DNA of 45,830 nt from a candidate division WOR-3 bacterium (lineage in GTDB: Bacteria; Hydrothermota; Tepidihabitantia; Tepidihabitantales; Tepidihabitantaceae), in the NCBI GenBank assembly GCA_016867815.1, contig VGIR01000013.1:1-45830 (forward strand), in the 5' to 3' direction. Each line of letters begins with the position of its first letter. The first letter of the stretch is position 1. Positions 1-45,830 of this stretch are shown here, piece by piece. The translations under genes were made by a program, and so were the position numbers. Below the pieces are notes generated by a model, which had not been told where the DNA came from, did no database searches, and saw only the letters and a list, made by a program, of their open reading frames with translations.

Positions 1-251
1 CCGTTCCCCCGGCGCTAGCACGCCATCATAGCGTAACACCCATTCCTGTCAACAGCCACAACCACACAAAACGACACCACACGTAACATCATACAAATCG
101 GCCCCTTAGCTCGCCCCCCCCCTATGTGGAGAAGTCTTGACGCCCATCCTCTTGCCCGAGGGAGTGCCGGGTGCATCACTAGCACGGCTCCGAGCTCGCG
201 CTACCTGCGGCGGAGGTAGCGAAAGAGGCCGTTGGTGACTGCGTCGCAGCA

Positions 252-270
252 CAAGCTCAAGCCGGCTGAC
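252..270 (+). repeat. 19-bp exact direct repeat, copy 1
   Basis: CAAGCTCAAGCCGGCTGAC at 252-270 recurs exactly at 1124-1142. Both copies lie in intergenic low-complexity DNA flanking the gene at 517-882. They belong to the general class of word-like intergenic repeats seen across this window. Confidence 0.7.
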
Positions 271-350
271 GGTTCACGGCTGACCGCTGCGGCCACTCGA
301 CCACTGCAGCACTGGAGCACTGGACCACTCGATCCTTCTCCCCCACCGAT

Positions 351-379
351 TTGACCTCGAGTCGTGGTCGGGCTACTCT
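351..379 (+). promoter_or_regulatory. Possible promoter upstream of the first gene
   Basis: TTGACC (351-356) and TACTCT (374-379) are 17 bp apart. The match is weak and the distance to the gene at 517 is long (about 135 bases), so this is only a candidate. The rest of 1-516 holds no credible gene. It contains short word repeats around 293-333, where CCACTCGA occurs twice. Confidence 0.25.
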
Positions 380-516
380 TTCTCCGGGCTGGCCCTGAAG
401 CCCAGCCCATCCGCCGGAAGCATAAGACTAGTATGAGTCTGCGAAGTTCCTCCAGGCAATCGGTTGCGCCTGGGAGCGGAGCAGATGGAGCGTGAGAACA
501 ACGACAAGGAGTCATC

Positions 517-882
517 ATGGTTGAGATTCGCATAGAGGGAGACAAGGCTGTCTTCGAGGTGCAGGGATGGGACAAGCTCTGGTCATTGCGCAGCCGGCTT
601 GATATCCCACTCACCAATATCAAGAGTGCCACGTTTGACCCGGCGCCGGCGATGGGGTGGTTCAAGAACCTCAAGTTAGTCGGTACCGGTATTCCGAACT
701 TCTTTCTGGCTGGGACTTTCATTCAGAATGGCAACCTGGTCTTCTGGGATGTGCGTCGGCCGGAGCGGACTGTAGCCATTGAGCTTGCTCACGAATGGCT
801 GGCCAAACTGATCATCGAGGTGGCCGATCCGAAAGCGGCCGTTGAGTTGATTGACGGTGCTGTTCACAACTCCCGCACATGA
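517..882 (+). CDS. Conserved-looking small protein of unknown function
   Basis: A 121-residue soluble protein with no signal peptide or membrane segment. The start is well supported: an AAGGAG ribosome site lies about eight bases before ATG 517. The sequence alternates short beta-like stretches (residues 1-20, 62-90) with one helix near the end (about 90-115), rich in W, F and charged residues. This pattern resembles a small PH-like or barrel fold, but I do not recognise the family and assign no function. It stands alone: the next gene begins more than 450 bases downstream. GC-rich third codon positions and the ribosome site make it a likely real gene. Confidence 0.7.
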   Translation: MVEIRIEGDKAVFEVQGWDKLWSLRSRLDIPLTNIKSATFDPAPAMGWFKNLKLVGTGIPNFFLAGTFIQNGNLVFWDVRRPERTVAIELAHEWLAKLIIEVADPKAAVELIDGAVHNSRT

Positions 883-964
883 CAGCGAGGAAGGCGGAGG
901 CGCGAGGAATCAGCGGAAACTAGGGTCAGGCACGCAGTTTCGGGAAGCTCCCAGGAGGCATCTC

Positions 965-1105
965 AGATCGGCGCGGGCGTAGCCCGCTAGCCCCAAGCCA
1001 GTTTCACCCCAAGCCCCGCACCTTAGGGGCTTCCGCCCCTCAAGGCGGTGTACGCGACTCCCTTTGGTCGTCGCACGTGCACCTGTCACCCCGTTGGGGT
1101 GAAAC
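965..1105. repeat. Multi-hairpin intergenic element
   Basis: An outer 12-bp perfect inverted repeat, GTTTCACCCCAA (1001-1012) and TTGGGGTGAAAC (1094-1105), encloses the hairpin AGGGGC-TTCC-GCCCCT (about 1024-1039) and a further imperfect hairpin around GCGAC...GTCGC. A third hairpin, GCGGGC-GTA-GCCCGC, lies just upstream. No ORF of quality overlaps it. It could be a small non-autonomous mobile element or a structured RNA; no T-run follows, so it is not a standard terminator. Confidence 0.5.
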
Positions 1106-1123
1106 CACGCTCAAGCGCAAGCC

Positions 1124-1142
1124 CAAGCTCAAGCCGGCTGAC
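1124..1142 (+). repeat. 19-bp exact direct repeat, copy 2
   Basis: Second copy of the repeat at 252-270, identical over 19 bases. It sits in a 480-base gene-free stretch (883-1345) that otherwise holds only the hairpin element before it and a promoter at its end. Confidence 0.7.
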
Positions 1143-1294
1143 CGCTTCCGACCGATGCCTTACCCTCTGACCTCTTCCTTCCTCTCCCCGAAGCCAGATA
1201 GCCGAACCACTCGGTTCATCATAATGAACTGCACCCTTCCGCCTCCAGATGACAGGCCCCCCGGATTTGACACCCCCGCCCTGGCGTCCGCGGC

Positions 1295-1322
1295 TTGACA
1301 AGGATAGACGCAGGATTAGACT
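1295..1322 (+). promoter_or_regulatory. Sigma-70-like promoter for the 1346 gene
   Basis: TTGACA (1295-1300), a 16-bp spacer, and TAGACT (1317-1322). The predicted transcript start near 1329 leaves a leader of about 17 bases before ATG 1346. Confidence 0.6.
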
Positions 1323-1345
1323 TCTGTCCGTAGTCAAAGGCAACA

Positions 1346-1858
1346 ATGCCACGGGAACCATCAGGCCCATTCAAGCTCGGCCTTCAGGTCAGCGGCGCCC
1401 CGGTCCGCCTCGGGGATGCCTTCGAGAGCGAGGAGTGGCGCAAGGCGCTGGCCGTCGGTAGCTTCAGCCGGGCGAGTCTTGTGGAGAGTCTCAGGCTGGG
1501 CGCCGGACTCTTCTCCGGCGCTGTCTATTCCGCCCGGAATCAGGAGTTGTTGCTGTTCAGCGGCAAGGTGTTCGTTGCGCCGGACCTGGGCGACGGACCG
1601 ATGAAGTTCAGCACTTCCGTAGCGGCTTGCTTCCACGGCGGCTCACTAAGCCGGTTGCGGGCGGACGTCACCGGCAACATGCAGGCTGCGTCACGCTTCG
1701 CGGGGCAGTGCAAGCACGCGCTGACCCGGCTGCTCGGCGAACCGAGCCAGCGCCGGAAGGACGGCTCGCCGGTGTGGTGGGGCAGCAGCGACCGCATCAC
1801 GCTATTCCACTCCGCCGACCACACCTACCTTGTCCACGAGTTGACAGCCAGGAAGTAG
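1346..1858 (+). CDS. Hypothetical protein, 170 residues
   Basis: A 170-residue protein of unknown family. ATG 1346 follows AAAGG and a well-formed promoter, which supports this start over other frames. The product is soluble and cytoplasmic by appearance, with alternating strands and helices, three cysteines, and a C-terminal segment containing a WWGSSD stretch around residue 145. There is no signal peptide. It is monocistronic: about 320 bases follow before the next gene, and that gene has its own promoter. I do not recognise any motif and make no functional claim. Confidence 0.6.
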   Translation: MPREPSGPFKLGLQVSGAPVRLGDAFESEEWRKALAVGSFSRASLVESLRLGAGLFSGAVYSARNQELLLFSGKVFVAPDLGDGPMKFSTSVAACFHGGSLSRLRADVTGNMQAASRFAGQCKHALTRLLGEPSQRRKDGSPVWWGSSDRITLFHSADHTYLVHELTARK

Positions 1859-2078
1859 CCGGCCGCGACGTCAGCCGGGTTTGCGGTCAGGGACCGGCAG
1901 TTGGCGGTCTTGTCAGCCGGACACCCCGTCCCACACCCCTGTCTTTCCTGCCCCCTTCTGACGGTCAGTCTTGTGATGGAGGCAAGGCGGGGCGTTTCCC
2001 AGCCATCGGCAATCCCCGTAGGCCGTTGCCCGCCGCCCGTGCAGAGTGGGCCGTCGGCTATCTGTCACCGCTGTCGGT
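1859..2078. other. Gene-free stretch
   Basis: Pyrimidine-rich stretches alternate with G-rich stretches; no convincing ORF, RNA gene or terminator was seen. ORFs reading through it are extensions or shadows of the upstream gene. Confidence 0.5.
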
Positions 2079-2106
2079 TTGACAATCGTGCCCGCGAACC
2101 TAGAAT
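2079..2106 (+). promoter_or_regulatory. Strong sigma-70-like promoter for the DUF4139 gene
   Basis: TTGACA (2079-2084), a 16-bp spacer, and TAGAAT (2101-2106). This is one of the best promoter matches in the window. It gives a leader of about 67 bases ending in the AAGGAGG site before ATG 2180. Confidence 0.75.
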
Positions 2107-2179
2107 CGAGACCATGACCGGAGTATCCGAGTCATCTACTGACCTTGTCTGCAGCGCCGAATCCCGGTAAGGAGGCCCG

Positions 2180-3862
2180 ATGCACACCATGATTCTCGTG
2201 GTTCTGACCGCGATTAGTCTCAATTCCAACATCGACTCGGTCGTCGTCTATCCCGACCAGGCGATGGTAATCCGCCGGGCGTCCGTCGAGGTCGGCGGCT
2301 CGACCCAACTGTCGTTTCCCGACCTGCCGGGTATCCTCGACGACAACTCGGTCCGCATCCGCGCTCCCGGACTGAAGCTCGGCGAGGTGCAGGTGAAGCC
2401 GGGTTACCTCTCCGAGCCGACACCGCGGGTGAAGCTGCTGGCGGATTCGCTGGCGCGGGTTGACCGCCGGGCCAAGGTGATGGCCAACGAGAAGGCGATG
2501 CTTCAGGCCAAGATGGAGTTCCTGAGATCGGTGAAGGCGGCCGGGCCGGACCAGATGTCGAAGGAGGTCTCCGGCGGCAAGGTGGACCCGAACAACTGGT
2601 CCGCGGCCATCGGCTTTCTCGGCACCCAGATGATGGCGGTAGGTAGCCGCCAGCTCGACCTGGAAGAACAGGAGTCGGAGCTTTCCCGCGTGCGCCTGGC
2701 CGTGGCGCAGGAGCTCGCCGACGTGAGAGCACGGGTGGAGAACCGGAAGACAGTGACGGTTGACGTCGTGGCCGACGAGACGAAGGAGTACAGCATCACC
2801 GTCAGCTACCGGGTGCCGGGCGCGGTCTCGTGGGAGCCATACTACGAGTTGCGGGCACGGCCCGCCGACGAAACGGTGACCCTCGCCTACTACGTCCGGA
2901 TGGAGCAGAGCACCAACGAGGACTGGAACGGCGTGGCGATGATGCTCTCGACGGCGCGGCCTTCCGCCGGCGGCGTCGCGCCCGAGCCGCGGCCGTGGTA
3001 CGTGGACGTGGCCGAGGCCCAGAGCTACAAGCTGATCGAAAGGCAGAGGGGCAACCTGGACGTGAGGCAGTTGAGCGATCTCGTCGGAATGCAGGCCGGC
3101 GCGACCCAGGGTCGGGGTGGAAGGATCGACGACGTAGCCTACCTCGTGGACGGGGCAGTCGCGCTCGAGGCCGGCATCTCGCTCCAGTATGCGATGCCGG
3201 GCCGTATCACCCTCAAGAGCGGAGAGGACCCGAAGAAGTTCTTCCTCACCGACACGAAGATGGGAGCAGACTTCAGCTACTACGCCTACCCGCGGGTGCG
3301 TACTTCTCCCTATCTGCGTGCGAACGTGCAGAACGGCTCCGACTTCGTCTTTCTGGCCGGCAAGGCGAACACCTATGTCGGCGACGAGTTCACCGGCACC
3401 ACCACCCTCGCCAACATCGCGCCGGGCGAGTCGGCCAGCCCCAGCTTCGGCGTGGACGACCGGATGAAGGTGCAACACCAGCGGACCCGGCTCCTCACCT
3501 CACGCACCGGCCTTTTCACGAGACGCACCCGGACCGAGTTCGAGTTCAAGACCACGATCGAGAACTACCACACCAAGCCGGTAACGATGACGCTGGTCGA
3601 GCAGATTCCGACGTCGGCCAACACCGACATCAGGGTGAGCCTGACCAGGCTCGAGCCCAAAGGGTGGGTAGAGAACAAGGATAACGGCACCTACACCTTC
3701 ACGTTCGAGATGAAACCGCAGGAGAAGCTCACCGTGAACATCGCCTATGCGGTCGAGTACCCCACTGCGACGAAGATAGCCGGGCTGTTCGACGCCATCA
3801 ACCCGGCCCGTTCGCTGGAGCTCAACCGGATGTACGACGAACAGCAGATGAAGAAGAGGTAG
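2180..3862 (+). CDS. MuiA-like DUF4139 domain protein
   Basis: A 560-residue protein that matches the mucoidy-inhibitor-A-like family in layout. An N-terminal DUF4140-type segment (about residues 10-105, beginning with the VVVYPDQAMVIRRA pattern) is followed by a coiled-coil-prone linker (about 95-190, rich in K, E, R) and a C-terminal DUF4139 beta-rich domain (about 195-550). The family has no established biochemical activity; the name comes from an effect on mucoidy when a fragment was expressed in another species. The start at ATG 2180 has a strong AAGGAGG site. The first residues are hydrophobic but short, so export is uncertain. An insert with a GRGGR stretch near residue 310 interrupts the DUF4139 part. 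The gene is transcribed alone from its own promoter. Confidence 0.85.
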   Translation: MHTMILVVLTAISLNSNIDSVVVYPDQAMVIRRASVEVGGSTQLSFPDLPGILDDNSVRIRAPGLKLGEVQVKPGYLSEPTPRVKLLADSLARVDRRAKVMANEKAMLQAKMEFLRSVKAAGPDQMSKEVSGGKVDPNNWSAAIGFLGTQMMAVGSRQLDLEEQESELSRVRLAVAQELADVRARVENRKTVTVDVVADETKEYSITVSYRVPGAVSWEPYYELRARPADETVTLAYYVRMEQSTNEDWNGVAMMLSTARPSAGGVAPEPRPWYVDVAEAQSYKLIERQRGNLDVRQLSDLVGMQAGATQGRGGRIDDVAYLVDGAVALEAGISLQYAMPGRITLKSGEDPKKFFLTDTKMGADFSYYAYPRVRTSPYLRANVQNGSDFVFLAGKANTYVGDEFTGTTTLANIAPGESASPSFGVDDRMKVQHQRTRLLTSRTGLFTRRTRTEFEFKTTIENYHTKPVTMTLVEQIPTSANTDIRVSLTRLEPKGWVENKDNGTYTFTFEMKPQEKLTVNIAYAVEYPTATKIAGLFDAINPARSLELNRMYDEQQMKKR

Positions 3863-3973
3863 GCGGCCGGCGATTCAGGACGCGAGATCTCCCCTGCCGG
3901 TTCGACGCCCGCCCTGCACACCCAGACGCCTGCGACGTCGGTGCCGTTTCGACCCGCGCCTGCCGGCCGGCAA

Positions 3974-4001
3974 TTGACGCTGCGACTGCCCGGGCTAGAA
4001 T
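3974..4001 (+). promoter_or_regulatory. Promoter for the M14 peptidase-purM unit
   Basis: TTGACG (3974-3979), a 16-bp spacer, and TAGAAT (3996-4001). The predicted start point is near 4008, very close to the TTG at 4021 and about 60 bases before an alternative CTG at 4069. Confidence 0.65.
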
Positions 4002-4020
4002 GTACCAGCGGTAGCAGCCA

Positions 4021-5961
4021 TTGCCGGTCGCAGCCGCGTTTCGGTGTCAGTCGCCCCTAGGAGAAGCGCTGCATCTTATCTCACTCATCATCCTTGGCGC
4101 TTTGCTGCCGGCAGCGCCGCTGCCGGCGCTTGATCGTACCGAGGCGATCACGGAAGCCCGCGTCTACTTTGATGACGTCCGCACTCTCAGTCGGCTTGGC
4201 GAACTCGCCGGCCAACTTGACATCTGTACCTGGGTCAAAGACGAACTCGGCGGGTATCTGGTTATCAATGCCGACAACCGCCAGCTCGCACAGATCCGGG
4301 ATGCCGGCCTGCTCGTTGACGTCACCTACCCGGACATCAGGCAGAAGTTCTTCGAGATGACCGGCGTACGATCCGGGGACGCTGAGTCGGGTCGCGACTT
4401 CGGCTTCTTTCTGACCTATTCTGAAACTCAGGATACGTTGCAGGCGCTGGCCGCCCGCTACCCGGCCATCTGCACGCTGTTCAGCCTCGGGCTGACTCCG
4501 CAGGGACGTGCGCTCTGGTGCCTCAAGATATCGGACAACCCCGGCCCGACCGAGGACGAACCCGCCTGCTTCTTCAACGCGGCAACCCATGCCCGGGAGC
4601 CGCTCGGCACCTCCTGCTGCGTCGCCTTCGCCGCCCGGATACTCTCCGAGTACGGCATCGACTCAAGCTCAACCTGGCTGGTTGACAACCGTGAAATCTT
4701 CATCGTTCCGGTGATGAACCCCGATGGCTACGTCTACAATTCGGATTCCGGCGGCGCGGAGTCCAACTGGCGCAAGAACCGGCGCAGCCCGACCCCTCCC
4801 GACATCGGGGTTGACCTGAACCGCAACTACGGATACAAGTGGGGCTACAGCAACTTCGGGTCTTCGGCAAGGCCGTGGGATGACACCTATCGCGGCCCGG
4901 CACCCTTCAGCGAGCCGGAGACGCAGATGATCCGCGACTTCCTTGCGACCTACCAACCCCGCACCTGCATGGACATCCATACCTACGGCCAGTACAACCT
5001 CTATCCATGGGGCTACGCCGGCGTCCAGCCACCCGACCAGGCCATGCTTCAGGAAGTGGTGGACACATTCCGGACGAACAACCGGTACCCTGCCTCGCTG
5101 ACCGGGCAGGTCTATTCAACCATCTACCCCTGCAATGGCATGTCGGTTGACTGGGAGTACTCGGACACGGCCGGCAAGTTCGTGACCTATGCCTTCACTT
5201 GCGAGCTCGGCACTACCGACTTCTGGTACGGCTGGCTCGATTCGAGCTACATCAACCGTGAGTGCAATCTGAACATCCCGAACCTCTACTACCTGGCTCG
5301 TGTGGCCGGAGCGTACTTCGATTGCGAGGCAATGACATCGGATGACTCCGCCGGCGGCAACGGCAACTACCAGCTCGGGCCGGGTGAGTCGGCCGGCGTC
5401 TGGTTCACCCTCCGGAACCGGGCAATCCACCCGGTGGATTCCGCGTACGCAGTCACCGCGCGGCTCATATCAGGCGAGTACGGCGTGGAAGTACTCGACC
5501 CCGCACGCCCGTTCCCCAACGCCGCCCGGGGAAGTGCGGTTAGTAACCACGCGACCCGGTTTCACCTGCGGGCATGGAGTACGATCCCACTCGGCCGGCG
5601 CGTGCCGCTGCGGCTGGAACTAAGCTTCAGCGCTTCCGGACAGCAGTACACCCAGTCACTCAACTTCGATATCGTGATTGGATCCGACCGCTTACCTGTG
5701 ACCAGGGCGTCATCACCCCTCGATTCGTCCCGTTTGACGGCTTCACCCAATCCCGCCCGCAACCGCGTCCACCTCAGCTCTTCTCCTGCCTCTGGTGCCG
5801 GACGCATGGACATCTTCTCACCCGACGGTCGCCTGCTGACATCGACCGGTTACCGCGGCCCTTTCACCTGGGACTGCAGCCGGGCGCCTGCCGGGGTCTA
5901 CTTCTGCCGTCTTTCAAGCAATGGGAATTCGGTGACAACGCGCGTCAGCGTAGTACACTAG
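4021..5961 (+). CDS. Secreted M14 zinc carboxypeptidase with C-terminal sorting domain
   Basis: Metallocarboxypeptidase (carboxypeptidase A/T type) that would trim exported peptides from the C-terminus. Numbered from TTG 4021, the zinc ligands are H190 and E193 (HARE motif) and H320 (DIHTYGQ), with catalytic E395 (CELGTTDF). These spacings match the classical enzyme closely. DLNRNYGYKWG carries the substrate-binding Asn-Arg pair. A hydrophobic segment around residues 17-37 is a signal peptide. Residues about 435-560 are a beta-sandwich, and 560-646 form the PNP-containing sorting domain ending in GVYFCRL. The start is uncertain: TTG 4021 is nearly leaderless and keeps an arginine before the hydrophobic core, whereas a TAGGAG site at 4058-4063 points to CTG 4069. 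purM follows after 57 bases and is probably co-transcribed. Confidence 0.88.
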   Translation: MPVAAAFRCQSPLGEALHLISLIILGALLPAAPLPALDRTEAITEARVYFDDVRTLSRLGELAGQLDICTWVKDELGGYLVINADNRQLAQIRDAGLLVDVTYPDIRQKFFEMTGVRSGDAESGRDFGFFLTYSETQDTLQALAARYPAICTLFSLGLTPQGRALWCLKISDNPGPTEDEPACFFNAATHAREPLGTSCCVAFAARILSEYGIDSSSTWLVDNREIFIVPVMNPDGYVYNSDSGGAESNWRKNRRSPTPPDIGVDLNRNYGYKWGYSNFGSSARPWDDTYRGPAPFSEPETQMIRDFLATYQPRTCMDIHTYGQYNLYPWGYAGVQPPDQAMLQEVVDTFRTNNRYPASLTGQVYSTIYPCNGMSVDWEYSDTAGKFVTYAFTCELGTTDFWYGWLDSSYINRECNLNIPNLYYLARVAGAYFDCEAMTSDDSAGGNGNYQLGPGESAGVWFTLRNRAIHPVDSAYAVTARLISGEYGVEVLDPARPFPNAARGSAVSNHATRFHLRAWSTIPLGRRVPLRLELSFSASGQQYTQSLNFDIVIGSDRLPVTRASSPLDSSRLTASPNPARNRVHLSSSPASGAGRMDIFSPDGRLLTSTGYRGPFTWDCSRAPAGVYFCRLSSNGNSVTTRVSVVH

Positions 5962-6018
5962 AGGCCTGATGCGCAGAAGCTCCACTCCGCCAAACAGAGA
6001 GACTGAAAGGCACTAGCC

Positions 6019-7017
6019 ATGCTCTACCGTGACGCCGGCGTCGATATCAATGCCATGGACGCGGTCAAGCGTCGGATCGCAGGCATCGCCCGTTCAACCT
6101 ATGGACCGCAGGTCCTCTCCGAAGTCGGCTTGTTCGGGTCGCTCTGTCGGGTACCGAAGATGCGCGACCCGGTGCTGGTCGGCAGTTGCGACGGCGTGGG
6201 CACCAAACTGGTCGTGGCCCGGCTCTGCGGCCGCTACGACACAGTCGGCATTGACATCGTCAACCACTCGGTCAACGACATCCTGACGCTCGGGGCGCGG
6301 CCGCTCTTCTTTCTCGACTACATCGCCCATTCGAATCTCGCCCCGCAATCCCTGCTCGAAATCGTCAAGGGCCTGGGCAGGGCCTGCCGTGACAACAACT
6401 GCTCGCTCGTCGGCGGGGAAACCGCGATGATGCCCGACATCTACAAACCCCGTGACTTCGACCTGGCCGGCTTCATCGTCGGCACGGTCGAGCGGCGCCG
6501 GATCACGAACACCCAGAGCATCTCGCCCGGCGACGCGGTCATCGGCATACCTTCAAACGGACTCCACACCAACGGCTATTCCCTCGCGCGCCGCGTGCTC
6601 TTCGACAAAGCCGGGCTCAAAGTCAACTCGCGAGTCAAAGGTCTCTCCCGCCCGATCGGTGAAGAACTGCTCCGTCCGCATCGCTCCTACCTGAAGCCGG
6701 TCTATCCCCTGCTCAGCCGAATTCACGCGCTTGCCCACATCACCGGTGGCGGCTTCGCCGGCAACATTGGCCGTCTCCTGCCCGACGAGGTCTCTGTCAT
6801 CATCCACAAGTCGAGCTGGCGTCCGCTGCCGATCTTCCGTCTGATTCAGCGGCTGGGGGACGTGCCGGACGAAGAGATGTATCAGACGTTCAACATGGGG
6901 ATGGGCATGGTGCTCATGGTGGCGCCGACGCAGGTAGACCGTCTCCTCGGCTCGATTCCGGGCAGCCGCGTTATCGGCAAGGTCGTCCGCGGCACCTTCG
7001 GCGTCTCGGTCATCTAG
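6019..7017 (+). CDS. purM: Phosphoribosylformylglycinamidine cyclo-ligase
   Basis: AIR synthetase, the fifth step of purine synthesis: it closes the imidazole ring of FGAM using ATP. The protein is 332 residues, normal for PurM. It shows the N-terminal YRDAGVDI start, the GSCDGVGTKL substrate and metal loop (residues about 55-64), VNHSVNDILTLGA (about 81-94), GGETAMMPD (about 136-144) and the glycine-rich SNGLHTNGYSL segment (about 178-189). GAAAGG precedes ATG 6019. It follows the secreted peptidase in the same direction without an obvious promoter of its own, an odd functional pairing. purD lies 37 kb away on the other strand, so purine genes are dispersed here. Confidence 0.96.
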   Translation: MLYRDAGVDINAMDAVKRRIAGIARSTYGPQVLSEVGLFGSLCRVPKMRDPVLVGSCDGVGTKLVVARLCGRYDTVGIDIVNHSVNDILTLGARPLFFLDYIAHSNLAPQSLLEIVKGLGRACRDNNCSLVGGETAMMPDIYKPRDFDLAGFIVGTVERRRITNTQSISPGDAVIGIPSNGLHTNGYSLARRVLFDKAGLKVNSRVKGLSRPIGEELLRPHRSYLKPVYPLLSRIHALAHITGGGFAGNIGRLLPDEVSVIIHKSSWRPLPIFRLIQRLGDVPDEEMYQTFNMGMGMVLMVAPTQVDRLLGSIPGSRVIGKVVRGTFGVSVI

Positions 7018-7320
7018 GCGGGGACCGGGGATCAGGGATCAGGGACCGGGGCGCCGGAATCCGGCCCGAGCAAAGACATCCGGGTTTACCGCGACTTGAA
7101 GGTTTGGCAGGAGGCAATGACCCCGGTGCGGCTCACCTACAAACTAACCAAAGAACTGCCACGCAATGAAGAGTTCGGGCTGTCGCACTTGATCAGTCTG
7201 GACTGGTCGGCAGATTGCTGAAAGCTCTCATCCGAGCACTGAGCACAAGGCAAGCGGGCTAACCATAGCGTTCCGGCCGTCCGTTCTCCCCCGAACCCCG
7301 ACCCCCGATCCCGCTTGGGG
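7018..7320. repeat. Low-complexity inverted-repeat element carrying a dead IVP-family gene
   Basis: The left arm (7018-7055) repeats GGGATCAGGGA/GGGACCGGGG words. The right arm (7288-7320) is made of their complements, CCCCGA/CCCCCGATCCC. The arms enclose a broken four-helix-bundle reading frame. The whole lies exactly between the stop codons of purM and the convergent recombinase gene. Confidence 0.6.
7075..7221 (+). pseudogene. Remnant of a four-helix-bundle (23S rRNA IVP family) protein
   Basis: An in-frame stretch of 48 codons reads DIRVYRDLKVWQEAM..., with a later KELPRNEEFGLSHLI segment. This is the typical N-terminal half of the four-helix-bundle / S23 intervening-sequence protein family (vWq.A in helix 1, then P..E.fGL before helix 2). 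It stops at TGA 7219-7221, where the family would continue with a third and fourth helix (about 70 more residues), and it has no start codon or ribosome site. Family members are found inside 23S rRNA intervening sequences and as freestanding genes; their role is not established. I judge it a truncated relic. Confidence 0.75.
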
Positions 7321-8298
7321 TTATCCGCGCGGGTGGAAAGTCCGGTGGGTTTCTCTCAGATACTCACGATCAACGTGGGTGTAGATCTGGGTGGTGGCGA
7401 TGCTCGAGTGGCCGAGCATCTCCTGCACTGCCCGCAGGTCCGCACCACCTTCGAGCAGGTGGGTGGCGAAAGAGTGGCGGAGCGTGTGCGGGGTGACGCG
7501 ACGTTTGATTCCGGCCAGCGCCACACAGGAGCGGAGAATCTTGAGGAACCCCATCCTTGACATCCTGCCGCCGCGATGGTTCAGGAACAGGCTGGGGCTC
7601 GTCTTCTTCCCGGCGTAGTGGGGCCGGGCCGCGCTCAGGTAGTCGCGCACCGCGCTGAGCGCGGGCTGTCCGACCGGCACGACCCGTTCCTTGCTGCGCT
7701 TGCCCATCACCCGCAGGAACCCGTCCGCGAGCGCGATGTTCGAGGTCACAAGGCCCAGGAGTTCCGACACCCGGAGCCCGCTCCCGTACATCACCTCCAG
7801 CATCGCCCGGCTGCGCAGAGCCCAGAAGCGGTCCGGCGCGCTGCCCGCCGCTTCTATCAGCTTCGCTATCTCGTCCTGGGTCAGGACGCTCGGCAGCTTG
7901 CGGCGTTGCTTGGGCAGGTCGATGTCGTCGGCCGGGTTTGCCGCCAGATGCTGTTCGGACGCAAGGAAACGGTAGAAGAGCCGGACCGACACGAGCTTGC
8001 GCGCAACCGTCGTGGTGGCGAGCCCGGCGGCACCGAGTTGTCGCGCGTAGTCGTGAAGCGTCTTCCGGCTGGTTTCAGCCGGGCGCAGGGCAGTTTCCGG
8101 CATGGCGAGGAAGAACTGCTTCAGGTCGGCAAGGTAGCAGTCGGCCGACCCGCGGGTGACGCTCCGCTCGACCAGCAGGTAGTCGGCGAACCGCTCGAGC
8201 AGCCGGTCTGCCGAGTCAGGAAGCCGGGGACTCGATTTCCGACCGGCTGACGACCGTGTCGCGTTTGTACCGGTCGTCCGGGTTCGGGTGGTCTTCAT
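7321..8298 (-). CDS. xerD: Tyrosine recombinase of the XerC/XerD type
   Basis: Site-specific recombinase, probably for resolving chromosome dimers or for a mobile element; the sequence does not tell XerC from XerD. In 325 residues it has the SAM-like core-binding domain (about 30-118) and a catalytic domain with the full set R176 (GSGLRVSELL), K200, H271 and R274 (HTLRHSFATHLL), H297 (LGHSSI) and nucleophile Y306. The N-terminal 28 residues are basic and low in complexity, extra to the family. ATG 8298 makes the gene overlap the 3' end of nadB by 83 bases. No ATG, GTG or TTG lies close to the start of the core domain, so this start is kept. No phage or integron genes lie nearby, so a housekeeping role is likely. 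Confidence 0.92.
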   Translation of the reverse strand: MKTTRTRTTGTNATRSSAGRKSSPRLPDSADRLLERFADYLLVERSVTRGSADCYLADLKQFFLAMPETALRPAETSRKTLHDYARQLGAAGLATTTVARKLVSVRLFYRFLASEQHLAANPADDIDLPKQRRKLPSVLTQDEIAKLIEAAGSAPDRFWALRSRAMLEVMYGSGLRVSELLGLVTSNIALADGFLRVMGKRSKERVVPVGQPALSAVRDYLSAARPHYAGKKTSPSLFLNHRGGRMSRMGFLKILRSCVALAGIKRRVTPHTLRHSFATHLLEGGADLRAVQEMLGHSSIATTQIYTHVDREYLRETHRTFHPRG

Positions 8299-9847
8299 TG
8301 TAGTGCAGGCCTCTCGACTCTAGCCTCCTGATGGCGCATTCGACGACGAGTAGTGACGCGGCCAGCAGGTTGCGGAGCTCCATGGCGGCGACCGTCTGCC
8401 CGGTCCTGTCGCCCTCGCCTGCCAGCTTCATGAGTTCGCGTCGGGCTTCGGCCAGGCCGGCATCAGACCTGACAATCCCGGCGTACTGCCACATCAGGTC
8501 CTGCAGGCGCTGTCTGAGTCCCGCGACAAGTTCAGACCCGGAGTCCGGGACCGGAGACCGGAGACCGGAGTTGAGTTCCGGACCGCGAACTCTGAACTCT
8601 GGACTCTGGACTCTGGAATCTGAGCTCTCCACGGCTCTTTCCGCTGCCCGGTCCGCCATCACGAGCGCTTCCAGGAGCGAGTTCGAAGCCAGCCGGTTCG
8701 CGCCGTGCAGTCCCGAACAGGCACACTCGCCCGCAGCATAGAGCCCCGGGACCGAAGTCTCGGCCCAGTCGTTCGTCTCGATTCCACCACAGATGTAGTG
8801 TGCTGCCGGCACTACCGGTATCGGCTGGCGCGTGATGTCGATGCCGAGTCTCAGGCAGGTCCGGCTGATGTTGGGAAACCGCTCGCACAGCCGCCTGGGA
8901 TCAAGGTGCGTGGCATCGAGCAGGACATAGTCTCCTCCGCGTTGCTTCAGTTCCGTAGCTATGGCCCGCGCCACTACGTCGCGCGGCGCCAGATCCGCAT
9001 CCGGGTGATAGGCGGGCATGAATGCGTGGCCGTCGCGAGTCCGGAGAACTGCGCCCTCTCCCCGCACCGCTTCGGAGATGAGAAAGGCGCGGCCCTCCAG
9101 CAGATGTCCGTAGAGCGCGGTCGGGTGGAACTGGACGAACTCCATGTTGGCTATTCTCGCGCCGGCCCGGTAGCCCATGGCGACACCGTCACCGGTGGCA
9201 ATCCGCGGGTTGGTGGTGTGCAGCCAGGCCTGACCTGCGCCACCGGTAGCCAGCAGGCAGACCCGCGCGCCGGCTATCTCAACCGTTCCGCTCGACGTAT
9301 CGAGAACGCGGGCGCCGCAGCAGCGCCCGCTATCGTCCAGGACCAGATCGACCGCGAAGTGCTCTTCGAGCATCGTGACGTTCGGGTTTGACCGGACTGC
9401 CCTGAGCAGCCCGTGCTCGATCTCGGCGCCGGTGAAGTCATGGGCGTGGACGATGCGCCGGCGCCGGTGCCCGCCCTCCTGCCCGAGGTCGAAGTGCTCA
9501 TGGCCCGAGGCGTCGGCATAGGTGTTGAAGGGCACGCCGAGGCTGAACAGCTCGCGGACCAGCCCCGGCCCGCCTTCGGTAACGAGCCGGACCAGATCAG
9601 GATGCGCGATGCCGCCGCCGGCCCGGATCGTGTCCTCGCAGTGGAGCCGGGCACTATCATCGGTCTCGACCGCGGCGGCGATTCCGCCCTGGGCATAGTT
9701 GGTATTCGACTCGGTGTCCGCCTTCTTGGTGACGAGCAAGACCGAGCCGGTCCGGCTCACGCGGTGCGAGAACCAGAGCCCGGCCATGCCGGAACCAATG
9801 ACGAGGAAGTCGACCCTACGCGATGATTCGGGAAGTCCGTGATCCAA
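8216..9847 (-). CDS. nadB: L-aspartate oxidase
   Basis: Flavoprotein that oxidises L-aspartate to iminoaspartate, the first step of de novo NAD synthesis; it would need NadA, which is not in this window. The 543 residues include the FAD-binding VIGSGMAGL (about 16-24), the TESNTNYAQGGIAAA segment, HRRRRIVHAHDFTG near the active site, and AAGECACSGLHGANRLASNS near residues 370-390. The start is a TTG with little extra sequence before the FAD motif. Residues about 404-440 are a foreign-looking low-complexity insert (SRVQSPEFRVRGPEL...) encoded by a copy of the intergenic inverted repeats. It lies at the junction between the capping and C-terminal helical domains and keeps the frame. Confidence 0.94.
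   Translation of the reverse strand: MDHGLPESSRRVDFLVIGSGMAGLWFSHRVSRTGSVLLVTKKADTESNTNYAQGGIAAAVETDDSARLHCEDTIRAGGGIAHPDLVRLVTEGGPGLVRELFSLGVPFNTYADASGHEHFDLGQEGGHRRRRIVHAHDFTGAEIEHGLLRAVRSNPNVTMLEEHFAVDLVLDDSGRCCGARVLDTSSGTVEIAGARVCLLATGGAGQAWLHTTNPRIATGDGVAMGYRAGARIANMEFVQFHPTALYGHLLEGRAFLISEAVRGEGAVLRTRDGHAFMPAYHPDADLAPRDVVARAIATELKQRGGDYVLLDATHLDPRRLCERFPNISRTCLRLGIDITRQPIPVVPAAHYICGGIETNDWAETSVPGLYAAGECACSGLHGANRLASNSLLEALVMADRAAERAVESSDSRVQSPEFRVRGPELNSGLRSPVPDSGSELVAGLRQRLQDLMWQYAGIVRSDAGLAEARRELMKLAGEGDRTGQTVAAMELRNLLAASLLVVECAIRRLESRGLHYNEDHPNPDDRYKRDTVVSRSEIESPAS
8526..8637. repeat. Low-complexity inverted repeat inside nadB
   Basis: One half (8530-8584) repeats GGAGACC/GGAGTCCGG words. 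The other half (8586-8632) repeats AACTCTGGACTCT words, roughly their inverted complement. The total length keeps the nadB frame open and encodes residues about 404-440. This is the same class of sequence found between genes elsewhere in the window. Confidence 0.65.
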
Positions 9848-9865
9848 AGGACTGAGTGGTCAGAC

Positions 9866-9940
9866 GGTCAAGTGGAAAGTAGAAAGGGGAGAATGACAAA
9901 GTCCGGACCTGGCCATTTCCACTTGGGACTTCTCCCCTTC
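9866..9940. repeat. Low-complexity inverted repeat upstream of nadB
   Basis: AGTGGAAAGTAGAAAGGGG on the left faces TTTCCACTT...CTTCTCCCCTT on the right. The segment 9901-9924 matches 22612-22635 at about 21 of 24 positions, linking this copy to the one at 22541-22697. Confidence 0.65.
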
Positions 9941-9942
9941 GC

Positions 9943-10605
9943 CTAGAATCGGTAGCAGACTTTGATGCCGGGCTCGGCGTCACCGGGACGGAACTCGACC
10001 CGGCCTGCCGTTCCTTCACGGCCGGCAAAGAATGCGCAGTCTATGAAGCTGACGAGCCGATTGAGCACCAGAGCTCCGACCGCAAACTGCGCGTTCAGCG
10101 CCGCATCCCGGCCCGCCCGCCTCGTCCCCCAGTAGCGGACGCGAGCCGAGTCCGAACTCCAGTTCCAGGCCTCCGAACCGAAGTATCCCTCGTTCAGGTA
10201 GTACGCGTGCTGGCGTTCCGGATCATCAGGGAAGATGTCCCGGGCATCAGACCTTACTTCCTCGTTGTACTCGTCGGCATTGTCGTACCTTTCCAATGCC
10301 CGGTAGTAGCTCAACTTCCTGACGGTCAGGTCAGCGCCGGCCTCGCGCCCGGCAAAGAGACGAGCGTCTCGCTCCCGGGCCGAGCCGTACCAGGAGAACC
10401 CGGACCAGAGCGCCCAGAGCGTGCCGTCCAACCAGAGCAGGGCTTCGCCACGCTTCGCGCTGCCCAACATCATCTGTCCCGTCCCGGGCAGCGCCAGGGA
10501 CGCAAGGATGGCGCGGCCGCGAGGGGAAGATTTCGGCGCGGGCGAACCGACTGCAGGCTGGACTGCTACTGCCAGTGCGAGAAACGTGCTCAGCATCATA
10601 GTCAC
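9943..10605 (-). CDS. Small exported or membrane protein with LPGTGQ motif (DUF5683-like)
   Basis: A 220-residue protein starting with GTG 10605, five bases beyond the stop of the preceding repeat protein, so translation is probably coupled. Residues 1-21 form a signal peptide or first membrane segment. Residues about 30-75 carry the pattern SLALPGTGQMMLGSAKRGEALLW-like, shared with small membrane proteins often annotated as DUF5683 or P-loop-free TM2-like domains (proline/glycine turn, GQ, then a second hydrophobic helix). The middle is charged, with many Y, R and D. A final hydrophobic stretch (about 168-190) may re-enter the membrane. Function is unknown. The context as third gene after two secreted proteins suggests an envelope role. 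Confidence 0.7.
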   Translation of the reverse strand: MTMMLSTFLALAVAVQPAVGSPAPKSSPRGRAILASLALPGTGQMMLGSAKRGEALLWLDGTLWALWSGFSWYGSARERDARLFAGREAGADLTVRKLSYYRALERYDNADEYNEEVRSDARDIFPDDPERQHAYYLNEGYFGSEAWNWSSDSARVRYWGTRRAGRDAALNAQFAVGALVLNRLVSFIDCAFFAGREGTAGRVEFRPGDAEPGIKVCYRF

Positions 10606-10609
10606 TCTC

Positions 10610-13405
10610 TCATTCTACAATAACTTTGCGACACTCGGAAGCGACACCGCTCCTGGTGACCAGGAAGTACGTGCCAGGACTGATACCGTGCAGGTCGATG
10701 GCAGATCGGTCTGCATTTGCCGCCTGTCTCACCTGCCTGCCGGCAGCATCGTAGAGCGAGGCGCACCCGCCCGGGTCCTGCCGACTGACCTCCAGCCGCC
10801 CGTACCGCCCCAGGATACTCTGCCGGCCCGTGGCCCTCGTCTGCAGTCCGTGGTTTCGCGCCTCTTCATCGACGCCGATCAGGTCCCAGTCAGTCAGCTT
10901 GGCATAGATGTCAAAACCCTTGTGACGGCGGTTGTCGGCCCAGGTGAATGCCAGTACCCCGTTGCCGGCAACGACACTCTGCCCGACCGTCCAGTGGTGG
11001 TTGTTCGGAAACAGCTTGGGCTCATTCACCATCTTGTTGAAGCTGATGCGCGCGCGGGCCGAATCGAATCTCTGGCAGTAGATCTGCGGGTTGCCGGGGA
11101 AGTCCCGCTCATCGTTGAACTCCACGGCCAGCCTGCCATCCGGAGCGTACGCACAACTGGGCGAGTAGGCGTCCCCGGCTGCCTGATTGTCGTTGACCCG
11201 CTCGTTGTCGCCGATTCTCGTTCCGGCCGAATCAAACCACTGCACGTACACGTCATACGCATCTCTCCTCGTATCCTCCCAGGCCACGGCAAACCGGCCC
11301 CGCTCATCAATCGCGCACGACGGATAGCCGTGATACGTGCCGTCCGGGTCTGTGTTCACCCGGATGTTGCTGCCGATGCGTGAGCCGTCAGCCCGGAAAG
11401 CCTGGCAGTAGATATCCGAGGCCCCGGAACGATAGTCCATCCAGGCGGCAACGAAGCGCCCGCTCCTGTTCATGGCTGCGCTGCCGTAGTACCCGTAGCC
11501 GGCTGTGTCCTGCACCGCAAACTCCGGGCCCAGCGGGTTGCGGCTGTAATCGTACCTGCGGCAGTACATCTGGTTCGGACCGCCACGCGAATCCATCCAG
11601 AGAACGACCGCGTTGTTGCCTGAGTCCATCGCCACGTACGGATACCATTGGGACGCGCTCGCCCCGTCGGAGTTGACCAGGAAGTTGGGGCCAACCGCGC
11701 TTCCGCCGGCATCCAGGTACTGCGCGTAGATATCGGTGGAATCCGACCCGGCCCGCATGTCGGTCCAGGCGGCAAGAAACAGGCCGGCACCCCCGGCCAC
11801 ACTCGGGTAGTACTGCGGCGCTCCACCCGGACCGTCACCATTGACCCGCAGGTTTGCCCCGAGCAGATTCCCGGCTGCGTCGGTGACACACCGATAGATG
11901 TCGCTGGCGCCGTTCCGCTCGTCCTCCCAGGCAATGCAGATGGCGCCGGCTGCGTCCATGCCGATGGACGGGCAGCGCTGCAGCGCGCTGCCGCGGTCGT
12001 CGTTGATGCGGAAGTTGGCGCCGACCTTGCTGCCGTTCCGGCTGAGACGCTGGCAGTAGATGTCGTGGTTGCCGGAACGGGCGTCGGCCCAAACCACCCA
12101 GTATCCACCGTCGGGACGCGCCTCGATGCTGGGGTTCATCTGGCTGCCGGTACTCACATCGCTCAACCTTAAGCCGAGTCCCTGCGGGACTCCGCCCGCG
12201 TCGTATCGCCGCCCGTAGACGTCATCCTCACCATTCCGGCCGTCGGTCCACACCACGATGAACTCGCCGTACTTGTTCACGGCTGCTCCGGAACCGTGCT
12301 GGCCGGTGCTCCCGTTGTCATCATTGACCCGGAAGTTTTGGCCGCGAGGATTGCCGTCGTCACCGTAGCGCTGACCGTATACATCCCAGTTGCCGTTTCG
12401 CGCGTCGTCCCAGGTAACGACGAACTCACCTCCTGCTCCGCAGGCCACGTCCGGGGTCCACTGGGTGCTGACGTCGGTAGTGACCTTGACATTCGCGCCG
12501 ATCCGCTGGCCCTGGGAGTTGAATCGCTGATAGAAGACATTCCAGTCCATGCTTCCCTGGCCCCTGCCATCCATCCAGGCTACCGTGAACCTGCCCGAGC
12601 TGTCACCGGAGACCTCGGGTTCGTACTGGTTCGCGTACCCGATCTGGTCGTCATTCACCCGGAAGTTCGTGTCCAGCGGCGTGCCGTCGGGATTGAAGAA
12701 CTGCGCGAATATGTCACCGGTCAGGCCGAACCTCCGGTCATCCCACGCCAGCAGGGTAACGCCGCCGGGCGACGTCCACGCCCCGGAAATGCTCTGGTCG
12801 CCACCGGCTGCGGAATCGCTGACCCGCGAGTTGTCTCCCAGGCGCGCGCCGGCGGCGCTGAACCGCTGCGCGAAGAGATCGGAGTTGCCGATGTCTCTCC
12901 GGTCTTCCCAGCAGAAAAGGGACTGGCCGTCCGGCCGCATCGCGCTCGACGGGTCTCCCTGCCATCCCATGGTGATGTCGGTGTTCAGGCGTCCGTTCGC
13001 TCCGATCAGGTTCCCGGCCGAGTCCAGCCTCTGGTACCAGGCGTCTGCGTCCCCATCGCGGAACTCATACCAGCTCACCACGAAGTTGCCCGAACCATCC
13101 ACCGCGAGCTTCGGCGCCAGCTGTTGGCAGCCGCTCGCCGTATCGTCGTTGAGGACAAAGTCGTTCTTGATTACGCCGTCGGCGCCCGGTCCCCCGCTCC
13201 ACGCCCCGCCCGCCTCGCCCCGCTGTGTACGCCGAGGCGGCTGTGCCAGCCCGCGCGGCAACGGCCTCGGGTTTTCGGGAGTTCGCATCACGGCGAGCTG
13301 GCCATAGCGGCCCGGATCTGAGGCCACCGGCCCAGCCAGTGCCACGGCCGCAGCCAACGTGGCTGCAAGCAGGCCGGTCTGCAACCTGCGATCTGCAATC
13401 CGCAA
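10610..13405 (-). CDS. Secreted protein with fourteen ~50-residue repeats and sorting domain
   Basis: A 931-residue exported protein. After a signal peptide (TTG start; hydrophobic residues about 11-30), residues about 90-850 contain fourteen tandem units of roughly 50 residues. Each has a core like fvvaW.DeR.G..DiY.QrfD, then G..iG.N.rvN.D. The repeated W.D.R and D.Y.Q blades suggest one or two large beta-propellers or a beta-solenoid; the Asp-rich N.D loops could bind calcium. Residues about 860-931 form the C-terminal sorting domain (SLYDAAGRQV... GISPGTYFLVTR). The ribosome site AAGGTAGG overlaps the stop of the M6 peptidase gene. The first codons and part of the signal peptide lie in a word-repeat segment (GCGGATTGCAGATCGCAGG). 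Ligand and role are unknown. Confidence 0.85.
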   Translation of the reverse strand: MRIADRRLQTGLLAATLAAAVALAGPVASDPGRYGQLAVMRTPENPRPLPRGLAQPPRRTQRGEAGGAWSGGPGADGVIKNDFVLNDDTASGCQQLAPKLAVDGSGNFVVSWYEFRDGDADAWYQRLDSAGNLIGANGRLNTDITMGWQGDPSSAMRPDGQSLFCWEDRRDIGNSDLFAQRFSAAGARLGDNSRVSDSAAGGDQSISGAWTSPGGVTLLAWDDRRFGLTGDIFAQFFNPDGTPLDTNFRVNDDQIGYANQYEPEVSGDSSGRFTVAWMDGRGQGSMDWNVFYQRFNSQGQRIGANVKVTTDVSTQWTPDVACGAGGEFVVTWDDARNGNWDVYGQRYGDDGNPRGQNFRVNDDNGSTGQHGSGAAVNKYGEFIVVWTDGRNGEDDVYGRRYDAGGVPQGLGLRLSDVSTGSQMNPSIEARPDGGYWVVWADARSGNHDIYCQRLSRNGSKVGANFRINDDRGSALQRCPSIGMDAAGAICIAWEDERNGASDIYRCVTDAAGNLLGANLRVNGDGPGGAPQYYPSVAGGAGLFLAAWTDMRAGSDSTDIYAQYLDAGGSAVGPNFLVNSDGASASQWYPYVAMDSGNNAVVLWMDSRGGPNQMYCRRYDYSRNPLGPEFAVQDTAGYGYYGSAAMNRSGRFVAAWMDYRSGASDIYCQAFRADGSRIGSNIRVNTDPDGTYHGYPSCAIDERGRFAVAWEDTRRDAYDVYVQWFDSAGTRIGDNERVNDNQAAGDAYSPSCAYAPDGRLAVEFNDERDFPGNPQIYCQRFDSARARISFNKMVNEPKLFPNNHHWTVGQSVVAGNGVLAFTWADNRRHKGFDIYAKLTDWDLIGVDEEARNHGLQTRATGRQSILGRYGRLEVSRQDPGGCASLYDAAGRQVRQAANADRSAIDLHGISPGTYFLVTRSGVASECRKVIVE

Positions 13406-13414
13406 TGCCGTGGC

Positions 13415-16400
13415 CTACCTTATGACCGCCAGCTTCGTGAACTTCACCTCGCGTCGCCCGGGTCGCTTCGCTTCAAGCCTGACCACGTACGTACCGGGTG
13501 TAATCTTCTTCAGGTCAACCGTTGTCTCGTTGTCGGCATCCTTCACCGCCTGGCCGTCGAACTCCGCGCCGACCGGTTCCCCGGCCATGTCCAGAAGCCG
13601 AAGCTTCACCTCGTCGGCATCATGCAGGTGGTAGCGGACGTTGACGGAACTGCCCGCCGGGTTCGGGTATACGTACAGCTTGTCGACCAGCCCGGTATGC
13701 GTACGCGGTTGCCAGGGAGGGAGCTCTGATTCCAGGATGAGACCGGTGTGGCAGGCATCGTGATACGCGCACGGCCACTTGATGCCGCTGGCCGGGCCCG
13801 GCATTTTCCAGACATAGAACGTGCCGGAATCGTCGCCGGCAGCCAGTTCCAGCTTGCCGTCACCGTCCAGGTCAACGGCAAGCGGCACGGCACTGATTCC
13901 CGCCGTTGCCATCAGCGGAAAGAACGGCAGCGGCTTTCCGGTTGTGCCGTCCAGGCCGAGCAAACCGTACTCAGGCGACCCGATGATCAAATCCGACCCT
14001 CCATCACCATCCACGTCAGCCACGACCGGCGAAGATGCGTACTGGAAGTAGACGTCAACCGTGATGATCCAGTTACCGGCCAGTTCCGTCGTCGTATAGG
14101 TGGACTCCTGCGTGAACGGGTAGTTCGAGACCAGGTTCCCGCTGCGGTTCAACGCAAAGAGGTCGTTCATCGAGGCGGCAAGCACATCCGGGTACAGGTC
14201 GCCGTCCATATCCGCGGCTGACAGCGTGCCCGTGAATGGACTCCGGATGAACTCGCGGGACCGGAACTTGACCGTACCGTCGAGGCCCACCACGTAGAGA
14301 CGGTAGTCGTGCTCGCCGCCGGCCACCGCAGCAATCTCTCTGCTTCCATCCCGGTCAAAGTCGGCAACCAGAGGCTGGGCCTTGGCGTAGAACGGCGAGA
14401 TACTCAGCACTACCGGGAAGCCGCTCACGAGCGATCCATCCGGTTCGTAGAGAAACAGCCTCCCATCGCCGCTCAGCAGGACGATCCGGGGACGGACGGT
14501 ATCGGTTACCGCCACGGCCGCGCGGATTTCCGAGCCCACCGCCACCGGGAATCCCGGCATCAGGCTGCCGTCGCCCTTCCAGGCATACAGCTTCATGTCG
14601 GTCGAACCAACGATGATCTCCTTCTTGCCGTCTCCGTCCAGATCTGCCAGCACCGGCGCAGCAAAAACCCTGTCCCCCACCTTGATCCGGGTCGGCGCGC
14701 CTGAAACCGGGACGACCGTGACAAGAGTGTCATTCCCGGCGGCCACAACCTCGAGTCTCGAGTCACCGGCTACGTCGCCGATGGCGATGTCAGCCCTGGT
14801 CGTGGCTCCTATGCTCAACGGCGGCCGGAGCGCGGATCCGTTCGACCGCCACATCTTCAGCCCGCCGCCCGCGTCGATGACCGCGATATCGAGTGTGTCG
14901 TTGCCGTCCATGTCGGCAGCGAAGGCCGACAGGAATGGGGTGTTGCCGACCACCTTCGGGAACCCCGGCTGGTACAGGTCCCATCCGACCTTCACCGAGA
15001 TGACCGTGTCCTTCAATGGCGCGGTCGAGTCGACGGCCCCCAGCAGCCTGACGCCGATGTAGCTGCGACCTTTGTACGCGTCTGTGTTGGGGTTAGTGTA
15101 GGCGGTGAAGCTGTCGTTGTACCCGCCCTTGGAGAACGGATCGTACTTATGCCCGTAGACCTCGTAGTTCGGCGCCCGCGACTGCCAGTAGGGCACGTCG
15201 AAGTCCTGCACGCCATCGCCCTCTTCCAGGTCCACGCCCTTGCGCGCCGGGTCGATGTTGACGGCATTGAACGGCCCGTAGTCGGCCAGCACCCTCCGGT
15301 CTATGTGCCAGATGAGCAGACCGGACCCGGGCTGGAAGAAGTCGTACTCACTGCCGCCCACCGCGATGACCACGCCATCCTCGACGTCCACGTCAATCGT
15401 GTCGGGTTGTTTGACGTCTACCTGGCGGTTCTCAATCAGGAAGTACTCTTCCGGGCTTATCGGTATCTTGACGATGGTGGGGCGCAGCGAATCACCCCGC
15501 TGGCTGAAGAGTTCCGTGTCCATCTCCGCTGCGAATATCGGGATCGACTCCATCGGCACCCTGACCGTCCTCACCTGGCTGATGGTGTCGAGAAACAGCG
15601 TACGATGGTACGCATCCAGGAATCCCGGGACGACGCCGGGCGGAGCTCCCGCCCCGTAGTCTCCAAGCCAGCTGCCGTAGCCCATCAAGCTCCATCCGCC
15701 CACGCCCATAGTCGCGCCGGTCACATCGTACAGGTCGTAGGCTCCCAGCAGATGCGCGAACTCGTGGAAGAGCGTTCCAGCCAGACCCGTCATGCCAAGG
15801 ATGTTGGTCTGGCCTTCGTACATGGTGTCCTGACGCATCATCTCCGGCAGCACCGTCCCTTGCTCGATATGGGTACGGCCGGAATCCACCGAGATGTGCG
15901 GCTCGCCCAGGTAGGCCTGGATCGCGCCGGAGGGAATCTCGCCGGCCAGAAGGTCGAACGGCGAGTCGTTTCTCAGACCGAAGTCCGACTGAAGACCGGA
16001 ACCGGCGTGGAACACGATGAACTCGTCATAGTCGCCGAAGTGCAGTTCCGGATCCTCGTCTGCAACCTTGAACGCATCGCGCATCAGACGTACCAGCCCG
16101 ACCTCAACCGCAGCGAAGGAGATGGTGTCGCCATAGAACTGCATCTCGCGCGGAAGCTGATAGCAGGTCTTTTCCCCGGAAGGCATCACCGTGAACTCGA
16201 CGTACAACTTACCCAGCGACTGGGCCAAGTAGTAGTTGCGGAGCCCTTCCATCTGCCTTTCGAAGTAACGTTTGAAGTGCGGCGGGTCATAAAAGAGGCC
16301 TGAGTCCGGCGAAAGGAACCCGAGCGTGTCCATCTTGCCATTGCCGGTTGTCAAGGGAGTTGTGTCGGATAGAAACTCCACCCGCAGGCAGAGCACGCGT

Positions 16401-16657
16401 ACCGTGTCGGTGCCGCCGGCCTGCAGCTTCCTGATACGGTCGAGGTCGGCGTCGGTCGGCTTGAACCGGAAGCGCTCGAATGCCGGCTCGTCTTCCTGCA
16501 GCGTGGTGTACGATTGCAGGAACCGCGCGGCCTGCGCCGCCTCACCCGGGATGCTCCGCCGCTGCGACTTCACCAGACGAAGCTGCCGTCCCTCGGCCGT
16601 CGGCAGCGATAGCACGGCGACGGCAAAGAGCAGCGCGAATCGTATCCTGCCGCTCAC
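13415..16657 (-). CDS. Secreted M6 family metalloprotease with VCBS/FG-GAP repeats
   Basis: Immune-inhibitor-A-like zinc protease (peptidase family M6), 1080 residues from GTG 16657. I chose this start because an AGGAG site lies six bases upstream and the product begins with a signal peptide (RIRFALLFAVAVLSLP). Longer readings run backwards through the tRNA-Ser gene. The zinc site is H298-E299-xx-H302 in HEFAHLLGAYDLYD. Residues about 570-960 are FG-GAP/VCBS-type propeller repeats with calcium-binding DxDGDG loops (ADLDGDGKKEI, VDVDGDGGSDL). The end (about 990-1080) is a sorting domain containing YVYPNPAGSSVNV. It is first gene of a unit with the fourteen-repeat protein (9 bases on) and the small LPGTGQ membrane protein. 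Confidence 0.92.
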   Translation of the reverse strand: MSGRIRFALLFAVAVLSLPTAEGRQLRLVKSQRRSIPGEAAQAARFLQSYTTLQEDEPAFERFRFKPTDADLDRIRKLQAGGTDTVRVLCLRVEFLSDTTPLTTGNGKMDTLGFLSPDSGLFYDPPHFKRYFERQMEGLRNYYLAQSLGKLYVEFTVMPSGEKTCYQLPREMQFYGDTISFAAVEVGLVRLMRDAFKVADEDPELHFGDYDEFIVFHAGSGLQSDFGLRNDSPFDLLAGEIPSGAIQAYLGEPHISVDSGRTHIEQGTVLPEMMRQDTMYEGQTNILGMTGLAGTLFHEFAHLLGAYDLYDVTGATMGVGGWSLMGYGSWLGDYGAGAPPGVVPGFLDAYHRTLFLDTISQVRTVRVPMESIPIFAAEMDTELFSQRGDSLRPTIVKIPISPEEYFLIENRQVDVKQPDTIDVDVEDGVVIAVGGSEYDFFQPGSGLLIWHIDRRVLADYGPFNAVNIDPARKGVDLEEGDGVQDFDVPYWQSRAPNYEVYGHKYDPFSKGGYNDSFTAYTNPNTDAYKGRSYIGVRLLGAVDSTAPLKDTVISVKVGWDLYQPGFPKVVGNTPFLSAFAADMDGNDTLDIAVIDAGGGLKMWRSNGSALRPPLSIGATTRADIAIGDVAGDSRLEVVAAGNDTLVTVVPVSGAPTRIKVGDRVFAAPVLADLDGDGKKEIIVGSTDMKLYAWKGDGSLMPGFPVAVGSEIRAAVAVTDTVRPRIVLLSGDGRLFLYEPDGSLVSGFPVVLSISPFYAKAQPLVADFDRDGSREIAAVAGGEHDYRLYVVGLDGTVKFRSREFIRSPFTGTLSAADMDGDLYPDVLAASMNDLFALNRSGNLVSNYPFTQESTYTTTELAGNWIITVDVYFQYASSPVVADVDGDGGSDLIIGSPEYGLLGLDGTTGKPLPFFPLMATAGISAVPLAVDLDGDGKLELAAGDDSGTFYVWKMPGPASGIKWPCAYHDACHTGLILESELPPWQPRTHTGLVDKLYVYPNPAGSSVNVRYHLHDADEVKLRLLDMAGEPVGAEFDGQAVKDADNETTVDLKKITPGTYVVRLEAKRPGRREVKFTKLAVIR

Positions 16658-16697
16658 TCTAGCTCCTAACTCCTGGCTGCTCACTTGTCGAATAGTA

Positions 16698-16784
16698 CGG
16701 AGAGAGAGGGATTTGAACCCCCGATACCCTTGCGGGTATACGTGATTTCGAGTCACGCGCCATCGTCCACTCGGCCATCTCTCC
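16698..16784 (-). tRNA. tRNA-Ser (anticodon CGA)
   Basis: On the minus strand the gene starts GGAGAGATGGCCGAGTGG and ends TCTCTCCG, giving a 7-bp acceptor stem GGAGAGA/TCTCTCC. The anticodon loop is CTCGAAA (anticodon CGA, reads UCG). A long variable arm, TACCC-GCAA-GGGTA, is typical of serine tRNAs, and the T-loop GTTCAAATC is standard. Length is 87 bases without an encoded CCA. It lies 9 bases after the tadA stop and 40 bases before the M6 protease start. Confidence 0.96.
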
Positions 16785-16817
16785 AAAAAGATATCATTGC
16801 GGCTTCTTGCGCCGCAA
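16785..16817 (-). terminator. Hairpin and T-run at the end of tadA
   Basis: On the minus strand, TTGCGGC (16817-16811) pairs with GCCGCAA (16803-16797) across a 7-base loop, followed after seven bases by TTTTT directly abutting tRNA-Ser. The hairpin is formed by the last tadA codons. The gap before the T-run makes it a weak terminator; partial readthrough into tRNA-Ser is possible. Confidence 0.4.
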
Positions 16818-17252
16818 CCGGAAGAACTCCTTAAGCAGACTCGCGGACTCCACCGCCAGCACCCCCTCGACCACGCTCAGTTCGTGATTGAAGCGATTGT
16901 CGCGGGCTATGTCATAGCGCGAGCCCAGGCAGCCGAACTTCGGATCCCTCGCGCCGAACACCACGAGGTCGGGCCTTGCCAAAGTCAGAGCTCCGGCGCA
17001 CATCAGGCATGGCTCGATAGTGGAATAGACCGTCGCCCCGGTCAGCCGCCAGTTCTCAAGCGCGGTCGCGGCGGCTCCGATTGCGACTATCTCGGCATGT
17101 GCGGTCGGGTCCTTGAGCGCCTCGGTGCGGTTGTGCCCCCGGCCGACTATCCGGCCTTCGTGCACCACCACGCACCCCACCGGCACCTCGCCCTCCGCGG
17201 CCGCAGCCTCAGCCTCAGCCAGCGCCACCCTCATCCACCGCTCATGGTCCAA
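16794..17252 (-). CDS. tadA: tRNA-specific adenosine deaminase
   Basis: Converts A34 to inosine in the anticodon of tRNA-Arg(ACG). From TTG 17252 the product has 152 residues, usual for TadA. The zinc and catalytic residues are H52 and E54 (AHAE) and C82 and C85 (EPCLMC). The C-terminal helix has the usual RYDIARDNRFNH pattern. The start TTG aligns with the family N-terminus (LDHERWMRVAL); ATG 17234 is an alternative. Longer starts are false because they translate the tRNA-Arg gene and the repeat between. It lies about 95 bases downstream of tRNA-Arg(ACG), its expected substrate, with no promoter seen between, so one transcript may carry enzyme and substrate. Confidence 0.95.
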   Translation of the reverse strand: MDHERWMRVALAEAEAAAAEGEVPVGCVVVHEGRIVGRGHNRTEALKDPTAHAEIVAIGAAATALENWRLTGATVYSTIEPCLMCAGALTLARPDLVVFGARDPKFGCLGSRYDIARDNRFNHELSVVEGVLAVESASLLKEFFRLRRKKPQ

Positions 17253-17255
17253 CGA

Positions 17256-17342
17256 AAGGTTCTGGGGTTCCGGGGTTCTGGGGCTCTGGCTCTTGGCCCT
17301 GACCCGAGCCCGTGAACCCTTGGACCCTTGAACCCCTGCTTC
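17256..17342. repeat. Low-complexity inverted repeat between tRNA-Arg and tadA
   Basis: Left arm 17256-17294 repeats TTCTGGGG/GGGGTTCCGG words. Right arm 17311-17342 repeats GAACCC/GGACCCTTGAACCCC, roughly complementary. It fills the whole spacer between tRNA-Arg and tadA and contains no ribosome site, so it shapes the leader of tadA. Confidence 0.6.
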
Positions 17343-17346
17343 AGAA

Positions 17347-17420
17347 CGCGCCCGGCGCGACTTGAACGCGCAACCTACGGATTCGTAGTCCGGCACTCTA
17401 TCCAATTGAGCTACGGGCGC
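17347..17420 (-). tRNA. tRNA-Arg (anticodon ACG)
   Basis: Minus-strand GCGCCCG...CGGGCGC forms the acceptor stem, with GCTC/GAGT D-stem and GCGCG/CGCGC T-stem around TTCAAGT. The anticodon loop CTACGAA gives ACG, the tRNA whose A34 becomes inosine. The outermost anticodon-stem pair (27-43) is a C-T mismatch. Length is 74 bases, with no encoded CCA. Confidence 0.96.
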
Positions 17421-17437
17421 TTTGGGAACTCCGGCCA

Positions 17438-17466
17438 ATTGTATTCCCCGCAGAGGCCGAAGTCAA
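17438..17466 (-). promoter_or_regulatory. Promoter of the tRNA-Arg-tadA unit
   Basis: On the minus strand TTGACT (17466-17461), a 17-bp spacer, and TACAAT (17443-17438), placing the start point about 10 bases before the tRNA. The -35 box contains the TGA stop of the upstream acetyltransferase gene. Confidence 0.65.
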
Positions 17467-17894
17467 GAACCCGAGACGCGGAACCACTTGGCCATGCTGA
17501 CCAGGGGTTGGACCTCGTAGCCGAGTTTCCGGTAGAATCCGGCCACGTCGCCTCGGGCCTCATCAACCTGGAGTTTAGCCCGAGGACAACCTTGCTGCCG
17601 CAGCCAGCTCTCAGCATGCTCCATCATCTGCGTACCTATGCCCCTGCGCTGCAGATCGGGTCTGACCGCCAGCGAGTAGATCCAGCCTCGGTGGCCGTCG
17701 TAGCCAACCATGACCGTGGCCACGACCTTGTCATCCAAGACGCCGACAAAGAACGACTCCGGGCTGTGCCTGAGCTTCTTCTGGATGTCGGAGCGGGGGT
17801 TCCGTTCCGGCGTGGTCATACCGGCCAGGCTCCACACCTCCAGCACCTGGTCGGTATCCTCGATGACGAACGGCCGTATTTCAATGCCCTTCAA
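17463..17894 (-). CDS. GNAT family N-acetyltransferase (YpeA-like)
   Basis: A single-domain acetyltransferase of about 143 residues. The acetyl-CoA loop is seen as SLAVRPDLQRRGIGTQMM (motif A, RRGIG), preceded by the VVATVMVGYDGHRGWIYSLAV strand pair and followed by the QVDEARGDVAGFYRKLGYE motif B. The pattern resembles YpeA/RimI-like enzymes; the substrate cannot be read. I prefer TTG 17894, because GGGAGGGG lies six bases upstream, over GTG 17912, which starts inside that site. It has its own candidate promoter. The stop codon lies within the -35 box of the tRNA-Arg promoter, so the two units are packed without spacing. Confidence 0.88.
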   Translation of the reverse strand: MKGIEIRPFVIEDTDQVLEVWSLAGMTTPERNPRSDIQKKLRHSPESFFVGVLDDKVVATVMVGYDGHRGWIYSLAVRPDLQRRGIGTQMMEHAESWLRQQGCPRAKLQVDEARGDVAGFYRKLGYEVQPLVSMAKWFRVSGS

Positions 17895-17950
17895 ACCGTC
17901 CCCTCCCGGCACGGATGACAGCCAAGATTCTTCGGCAGTCTCACGCCTAG

Positions 17951-17978
17951 ATTCTCACCGACTCAGGCGCAAAGTCAA
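17951..17978 (-). promoter_or_regulatory. Candidate promoter of the acetyltransferase gene
   Basis: On the minus strand TTGACT (17978-17973), a 16-bp spacer, and GAGAAT (17956-17951), one mismatch from the TAGAAT seen elsewhere. Confidence 0.45.
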
Positions 17979-18007
17979 ACTATGCCCGAAGCAAGATGGC
18001 CGGTCAA

Positions 18008-18085
18008 TCAACCACAGACGAACGCAGATGGACACAGATGGCTCCCCCTCTCCTCACTGAGGAGAGGGTTGGGGTGAGGAGGATG
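18008..18085. repeat. Intergenic repeat with a perfect palindrome
   Basis: A word-repeat stretch (ACCACAGACGAACGCAGATGG, then GACACAGATGG) leads into a 21-base palindrome at 18047-18067, CCTCTCCTCA-C-TGAGGAGAGG, then GTTGGGGTGAGGAGG. It resembles the widely dispersed intergenic repeats of this window. Confidence 0.55.
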
Positions 18086-18499
18086 CCGACTGCCGCTGCA
18101 GTACAACCTTCCTGACTGCTTGTAGCCTGGAGCTTGCGGCTTGTGGCTCCTCGCGCATGAAGTAGATGCCCGACCTCGGATTCATCGCCCGCCGCCCATC
18201 GAATAGACACTCACGCCCTACTCCTCTTCTTCGTCTTCCTGCGGCGTGGGACCGTGGTCAGTTACTCCTGACATGAAAGCGCGTATCAGCCGGGGTGAAG
18301 GAGCGGGAGCAGTACTCCCCGCTCCAGGGGGAACTACCGAGAGGATAGGAGAGAAGGCCGTTCCGTGCGTAGACAAATCAGGAACGAGCACCCCATCTCG
18401 GGAAACTCAGGGGCATCGCGCTGCCAGCCAACCCGCAAACTTCTTGGAGGGCAGCGAGGAAGCCCACGCGCACGCCGCAACGCGTTGCGCCCTGCCGAT
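18086..18499. other. Gene-free stretch with one hairpin
   Basis: No ORF with convincing codon use. An open frame of 93 codons (18246-18527) has no ribosome site and unusual composition. A hairpin GGAGCGGG/CCCGCTCC lies around 18299-18324. Nothing else was recognised. Confidence 0.4.
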
Positions 18500-18531
18500 A
18501 CCCGCCCGTGATTTCACCCGCCCGTGATTTC
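18500..18531 (+). repeat. Perfect 16-bp tandem duplication at a -35 box
   Basis: ACCCGCCCGTGATTTC occurs twice without spacing (18500-18515 and 18516-18531) and ends two bases before the TTGACA of the RRM gene promoter. The position suits an activator or repressor binding site; a replication-slippage duplication is the alternative. Confidence 0.75.
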
Positions 18532-18533
18532 AC

Positions 18534-18561
18534 TTGACACAGTAGACCCGGAAGTTAACAT
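18534..18561 (+). promoter_or_regulatory. Promoter of the RRM protein gene
   Basis: TTGACA (18534-18539), a 16-bp spacer, and TAACAT (18556-18561). The predicted leader is about 157 bases, long for this window and reminiscent of cold-shock mRNA leaders. Confidence 0.7.
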
Positions 18562-18724
18562 GACACGCCGGGTACCGCGAGGCCTGGTATCCGGCAAACA
18601 GCGCGAGGTCTCGAGAGTGCTTGTGGTCGGCCGGGAGTCTATGAGTCAGGTCAGTATGTCCTACATGCCCGCACCCGTAGTTCCGTAACGTGCCCCAAGC
18701 GTAAACCTGTTCGGAGGTAGATAC

Positions 18725-19036
18725 ATGGGAAAGCGCGTGTTTGTGGGGAACCTTCCCTTCAGCGCGACCGAGGACCAGCTGCGCGAGCTGTTCAGCCAGC
18801 ACGGCGAGGTAGCCTCGGCTGAGATCGTTAAGGACAAGTTCACCGAGCGTTCCCGCGGATTCGCATTCGTGGAAATGGCTACGGATGAGGCGGCGGCGGC
18901 GGCCGTCGCGGCTCTGAACCAGTACCAGATGGACGGGCGTCCGCTGACCGTGAACGAAGCCCGCGCCCGCACCGAGAGTCGCGGCCCGCGCGAGCGTGGC
19001 AACCGCGGCGGCGACGGCGGCGGCAACCGCTGGTAG
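18725..19036 (+). CDS. RNA-binding protein with one RRM domain
   Basis: A 103-residue single-stranded RNA-binding protein. The RRM spans residues 4-80, with RNP2 VFVGNL (5-10) and RNP1 RGFAFVEM (44-51) intact, including the aromatic residues that stack on bases. A short Arg/Gly-rich tail (about 84-103, RGNRGGDGGGNRW) follows, as in cyanobacterial and proteobacterial cold-inducible Rbp proteins. ATG 18725 is preceded by GGAGGTAG. The gene has a strong promoter with a perfect tandem repeat before it, a long leader, and an intrinsic terminator just after, so it is a monocistronic, probably highly expressed unit. A cold-response or RNA-chaperone role is inferred from family behaviour. Confidence 0.95.
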   Translation: MGKRVFVGNLPFSATEDQLRELFSQHGEVASAEIVKDKFTERSRGFAFVEMATDEAAAAAVAALNQYQMDGRPLTVNEARARTESRGPRERGNRGGDGGGNRW

Positions 19037-19054
19037 AGCTGTCCTACCTAGCTA

Positions 19055-19084
19055 CGGGCGGGCGCTTGCCCGCCCGCTTCTTTT
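19055..19084 (+). terminator. Intrinsic terminator of the RRM gene
   Basis: CGGGCGGGC (19055-19063), loop GCTT, GCCCGCCCG (19068-19076), then CTTCTTTT. The perfect 9-bp stem with a U-rich tail lies 18 bases after the stop codon. Confidence 0.9.
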
Positions 19085-19104
19085 GGGAGGAAGCTTCGTG
19101 GGTG

Positions 19105-19225
19105 TTTCACCACCAAGACACCAAGACACGAAGAGGACTCGAGAAGCAGGGCCTCAGGCCGTTCGTACCCGGCGTCGCGCCAACAATCGACAATCGTCAA
19201 TCGACAATTGTCAATCGTGTTTCAG
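19105..19225. repeat. Word-repeat element between two convergent genes
   Basis: ACCACCAAGACACCAAGACA-type words at 19109-19133 match 21265-21289 at 24 of 25 positions. The downstream half (about 19178-19218) is built from CAATCGACAATCGTCAATCG words and their complements. Confidence 0.7.
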
Positions 19226-19230
19226 GTGTT

Positions 19231-19728
19231 TCAGGTGTTGATGCGGGAGAAGATGATGGCAAGGACCATGGTCGCGCCGATGCCGATGGTCCAGCCGATG
19301 AACGTGTTCATCGCGCAACCGGAGTCCCGGCGGTAGGTCTTGAGCACTTCGGCATGCGAGAGCCTGACCTTGACCGTGTCGTCCGGCGATACGTAGACCC
19401 ATTCGGTACCCACGCGCACCGAACCGGCCTCGTAGCTCGAGATAAGACCGGGCTGGTCAGGAATCGCGCCCAGTTTTCTTAGCCTGTCCCAGAACTGCTC
19501 GGGCGCCTCGTCAACTGAAGCTCTGTACACGGTCTTCGGCGGGAACAAGCTGACGAAGTGCTTGCCCGGCAGGGCCTCGACCACGACGGGAGCTACGGTC
19601 ATCGGCACGGTCGTGGCGTCGAGATAGACCTGATCCGGCAGCGAGTCCGTCTCGATCGAGACATAGCCGACCGTGGCCGCGCACGCAACGGCGACAGAGA
19701 AGAGCAACAGAGCGGCAATTCGCTTCAT
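19231..19728 (-). CDS. Small envelope protein with PEGA-like region and C-terminal membrane helix
   Basis: A 165-residue protein from ATG 19728. Residues 1-20 form a signal peptide with an AVACAA ending, where an N-terminal cysteine near residue 16 could be lipidated. Residues about 25-65 (SLPDQVYLDATTVPMTVAP...LPGKHFVSLFPP) resemble the PEGA surface-domain pattern, in which a small beta unit ends in PG.H.V...P. A hydrophobic helix near the C-terminus (NTFIGWTIGIGATMVLAIIF) would anchor the protein. I read the longer open frame upstream as non-coding because it passes through repeat sequence. The candidate promoter (19744-19772) gives a leader of only about nine bases. Function is unknown. 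Confidence 0.65.
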   Translation of the reverse strand: MKRIAALLLFSVAVACAATVGYVSIETDSLPDQVYLDATTVPMTVAPVVVEALPGKHFVSLFPPKTVYRASVDEAPEQFWDRLRKLGAIPDQPGLISSYEAGSVRVGTEWVYVSPDDTVKVRLSHAEVLKTYRRDSGCAMNTFIGWTIGIGATMVLAIIFSRINT

Positions 19729-19743
19729 CAGCGGGTGGCGGGA

Positions 19744-19772
19744 ATCATACCGGTCAACTCCCGGCGGGTCAA
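19744..19772 (-). promoter_or_regulatory. Promoter of the PEGA-like gene
   Basis: On the minus strand TTGACC (19772-19767), a 17-bp spacer, and TATGAT (19749-19744). The predicted start is about 9 bases upstream of ATG 19728. Confidence 0.55.
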
Positions 19773-19797
19773 ACAATCCGCTGGACCTAGAGCCGAG

Positions 19798-19867
19798 AGG
19801 ATGAAGGCGGAGAGATGAAGGACACCGGTTCCCCTTCGTATCCTGTTTCAGCCTTCCCTGTTTCATC
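19798..19867. repeat. Low-complexity inverted repeat upstream of fabD
   Basis: GGATGAAGGCGGAGAGATGAAGG on the left faces CCTGTTTCAGCCTTCCCTG / TTTCATC on the right. It lies between the divergent promoters of the PEGA-like gene and fabD. Confidence 0.5.
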
Positions 19868-19882
19868 GCTGCCCTGCCGGCT

Positions 19883-19910
19883 TTGACACTGCCGACTCGA
19901 ACCGTATGAT
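19883..19910 (+). promoter_or_regulatory. Promoter of fabD
   Basis: TTGACA (19883-19888), a 16-bp spacer, and TATGAT (19905-19910), a near-consensus promoter. It gives a leader of about 80 bases before ATG 19997. Confidence 0.75.
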
Positions 19911-19996
19911 GGACAGTGACCGTCAGAAGCGTGTCGTTGCGCGCGGGCAGGTTCCGCACCAACGACCCGAAGCAGGCCCCACAGAAAGGCAACACG

Positions 19997-20917
19997 ATGA
20001 GTGACCCAATCGGTCTCCTTTTCCCCGGACAGGGCTCGCAGTCCGTCGGCATGGGCGCGGATCTGTACGCGAAGTTCGCGCCGGCCCACGACGTGTACGA
20101 ACATGCCGAGCAGGTCCTCGAGCTCCCCATCAAGGCGCTGTCGTTCGAAGGTCCGGAAGATAAGCTGCGCCAGACCCGCTACACCCAGCCGGCTATCCTG
20201 ACCCATTCGCTCGCGGCGCTGGCAGTACTGCCGAAGCTCAGCCCGGCAATGGCTGCCGGTCACAGCCTCGGCGAGTACTCAGCCCTGTACGCTGCGGGCG
20301 CGCTCGACTTCGACTCAGTGATGAAGCTCGTGAAGCGCCGCGGCGCCTTGATGTATGCCGAGGGAGAGAAGAACCCCGGTACAATGGCCGCAATCATCGG
20401 CATGGACGCAGGAGCAGTCGAGCTGCTCTGCAAGGAGGTTGGTGGCGTGGTTGTACCGGCCAATTACAACGAGCCGAAGCAGACGGTCATCTCCGGCGAG
20501 GTCCCGGCTGTCAAGGCCGCGGCCGAGCTGGCCAAGACGCGCGGCGCGCTCAAAGCCGTGCTCCTGCCTGTATCCGGCGCATTCCATTCGCCCCTGCTCA
20601 AAGAATCGGCGGCCGAGTTCGCCGACTTCCTGGGAAGCTTCGAGATTCACACTCCATCCTTCCCGGTCGTCGCCAACGTCACCGGCAAGCCGGTCACGAC
20701 TGCCGCCGATGTCCGCGACTGTCTGACCCGGCAGCTCATATCGCCCGTCCGCTGGGTCGCGACCGTCGAAAGCGCCAAACAGCTTGGCTGCAAACGCTTC
20801 TTCGAAGTCGGACCGGGCAATGTTCTCGCCGGCCTCGCCCGCAGAATCGACCGCGAGCTGATGGTCCTGCCGGCCGGCAAGGTCTCGGACGTCGAAGCCC
20901 TCGTCGCCGCCCACTAA
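19997..20917 (+). CDS. fabD: Malonyl-CoA:ACP transacylase
   Basis: Transfers malonyl from CoA to acyl carrier protein, supplying extender units to type II fatty-acid synthesis. From ATG 19997 (AAAGG upstream) it is 306 residues, normal for FabD. The FPGQGSQ motif is at residues 9-15, the nucleophile S90 lies in GHSLGEYSA, and catalytic H197 in SGAFHSPLL. Readings that start earlier pass through the promoter region and are rejected. No other fab genes are adjacent; instead a GDT1-family gene follows after 9 bases, apparently co-transcribed. The gene is therefore separated from a classical fab cluster. Confidence 0.96.
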   Translation: MSDPIGLLFPGQGSQSVGMGADLYAKFAPAHDVYEHAEQVLELPIKALSFEGPEDKLRQTRYTQPAILTHSLAALAVLPKLSPAMAAGHSLGEYSALYAAGALDFDSVMKLVKRRGALMYAEGEKNPGTMAAIIGMDAGAVELLCKEVGGVVVPANYNEPKQTVISGEVPAVKAAAELAKTRGALKAVLLPVSGAFHSPLLKESAAEFADFLGSFEIHTPSFPVVANVTGKPVTTAADVRDCLTRQLISPVRWVATVESAKQLGCKRFFEVGPGNVLAGLARRIDRELMVLPAGKVSDVEALVAAH

Positions 20918-20926
20918 GGAGACAGA

Positions 20927-21208
20927 ATGGACTGGAGACTCCTGCTGACCACATTCGGCTCGGTCTTCCTGGCCGAGCTTGGCGACAAGACACAGCTTGC
21001 CACGCTCTGTTTCGCCACGGGCAAGAACACGTTCTTGTCGGTTTTCGTCGGCAGCTCACTTGCCCTGGTCACGAGCTCGCTCTTGGCCTGCGTCATCGGC
21101 AGTGCGCTCAGCCGGGTCCTGCCGGTGCGCTTGGTCCAGCTGGGCGCGGGCGTGCTTTTCATCGTGATCGGCGCGTTGCTGGTGGCCAAGAACCTCCGCT
21201 CAGCCTAA
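20927..21208 (+). CDS. GDT1/TMEM165 (UPF0016) family membrane protein, single-repeat form
   Basis: A 93-residue membrane protein with three hydrophobic helices (about 5-25, 35-60, 66-88). The family signature ELGDKTQ lies in helix one (about residues 16-22). GDT1-family proteins are cation transporters, shown for calcium or manganese in eukaryotes and manganese export in some bacteria. Most are tandem duplications with two E-x-G-D motifs. This is a half-size form with one motif, which would have to pair with itself or with a second half-size protein; none is encoded next to it. It follows fabD by 9 bases. Metal specificity cannot be read from the sequence. Confidence 0.88.
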   Translation: MDWRLLLTTFGSVFLAELGDKTQLATLCFATGKNTFLSVFVGSSLALVTSSLLACVIGSALSRVLPVRLVQLGAGVLFIVIGALLVAKNLRSA

Positions 21209-21225
21209 CACGGGGGCACCGGAAT

Positions 21226-21364
21226 TGAACCGCCAAGACGCCAAGGGGACAGAAACGGAACCCTACCACAAAGACACCAAGACACGAAGGTCCGGACGGA
21301 TTGGAGCGGCCCGGGTGCCTGCTGCCGGTCGGATTGTCTTTGTGCCTTTGTGTCTTGGTGGTGA
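21226..21364. repeat. Low-complexity inverted repeat between GDT1 gene and truD
   Basis: Left arm 21265-21290 (ACCACAAAGACACCAAGACA...) and right arm 21337-21362 (...CCTTTGTGTCTTGGTGGT) are inverted, about 80 percent complementary, around a loop of about 46 bases. A related word (CCGCCAAGACGCCAAGG) precedes the left arm. The left arm is nearly identical to the copy at 19109-19133. Confidence 0.75.
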
Positions 21365-21385
21365 ATACCGGCTCTCGTTTCCAAC

Positions 21386-22540
21386 ATGAAGCTGAAGGCC
21401 CGGCCAGAGGATTTCCGCGTCGAGGAACGCCTGAGGCTCCGTCTGAAACGAGCCGGGGCCCACTCGGTCTACCGGCTTGAGAAACGCTTCTGGAACACCC
21501 TCGACGTCATCACCCATCTGGAACAACGTCACGGTCTGAGGAAGCTCAGCCGGGCCGGGCTCAAGGACCGCTACGCCCTCTCGGTGCAGTACCTCTCCCT
21601 GCCGGGCCGCGGCCCAAAGCAAGTGGTCGAGAAGAACTACACGCTCCGCCTGGCCGGGATGGCCGATGAACCGGTCAGCCGCGACGTGCTGCTCGGCAAC
21701 TCATTCAAGGTCACGCTGCGCGCCCTGACCGACGATGAGGCATCGGCAATCCTCTCCGCGCTGCCCAAGGTCAACCGGTTCGGCTTCCCGAACTACTACG
21801 ACGAGCAGCGCCTTGGGTCGGCCCGACACGGCCAGGGCTTCATCGCCCGCCGCCTCATCGCCGGCCACTTCAACGGCGCTCTCCGACTCTGGCTGGGCAC
21901 GCCATCGTCGGCCGACGACACGCAGACACGACGCCGCAAGTCCGCCATCGAAGACAACTGGGGTAACTGGCGACGATTGCTGGAACTTGCGCCGCCTGAG
22001 GGCCAGCCGGCGATTCGGCATCTTAGCATCAGCCCCAAGGACTTCAAAGGCGCGGTCTATCTCATCCCGCGCCAGCTGCTCGAGCTCTTCGTCAACGCCT
22101 ATCAGGCATGGCTCTGGAACGAAATCCTGGCCGCACTGCTGGCAGACCTCAAAGCGCCACTCCGGCAGCTGGAGTACTTCCTCGGCTCTCTTGCCTTCTA
22201 CGACGAACTGAACCCGACAGACGCGAAGTTCCTGTCCAAGCTGGTCGTCCCGGCGCCGGGGCCGGACGCGGAGTTTGCCAGCGAGCGGGCGGCGCGGGTC
22301 ACCAACCAGGTCCTGGCCCGCGAAGGCCTGAGCCTCGACCAACTGGAGCTGAAGCTGCGCATCCGCGGCGTGTTCTTCAAAGCCTACCCGCGCAAAGCCG
22401 TGGTCCTACCGGAGAACATGAGGGCGACTGCGCCCGAAGCCGACGACCTCTACCCCGGCCGCAAGAAACTCGTGCTCTCCTTCTTCCTCCCGCCCGGCTC
22501 CTACGCCACGATGCTCATCAAGCGCCTGTCGCTGCTGTAG
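21386..22540 (+). CDS. truD: tRNA pseudouridine(13) synthase TruD
   Basis: Isomerises U13 of tRNA (Glu in E. coli) to pseudouridine. The 384-residue protein has the family N-terminus KARPEDFRVEE and catalytic D61 in SRAGLKDRYAL. NYYDEQRLGSARHGQGF (about residues 135-151) corresponds to the conserved NYFG.QRFG segment, followed by the TRUD insertion domain (about 165-325) and a C-terminal return to the core (PEN...DDLYPGRKKLVLSFFLPPGSYATMLIKRL). All family landmarks are present. The start follows directly after a repeat element with no clear ribosome site, so ATG 21386 rests on the fit to the family N-terminus. Function in this lineage is inferred from the family. Confidence 0.95.
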   Translation: MKLKARPEDFRVEERLRLRLKRAGAHSVYRLEKRFWNTLDVITHLEQRHGLRKLSRAGLKDRYALSVQYLSLPGRGPKQVVEKNYTLRLAGMADEPVSRDVLLGNSFKVTLRALTDDEASAILSALPKVNRFGFPNYYDEQRLGSARHGQGFIARRLIAGHFNGALRLWLGTPSSADDTQTRRRKSAIEDNWGNWRRLLELAPPEGQPAIRHLSISPKDFKGAVYLIPRQLLELFVNAYQAWLWNEILAALLADLKAPLRQLEYFLGSLAFYDELNPTDAKFLSKLVVPAPGPDAEFASERAARVTNQVLAREGLSLDQLELKLRIRGVFFKAYPRKAVVLPENMRATAPEADDLYPGRKKLVLSFFLPPGSYATMLIKRLSLL

Positions 22541-22697
22541 GAAAGGGATAGAGAGATAAAGGGACAAAGGGATCGAGGGCGAAGGAGAAAGTTCCAAGGG
22601 GCAATGCACAAGTCCGGACTCTGCCATTTCCACTTCGTGCTTTCTACTTTGGCTCTTCGGCACTCTATCCCTCTATCCCTATGTCTCTTTGTCCCCT
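22541..22697. repeat. Low-complexity inverted repeat overlapping the start of the next gene
   Basis: Left arm 22541-22575 is built of GGGATAGAG and GGGACAAAGG words. Right arm 22664-22697 is CTCTATCCCTCTATCCC and CTCTTTGTCCCC, their complements. The interior 22612-22635 matches the nadB-upstream element. The right half is translated as the N-terminus of the gene starting at 22604. Confidence 0.75.
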
Positions 22698-25561
22698 GCC
22701 TCTTCCCGCTCTTCCTCTTCGCCCAGGTGCCCGGAGGCATCAGCATCGACCCGCGTCTCAGTTGGTACACCGTCGAATCCCAGCACTTCGACGTCCACTT
22801 CTCCTGCCGCGGCCGTCCCGACAGCTCCAGCACCTGGCTGGCGAGAGAAGTCGCGGGCATCGCCGAGGAGGTCCATGCCACGCTAACGCCGGTCGTGGGA
22901 TGGACCCCAGAGACCCGTACCCAAGTTGTCATTGCCGACTTCTACGACTACTTCAATGGCTGGGCCGCTCCTTTCCCGAAGAACACCATCACCATCATCC
23001 CGACGCCGCCGGCCGGCAGCAAGTCAAACGAAGGCGACTGGTTGCGTTTGCTGATTCTCCACGAATACGCGCATATCCTGCAGACCGACCAGGCAGCCGG
23101 CGTACCCAGGGCGCTCCGCCACGTATTCGGGCGCATCAGCATGCCGAACGCTCTGGCCCCGGCCTGGCTGAATGAAGGCTACGCGGTCTACAATGAGACG
23201 AAGTTCTCGGACTTCGGCCGCCTGCGCAGCGCCGAGTACGACATGATCGCGCGCGCAGCCGCCGATTCGAACCGGCTGCTGCCGGTGGATCGATCCGGCA
23301 CGTATGAGCTTCAGCGCTACCCCGGAGGGTCTGCTCCCTACCTCTACGGTACGTGGCTGCACGCCGGCGAAGCAGCTCGACTCGACCCCGGGGTCTGGGA
23401 CCGGTACAACCGCAGACGCTCCACCAGTCTCCCCTTCCTCGAGAACTTCCACGCCCGCCGAACTCTCGGCCGCAGCATCTATCGCGCTTGGAAGGAAACC
23501 GCCGAGAGCCTTGTCACGAGGGCGACACGAGCCGCGAAGGATGTTCGCAGGCAGCCGCTGACCCCGCTGCGCCGGCTCACCCGCGAAGGGTACTGGACCA
23601 GCTCGCCGCTCTGGTCGCGCTCAGCCTCCCGGCTCTACTACCTCTCGCAGAGCGGCCGCGAGTACCCGGGCATCAAGATGCTGGACACTGCTACCGGTCG
23701 GACAACCGTACTCCACCGCGGCCTTGTGACCGGAAGCCTCTCGCTTTCCCCGGACGGCCGGTCGTTGGCATTCTCCCAGCTGGACATCGTCGGCAATAGC
23801 TACGAGCACACCGAACTCTTCTCTCTCGACCTCTCGTCGCGCCAGTTGCGCCAGCTCACGCGCGGCCAGCGGGCGCGCGACCCGGACTACGCCCCGGATA
23901 CGTCCCTGCTCGTCTTCGTCGCCAATGGCGGAGGCCAGAACGACTTGAAGCTGCTCGACCTCAGGACCGGTAGAATCACCCGCCTCACCGAAACCGAAGA
24001 CCACACTGGCTACCACGGTCCGCGGTTCTCGCCCAGCGGCAGGTGGATTGCCGTCGGGGTCAGCCGTCCCGGTGGGTACGTCGACATCGAACTGGTCGAC
24101 CGCAGCACCGGCTGGACGATACCGGTGACACACGACCGCGCCAGCGACCTCACACCCACCTGGTCAAGGACCGGCAAGTCCCTCTTCTTCGTCTCGGACC
24201 GTACCGGTGTCTTCAACCTGTACGCCTACCAGCTCGCGACCGGCAAGACCTATCAAGTCACCAACGTTCAGTATGGCGTGTTCGAGCCGACCGTCTCCCC
24301 CGACAATCGTCGGGTTGCCATGGCGAGCTACTCGGCCTCGGGCTACGATGTCTCAGTCGCCGACATCCGCGCCGCCGACTGGCTTCCCGCCCCGGAGTTC
24401 ACAGAATCGCCTCCAACTGCTCCCACCTCACTCCTCACTCCTCCCCCTGCAAGCCCGCTCTACTACTACAGCCCGTTCCCCAGCCTTCTGCCCGCATTCT
24501 GGTTGCCTTGGGCGTCGCTGTCGGCTGACGCGACACTGCCGGAGCTGGGAGCGTTCACTCTCGGTTGGGATGCGCTCCAGTTCCATCAATACCAGCTGAC
24601 TGCCGGGTACCGGTTTGAGCGTTCTTCGCCGTTCCTCACCGCCTCCTACACCTTGCGCCGCTATCGTCCGGTTATCAGCCTCATGGCTGACCTCGACCTG
24701 CAGCGCCAGGCAGGCTCGATCAACCTCGATCTTCCCTTCATCACCATGAGACACTCGAGTTGGCTCGCCCTCGGCGTCACGGCACAAAGGGACATGACCG
24801 GATCGTCTGGCGATTCGGATCCTGTCCCGGGCAGGCTATCTACACGAGCAGACCTGCACTGGACGCACTCCAATGCTCACCAGTACCGCTTCTGCGTCGC
24901 CCCGGTTGAAGGACGAGTCATCGGTCTGCACTCAGACGTGCAAGCGAAGTGGATGCTCTCGGGCCGAGACCTGACGCGAGTTGTTGGTTACTGGTTCCAG
25001 TATCTGGGAGCTCCGCCGCAGACGTGGAGTTTACGGACGAAACTGGTCCTGGGCACCGCTTTCGAAGCAGCCGCCGCCGATGCCTTCGCGCTCGAAGCTG
25101 AGCCGGGGCTGCTCGGCGTACGCGGCTACGCGAGTGCGTCTGAGCCGGCGCGCTCGATCGCGGCAGCCGGGATGCAGTTCCGCACGCCGCTTTGGTGGAT
25201 CGAAAGAGGCATGGGAACGGGCCCTCTGTTCCTGCAGAACATCAACGCCGCTTTGTTCGCCGACGCCGGGCTCACATCCGCCTGGCCCTCCCCGGCCAGC
25301 TGCAGCCCGCAAACTGCAGACTCGCCCCTGAACCGTGCCAGGCTCGGAGTCGGTGCCGAACTCAGGACAGACTTCATACTCGTTCACCTTCTGCCGGTCA
25401 GCGTCTTTGCCGGATGCGGCTTCGGCGTCAATCCGCTCTGGTCATACCGCCCGTACTTCGGGGTATCAAGCTCGACGCTGGCTGGCATCCTGAATTCGCC
25501 GTTAGCCACTCGTCAATCGCAAATCCCTTCGAGCCTCCGCCACCTTCCCGAAGCCCGCTAG
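22604..25561 (+). CDS. Peptidase-MA-like / beta-propeller / outer-membrane barrel protein
   Basis: A 985-residue exported protein. Residues 1-42 form a very long hydrophobic leader. Residues about 45-330 are a gluzincin-like domain with the zinc motif H-E-Y-A-H (LILHEYAHILQT, about 150) and a downstream glutamate in WLNEGYAVYNE. Residues about 330-600 are six-bladed PD40/WD40-like propeller repeats (SPDGRSLAFSQ, SPSGRWIAVG, SPDNRRVAMA). Residues about 625-985 are strand-rich with alternating aromatic and polar residues, as in an outer-membrane beta-barrel. This architecture is known in Bacteroidetes-related genomes and suggests a surface protease-like protein; activity is unproven. Almost all of the leader is encoded by a low-complexity repeat element, so the true start could be later, for example in the MSLCPLP region, but in that frame no better start exists. 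Confidence 0.8.
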   Translation: MHKSGLCHFHFVLSTLALRHSIPLSLCLFVPCLFPLFLFAQVPGGISIDPRLSWYTVESQHFDVHFSCRGRPDSSSTWLAREVAGIAEEVHATLTPVVGWTPETRTQVVIADFYDYFNGWAAPFPKNTITIIPTPPAGSKSNEGDWLRLLILHEYAHILQTDQAAGVPRALRHVFGRISMPNALAPAWLNEGYAVYNETKFSDFGRLRSAEYDMIARAAADSNRLLPVDRSGTYELQRYPGGSAPYLYGTWLHAGEAARLDPGVWDRYNRRRSTSLPFLENFHARRTLGRSIYRAWKETAESLVTRATRAAKDVRRQPLTPLRRLTREGYWTSSPLWSRSASRLYYLSQSGREYPGIKMLDTATGRTTVLHRGLVTGSLSLSPDGRSLAFSQLDIVGNSYEHTELFSLDLSSRQLRQLTRGQRARDPDYAPDTSLLVFVANGGGQNDLKLLDLRTGRITRLTETEDHTGYHGPRFSPSGRWIAVGVSRPGGYVDIELVDRSTGWTIPVTHDRASDLTPTWSRTGKSLFFVSDRTGVFNLYAYQLATGKTYQVTNVQYGVFEPTVSPDNRRVAMASYSASGYDVSVADIRAADWLPAPEFTESPPTAPTSLLTPPPASPLYYYSPFPSLLPAFWLPWASLSADATLPELGAFTLGWDALQFHQYQLTAGYRFERSSPFLTASYTLRRYRPVISLMADLDLQRQAGSINLDLPFITMRHSSWLALGVTAQRDMTGSSGDSDPVPGRLSTRADLHWTHSNAHQYRFCVAPVEGRVIGLHSDVQAKWMLSGRDLTRVVGYWFQYLGAPPQTWSLRTKLVLGTAFEAAAADAFALEAEPGLLGVRGYASASEPARSIAAAGMQFRTPLWWIERGMGTGPLFLQNINAALFADAGLTSAWPSPASCSPQTADSPLNRARLGVGAELRTDFILVHLLPVSVFAGCGFGVNPLWSYRPYFGVSSSTLAGILNSPLATRQSQIPSSLRHLPEAR

Positions 25562-25609
25562 CCACACTCGGTACGCCCCGGCCACCACCGCGCGGTCTCG
25601 GGCGGTGGC

Positions 25610-25637
25610 TTGACTTGTTTGAGACGAGTTCTACAAT
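25610..25637 (+). promoter_or_regulatory. Promoter placing the transcript start at the first LVIVD gene's ATG
   Basis: TTGACT (25610-25615), a 16-bp spacer, and TACAAT (25632-25637). The normal start point, about seven bases after the -10 box, coincides with ATG 25644, so the mRNA is probably leaderless. No ribosome site is present before the ATG. Confidence 0.7.
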
Positions 25638-25643
25638 GAAGCC

Positions 25644-27884
25644 ATGACAAGAGCGATTTCGGTCCTCTTGTGTTTGGGGTTGTTGGTCACGACGGGCGTG
25701 GCCGCTGGCTTTCCGCGCGCGTTCCAGGAACAGGCGGCGGTGCAAGAATCGCTCAGTCGGGTGCATCCGAGGATGCGGGCGAGATGGCTACGGGAGCGGG
25801 GAATTGATGATCCGTACTACACGAGCGTCAGTATGCCGGCGCTTGAGAGTTCGGGACTAGAGCTAATCGGACGTTGGTCATACGGGCCGTCCTATGACGT
25901 GGACGGCAGGACGACTCCAAGCGAGACCTTGGTGGCGTTGGCACGCGGCTCGGGCGTGAGCTTGCTCAGGTTCTCCAGGCAGGATTCCCTCTCAATCGAG
26001 CTACTCTCGGACATCAATGCCGAAGGGCTGATGTGCCGCGTGGAGGTCGCCGACACGCTATTGTACGTCGGCTCCAGACGCGGTCTGGAAATCTACAACA
26101 TCGCCGACGAGCAGAATCCGGTGCGCCTGTCTTGGACGCCAATACCCCTGAACGATTTCGCCCTGCAGGACTCGCTGGTCTATACGATCAGCGGCGACGA
26201 CTCGTTCCGCATCTACAACGTCTCAAGTCCTGCAAACCCGGTCTTCCGCGGTGCCTGCCGCGACTCGGGAGACCTTGTTTCCGTGGCAGGCAACGCTGCA
26301 TACGTCGGCGACCGCTGGGGCCTGTACGTCATAGACGTCACCAACCCTGCCAGCCCGCACCGAATCGGCTCCTGGGGCAGCGCGATTGAACAAGTACAAG
26401 CCAGAGGACATCTCTGCTACGTCACGACCTTCAACCCGAACGTACCGGGCGAGATAACGTTCCATATCCTCGATGTTGCCGTTCCATCGCTGCCATACCA
26501 GATCGGCTCGCTCGATGACGCGGGCGGCAATGACATATATCTGATTGATACACTGGCGTACGGGGCAGGCGAGAGCGACTTCAACCAGATGACCATCGTG
26601 TCCGTGGCTGATTCGACCCGACCTCGCTTGTTGGGGTCTGCCGGAAGGCCCGGCTGGGGCTACGGTGTCTGGACCAACGGGCTAGCCCAGTCTGCCTTCG
26701 TCGGCTCGCACTGGACGGGACTGCAGGTCTATGATGCTCGCAACACATCACAGCCCATCCGCGACACGTTCATCCTGGATGCCGACGAAGCCGTTGACGT
26801 CTACATCGACATTGACAGGGCCTACGTGGCGGACCAGATGTCTGGACTCAAGATTCTCGATGTTCGGAACCCGGCCAAGCCGACTACGCTTGGGGCGTAT
26901 GACTCGGCTGGGCAATTCCCGCACATGTCTTCGGTGGTAGCGCGGGGTTCCTTCGCATTCGCGGACTGGTTCTGGTTCAGAGTGGTGGATGTCAGCGATC
27001 CGTCTCACCCCAGGGCCGCCGGTCAACTTGACCCGTTCGCCCCACCGGAGGACATGGTCCTGCGCGACAGCTTCGTCTATTGCGCCGAGATGAACCGCTT
27101 CCAGATTGTCAACGTCGCGCGACCGAGGGAGCCGGTGCTGGTAGGGACATGCAGCGGCGATGGCGTCGCTATCGTCGTTCAAGACTCGTTCGCGTACACC
27201 GCTGCTGGTGCGATACGTATCACCAACGTTGCCCGACCCGACAGTCCGTTTGTGGTCAGCACGACTGACGTCTTCGCATACGGCATCGCTGTGCGTGATA
27301 CGTTCTTGTACGTTCCCTTCGGCTACGACACGCTGAGAGTCTACAGCGCCTCGGACCCACATTCCCTACGTCTTCTGGGTTTCGCGCCACTGCAGACGCA
27401 TGCTTGGGACGTGGCGCTTGCCGAGTCGGTCGCCGTGGTATCTACGTTCAACGGGCTGGAGGCGTTCAGTCTGGAGAATCCCGCGCAGCCGCACTGGCGA
27501 GCGGCGATCGCGACGCCTTATGGCCCGCGCCGAGTTGTCTACTCCGCTCCATACTTCTACACCGCGATGTGGGAAGCTGGAGTTGGCATCTACAGGGCCG
27601 AATCGCTCGCGCTGCAAGAGCAGGTCTCGACAACGAGTCTCGCGACCAGCCTGAGGGCGCGTCCCAGTCCTGCTCGTGACCGGTGTCTGATTTCTGTGGA
27701 CAGGGCGACGACCCGCAGTGTCCGACTGCGCGACGTGTCGGGCCGAGTCGTCCCGGCTGTCTTCACCAGTGATGGGGCCAACGAAGGTCTGTTGCTAGAC
27801 CTCTCGAAGCTGGCTGCTGGCGTTTACTTCGTTGAGGTCAAGACCGACAGGAGAATCAGCAGGGTAAAGGTCGTAAAGCAATAG
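25644..27884 (+). CDS. Secreted LVIVD beta-propeller protein, copy A
   Basis: A 746-residue exported protein. Signal peptide: residues 1-21. A conserved head (about 22-110, containing GRWSYGPS) is followed by about twelve LVIVD-type repeats (about 130-650), each like lvYva....gl.ivDvsnPa.P..lG. These are typical of surface beta-propellers that mediate adhesion or binding. The C-terminal domain (about 665-746) has PSPARDR, a RLRDVSGRVV strand and GVYFVEVKT, so it is a type-IX-like sorting tail. The gene heads a two-gene unit; the partner begins nine bases downstream behind TAGGAGGAGGAA. About half of the residues are shared with the second copy at 28326. No enzyme motif was seen. Confidence 0.88.
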   Translation: MTRAISVLLCLGLLVTTGVAAGFPRAFQEQAAVQESLSRVHPRMRARWLRERGIDDPYYTSVSMPALESSGLELIGRWSYGPSYDVDGRTTPSETLVALARGSGVSLLRFSRQDSLSIELLSDINAEGLMCRVEVADTLLYVGSRRGLEIYNIADEQNPVRLSWTPIPLNDFALQDSLVYTISGDDSFRIYNVSSPANPVFRGACRDSGDLVSVAGNAAYVGDRWGLYVIDVTNPASPHRIGSWGSAIEQVQARGHLCYVTTFNPNVPGEITFHILDVAVPSLPYQIGSLDDAGGNDIYLIDTLAYGAGESDFNQMTIVSVADSTRPRLLGSAGRPGWGYGVWTNGLAQSAFVGSHWTGLQVYDARNTSQPIRDTFILDADEAVDVYIDIDRAYVADQMSGLKILDVRNPAKPTTLGAYDSAGQFPHMSSVVARGSFAFADWFWFRVVDVSDPSHPRAAGQLDPFAPPEDMVLRDSFVYCAEMNRFQIVNVARPREPVLVGTCSGDGVAIVVQDSFAYTAAGAIRITNVARPDSPFVVSTTDVFAYGIAVRDTFLYVPFGYDTLRVYSASDPHSLRLLGFAPLQTHAWDVALAESVAVVSTFNGLEAFSLENPAQPHWRAAIATPYGPRRVVYSAPYFYTAMWEAGVGIYRAESLALQEQVSTTSLATSLRARPSPARDRCLISVDRATTRSVRLRDVSGRVVPAVFTSDGANEGLLLDLSKLAAGVYFVEVKTDRRISRVKVVKQ

Positions 27885-27893
27885 GAGGAGGAA

Positions 27894-28292
27894 ATGAGGA
27901 GCAGCGTTCTTGTGCTGATGACAGCAGTGCTGTCATCGGCCTTCGGTCTCGTGTCAGTGTTCCACCAGGAGCCCCTGACCGCGGCGATGAGCGGCTGGAC
28001 CACCTTTGAGCATAGAACCGTGGCCCAGGTAATAACGATCAACTTCGATGAGCTGGACAGTGCGGCAGGTGCATACTGCGAGCTGTTCGCAGGGACCAAA
28101 GGCGGGGGTGGTGACTATCACGTCACGGTCCGGACCTATCCCGGCGGAGCTCCGATTGAGGCGGGGAACGCCGGCGGCAACGTCGATCACGAGTGGGTGA
28201 AGTTCAAGCTGGCTGTAGACTACCCCGAGTCCATCGTGAAGGGGAAGAAGCTGGCGTTCTGCTTCACGCGGTCGGCGTCGGCGGCGGCTTGA
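27894..28292 (+). CDS. Truncated paralogue of the N-terminal domain of the 1631-residue protein
   Basis: A 132-residue exported protein (signal peptide 1-20) homologous to residues 1-125 of the protein starting at 30552. Shared features include QEPLTAAMSGW/VEPITAALSGW, the INFDELDSAAGAYCELFAG segment and YPESIVKGKKLAFCFTR. Immediately after that last identical stretch the reading frame diverges into SASAAA and stops. The end sequence (28266-28293) resembles the DNA upstream of the first LVIVD gene (25590-25614), so the gene was cut by the duplication that created the cluster. It keeps a good ribosome site and a complete domain, so it may still be expressed as a small beta-sandwich protein; otherwise it is a pseudogene. 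Confidence 0.75.
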   Translation: MRSSVLVLMTAVLSSAFGLVSVFHQEPLTAAMSGWTTFEHRTVAQVITINFDELDSAAGAYCELFAGTKGGGGDYHVTVRTYPGGAPIEAGNAGGNVDHEWVKFKLAVDYPESIVKGKKLAFCFTRSASAAA

Positions 28293-28316
28293 CATCGTGA
28301 CTCAGAGGTCTAGCAT
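28289..28316 (+). promoter_or_regulatory. Promoter placing the transcript start at the second LVIVD gene's ATG
   Basis: TTGACA (28289-28294), a 16-bp spacer, and TAGCAT (28311-28316). The start point falls 2-3 bases before ATG 28326, so the transcript is nearly leaderless, as for the first copy. The -35 box contains the stop codon of the truncated gene. Confidence 0.7.
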
Positions 28317-28325
28317 TATCGCGTC

Positions 28326-30542
28326 ATGAGCACGCGGCGGTGGAGTGCAGTGTTGTTGCTCGCGGCGACAGTCGTCTTTGGCGAGCGGCTGGACGACATG
28401 GCGCTGCGGGATTCGATGATGGTGAAGGGGTCGCTTAGAGGCCATCGGTGGCTGGAGAAGAACGGCCTTGAGAGCTACCTGCTGCGGCAGAGTTGGAGGC
28501 CCACCGAAGACAGCGGACTCCGGTGCGTGGGGCGCTGGAGCTATGGACCGTCGCTCAAGGTTTCGCTGCAGGTCACACCAGGTGATACCATCATCTGCTT
28601 GACCCGTGGATCGGGCGCGACATTGGCTCGGTTCCGCTCCCAGGACAGCGTCACCTTCGACTTGCTCGGCGACTTGAACTTCGCCGGGATTCCGCGTCGG
28701 GCCATCATCACCGACACTATCGTAGTAGCGGGCATTCACGTCGGTGGAACCGGCCTCGAAGTCCACGGCATAAGCAATCCCGCTCAACCCAACCTGCTCA
28801 GCCGCGTCGACCTGCCCGTGGTCAACGATATCGCGGTCAAGGACTCCTTCGTCTACGCTGCCTGCGAAGATGACACCCTGCGTATCTACAACATCGCGGA
28901 CCCCCGGCAGCCAGTCCGGGTCGGGGCTTGTCGCGACAGTTGCGACCTGTTCATGACTCAGGCAGGCAACTACTGCTATCTAGTTCACGTCTCGGGGGTC
29001 AACATCGTGGACGTCAGCAACCCAGCCAGCCCTCACCGAGTCGGGAGAATTGGCGGTGAGCCGTTGGCGGTCTACGTGCGAGACACGCTGTGCTACGACA
29101 TGATCTTCGGAGAAGGCCTGCGAATCTACAACGTCAAGAACCCGGCCTCACCGCAAGAGGTCGGCTGGCTCACGCTCGGGGATGCGATGGACCTCACCAT
29201 GCCTTCTACCGAAGACACGTTGCTCTTCACTTCGCTACTGGACGTGGTGAACGTGTCCAACCCGGCTTCGCCTTCTCTAGTCGGGCACATCGACATTCCG
29301 GCTGAGTATGAGTATGGCGTGGCGGTCGTGCCCGCCGTGAACTACGCCCTCGTAGCTAACTACACTGATGGTGTTGTCGCGGTTGACGTCACGAATCCCG
29401 CAAACCCAACGTTTGACACAACTGCGTTTGGCGCTGGTTCCGTGCTGGACATCTACGTGGACGGTACGAAGGCGTACTTGGCCTCGCCCCTGAATGGCAT
29501 GACAATTCTGGACGTCTCGGACCCGACTCGGCCATCTCGTTTGGGCGGAGTGGACATCGTTGGTCTGAATCCCGCGTGCATGTCGGTGGCCGCGCGCGAC
29601 TCATTCGCCTACATGCACTGGTATCAGCGTCCGCAGTTCCAGTCGGTTGACGTCTCGGACCCGGCGAGGCCCCAGCGGGTGGCTGGCGTGGACGTCACCA
29701 ACCCGCCCGAAGACATGGTCATTCGCGACAGCTTCGTGTACATCGCGGAGATCAACAAGCTCCAGATTGTCAACGTCGCGCGACCAAGGGAGCCGGTGCT
29801 GGTGGGAAACTGCGCAACACAGGGGGACGCGTACGGTCTGTGCGTCGTGGATACGCTCGCATACGCGGCCAACTACCCGTTTGCCATCATCGACGTGAAG
29901 CAGCCGTCGAATCCGAGTATCGTCGGAACGATACAGCGCGGGGCATGGAACGGCACGGTTCGCGATACGTTCCTGTTCTTGTCGTCGGGAGGTATTCTCG
30001 TCTACAGCATTGCTCGGCCCGACCAACCTCGATTGCTGGACTCGCTCAGTGTTGGGACGAACACGTACTGGGTCGAGGCGGTCGGGACTCTGCTCTACGC
30101 AGCGAATCGCGACGGAGTACGGGTGATTGATGCTTCGGATGTGCACAACATGCGAGTCCGTGGCTTCTGCACAGCGCCGCGCACGGTGAATCGGCTGGCC
30201 TACATGTCGCCTCACATCTACGCCGCCTGCTGGGAAGCAGGCGTGAGCATATACGAATCAACGCAGGTTGCTCTGAGTGAACCGACGAAAGGAGGTGATG
30301 TGCATGCAGAGCCATCCGTCAGGCCGAATCCCGTGACGACGAGTGCCAGTATTTCCATATACGGCAAGTGGCCAGCTACGGTGACCGTTCGTGATATCGC
30401 TGGCAGACTCATGCCGTGCGTGGTCAAGAACCGGGGGCGCGGCGAGGTGGTACTGGACATAGCGGTAATACCCCCTGGGGTCTACTTTGTCCAAAGCGGA
30501 ACCGGTGCGACTTCAGCAAGGGTGAAGTTCGTCAGACAATAG
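28326..30542 (+). CDS. Secreted LVIVD beta-propeller protein, copy B
   Basis: A 738-residue paralogue of the protein at 25644. Signal peptide residues 1-18, GRWSYGPS head (about residue 70), about eleven LVIVD repeats (for example IVDVSNPASPHRVG, ILDVSDPTRPSRLG, QIVNVARPREPVLVG) and a C-terminal sorting domain (about 655-738: PSVRPNPVTTSASISIYG... GVYFVQSG). The stretch PPEDMV.RDSFVY.AE.N..QIVNVARPREPVLVG is almost unchanged between copies, while other blades differ widely. The gene ends in AATAGGAGGAC, which is also the ribosome site of the next gene, mirroring the junction of the first copy. It probably acts on the cell surface with the protein encoded next; the binding target is unknown. 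Confidence 0.88.
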   Translation: MSTRRWSAVLLLAATVVFGERLDDMALRDSMMVKGSLRGHRWLEKNGLESYLLRQSWRPTEDSGLRCVGRWSYGPSLKVSLQVTPGDTIICLTRGSGATLARFRSQDSVTFDLLGDLNFAGIPRRAIITDTIVVAGIHVGGTGLEVHGISNPAQPNLLSRVDLPVVNDIAVKDSFVYAACEDDTLRIYNIADPRQPVRVGACRDSCDLFMTQAGNYCYLVHVSGVNIVDVSNPASPHRVGRIGGEPLAVYVRDTLCYDMIFGEGLRIYNVKNPASPQEVGWLTLGDAMDLTMPSTEDTLLFTSLLDVVNVSNPASPSLVGHIDIPAEYEYGVAVVPAVNYALVANYTDGVVAVDVTNPANPTFDTTAFGAGSVLDIYVDGTKAYLASPLNGMTILDVSDPTRPSRLGGVDIVGLNPACMSVAARDSFAYMHWYQRPQFQSVDVSDPARPQRVAGVDVTNPPEDMVIRDSFVYIAEINKLQIVNVARPREPVLVGNCATQGDAYGLCVVDTLAYAANYPFAIIDVKQPSNPSIVGTIQRGAWNGTVRDTFLFLSSGGILVYSIARPDQPRLLDSLSVGTNTYWVEAVGTLLYAANRDGVRVIDASDVHNMRVRGFCTAPRTVNRLAYMSPHIYAACWEAGVSIYESTQVALSEPTKGGDVHAEPSVRPNPVTTSASISIYGKWPATVTVRDIAGRLMPCVVKNRGRGEVVLDIAVIPPGVYFVQSGTGATSARVKFVRQ

Positions 30543-30551
30543 GAGGACAGC

Positions 30552-33500
30552 ATGAAGGGAAAGGTGTGCAAGGCCGCCGCCATACTGGTGGCGCTCTGCG
30601 GGTGCGCGGCGGCGCTGGTGACCGCGTACCATGTGGAGCCAATCACGGCGGCACTGTCAGGTTGGACGGACACGATTCCGCCCAACAACTGTGTAGCCCA
30701 GCTCATAACCACCAACTTCGACGAGCTGGACGCCGCCTCGGGAGCATACGTGGAGCTATTCGCAGGCGAGTACGGCAGCGGAGGCCAATACGACCTCAGC
30801 ATCCGAACGTATCCTGGCGGTAACCAGATAGCGTACAAGTTCAACGGAAAGTACCTGAGACCTCAGTACTGGGTCCGGTTCGATAGTATCAACGTCACCT
30901 ACCCTGAGTCTATCGTGAAGGGGAAGAAGCTGGCGTTCTGCTTCACCCGAGGCGGCGGCGACAGCATCCAGTACTATTTCACCAATGCGTCGGGCTACAA
31001 CTACGGAGGTCTGATAGCGTCATATCCGGGCGCGGTGACGCCGACCCACGGCCTGGCGATGCGATGCTATGGCCGGATGCGGCCGGTGGATTCGGCATTC
31101 TGGGGCGGGTTCGCGAAGCTGCCGGGCTGGAACAACGGAACGAACCGCAGAGCTGCCTGGCAGCACTACATGACCCAGACCGGCTGGCGCACGGCGCCGT
31201 TTGAGTGCAATTGGGTAGAGCATCAGCCCACGCAGGATTCGTGGGATTTCAGGGACACGGATGCGCACATTTCGCTAATCTGCAGCACCGGCGCGCGGCC
31301 CGTCGGTATCCTGGTGAAGTCCGCCTTGTGGGCAAGCTCCCGCGAGGACTCGACCTGGTTGCCGAGGACGCCCCCGGACACCGGTTACGACTGGGGGTAT
31401 GGCCCGGTCGAATATGGCTCGCCGCTGAACCTATGGCCCGGATCCGGGGAGACCAACTACTACGCCCGCTGGGTAGACTCGCTCATGGACCACGCGGCCA
31501 ACGTGCACACCTGGATTGTATCCAACGAGCCGAACGATACCTGTGTATCCGAGAGCTGTTGGGCCGACGGCGTTACCGGCTGGTGGCGCAGGCCGAACCG
31601 TCTGCAGTACCTGAGCGGGTTTGACGGGCCGCGGGGGCTGTGCTCGCTCTATATGAGAATGGCCCGGGTAGCCGCTTCGACAATCCGAAGTCACGAGAAC
31701 CACATCGACGACACGATTCTGATCGGGGCGATGCACCGGGCCACCGACTCGAATGACTCGTTCTTGGTCGCCGGCGTGCACTGGCTTGACCTCTGCTACC
31801 AGACTTCCGAGGACGGCGTCTTCTGGGATGGGGTGGCCGTGCATCCCTATCAGGATGGCTTCGTCTTCTCGCCGGAGAGACTGGAGTCCGATGCTGAGAC
31901 ACTGCGCGCGGTCATGCAAAAGACGTGGGGCGACTATCGCAGTGAGCTGTGGAACACTGAGCTTGGATGGAACGTACGGCAGCAGGGACTGACACGGGAG
32001 GACGATGCCAACAACCTCTGCCAGTCGTTCACAACCAGCCTCAGCATTCCGGCCCTGCCCGGTGCCGGAGGAGGCTACGACAGGATGTGCTGGTGGCTGC
32101 CGTACTGGCACTTCGCGCCCATCGAAATCGAAGAACCCTGGAACTGGCTGTGGCTGCAGGACGACTCCGCGGACGATGAGGAACTAGTGCCGCAGTACGG
32201 ATACTACGCTTTCAAGCAGGCACGCTCGATACTCGTCGGGACGCGGCTGAACGGGCGGGTGATGATGGGTGACTCGACGGACGATTCGGTTCGAGTCTAC
32301 GAGTTCGAGGATACGACGGCACAGAAGAAACGGACGTGGGTGTGTTGGAGCATTCCAGTATCAGACCCGGCCCCGTCCGTGTCTGCCAGGCTGCCGGCAA
32401 GGTCAGATACGATGGTCGCGGACAGCCTAGCCTACGACGACGACCCACCGTCCGACCAGGATTACGCGGCAGCAAGTGGGTGGCTGCACGAGAGCCTGAC
32501 GCCACGGCCCGTGCTCATCAACGAGACGTCGGTGGAGAGCCGACCGGAGTTGGTCGTGGACAGCTTCTGGGTCGTTCCGGACCGACCGCAGACCAACTCC
32601 CTGCTGATGTTCTACGCGTTGGTCAGGAACCGTGATACCCAGCGGGCGACACCTGATAATAGTCCGACCTCAGTTTGGTTCACGTGGAATGGGGCAGTCG
32701 TCGAATCGACATCCAGGACAAAGAAGCTGTACCCTGGTGACACGATGTGGCTCATCCTGCACCAGGGCATGCCGAGCGGTCTGCATGGGGAAGGGCTCCT
32801 GGCCGCTAACGTCAATCCCGGTATGCGCTATGTAGAGAGACAGGGCACCGATGACAATCAAGCGTATCTGAGGCTCGACATACTGCGTGGTCCAAGTGGG
32901 GAGGTCGATGTCGTCGTGCCGCCGGGCGCCAAGACAGGAGCGCCAGTGCTGCCGATAGGATTGACAAGCGCATCATGGGAGAAGGACACGACGGGACAGA
33001 CACCCGCCGACAGTGCCCGGATTCTCCTCGACTGGTATGGTCAGCGGGACACCATGGTTCACGCTACGGATACGACCGCGTGGTTCCCGTTCTGCGCGGA
33101 CACGGCGCTACCGTTCCCAAGGGGATGCGGCACTTTCAGGGTGTATGCTCAGTTCCGCGATAGCGGTGAGAATGACAGCCCGTTCTACCCGGATTCCATC
33201 GATTCCATCATCGTCTTCGACACGACCGGGCCAACCGGGAGCGTCGTGATTCAGGGCGGGGTGCGATTCGCGCCGAGTTCGACCTGCACGCTCACACTTG
33301 CCGCCTACGATTCGGCATCGGGTGTGGGCTGGATGCGGTTCATGAATCGGCCACGGGTAGGCCTGATCGAGAATGGCGGGTTCCTGGCGACCGCAGGCTC
33401 TTGGAGCTTTGCGAATGGCGCCTACGATACGAGCCTGGCGATGGCCAAACTAGCGGCCGGAATGCCGCAGGCTGGGGTCAGGCAGTTCGTGCCGGCTGAG

Positions 33501-35447
33501 TCCATCTCGGCCTATTCCGGTGACTCGTGTGTGCTGGAGGCGAGCATTCTGGCTCACGTACACGACGGCGAGGCTGCCGGTGAAGTCTCGTTCTGGTTCT
33601 GGAGCACACGAGAGGACACGAGCCAGCACGACACGCTCTGGGAGTTGGTCGATTCCGCATCTTACTCAGGTAGCCTGCTGTCGCTCACTGGCCGGTACAA
33701 CCTCTCGACCCGGTTCCTGTTGGAGACGCCGACACCGGAGTCGGGCTGGGTCTGGCGCGGCGGGATGGTGAGAGTGCGGGCTCAGGGCGTCGATAGTGGT
33801 GCGGGCAACGTCTACACCGACAACGTAGCCCTTAACGCGTTCGAGTCTGATTCGGGCTACGTCTGGTGGGGTGCGTACGACACACTGGCCGAGTGGAACA
33901 TCGGCTCGGGCGCAGGGATGAAGGTCGTGCGGGCGCTCTTCCTTGACTCTGCCGGTAACGAGAACGCCGCGCCGTATGCGGATACCATCATCCTCGACCC
34001 GACTGCACCGGTCGTGCACATCAGCCTGCCTGACTCCGGGCAGCTTGTCAGCGGCACGGTCGAAGTCACCGGCTGGGCCTATGACCCGATCGAAGTTGCC
34101 GGCGACACGTGGTTCGAGTCACGCCGGCTGTTCTTCATGCACGTGGATTCGACCAACTGGCTACCGGCGGACCCTGATTCTGTCAGCCATTCCCCGGCCT
34201 ACCCTGACTCCCAGCAGATCCTGGGCCCGGCAGTGCATCTCGGCTACTGGAACACCGACTCGATACCTGACGGTGAATACTACGTACTGCTGACCGGTGC
34301 CGACTCAGCCGGGCACGTCTCAAGCTGCACCACCTGGGTCATAGTCTCCAACAGCGGCGGAGGCGGCGGTGAAGGCGGCGGGCCGCCGGGCGGCGGGTCG
34401 GGCATGGGCGAAGGGTCTGTGTACGTCGGCTCCGCGACCGGATACGTGCTGCACCTGTCGGACGACCTCGACTCGCTTGGGTGCTTCCAGGTGACTGACT
34501 CAGGCTCGCAAGCCAAAGTCACGGCCATCCTCGCGGTCGGCAATGACAGCCTGCTCGTGCTTGATGCTCAGGGCAAGCGCGTCCACAAGCTGCACAAGAA
34601 CGGTCAGAACCGGAGAAGGCTGGTCTCCAATCTGTCCCAGCCGATGGACCTCAAGCGTGATACGAACGGCAACTTCTGGCTGGTGGACAAGGGCTGGCAC
34701 CGGATCGGCAAGTTCCGCTCGAACGGGACGCTCGTCTTCACGAGAGGCGGTCTGGGCTCAGACTCGCTTCACTTCCACTCGCCCGAAGGCATCGCGGTCA
34801 AAGGCGACCTTGTGTACGTGGCCGACACCAAGAACGACAGGCTCGTCGCCTGGGACACGTCCGGACACTACAAGGCAACCATCACCGGCTGCTTCACCAA
34901 GCCGACCGCGGTCTACGTAACCGATGCAGGTGCCATCTACCTGACGGACGGAAACGACGGCAGGCTCAAAGGCATCACGCCCCTGGGCGGCAACATCGTC
35001 GCTATCAAGACATCGGACTCAAGCAAGCTCCGAGGTCTGGTGCTGAGTGAGAACCGACATCACCTCTTCTCACTCGCGCCGCAGCCGAACAAGGTCCACA
35101 AGCTGCGCATCCAGAGCGATGACAGTGCGCCCGGCGGGCAGCAGTCAGCCGGCAATGTCAAACTGCCCAAGACCCTGAGTCTGGCTCAACCCTTCCCGAA
35201 CCCGGCGCGGACGAGGCTCAACATCGCCTATGCCCTGCCGCACCAGACCCGCGTCGTGCTCAAGCTCTACGACGTTGCGGGCAAGCTCGTGAATACACTG
35301 GCTAGCGGTGAGCAGAAGCCGGGCTACTACAACCTGACCTGGAACCGGCAGGACGCCAAGGGGCGTAGTTGTGCCTGCGGCGTGTACTTCTGCACGCTAG
35401 CGGCTGAGAACCAGCGGTTCAGCAGGAAAGTTGTGCTAGCGGAGTAG
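30552..35447 (+). CDS. Large secreted glycosidase-like multidomain protein
   Basis: A 1631-residue exported protein. Signal peptide 1-21; N-terminal beta-sandwich (about 25-165), possibly carbohydrate-binding; then a (beta/alpha)8-type domain (about 175-560) resembling clan GH-A glycosidases such as GH39. E326 in SNEPND fits the acid/base (NEP motif), and E470 in LWNTELGWN fits the nucleophile. CARDB- and Ig-like segments follow (about 640-1260), then a glycine-rich linker (about 1271-1290), an NHL-type propeller (about 1290-1510) and the sorting domain (about 1535-1631, FPNPARTRLNIAY, GVYFCTLAAENQRFSRKVVLAE-like end). The substrate is not readable and catalysis is inferred. It is second gene of the duplicated unit and ends in a terminator region. 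Confidence 0.85.
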   Translation: MKGKVCKAAAILVALCGCAAALVTAYHVEPITAALSGWTDTIPPNNCVAQLITTNFDELDAASGAYVELFAGEYGSGGQYDLSIRTYPGGNQIAYKFNGKYLRPQYWVRFDSINVTYPESIVKGKKLAFCFTRGGGDSIQYYFTNASGYNYGGLIASYPGAVTPTHGLAMRCYGRMRPVDSAFWGGFAKLPGWNNGTNRRAAWQHYMTQTGWRTAPFECNWVEHQPTQDSWDFRDTDAHISLICSTGARPVGILVKSALWASSREDSTWLPRTPPDTGYDWGYGPVEYGSPLNLWPGSGETNYYARWVDSLMDHAANVHTWIVSNEPNDTCVSESCWADGVTGWWRRPNRLQYLSGFDGPRGLCSLYMRMARVAASTIRSHENHIDDTILIGAMHRATDSNDSFLVAGVHWLDLCYQTSEDGVFWDGVAVHPYQDGFVFSPERLESDAETLRAVMQKTWGDYRSELWNTELGWNVRQQGLTREDDANNLCQSFTTSLSIPALPGAGGGYDRMCWWLPYWHFAPIEIEEPWNWLWLQDDSADDEELVPQYGYYAFKQARSILVGTRLNGRVMMGDSTDDSVRVYEFEDTTAQKKRTWVCWSIPVSDPAPSVSARLPARSDTMVADSLAYDDDPPSDQDYAAASGWLHESLTPRPVLINETSVESRPELVVDSFWVVPDRPQTNSLLMFYALVRNRDTQRATPDNSPTSVWFTWNGAVVESTSRTKKLYPGDTMWLILHQGMPSGLHGEGLLAANVNPGMRYVERQGTDDNQAYLRLDILRGPSGEVDVVVPPGAKTGAPVLPIGLTSASWEKDTTGQTPADSARILLDWYGQRDTMVHATDTTAWFPFCADTALPFPRGCGTFRVYAQFRDSGENDSPFYPDSIDSIIVFDTTGPTGSVVIQGGVRFAPSSTCTLTLAAYDSASGVGWMRFMNRPRVGLIENGGFLATAGSWSFANGAYDTSLAMAKLAAGMPQAGVRQFVPAESISAYSGDSCVLEASILAHVHDGEAAGEVSFWFWSTREDTSQHDTLWELVDSASYSGSLLSLTGRYNLSTRFLLETPTPESGWVWRGGMVRVRAQGVDSGAGNVYTDNVALNAFESDSGYVWWGAYDTLAEWNIGSGAGMKVVRALFLDSAGNENAAPYADTIILDPTAPVVHISLPDSGQLVSGTVEVTGWAYDPIEVAGDTWFESRRLFFMHVDSTNWLPADPDSVSHSPAYPDSQQILGPAVHLGYWNTDSIPDGEYYVLLTGADSAGHVSSCTTWVIVSNSGGGGGEGGGPPGGGSGMGEGSVYVGSATGYVLHLSDDLDSLGCFQVTDSGSQAKVTAILAVGNDSLLVLDAQGKRVHKLHKNGQNRRRLVSNLSQPMDLKRDTNGNFWLVDKGWHRIGKFRSNGTLVFTRGGLGSDSLHFHSPEGIAVKGDLVYVADTKNDRLVAWDTSGHYKATITGCFTKPTAVYVTDAGAIYLTDGNDGRLKGITPLGGNIVAIKTSDSSKLRGLVLSENRHHLFSLAPQPNKVHKLRIQSDDSAPGGQQSAGNVKLPKTLSLAQPFPNPARTRLNIAYALPHQTRVVLKLYDVAGKLVNTLASGEQKPGYYNLTWNRQDAKGRSCACGVYFCTLAAENQRFSRKVVLAE

Positions 35448-35522
35448 ACCCCGGTGCGGAAGCTATACCAGTCCGCGTGGCAGACGCTTGGGACACGATC
35501 CGAAACGTCGGACGTTTGGGTC

Positions 35523-35567
35523 ATGTTCCGCGCTCGCTTCAGCAGGAAGGCGATTCTCACCGAGTAG
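35523..35567 (+). pseudogene. Orphan C-terminal sorting-tail fragment
   Basis: ATG TTC CGC GCT followed by codons for RFSRKAILTE and a stop. This repeats, about 120 bases downstream, the end of the previous protein (RFSRKVVLAE and stop). It is the last trace of another gene with the same sorting tail, deleted except for its final codons, or a partial duplication. Confidence 0.6.
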
Positions 35568-35589
35568 GCCGAGCTACCCGTCCAAGAGA

Positions 35590-35625
35590 GGCTGCCCGCG
35601 TCAATGCGGGCAGCCTGCTTCTTCT
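35590..35625 (+). terminator. Intrinsic terminator after the secreted-protein cluster
   Basis: GGCTGCCCGC (35590-35599), loop GTCAAT, GCGGGCAGCC (35606-35615), then TGCTTCTTCTC. The 10-bp stem is perfect and the tail is pyrimidine-rich rather than a pure T-run. It follows both the large gene and the orphan tail. Confidence 0.8.
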
Positions 35626-35671
35626 CAGGACGCCGTCCAGCTAGCTCACCAGCCGAGCGGTGCAGTAGATG

Positions 35672-36043
35672 CTATGGAGTTGGCGGTGGGGAGTTGAAGA
35701 CCTGGGTTCGGATGGCTGCAAGTACGTCGGGGTTCTGGCCACGGCCAGCCCATTTCTGGAGCAGGACCTCGCTTGCCATGGCGAAGCTCTCGCCGGTGAT
35801 ATGCTGCTGCCGCGAGAGCTTCCAAAGCTGGCGGGCATAGCTCAGATAGGGGACGTAGTTGGTGGTGTGGACGCCCTGCTGGTTCAGCACTTCTTTGACC
35901 TTCATCTCCATGGCTGCCATCTCCACGGTTGCAGCTTCGTAGCGCTGTCTCATGCCTTCCTGCAGAAGGTCGAGGGTCGCCTTGGCCTGCGCTGGGCTGT
36001 ACTTTTTCTGCCAGCGCTCTATACGTCTCGTAACATCGGACAT
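35672..36043 (-). CDS. Hypothetical helical protein, 123 residues
   Basis: A soluble, mostly alpha-helical protein. ATG 36043 has an AAAGGAG site ten bases upstream. Residues 1-55 form a charged amphipathic helix pair (RRIERWQKKYSPAQAKATLDLLQEG...), residues about 60-100 contain YVPYLSYARQLW and KLSRQQ, and the tail is proline-rich (FNSPPPTP). There is no signal peptide, zinc site or known DNA-binding motif. It converges with the large secreted-protein gene and the terminator between them may serve only the plus strand. I do not recognise a family. Confidence 0.65.
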   Translation of the reverse strand: MSDVTRRIERWQKKYSPAQAKATLDLLQEGMRQRYEAATVEMAAMEMKVKEVLNQQGVHTTNYVPYLSYARQLWKLSRQQHITGESFAMASEVLLQKWAGRGQNPDVLAAIRTQVFNSPPPTP

Positions 36044-36289
36044 TTCCGCGCTCCTTTCATGCGGCCTATGCCTTGACTTTTACCCTAGGGACAGTCCCCG
36101 TCCAGGATCAGTCCCACTAAGGAGCGGGCAGGCAGGTGCCTGCAAGCGCCTCGTCTGTCCGTTCTCAACCGTTTAGACGCACGTGAGTTATCTCCGATGC
36201 TGACGCGTCTAAGTATCAAAGAATTGGATAGATACAAGACAAGGCCCTTTGCATTCGATGGAGACAAGCGTCTAGGTCATCGTCTGTGG

Positions 36290-36308
36290 GACCGTCCCGC
36301 GGACGGTC
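36290..36308. terminator. Hairpin next to the Thr/Ala-rich ORF
   Basis: GACCGTCC-CGC-GGACGGTC is a perfect 8-bp hairpin. On the minus strand it immediately follows the stop of the ORF at 36308-36583 but lacks a T-run. It is a weak terminator candidate. Confidence 0.35.
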
Positions 36309-36583
36309 TAGGTGACTGTTTCTGCCGCCGTCGCCGCGATGGTCCACTGGAAGGTAGCGCAGGCCGTGGCTGGAGTCGTGGCTGAGGCTGACTGCGCAGT
36401 GGTCGGTGAAACGATTGGCCCAACCGAGGCCGACGCGGTCACACTAATGGTAGCGGCCACGGTCAGGCAGTCGGTTTGCGCGGTGGTGGCCGTGACGGTC
36501 TTCGGGTTGGTGGCCGAGGTGATGTGCGCGACCATGTGCGAGGTAGTGGCCGTGATGGTCGCCGCGACGGTCGGCGGGACCAA
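36308..36583 (-). CDS. Thr/Ala-rich ORF of doubtful status
   Basis: A 91-codon open frame from TTG 36583 with a repetitive Thr/Ala/Val composition (units like TVAATI, TVTATTAQ, TPATACATF) and a single FQWTI segment. Third positions are GC-rich, but the complementary plus-strand frame is open as well, so coding direction is uncertain. No ribosome site was seen. A hairpin directly after the stop is the only support. It could be a fragment of a secreted or phage-like beta-structured protein, or non-coding repeat DNA. Confidence 0.25.
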   Translation of the reverse strand: MVPPTVAATITATTSHMVAHITSATNPKTVTATTAQTDCLTVAATISVTASASVGPIVSPTTAQSASATTPATACATFQWTIAATAAETVT

Positions 36584-36787
36584 GACCCAGATGCTGGATC
36601 AAATGCCAGGCAGAGCCACGGCTACAGGTCCGGCCTGTGCTCGCGAACGAGCGGCGCATGCACTTGTAGAACAGCACCCCAGATGGCGGACTCGAATCTG
36701 CTGGCGGCAGGGTTACGTAACGGACTCCGATAGCTGCAATGAAGGGCTGCGTCTGCGGCCGGCCTTCACGCTCGAGCAGCTACCGGA
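36584..36787. other. Gene-free stretch downstream of the HerA-like gene
   Basis: No convincing coding or RNA gene. A segment on the minus strand (AGATTCGAGTCCGCC, near 36682-36696) looks like a tRNA T-loop, but no acceptor or anticodon stems can be built around it. Confidence 0.35.
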
Positions 36788-38431
36788 CTACAGGTCTTTT
36801 CTTCTCCCGCGCCAGCGCCGGACGATGCGGTCAACGTCCATGTCCTGGACGCCTTCCTTCCACCACTTGGCAAACTCCACGTCAGAACTCATCGGCTTCG
36901 GTTGCGGACAGTCAATCATCACCCGCGTCGGCAGAGCGACGCAGTCGCCGAGAATCAACGCCTCGCCGGTCCGGAGCGACGGCAACATGTCCATCAGCCC
37001 GGAGAGCGCGTCCGGGACGAGCTTGCGGACGTATGCCTGGTCGTCCGGGTTGGTGAGCCGCATGGCAATGAAGCTGTTGCACTGAGAGAGCACGGTCTCG
37101 GACAGCTCTTTGGGGCGCTGGCTGACGATGATGGTGCCGACGCCGTACTTCCGGCCCTCCTTGGTTATCCGTTCGATTGCCGCCTTGGCCGCCTGCAGTC
37201 GGAAGTCGTTGCGGCTGGGCACGTAGTTATGCGCCTCTTCCAGCACCAGCAGTATCGGGAAGCGCTCGCGCTCGGGATTCCACAGGTTGAACTCGAAGAC
37301 CAGGCGCGAAACTACCGCCGCCACCACGCCGACCGCGTCGGAGGGAACACCGCTCAGGTCGATGCACGCCATCCTGGTACCGGTCCCGATTGACAGAAAG
37401 TCCCGCAGCAGTTGAGTGAAGCTGTCGTTGGAGGTGTACTGAGTCGGCCCGAACATGAACTTGAAGCGCGGGTCGCTGACCTTGCTGTCGAGCCGGATGA
37501 GGAACTTGTCGAACTCGCCGTACAACGGCCCCGGCACCATTGCGCCGTCGGCATTGGGGACCATCTGGATGTTCCAGTTCCGGATCGTGTCCAGCAAGTC
37601 ATCAAGGTCGAAGAAGACAGGCGAGTCCGCGGTAACGCGCTCGCCCTTGCGCAACCGGTCGCTACCAACCGTGCCTTCGCGTGCTCGCACCAGCGCGTCA
37701 CGCAGCACCGTCATCTGGTTCTTGGCTGAGAACTCGCTCTGGTCAACGGTCAGGTCCTGGAACTCCTCAAAGCTGAGCAGCCAGTAGGGCAGCTCCACCT
37801 GGTCCGCTTCGATGCGCGTTACGTCTTCCGGGAAAGCGGTGGAGTACTCCCCGTGCAGGTCCAGGACGACAATGTGCGTGTCCGGATACTTGCGGATCGC
37901 CTCCTGGAGAATCGAAACGACGGTGCAGGACTTGCCGCAACCCGTGCTGCCGACCACCGCGATGTGCTGTCCGAAGAAGTGATCGACATTGATGTAGGCA
38001 CGCTGGTCCTCGGCATGCGAGGGATGGCCGAATGAGAAATCGTACTCATTGAACTCGGAGAATATGGTCTTCATCTCGTCGGGCGTCACCATCTTCACCC
38101 GCTGGCCCACGGTCGGATAGATGGCGACTCCGCGTATGAACCCGCCGTTTACGCCCATCGAACCAATCAGGATGCAGTCCGCCACCCTCCGTCCCAACGT
38201 CCGAGGCGCGTCCTGCCCCACCGCCGGGAGGGGAGGGTTTTCCATCTTGATGGATGAGACGATGCCGATGACGCTCCGGTCCCGGACCGCAATCTTGATG
38301 TGCGAGCCGGGCTGGCCCGGGAAGTAATCCTTGGCCAGCTCGACAGTCGTATCGACAGTCAGCTCCACGAGCGCGCGTTCGCCGTTCACCTCGACCACTT
38401 GCCCGATTTCGATATCGCTGGATGCACTCAT
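36788..38431 (-). CDS. herA: HerA-type hexameric ATPase / DNA translocase
   Basis: FtsK/HerA-superfamily ATPase. From ATG 38431 (AAAGGAG nine bases upstream) it has 547 residues. An N-terminal HAS-barrel-like region (about 5-75: IGQVVEVNGERALVEL) is followed by the ATPase core with Walker A GSTGCGKS (161-168), an arginine-rich middle, Walker B LLVLEEAHN (394-402) and the SQRPKEL sensor-like motif (about 437). HerA proteins pump DNA with the nuclease NurA in archaeal-type end resection, or act in antiviral pairs with SIR2 or other effectors. No NurA, SIR2 or nuclease gene flanks this one. Genes on both sides are unrelated, so its partner, if any, lies elsewhere. It is divergent from the radical SAM gene. 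Confidence 0.9.
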   Translation of the reverse strand: MSASSDIEIGQVVEVNGERALVELTVDTTVELAKDYFPGQPGSHIKIAVRDRSVIGIVSSIKMENPPLPAVGQDAPRTLGRRVADCILIGSMGVNGGFIRGVAIYPTVGQRVKMVTPDEMKTIFSEFNEYDFSFGHPSHAEDQRAYINVDHFFGQHIAVVGSTGCGKSCTVVSILQEAIRKYPDTHIVVLDLHGEYSTAFPEDVTRIEADQVELPYWLLSFEEFQDLTVDQSEFSAKNQMTVLRDALVRAREGTVGSDRLRKGERVTADSPVFFDLDDLLDTIRNWNIQMVPNADGAMVPGPLYGEFDKFLIRLDSKVSDPRFKFMFGPTQYTSNDSFTQLLRDFLSIGTGTRMACIDLSGVPSDAVGVVAAVVSRLVFEFNLWNPERERFPILLVLEEAHNYVPSRNDFRLQAAKAAIERITKEGRKYGVGTIIVSQRPKELSETVLSQCNSFIAMRLTNPDDQAYVRKLVPDALSGLMDMLPSLRTGEALILGDCVALPTRVMIDCPQPKPMSSDVEFAKWWKEGVQDMDVDRIVRRWRGRRKDL

Positions 38432-38569
38432 GCCTGCCAACTCCTTTGTGAACAACCGGGCCGGCGCTGCCGCCGACCCGACAGACTCTCTGAGGGGTAC
38501 GCGCTCGCCCGGACATGGCCGGGGTGGACCCGGTCGGGGAAACGCGCGACGTAACCAGTCACTCGCGTA

Positions 38570-38598
38570 ACAATATCAGAGCCAGACAACAACGTCAA
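38570..38598 (-). promoter_or_regulatory. Promoter of the HerA-like gene
   Basis: On the minus strand TTGACG (38598-38593), a 17-bp spacer, and TATTGT (38575-38570). It is back to back with the radical SAM promoter; the two -35 boxes are 19 bp apart. Confidence 0.55.
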
Positions 38599-38617
38599 CT
38601 CCCGGACCCGCAGTTGA

Positions 38618-38645
38618 TTGACTGCCTGCCGGTTTGCTCTAACAT
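38618..38645 (+). promoter_or_regulatory. Promoter of the radical SAM gene
   Basis: TTGACT (38618-38623), a 16-bp spacer, and TAACAT (38640-38645). The predicted start near 38652 leaves about 11 bases before ATG 38663. Confidence 0.65.
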
Positions 38646-38662
38646 CTGGCAGTGATGACCCC

Positions 38663-39367
38663 ATGCGCATAGTCGGCTTCACCGAGACTTCGTTGCTCGA
38701 CTGGCACGGCCGGATTGCGGCGGTGCTGTGGATCGGTGGCTGTGACTTCGCCTGTCCGTTCTGCCACAACCATCAGATCGCCGACGATGACCCCGGACTC
38801 ACCCCGGTACAAAGCGAAGAGATCGCCCGGACACTGCGCCGGAAGCGCGACTGGTATGACGGCGTGGTCCTGACCGGAGGCGAACCACTGATGCACCCGG
38901 AGGTTTTCGGCCTGTGCCGGTGGCTCAAGGAGATCGGACAGAAGGTGAAGGTCGATACCAACGGGTCATTCCCCTACGCGCTGAAGGCCCTGCTGGAACT
39001 GAAACTGGTCCATTCGGTCGCCATGGACGTCAAAGCGCCGCTCGACTCGCGCTACAGCCGGGCGGCGGGGCGTCAGGTGGACATTGCCCCCTTGCGCCGG
39101 ACCATCCAACTGCTCCTGGAGTCGGGGGTCGAGCATGAGTTCCGTTGCACCCTCGTGCCCGGACTCATCAACCCGGAGGACGTCGCGGCCATTGGCGAGG
39201 CGATCAAAGGCGCACAGGCGGTTGCGCTACAGGAGTACCATCACGCGCGAGCGCGCGTGAGAGGTTTCGGCGGGACGAAGGCCTACACCCGATCCGAAGT
39301 CGAGGCGATGGCCGAGGTCCTAAGGCCCTGCGTCAAGGAGATCAGGATCCGCGGCAGCTTCGCCTGA
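38663..39367 (+). CDS. Radical SAM protein, anaerobic ribonucleotide reductase activase type
   Basis: A 234-residue radical SAM enzyme from ATG 38663; the longer frame begins inside the promoter. The iron-sulfur motif is C-x3-C-x2-C (GCDFACPFCHN, about residues 27-37), followed by the SAM-binding GGEPLMHP (about 74-81) and a typical short barrel. The layout matches the NrdG2 subfamily, which installs a glycyl radical in class III ribonucleotide reductase. No nrdD is adjacent, so the target is inferred; pyruvate-formate-lyase activases look similar. Its 3' end overlaps the convergent lipB gene by 85 bases. The likely oxygen-sensitive chemistry fits an anaerobic or microaerobic host. Confidence 0.88.
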   Translation: MRIVGFTETSLLDWHGRIAAVLWIGGCDFACPFCHNHQIADDDPGLTPVQSEEIARTLRRKRDWYDGVVLTGGEPLMHPEVFGLCRWLKEIGQKVKVDTNGSFPYALKALLELKLVHSVAMDVKAPLDSRYSRAAGRQVDIAPLRRTIQLLLESGVEHEFRCTLVPGLINPEDVAAIGEAIKGAQAVALQEYHHARARVRGFGGTKAYTRSEVEAMAEVLRPCVKEIRIRGSFA

Positions 39368-40014
39368 ACCTCGACCCCGAACACCTTCTCAAACCCGGCA
39401 ACAACCGCCGACCGTACCCGGGCGTCAGCGGCAACCCCGCCCTCTGTGCTCACCGACGTCATGGCCACGTCCGGCATGCCGCAGGGATTGATCAGCCGGA
39501 AGAAAGCCGGGTCGACCGCCAGGTTGAGTGCGAATCCATGGTAGGTGACGCGCCGCTTGACCGCAATCCCGATTGATGCGATCTTCCGCTCCTCGCACCA
39601 GACCCCGATGTGGCCCGGTCGGATACCGGCTGCGACTCCGAGCTCGGCCAGCGCCGCTATGAGTGCAGCCTCGACCTGCTCGACGAACCTCCGGACGCCG
39701 GCGATTCCCGTCTCCAGCTTGAACACGGGGTAGCCTACGAGCTGACCCGGACCGTGAAACGTCACGTCTCCTCCCCGCTCAATGCGGTGCAGTGCCACGC
39801 CCCGGCGCGCCAGCTCATCCTCGCTGACCAGAAGGTTTGAGGCCTTCGCCGACTTGCCCAGAGTGATAACCGGATCGTGCTCGACCAGCACGAGCGTGTC
39901 GGCTATACGATCCTCGACGCGCAGCCGCCGCAGTTCGTGCTGCAATTCCAGGGCGCGGCCGTACTCGACCCGGCCCAAGCTGAGCAGCGCGAGGCTGCCC
40001 CTACCGATTGACAA
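39283..40014 (-). CDS. lipB: Octanoyltransferase
   Basis: Moves octanoyl from ACP to lipoyl domains, the first step of lipoate assembly. The 243 residues show the RGGDVTFHGPGQLVGYPV motif (80-97), GHIGVWC (134-140) and the catalytic pair K144 and C178 (NPCGMPD). All match the E. coli enzyme. The start overlaps the end of lpd by 14 bases, giving a translationally coupled lpd-lipB unit that makes functional sense, since both act on lipoyl-dependent complexes. The last 28 codons overlap the convergent radical SAM gene. No lipA was seen here. Confidence 0.95.
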   Translation of the reverse strand: MSIGRGSLALLSLGRVEYGRALELQHELRRLRVEDRIADTLVLVEHDPVITLGKSAKASNLLVSEDELARRGVALHRIERGGDVTFHGPGQLVGYPVFKLETGIAGVRRFVEQVEAALIAALAELGVAAGIRPGHIGVWCEERKIASIGIAVKRRVTYHGFALNLAVDPAFFRLINPCGMPDVAMTSVSTEGGVAADARVRSAVVAGFEKVFGVEVQAKLPRILISLTQGLRTSAIASTSDRV

Positions 40015-41416
40015 TGTGGACTGCTTTGGAGTGGATGGCTTCCGCTGCCTCGAATAGCAGCTCGCTCATCGTCGGGTGGGCGTGAACGACCCGGCCAAGT
40101 TCGGCGGACGTCAAGCCGAGTTCGATGGCCGCCGTTGCTTCCGCAATCAAGACATCGGCTTGCGGGGCGGCGATCTGCACCCCCAGCACCTTGTCGGTTG
40201 CCGCATCCACGACCATCTTGCACAGCCCGTCGCTCCGGCCCAGAGTCAAAGATCGCCCCAGCGCCGAGATGGGTACGCGGCTCACCTTCACCTTGACGTT
40301 CTGGCCGGCCGCCTCGGCTTCGCTGATACCGACGCTGGCGACTTCGGGATCGGTGTAGACGCAGGACGGCACCGCCCTGAATCGCCACGGCCGGCCGCCG
40401 CCGAGGGACTCGGCAAGCGAGATTCCGTCGGCCATGGCACGGTGCGCTAGCATCGGGCCCGGCTTCACGTCCCCGATGGCGTGGATGCGGGCAGCACTGG
40501 TCCTGTACTTCTGGTCAACCGTGACGAAACCCCGTTCATCAAGCTTGACCCCGGCCTGCTCCAACTCGAGCCCGGCAGTTAGCGGCCTGCGCCCGACCGC
40601 CACCATGACCAGGTCTGTCTCGACCGTCGATTCGGCCTCACCGGCAAGGAAGCGAACGGCCAGACCCGGCTCGCGGTCCAATCCCGTCACCTTGACCCCG
40701 AGGTGGAAATCGATGCCTTCGCTCTGCATCGCTTTCCGCAGCGCCGAACTCACTTCCGCATCGAATCCCGGCAGCAGTTGCGGCATCAACTCCAGCACCG
40801 ACACGCTGGCACCCAGGCGCCGGAATGCGGTTGCGAATTCCAGTCCGATGGCCCCGGCCCCGACTATGACCACCCGGCCGGGGAGCCGAGTCAGGTTCAG
40901 CGCGCCGTACGAGTCTACCACGTACTTGCCGTCAGGTTCGAATCCGGGCAGCACCGACGAAGTTGAACCGGTCGCGATGATGATGCTCTCTGCTCCGATT
41001 TCAGTCTCGCTGCCATCCGGTTGAACTACCATCACCCGCTGCCCGTTGATGAACCGCGCCTTTCCCTTCACGGTTTCGATACCGTTCGACCGGAGCAGGA
41101 ACTCGACGCCCCGTACCAGTCGGTCGACCACCCGCCCCTTCCATCCGTACAACGCCTGGAAGTCCACCTCCGGCTGCCCGAAGACGATGCCCATGCGCCG
41201 GGCTTCGGCTGCGCCGCGAACCGCCGACGCCGCATGCAGCAGCGACTTCACCGGTATGCAGCCCCAGTTCAGGCAGACACCGCCGACCCGTTCGCGTTCA
41301 ACCAGAACTACCTTGCGTCCGAGCTGAGCCAATCGAATCGCCGCAACGTACCCGGCCGGCCCGGCACCGATGATGAGGAAATCAACGCTGCGCACAGCGC
41401 TCATGCCCGTGCTCAC
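40001..41416 (-). CDS. lpdA: Dihydrolipoyl dehydrogenase
   Basis: FAD-dependent disulfide oxidoreductase, the E3 component of 2-oxoacid dehydrogenase or glycine-cleavage complexes; it reoxidises dihydrolipoamide with NAD+. The 471 residues include FAD-binding GAGPAGYVAA (about 17-26), the redox disulfide C48-C53 in GGVCLNWGCIPVKS, the NAD-binding GAGAIGLEFA (about 186-195) and the C-terminal catalytic H447/E452 in HAHPTMSE. The start is GTG 41416 or ATG 41404; neither has a strong ribosome site. lipB overlaps its 3' end. E1 and E2 genes are absent from the window. Confidence 0.96.
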   Translation of the reverse strand: MSTGMSAVRSVDFLIIGAGPAGYVAAIRLAQLGRKVVLVERERVGGVCLNWGCIPVKSLLHAASAVRGAAEARRMGIVFGQPEVDFQALYGWKGRVVDRLVRGVEFLLRSNGIETVKGKARFINGQRVMVVQPDGSETEIGAESIIIATGSTSSVLPGFEPDGKYVVDSYGALNLTRLPGRVVIVGAGAIGLEFATAFRRLGASVSVLELMPQLLPGFDAEVSSALRKAMQSEGIDFHLGVKVTGLDREPGLAVRFLAGEAESTVETDLVMVAVGRRPLTAGLELEQAGVKLDERGFVTVDQKYRTSAARIHAIGDVKPGPMLAHRAMADGISLAESLGGGRPWRFRAVPSCVYTDPEVASVGISEAEAAGQNVKVKVSRVPISALGRSLTLGRSDGLCKMVVDAATDKVLGVQIAAPQADVLIAEATAAIELGLTSAELGRVVHAHPTMSELLFEAAEAIHSKAVHIVNR

Positions 41417-41417
41417 A

Positions 41418-41523
41418 TCCGAAGACCGAAACTCGAATGACGACTGAAGCCCGAATTGCCCGATTCATCATTTGCCTGCATTCGGGCTTCATTCGGACTT
41501 CGGTATTCGGACTTCGTCATTCT
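41418..41523. repeat. Low-complexity inverted repeat upstream of lpdA
   Basis: The left half (41418-41459) contains GAATGACGA and GAAGCCCGAAT. The right half (41478-41523) contains ATTCGGGCTTC and TCGTCATTC, their exact complements, plus repeated ATTCGGACTTC words. It fills the whole gap between acd and lpdA. Confidence 0.75.
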
Positions 41524-41527
41524 GTCC

Positions 41528-42679
41528 TCACCACGCCGTTCCTTTGATCAGCTCTGAAGCGATGACCAGCCGCTGGATCTGGTTGGTGCCTTCGTATATC
41601 TGCGTTATCTTGGCGTCCCGCATCATCTTCTCCACCGGGTACTCCCTCATGTAGCCGTACCCACCGAAGATCTGGACGGCGTCGGTCGCCACCTTCATCG
41701 CGGTATCCGAGGCCAGCACCTTTGCCATCGAAGCGATGGCCGAGGTGTTCTTCATGCCGGCGTCGGCCGCCCTCGCCGCCTCGTAGATGAGCGCGCGCGA
41801 CGCCTCGACGTGAATCGCCATGTCGGCGAGCATCACCTGCACGGCCTGGAAGTGGGCGATCGGTACGTCGAACTGGATGCGGGTCCGGGCGTAGTCGAGT
41901 GCCTCGTCCAAAGCCCCGGCCGCGATGCCGAGAGCCTGGGCTCCCACCCCGGGCCGGGTGCGATCGAACGTCTTCATCGTGTGGATAAACCCGTAGCCTT
42001 CCTTGCCGCCGATCAGGTTCTCGGCCGGGACGCGGCAGTCCTGGAATACGAGCTCCGCGGTCTTGGAGCACCGGATACCCATCTTGTCTTCGATCTTGCC
42101 AAAGGTGAAACCGGGCGTGCCGTCTTCGATGATGAACGCGGAGAGCCCGCGCGCGCCCTTCAACGGGTTGGTGCTGGCGATGACCGAATAGACCTTGGCC
42201 ACGCTGCCGTTGGTGATGAACTGCTTGGTGCCGTTCAGTACATAGTTGTCGCCGTCGCGCCGCGCGCGGGTCTTGACGTTGCTCGAATCCGACCCGGCGC
42301 TCGCCTCGGTGATGGCGAACGCGGCCAGTTCGCCCGCCGCCAGCCGGGGCAGGTACTTCTTCTTCTGTTCCTCGGTGCCGCCGACCAGTATCGGGAAAGC
42401 GCCCAGGCCGCAGGCCGCGTAGCACAACCCGGCTGCACCGTCAACCCGGCAGAGCTCCTCGACGACAATACACATCTCCATGATGCCGCCGCCCAGGCCG
42501 CCGTACTCCTCGGGGAAGTAGACGCCCATCAGGCCAAGTTCGGCCATCCCCTTCATCAGTTCGTGGGGGAACTCGCCGGTCCTGTCCAGTTCCGCCCGGA
42601 CCGGCTTCATCTTCTCCTGGGCGAATCTGCGTGCCAGGTCACGGATTTCCTTCTGCGTGTCGGTAAAGAAGTATTCCAC
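41528..42679 (-). CDS. Acyl-CoA dehydrogenase
   Basis: FAD enzyme introducing the 2,3 double bond of acyl-CoA; 383 residues, the normal short/medium-chain size. It shows AFAITEASAGSDSSN (flavin-binding region, about 130-144), RTRPGVGAQALGIA, the FGGYGYMREYPVEKMMRDAK segment and catalytic glutamate E363 in QIYEGTNQIQR, as in short-chain and butyryl-CoA dehydrogenases. The GTG start at 42679 has an excellent AAAGGAG site. No electron-transfer flavoprotein or thiolase gene flanks it; the neighbours are lpdA and a phosphatase fusion, each across a low-complexity inverted repeat. It may serve fatty-acid or amino-acid breakdown; the chain length cannot be read. Confidence 0.95.
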   Translation of the reverse strand: MEYFFTDTQKEIRDLARRFAQEKMKPVRAELDRTGEFPHELMKGMAELGLMGVYFPEEYGGLGGGIMEMCIVVEELCRVDGAAGLCYAACGLGAFPILVGGTEEQKKKYLPRLAAGELAAFAITEASAGSDSSNVKTRARRDGDNYVLNGTKQFITNGSVAKVYSVIASTNPLKGARGLSAFIIEDGTPGFTFGKIEDKMGIRCSKTAELVFQDCRVPAENLIGGKEGYGFIHTMKTFDRTRPGVGAQALGIAAGALDEALDYARTRIQFDVPIAHFQAVQVMLADMAIHVEASRALIYEAARAADAGMKNTSAIASMAKVLASDTAMKVATDAVQIFGGYGYMREYPVEKMMRDAKITQIYEGTNQIQRLVIASELIKGTAW

Positions 42680-42692
42680 TATGCGCTCCTTT

Positions 42693-42783
42693 GGAGTCAG
42701 CTATCAGCAGTCAGGAGTTGGCAGCACATCGAATCGTGGGGCTGACTCCTAACCCCTGACTCCTGACTCTTAGCTCCTAACTT
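42693..42783. repeat. Low-complexity inverted repeat upstream of acyl-CoA dehydrogenase
   Basis: Left half (42693-42722): GGAGTCAGC and GTCAGGAGTTGG. Right half (42740-42783): GCTGACTCCTAACC and CCTGACTCCTGACTC words. TAGCTCCTAACT (42771-42782) recurs exactly at 16660-16671. The right end supplies the last codons and stop of the next gene. Confidence 0.75.
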
Positions 42784-43795
42784 CACCAATGCCGGCTCGG
42801 TGTCTCACTTCCGCGGCCACCCGCTCCAGCGCCGGCTTCATCACCTCTCGTGTCAGGCGATAACACTCGATGGAGAAACCAACCGGGTCATCAACCTTCT
42901 CGTTCCGACCTACATACGACAGCAGCAGCCGGGTTCGCCGGGCCGCATCCGCCGCCAGGTCGGCGACCCGCTGGCGGTGGTACTCCTCCATCACCAGCAC
43001 CAGATCGGCAGCCGCCAGCATACTCTGCGAAACCTGCTGCGCGCGGTGCCGGGTAAGGTCGAGTCCAGCTTCCCGCATCACCTCGACCGCATTCGCGGCT
43101 GCCGGGCTTCCCACGGGCGCGTCGGTGCCCGCCGAACCGACGAACGCCGGAGTCCCCTCCAGCATGTTCGCCAACATACACATGGCCATCGGGCTGCGGC
43201 AGGAATTGCCGGTGCATAGTACGAGCACGGAAAAGAACAGGCCCGGGCCCATCACGACCAATTCCCCGAGCAGCTGCTCAACGTCAAGTATTCCCAACTT
43301 TCCCCGCCTGTCAATCACGACCGGGCGTAGACTGAAATCCAGTCCCGTCGGCCCCGGCCCACCCGCGTCACCCGTGACGACAATCGAGGAGCGATTCCCG
43401 AGTTCGTCGGCCAACTCGCCCGGCTCGGCGCTCTCTGCCGGCACACCGATCCAGACATCTCCTTCTGCCCGCCGCAGGATCTCCCTCGCCAGCGGTTCGG
43501 AAGCCAGTGCCTGACCCGGCTGGTCGGCAACCAACCTCGCGACCAGCGGCTCGGCCATGGCCTTCAGCACCCTCTCCTGCAGGGACGCCTCAAGCCCGGC
43601 CGTGGATGCCGCCAGCATCTCCGCCGTCACCATCCGGTATGGCTCGCCAAGACCGGCGAGCGCCTCGCGCTCGCGGGCGAGTACGCAATACCCGCCGAGC
43701 ATCGGGACAACCGCCACGCCGCTGCGGAGCGCGCCGGCAATCTGCCCGGCCAGGTCAGCCGGGTTCTTCTGCTGGAGTTTAACGAACTTCGGCAC
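42770..43795 (-). CDS. Fusion of a degenerate YrdC/Sua5-like domain and a low-molecular-weight phosphatase
   Basis: A 341-residue protein. Residues about 1-180 follow the YrdC/Sua5 fold outline (threonylcarbamoyl-AMP synthase), but the usual signatures are eroded: where PTETVYGL is expected there is VPMLGGYCVL, and the conserved KRP/SRPS substrate residues are not evident. Residues about 189-341 are an intact LMW protein-tyrosine-phosphatase domain with the P-loop CTGNSCR (C194-R200) and the acid D302/D303 in VDDPVG; arsenate-reductase-like use is also possible. It lies three bases after purD and is co-transcribed with it. The last codons (EVRS) and the stop lie in a repeat element. The YrdC part may be a binding module rather than an enzyme. 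Confidence 0.8.
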   Translation of the reverse strand: MPKFVKLQQKNPADLAGQIAGALRSGVAVVPMLGGYCVLAREREALAGLGEPYRMVTAEMLAASTAGLEASLQERVLKAMAEPLVARLVADQPGQALASEPLAREILRRAEGDVWIGVPAESAEPGELADELGNRSSIVVTGDAGGPGPTGLDFSLRPVVIDRRGKLGILDVEQLLGELVVMGPGLFFSVLVLCTGNSCRSPMAMCMLANMLEGTPAFVGSAGTDAPVGSPAAANAVEVMREAGLDLTRHRAQQVSQSMLAAADLVLVMEEYHRQRVADLAADAARRTRLLLSYVGRNEKVDDPVGFSIECYRLTREVMKPALERVAAEVRHRAGIGEVRS

Positions 43796-43798
43796 AGG

Positions 43799-45070
43799 CT
43801 AGCCGCCGCGCGAGGCGAGTCCCCGGGCACCGATATCCCGGCGGTAGACCATCCCCTTGAAATTGATGCCTTCCAGGGCCCGGTACGCCTTGTCCCTGGC
43901 TTCTAGGAGTGAGCGACCGATTCCAGTAACACCCAGGACCCGTCCGCCATTGGTCACCACCCGGTTCTCCTCGGACTTTGTCCCGGCATGGAACACCACG
44001 ACACCATCGCGGCCTACCAAGTCGCCGGAAACAGGCGTGCCCCTGCCGTACGAACCGGGATATCCATCGGCCGCCGCCACCACGCACATCGCCGCTCGAT
44101 CGGTAATATGAACCGGGTTCTGTTGTTCAATCCTGCCCTCAGTGCAGGCCAACGCCAGCTCGGCAAGGTCTCCGCCGAGCAGCGGCAGGATGACCTGGGT
44201 TTCCGGGTCGCCGAAGCGGCAGTTAAACTCCAGCACCTGCGGGCCGTCCGCTGTCAGAATCATGCCGGCATAGATGACGCCCCGGTAGTCGATGTCACGC
44301 TTGTGAAACTCGGCCAGCAGCGGCACAAACACCTTCTGCCGAACTTTCCGCTGCAGTTCCGCGGTCATCACCGGTGCCGGCGCGTAGGCGCCCATGCCTC
44401 CCGTGTTCGGCCCCCGGTCTCCATCGAGCAACCGCTTGTGATCCTGCGCCGGCGCCAGCAGATGCACGCTCCTGCCGTCACACAACCCGATCATCGAGAC
44501 TTCCTCGCCCTGCAGGAACTCCTCTATGACTATCACCTTGCCTGCTTCGCCGTAGCGACCCTCGCGCAACATATCGGCGACGGCCTGTTCGGCCTCCTGC
44601 CGAGATTCGGCAACAACCACGCCCTTGCCCGCGGCCAGCCCTGACGCCTTCACGACGACCGGCAGACGATGCTGAATGAGATAGTTGCGGGCGGCATCGA
44701 AGTCGGCGAAAGTCCGGGACGGCGCAGTCGGGATTCCGGCGGCAAGCATCAGTTCCTTGGCAAAAGCCTTGTCACCCTCGATCCGCGCTCCGCTCTGTCT
44801 GGGACCGAAGACCGCCAGCCCCTGCCGGCCGAACTCATCCGCCGCACCCGCCACCAGGGGTGCCTCCGGCCCAACGATTGTCAGGTCTACCTTCTGCCTG
44901 AGGGCAAACTGGACCAGGCCCGGCAGGTCCGCGGTCGAGACCGGCTCGCACCGGGCGACCTGCTCAATCCCGGCGTTTCCCGGGGCGCAGAAGACCTGAT
45001 GGCCGGAGCCCGCGAGGTGCCAGGCGAGCGCGTGCTCGCGGCCCCCGCCGCCGACGACCAGTATTCTCAA
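43799..45070 (-). CDS. purD: Phosphoribosylamine-glycine ligase
   Basis: GAR synthetase, the second step of purine synthesis, joining phosphoribosylamine and glycine with ATP. The 423-residue ATP-grasp enzyme has the N-terminal LVVGGGGREHALAW, the GPEAPLVAG segment (about residues 67-75), the ATP-grasp lysine loop KASGLAAGKGV (about 140-150), and the signature RFGDPETQ (about 285-292). The start is a TTG at 45070 that overlaps the TGA of the upstream HNH-repeat gene (TTGA), so translation is coupled. It is the central gene of a three-gene unit with the HNH-repeat protein and the YrdC/phosphatase fusion. The matching purM lies at 6019 on the other strand. Confidence 0.96.
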   Translation of the reverse strand: MRILVVGGGGREHALAWHLAGSGHQVFCAPGNAGIEQVARCEPVSTADLPGLVQFALRQKVDLTIVGPEAPLVAGAADEFGRQGLAVFGPRQSGARIEGDKAFAKELMLAAGIPTAPSRTFADFDAARNYLIQHRLPVVVKASGLAAGKGVVVAESRQEAEQAVADMLREGRYGEAGKVIVIEEFLQGEEVSMIGLCDGRSVHLLAPAQDHKRLLDGDRGPNTGGMGAYAPAPVMTAELQRKVRQKVFVPLLAEFHKRDIDYRGVIYAGMILTADGPQVLEFNCRFGDPETQVILPLLGGDLAELALACTEGRIEQQNPVHITDRAAMCVVAAADGYPGSYGRGTPVSGDLVGRDGVVVFHAGTKSEENRVVTNGGRVLGVTGIGRSLLEARDKAYRALEGINFKGMVYRRDIGARGLASRGG

Positions 45071-45639
45071 TGCTTCAGCAGCCTCTCCAGCTTCGCGGCC
45101 TTCATTGCGGCAGCCCAGCTACCGAAGTACCGAACCGCTGCCGCGTGCAGTGTCCGGTAGCGCTTGCGCACGGGAATGGTCGTACCCAGTTCCAGGCCCG
45201 TTGCCTTCATGCGCTTCACCTCGTTGACTATCTCTGCCTTTGACCATTCCTTCTGGCGCTTGATCTTCGCGTAGTCGTAGCCAGCGGCTACGATGGCCTG
45301 TCGCCATGAACCGAAGTAGACAGACGCGGCCCCGACCAAGCCGCCGTGGGTCTTCTCCGCGGCACTGACGTTGAGCTTTTCGCCGGCGCCCTTGAGCTGG
45401 CGGATCTGCGCCACGATCTTCTTCTTGCTCCAGAAGCACTTGCGCCGAATCGCCTCATAGTTGAGCCCCGCCGCCTTGATGGCGCTTTCCCAGCTGCCAT
45501 AGAACTTCCGCCCGGCATACGCGAGCGCCGGGTAGTTGCGGGCGATGTAGCCGGAATTGAGCTGCGTGCCTCCGCGGCTCAGTTCGCCGATCACTCGCAT
45601 CACCTCTTCTTTGGACCATCGCTTGTATGAACGCTTCAT
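45067..45639 (-). CDS. Three-repeat homing-endonuclease-associated (HNH_repeat) DNA-binding protein
   Basis: A basic 190-residue protein built of three tandem units of about 61 residues (1-65, 66-127, 128-190). Each begins W-S-K-x-E-I/V (KRWSKEEVMRVI, FWSKKKIVAQI, EWSKAEIVNEV) and ends with FYGSW..AI.AAG or YFGSW..A..AA. This matches the homing-endonuclease-associated repeat, a helix-turn-helix-like unit normally attached to HNH or intron nucleases. Here no nuclease domain is present, so the protein is expected only to bind DNA, or possibly RNA. ATG 45639 follows GGAGG. It heads the purD unit behind its own promoter, so a regulatory role is possible; this is inference. Confidence 0.85.
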   Translation of the reverse strand: MKRSYKRWSKEEVMRVIGELSRGGTQLNSGYIARNYPALAYAGRKFYGSWESAIKAAGLNYEAIRRKCFWSKKKIVAQIRQLKGAGEKLNVSAAEKTHGGLVGAASVYFGSWRQAIVAAGYDYAKIKRQKEWSKAEIVNEVKRMKATGLELGTTIPVRKRYRTLHAAAVRYFGSWAAAMKAAKLERLLKH

Positions 45640-45655
45640 TCACACCTCCGCAGAC

Positions 45656-45684
45656 AATTTACCTTAACGCTTTGACCATGTCAA
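45656..45684 (-). promoter_or_regulatory. Promoter of the HNH-repeat-purD unit
   Basis: On the minus strand TTGACA (45684-45679), a 17-bp spacer, and TAAATT (45661-45656), followed by GGAGG (45649-45645) and ATG 45639. The leader is about 10 bases. Confidence 0.7.
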
Positions 45685-45761
45685 TGGCCACCTGCTACCT
45701 TGCGGGCCGGCCCGGGCACATCGTGACCCCCTTTGCGCATTGCTGCTACGATTGATGTTAC

Positions 45762-45830
45762 CTGACGATCAACCAGCGCGTCAAGGTCGAGCGCCGGGAG
45801 CAGGAGTATGCGCTGGTCAATCCCTGGCGC
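45762..45830 (+). other. Possible partial coding region running off the window
   Basis: In one plus-strand frame the last 69 bases read LTINQRVKVERREQEYALV-like with protein-like codon use. An in-frame TGA lies at 45753-45755 and only a CTG could start it, with no ribosome site. It may be a degraded gene start, or chance. Nothing else was seen in 45685-45761. Confidence 0.25.

Follow-up and report, generated by a model that had tools for sequence, protein, structure and literature searches.

A decayed IVP gene between inverted heptad arms points to a widespread family of small mobile elements

The DNA analysed here (the window, 45,830 nucleotides) lies on contig C13 of the assembled genome of a candidate division WOR-3 bacterium (G000; 3.37 Mb in 215 contigs). 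Between purM and xerD, it carries the remnant of a four-helix-bundle gene of the IVP (S23) family (PF05635/TIGR02436) enclosed by inverted arrays of 7-nt units. This site is likely to be what is left of one small mobile element from a family that is very widespread. The best explanation for the family as a whole, which we hold with reasonable but not full confidence, is a mobile element of ~0.45-0.6 kb made up of a heptad or octad arm, an IVP gene, and the inverted arm.

Results

A decayed IVP unit between purM and xerD

The element occupies the gap between purM (6019..7017, plus strand; TIGR00878, E=7e-109) and the convergent xerD (7321..8298, minus strand; TIGR02225, E=3.9e-99). On the plus strand, the left arm (7019..7057, GGGGACCGGGGATCAGGGATCAGGGACCGGGG) is a purine-rich heptad array of the units GGGGACC/GGGGATCA/GGGATCA/GGGACC with 20 of 24 matches at lag 7, and the right arm (7285..7317, plus strand, CCCCCGAACCCCGACCCCCGATCCC) is its inverse, a pyrimidine-rich array of period 7 with 16/24 matches and a purine fraction of 0.27. 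The first ~38 codons of the gene lie at 7075..7188 (plus strand) and match PF05635 under the cut-off (E=6.4e-5, match 7090-7188); the match is confined to profile positions 1-33 because 181 nt of the intact gene have been lost. Alignment to the intact orthologue of the sister species G002 places the deletion junction at GGCTGTC (7178..7184, plus strand), the loss being bounded by short direct repeats CTGTC/GGCTGTC at offsets 105 and 286 of the G002 open reading frame, with loss of the frame. The last ~24 codons (7185..7253, plus strand; G002 orthologue GLVGRLLNALIRALNPR) are retained but shifted out of frame, and the 48-aa frame of the relic falls into the four helix bundle/PRK12275 group (NCBIfam). 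The first-pass annotation had recognized such a relic between arms and convergent housekeeping genes, and this is borne out; it had also described the relic as the N-terminal half of the protein, which is right for the N-terminal part but not for the extent, since C-terminal codons are kept and the loss is internal.

At the same purM-xerD junction, the sister species G002 and G005 carry intact 119-aa IVP genes with both arms in the same flavour, so that the intact copies with the same arms that the annotation had proposed to look for do exist. On the other hand, the junction is geneless with a short GAACCC-type array in G004, and is at most ~50 bp long and armless in other genera (G008, G007, and G015). 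Taken alone, the window copy has an inverted-arm score of 17, which is not significant against random sites (p ~0.08), whereas the intact copies of G002 and G005 score 21 and 22, the random-site 99th percentile being 20. The significance of the inverted arms thus stems from the family and not from the single window copy.

Inverted arms of period 7 or 8 bracket most IVP genes of the host genome

Flanks were inspected at all 27 PF05635 places of the host genome, of which 22 are above cut-off. Nearly all intact IVP copies are closely bracketed by low-complexity inverted arms, the absence of which would have refuted the first-pass proposal. When the upstream flank was compared with the reverse-complemented downstream flank of the same locus, ~17/27 were at or near p<=0.01 against random sites; mismatched pairs, in which the upstream flank of one locus was set against the downstream flank of another, gave a mean score of 12.1 and a maximum of 25. 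The arms consist of degenerate 7- or 8-nt units in tandem, with a median of 5 units on each side, a value that depends on the threshold chosen. Among strongly periodic flanks, the top lag was 7 in 31, 8 in 6, and 14 in 4, and almost never any other.

The flavour of the arms is locus-specific, for example GTGGTCTA at L006, GTCAAAG at L020, GCCAAAA at L022, and GGGGTTA at L011, with IVPs of the L006 type forming an octad clade (AGTGGTCT) and those of the L020 type a heptad clade (GTCAAAG). A single common arm sequence family was rejected, as arms do not match between loci; the arms are therefore not members of one repeat family, as had been supposed, but follow a common 7/8-nt format with a motif that differs from locus to locus. 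Generic genomic low complexity was also rejected as their source, by the lag spectrum (7 and 8 only) and by IVP-free sister genomes. Heptad arms were not found at L023, L024, and L026 of the host genome, which belong to a divergent four-helix group (RSRTHDQMVQAARSGxQNIAEG), so a PF05635-like gene need not have arms. IVP genes are also clustered in places, with five within 16 kb in G003 (C109:81107-97094, L094) and further clusters in contigs C15 and C61 of the host genome.

Gene and arms form one unit

Upstream arms are purine-rich in 63/69 cases and downstream arms pyrimidine-rich in 50/59. Higher protein identity goes with more similar arms, and this holds after pairs with >60% identity are dropped (Mantel p=0.002). 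Furthermore, period 7 or 8 follows the protein tree and not the host, with 7 changes compared with 40 for shuffled labels. Gene and arms thus form one unit, with arms that match within a locus, a motif and period inherited by clade, and a fixed polarity. Plain co-inheritance explains the correlation between protein and arms; recognition of the arms by the protein would fit too but is not proved. Among IVP orthologues at the same site, dN/dS is 0.05-0.19, and the protein is therefore kept by purifying selection.

The same polarity is found in gene-less arrays of the host genome that have an inverted partner (27 with the same polarity and 2 with the opposite one, although a pair may count twice), and gene-less palindromes of this polarity are relatives of IVP units. 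In the window, where no strand is assigned to them, gene-less palindromes include one with octad arms of the GGGATAGA type, purine left and pyrimidine right, at 22541..22697 (inverted score 26, the best in 446 kb), octad pairs GGGGTTCT/AACCCTTG at 17254..17342 (partner score 16 both ways) and CAAGACAC/GTGTCTTG at 21266..21363 (partner score 16-17), and a heptad pair CAGGAGT/ACTCCTG at 42697..42784 (partner score 13-14). The first-pass picture of empty palindromes needs correcting in one respect, as the majority of arrays in the host genome are unpaired.

Other repeats occur nearby. A period-7 heptad palindrome at 8537..8630 (no strand assigned) lies in the reading frame of nadB (8216-9847, minus strand) and is translated as a linker of L-aspartate oxidase. 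Other heptad flavours are found at the same linker in G002, G004, and G005, with none evident in G003 and G008; a recent species-specific event was rejected, since each of three sister species shows a heptad flavour of its own at this linker. This arrangement is reminiscent of the in-frame palindromes of Rickettsia. Separate palindromic repeats of 50-65 bp, ~90-96% conserved, are dispersed genus-wide in WOR-3, and some of them also occur in sister genera (L090:5745-5796; L088:11995-12051, 10565-10614, and 3179-3245); unlike heptad arms, they keep one sequence.

IVP units come and go at orthologous sites

The L004 site consists of just 10-11 bp in G001, G002, and G008, is filled in G000 and G003 by a unit of 448-500 bp whose arms are of the GATCGAGA type, and in G004 and G005 by another IVP (54% identical) whose arms are GGGTTCA. 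At L006, the gene is present in G000, G001, and G005, a gene-less palindrome of the same flavour in G003 and G004, and a gene-less palindrome of another flavour in G002. Occupancy patterns at L002, L001, and L018 are similar. IVP units therefore come and go at orthologous sites, and their copy number ranges from 0 to 31 within one bacterial family. At the bare and filled WOR-3 sites compared, neither a target duplication nor an outer terminal repeat was recognized, so the case for mobility in this group rests on presence and absence.

Across 20 genomes (that of the window and 19 relatives, without phylogenetic correction), the number of period-7/8 arrays per 100 kb correlates with IVP density (Spearman 0.88, p=2e-7), whereas control lags give 0.31, which is not significant; apparent arrays in one stretch of G007 were runs of N and were removed from the counts. 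Within genera, genomes with 0 IVP have 1.3 and 0.0 arrays per 100 kb, compared with 16.8 where a genome of one genus has 7 IVPs and 1.7-3.0 where those of the other genus have 1-2.

These data bear on the possibility that the palindromes are independent simple-sequence elements, the arms being a target and IVP genes inserting into the loops or surviving best there. Such a reading, which is unlikely but worth keeping in mind, would accommodate the far greater number of gene-less arrays than of genes, the presence at one and the same site of different IVPs with different arms (L004) or of a gene-less palindrome of another flavour (L006 in G002), and the location of the Coxiella 23S intervening sequence (IVS) in rRNA helix 45 (PMC4990558), but it does not explain why the motif and period of the arms track the protein clade across phyla or why arrays are nearly gone from IVP-free sister genomes. 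The short bare L004 sites also hint that arms arrive with the gene, and in Desulfobacterota, as described below, the target duplications enclose the arms too, and gene and arms move together. We therefore favour a mobile unit that comprises both.

Inverted arms flank IVP genes in many phyla and on cyanobacterial plasmids

Scanning GTDB contigs with one IVP protein yielded 80 loci, of which 77 were scored; the use of a single query biases this survey toward relatives of that protein. The loci span WOR-3, Desulfobacterota, Nitrospirota, Patescibacteria, Bacteroidota, Planctomycetota, Elusimicrobia, Chloroflexota, Cyanobacteria, and others. Inverted scores of at least 20 were obtained at 39/77 loci and at 2/286 shifted positions taken from the same loci as controls, and scores of at least 22 at 29/77 and 0/286, respectively; lag 7 or 8 was the top period in 81 flanks. 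Beyond the host genome, the flank check that the first-pass annotation had called for thus gave inverted arms at about half or more of the 77 loci, as well as at most of 12 IVP copies on cyanobacterial plasmids. For example, GGGAGTA arrays face TACTCCC on a Nostoc edaphicum plasmid. Because these plasmid records are mostly complete and come from cultured strains, the pattern is no metagenome artefact. The only clear exception to inversion is a Pseudanabaena galeata plasmid (L293), where the arms AAAGCTA/AAAGCCA, of at least 10 units, run in the same direction on both sides. IVP units are also found among CRISPR-cas genes (cas6/cas4, cas10/cmr3) on three cyanobacterial plasmids (L293, L300, and L301).

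Terminal repeats and target duplications enclose gene and arms in Desulfobacterota

Desulfobacterota copies that lie beside different genes have common outer ends beyond the arms, GGATCATCTCC on the left and the inverse of GGTTCTTCTCC on the right (pattern GG[AT]TC[AT]TCTCC). Gene and arms are enclosed there by terminal inverted repeats and 8-bp target duplications, the hallmarks of a DNA transposon or of a unit resembling miniature inverted-repeat transposable elements (MITEs). Among 16 copies with both ends, the flanking 8 bp are identical in 6/16 and match at 7 or more positions in 9/16, with a mean of 6.5 of 8; mispaired flanks average 3.2 of 8 and reach at least 7 in 0.8%, and shifting the flanks by 1-3 bases leaves 0 exact matches. 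A 21-bp palindromic end pattern has ~50 and 48 copies in G031 and G035, respectively, and the reversed control has 0. Some copies in these two genomes have a GC-rich hairpin (GCCCGCC...GGCGGGC) inserted within the arms.

Gene-bearing copies measure 535-581 bp, internally deleted copies 220-377 bp, and bare palindromes 96-128 bp, and some of the internally deleted copies retain both gene ends, as the window copy does. Desulfobacterota copies thus lose the gene by internal deletion and end as bare palindromes. Full, deleted, and bare copies with common ends are a direct view of what the first-pass annotation had only surmised, namely that empty palindromes are derivatives that lost the gene; in WOR-3, the L006 and L002 sites and the polarity of gene-less pairs are consistent with the same course. 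Together, the terminal repeats, the 8-bp duplications, and the gene-deleted copies with the same ends lead us to conclude that small mobile elements are the vehicles of freestanding IVP genes. The earlier suggestion that these genes travel on palindromic elements is supported further by the arms in the host genome, in other phyla, and on plasmids.

Enclosure of the unit by target duplications and terminal repeats is difficult to reconcile with arms that are merely an RNA processing or regulatory hairpin, of the RNase III style, around a resident, non-selfish host gene moved by ordinary recombination only. This we consider very improbable, even though RNase III cuts out IVS RNA (PMC4990558), the protein is under strong purifying selection, and the fixed purine/pyrimidine polarity would suit a transcript hairpin; the patchy occurrence among congeners, with 0 to 31 copies in one family, also speaks against it. 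As outer repeats and duplications were seen in Desulfobacterota only, and gene-less copies there retain the same outer repeats, it is also conceivable, if quite unlikely, that the ends of an ordinary insertion sequence picked up an IVP unit on a single occasion and that the resulting cargo-bearing MITE multiplied, the units elsewhere being static and sharing arms by descent alone. However, site occupancy is patchy inside the WOR-3 genus, units sit on numerous plasmids of cyanobacteria and, in many phyla, between the genes of operons, and no parent insertion sequence was found for the Desulfobacterota ends, ISL3 being the sole candidate tested. An ISL3 transposase was considered as mover because an 8-bp duplication suggested it, and was rejected, as the sole full copy in G031 lacks these terminal repeats and G035 has no ISL3. 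We therefore retain the mobile unit of arm, IVP gene, and inverted arm.

Discussion

How such units would move is a matter of inference, both for the binding of the protein to its own repeat units and for the identity of the moving enzyme. To our knowledge, IVP contains no known transposase motif, which is why a separate strand-transfer enzyme is invoked. The one solved relative by sequence is 2gsc, X. campestris XCC0516 (E=8.9e-21), and XCC0516 is a homopentamer (PMC4990558). We propose that an IVP homopentamer ring may bind the arms of its own element, each subunit taking one of the roughly five 7- or 8-nt units of an arm, in the form of either hairpin RNA or the DNA ends of the element. Binding would promote survival or movement of its own element and, in trans, of gene-less palindromes, whereas strand transfer would be left to an enzyme as yet unidentified. 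By analogy, the system may operate in the manner of a RAYT/REPIN or MITE pair whose partner protein binds nucleic acids.

In RAYT/REP (REPIN) systems, one gene family is flanked by palindromes, and many gene-less palindromes occur in the genomes that hold the gene. IVP genes differ in encoding a PF05635 four-helix bundle and not a known HUH (Y1) transposase, in having arms that vary from locus to locus, and in their many copies per genome. Like MITEs, the Desulfobacterota units are short and have terminal inverted repeats, target duplications, and internal deletion derivatives, but a complete copy has, in addition to repeat arms, a conserved gene that does not encode a transposase, and a parent insertion sequence has not been found. 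Avd of diversity-generating retroelements belongs to a related four-helix-bundle family (weak match to NF033474) and works together with a reverse transcriptase; a reverse transcriptase was rejected as a partner of IVP, as RVT_1 has 0 matches in G000 and G005.

The closest likeness is to the 23S IVS of Coxiella burnetii, in which inverted terminal repeats surround one S23p ORF of the same protein family; GACAGAT heptamers in tandem precede this ORF, and the stem is 28 bp long (PMC4990558). For Coxiella, S23p is reported to be in decay and probably not produced, whereas the present units are freestanding between protein genes, have lineage-specific heptad/octad arrays on both sides, and carry a gene under purifying selection. 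An S23 ORF between inverted repeats, one criterion for an IVS, is met by the window unit; a position inside a 23S rRNA gene is not, since the element lies between purM and xerD and rRNA genes are absent from the window. It is therefore not filed as an IVS, the most fitting name being a freestanding IVS-like mobile unit, and units of this type probably represent the 23S rRNA intervening sequence in freestanding form.

Intergenic 7-nt arrays resembling IVP arms have been described elsewhere: (GGGAATC)n in Xanthomonas, GGGGA(T/C)T in Nostoc, and TAACTGA in Beggiatoaceae, cyanobacteria, and Bacteroidetes, according to the accessible portions of two reports (PMC4692102, PMC4679880). In those portions, X. 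campestris pv. campestris ATCC 33913 is credited with ~186 GGGAATC arrays, including 70 convergent inverted pairs, of unknown origin and generally with no link found to mobile elements (PMC4692102), heptamer repeats are patchy and apparently horizontal in distribution (PMC4679880), and no link to S23 genes is drawn (PMC4692102, PMC4679880). Our own search, limited to open-access literature, turned up no publication that connects IVP genes with heptad arms, and given this scope the lack of one is weak evidence. The present analysis shows the link between heptad arrays and IVP genes in WOR-3, in many phyla, and on Nostoc and Calothrix plasmids. We predict that (GGGAATC)n arms flank XCC0516 on either side in X. 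campestris. More tentatively, it is possible that IVP/S23 pentamers are sequence-programmed nucleic-acid binders with a clade-specific 7/8-nt unit and arms of about five units, a selfish pair that would seed gene-less palindromes in trans and would be the origin of the heptamer arrays in cyanobacteria, Xanthomonas, Beggiatoaceae, and Bacteroidetes.

From a broader point of view, these findings join two orphans, an abundant and unexplained four helix bundle/S23 protein and the unexplained intergenic heptamer repeats, and remains of IVP elements may explain many such repeats in bacteria. They also make the origin of 23S intervening sequences testable and predict that recognition follows a 7/8-nt rule, which is open to direct assay.
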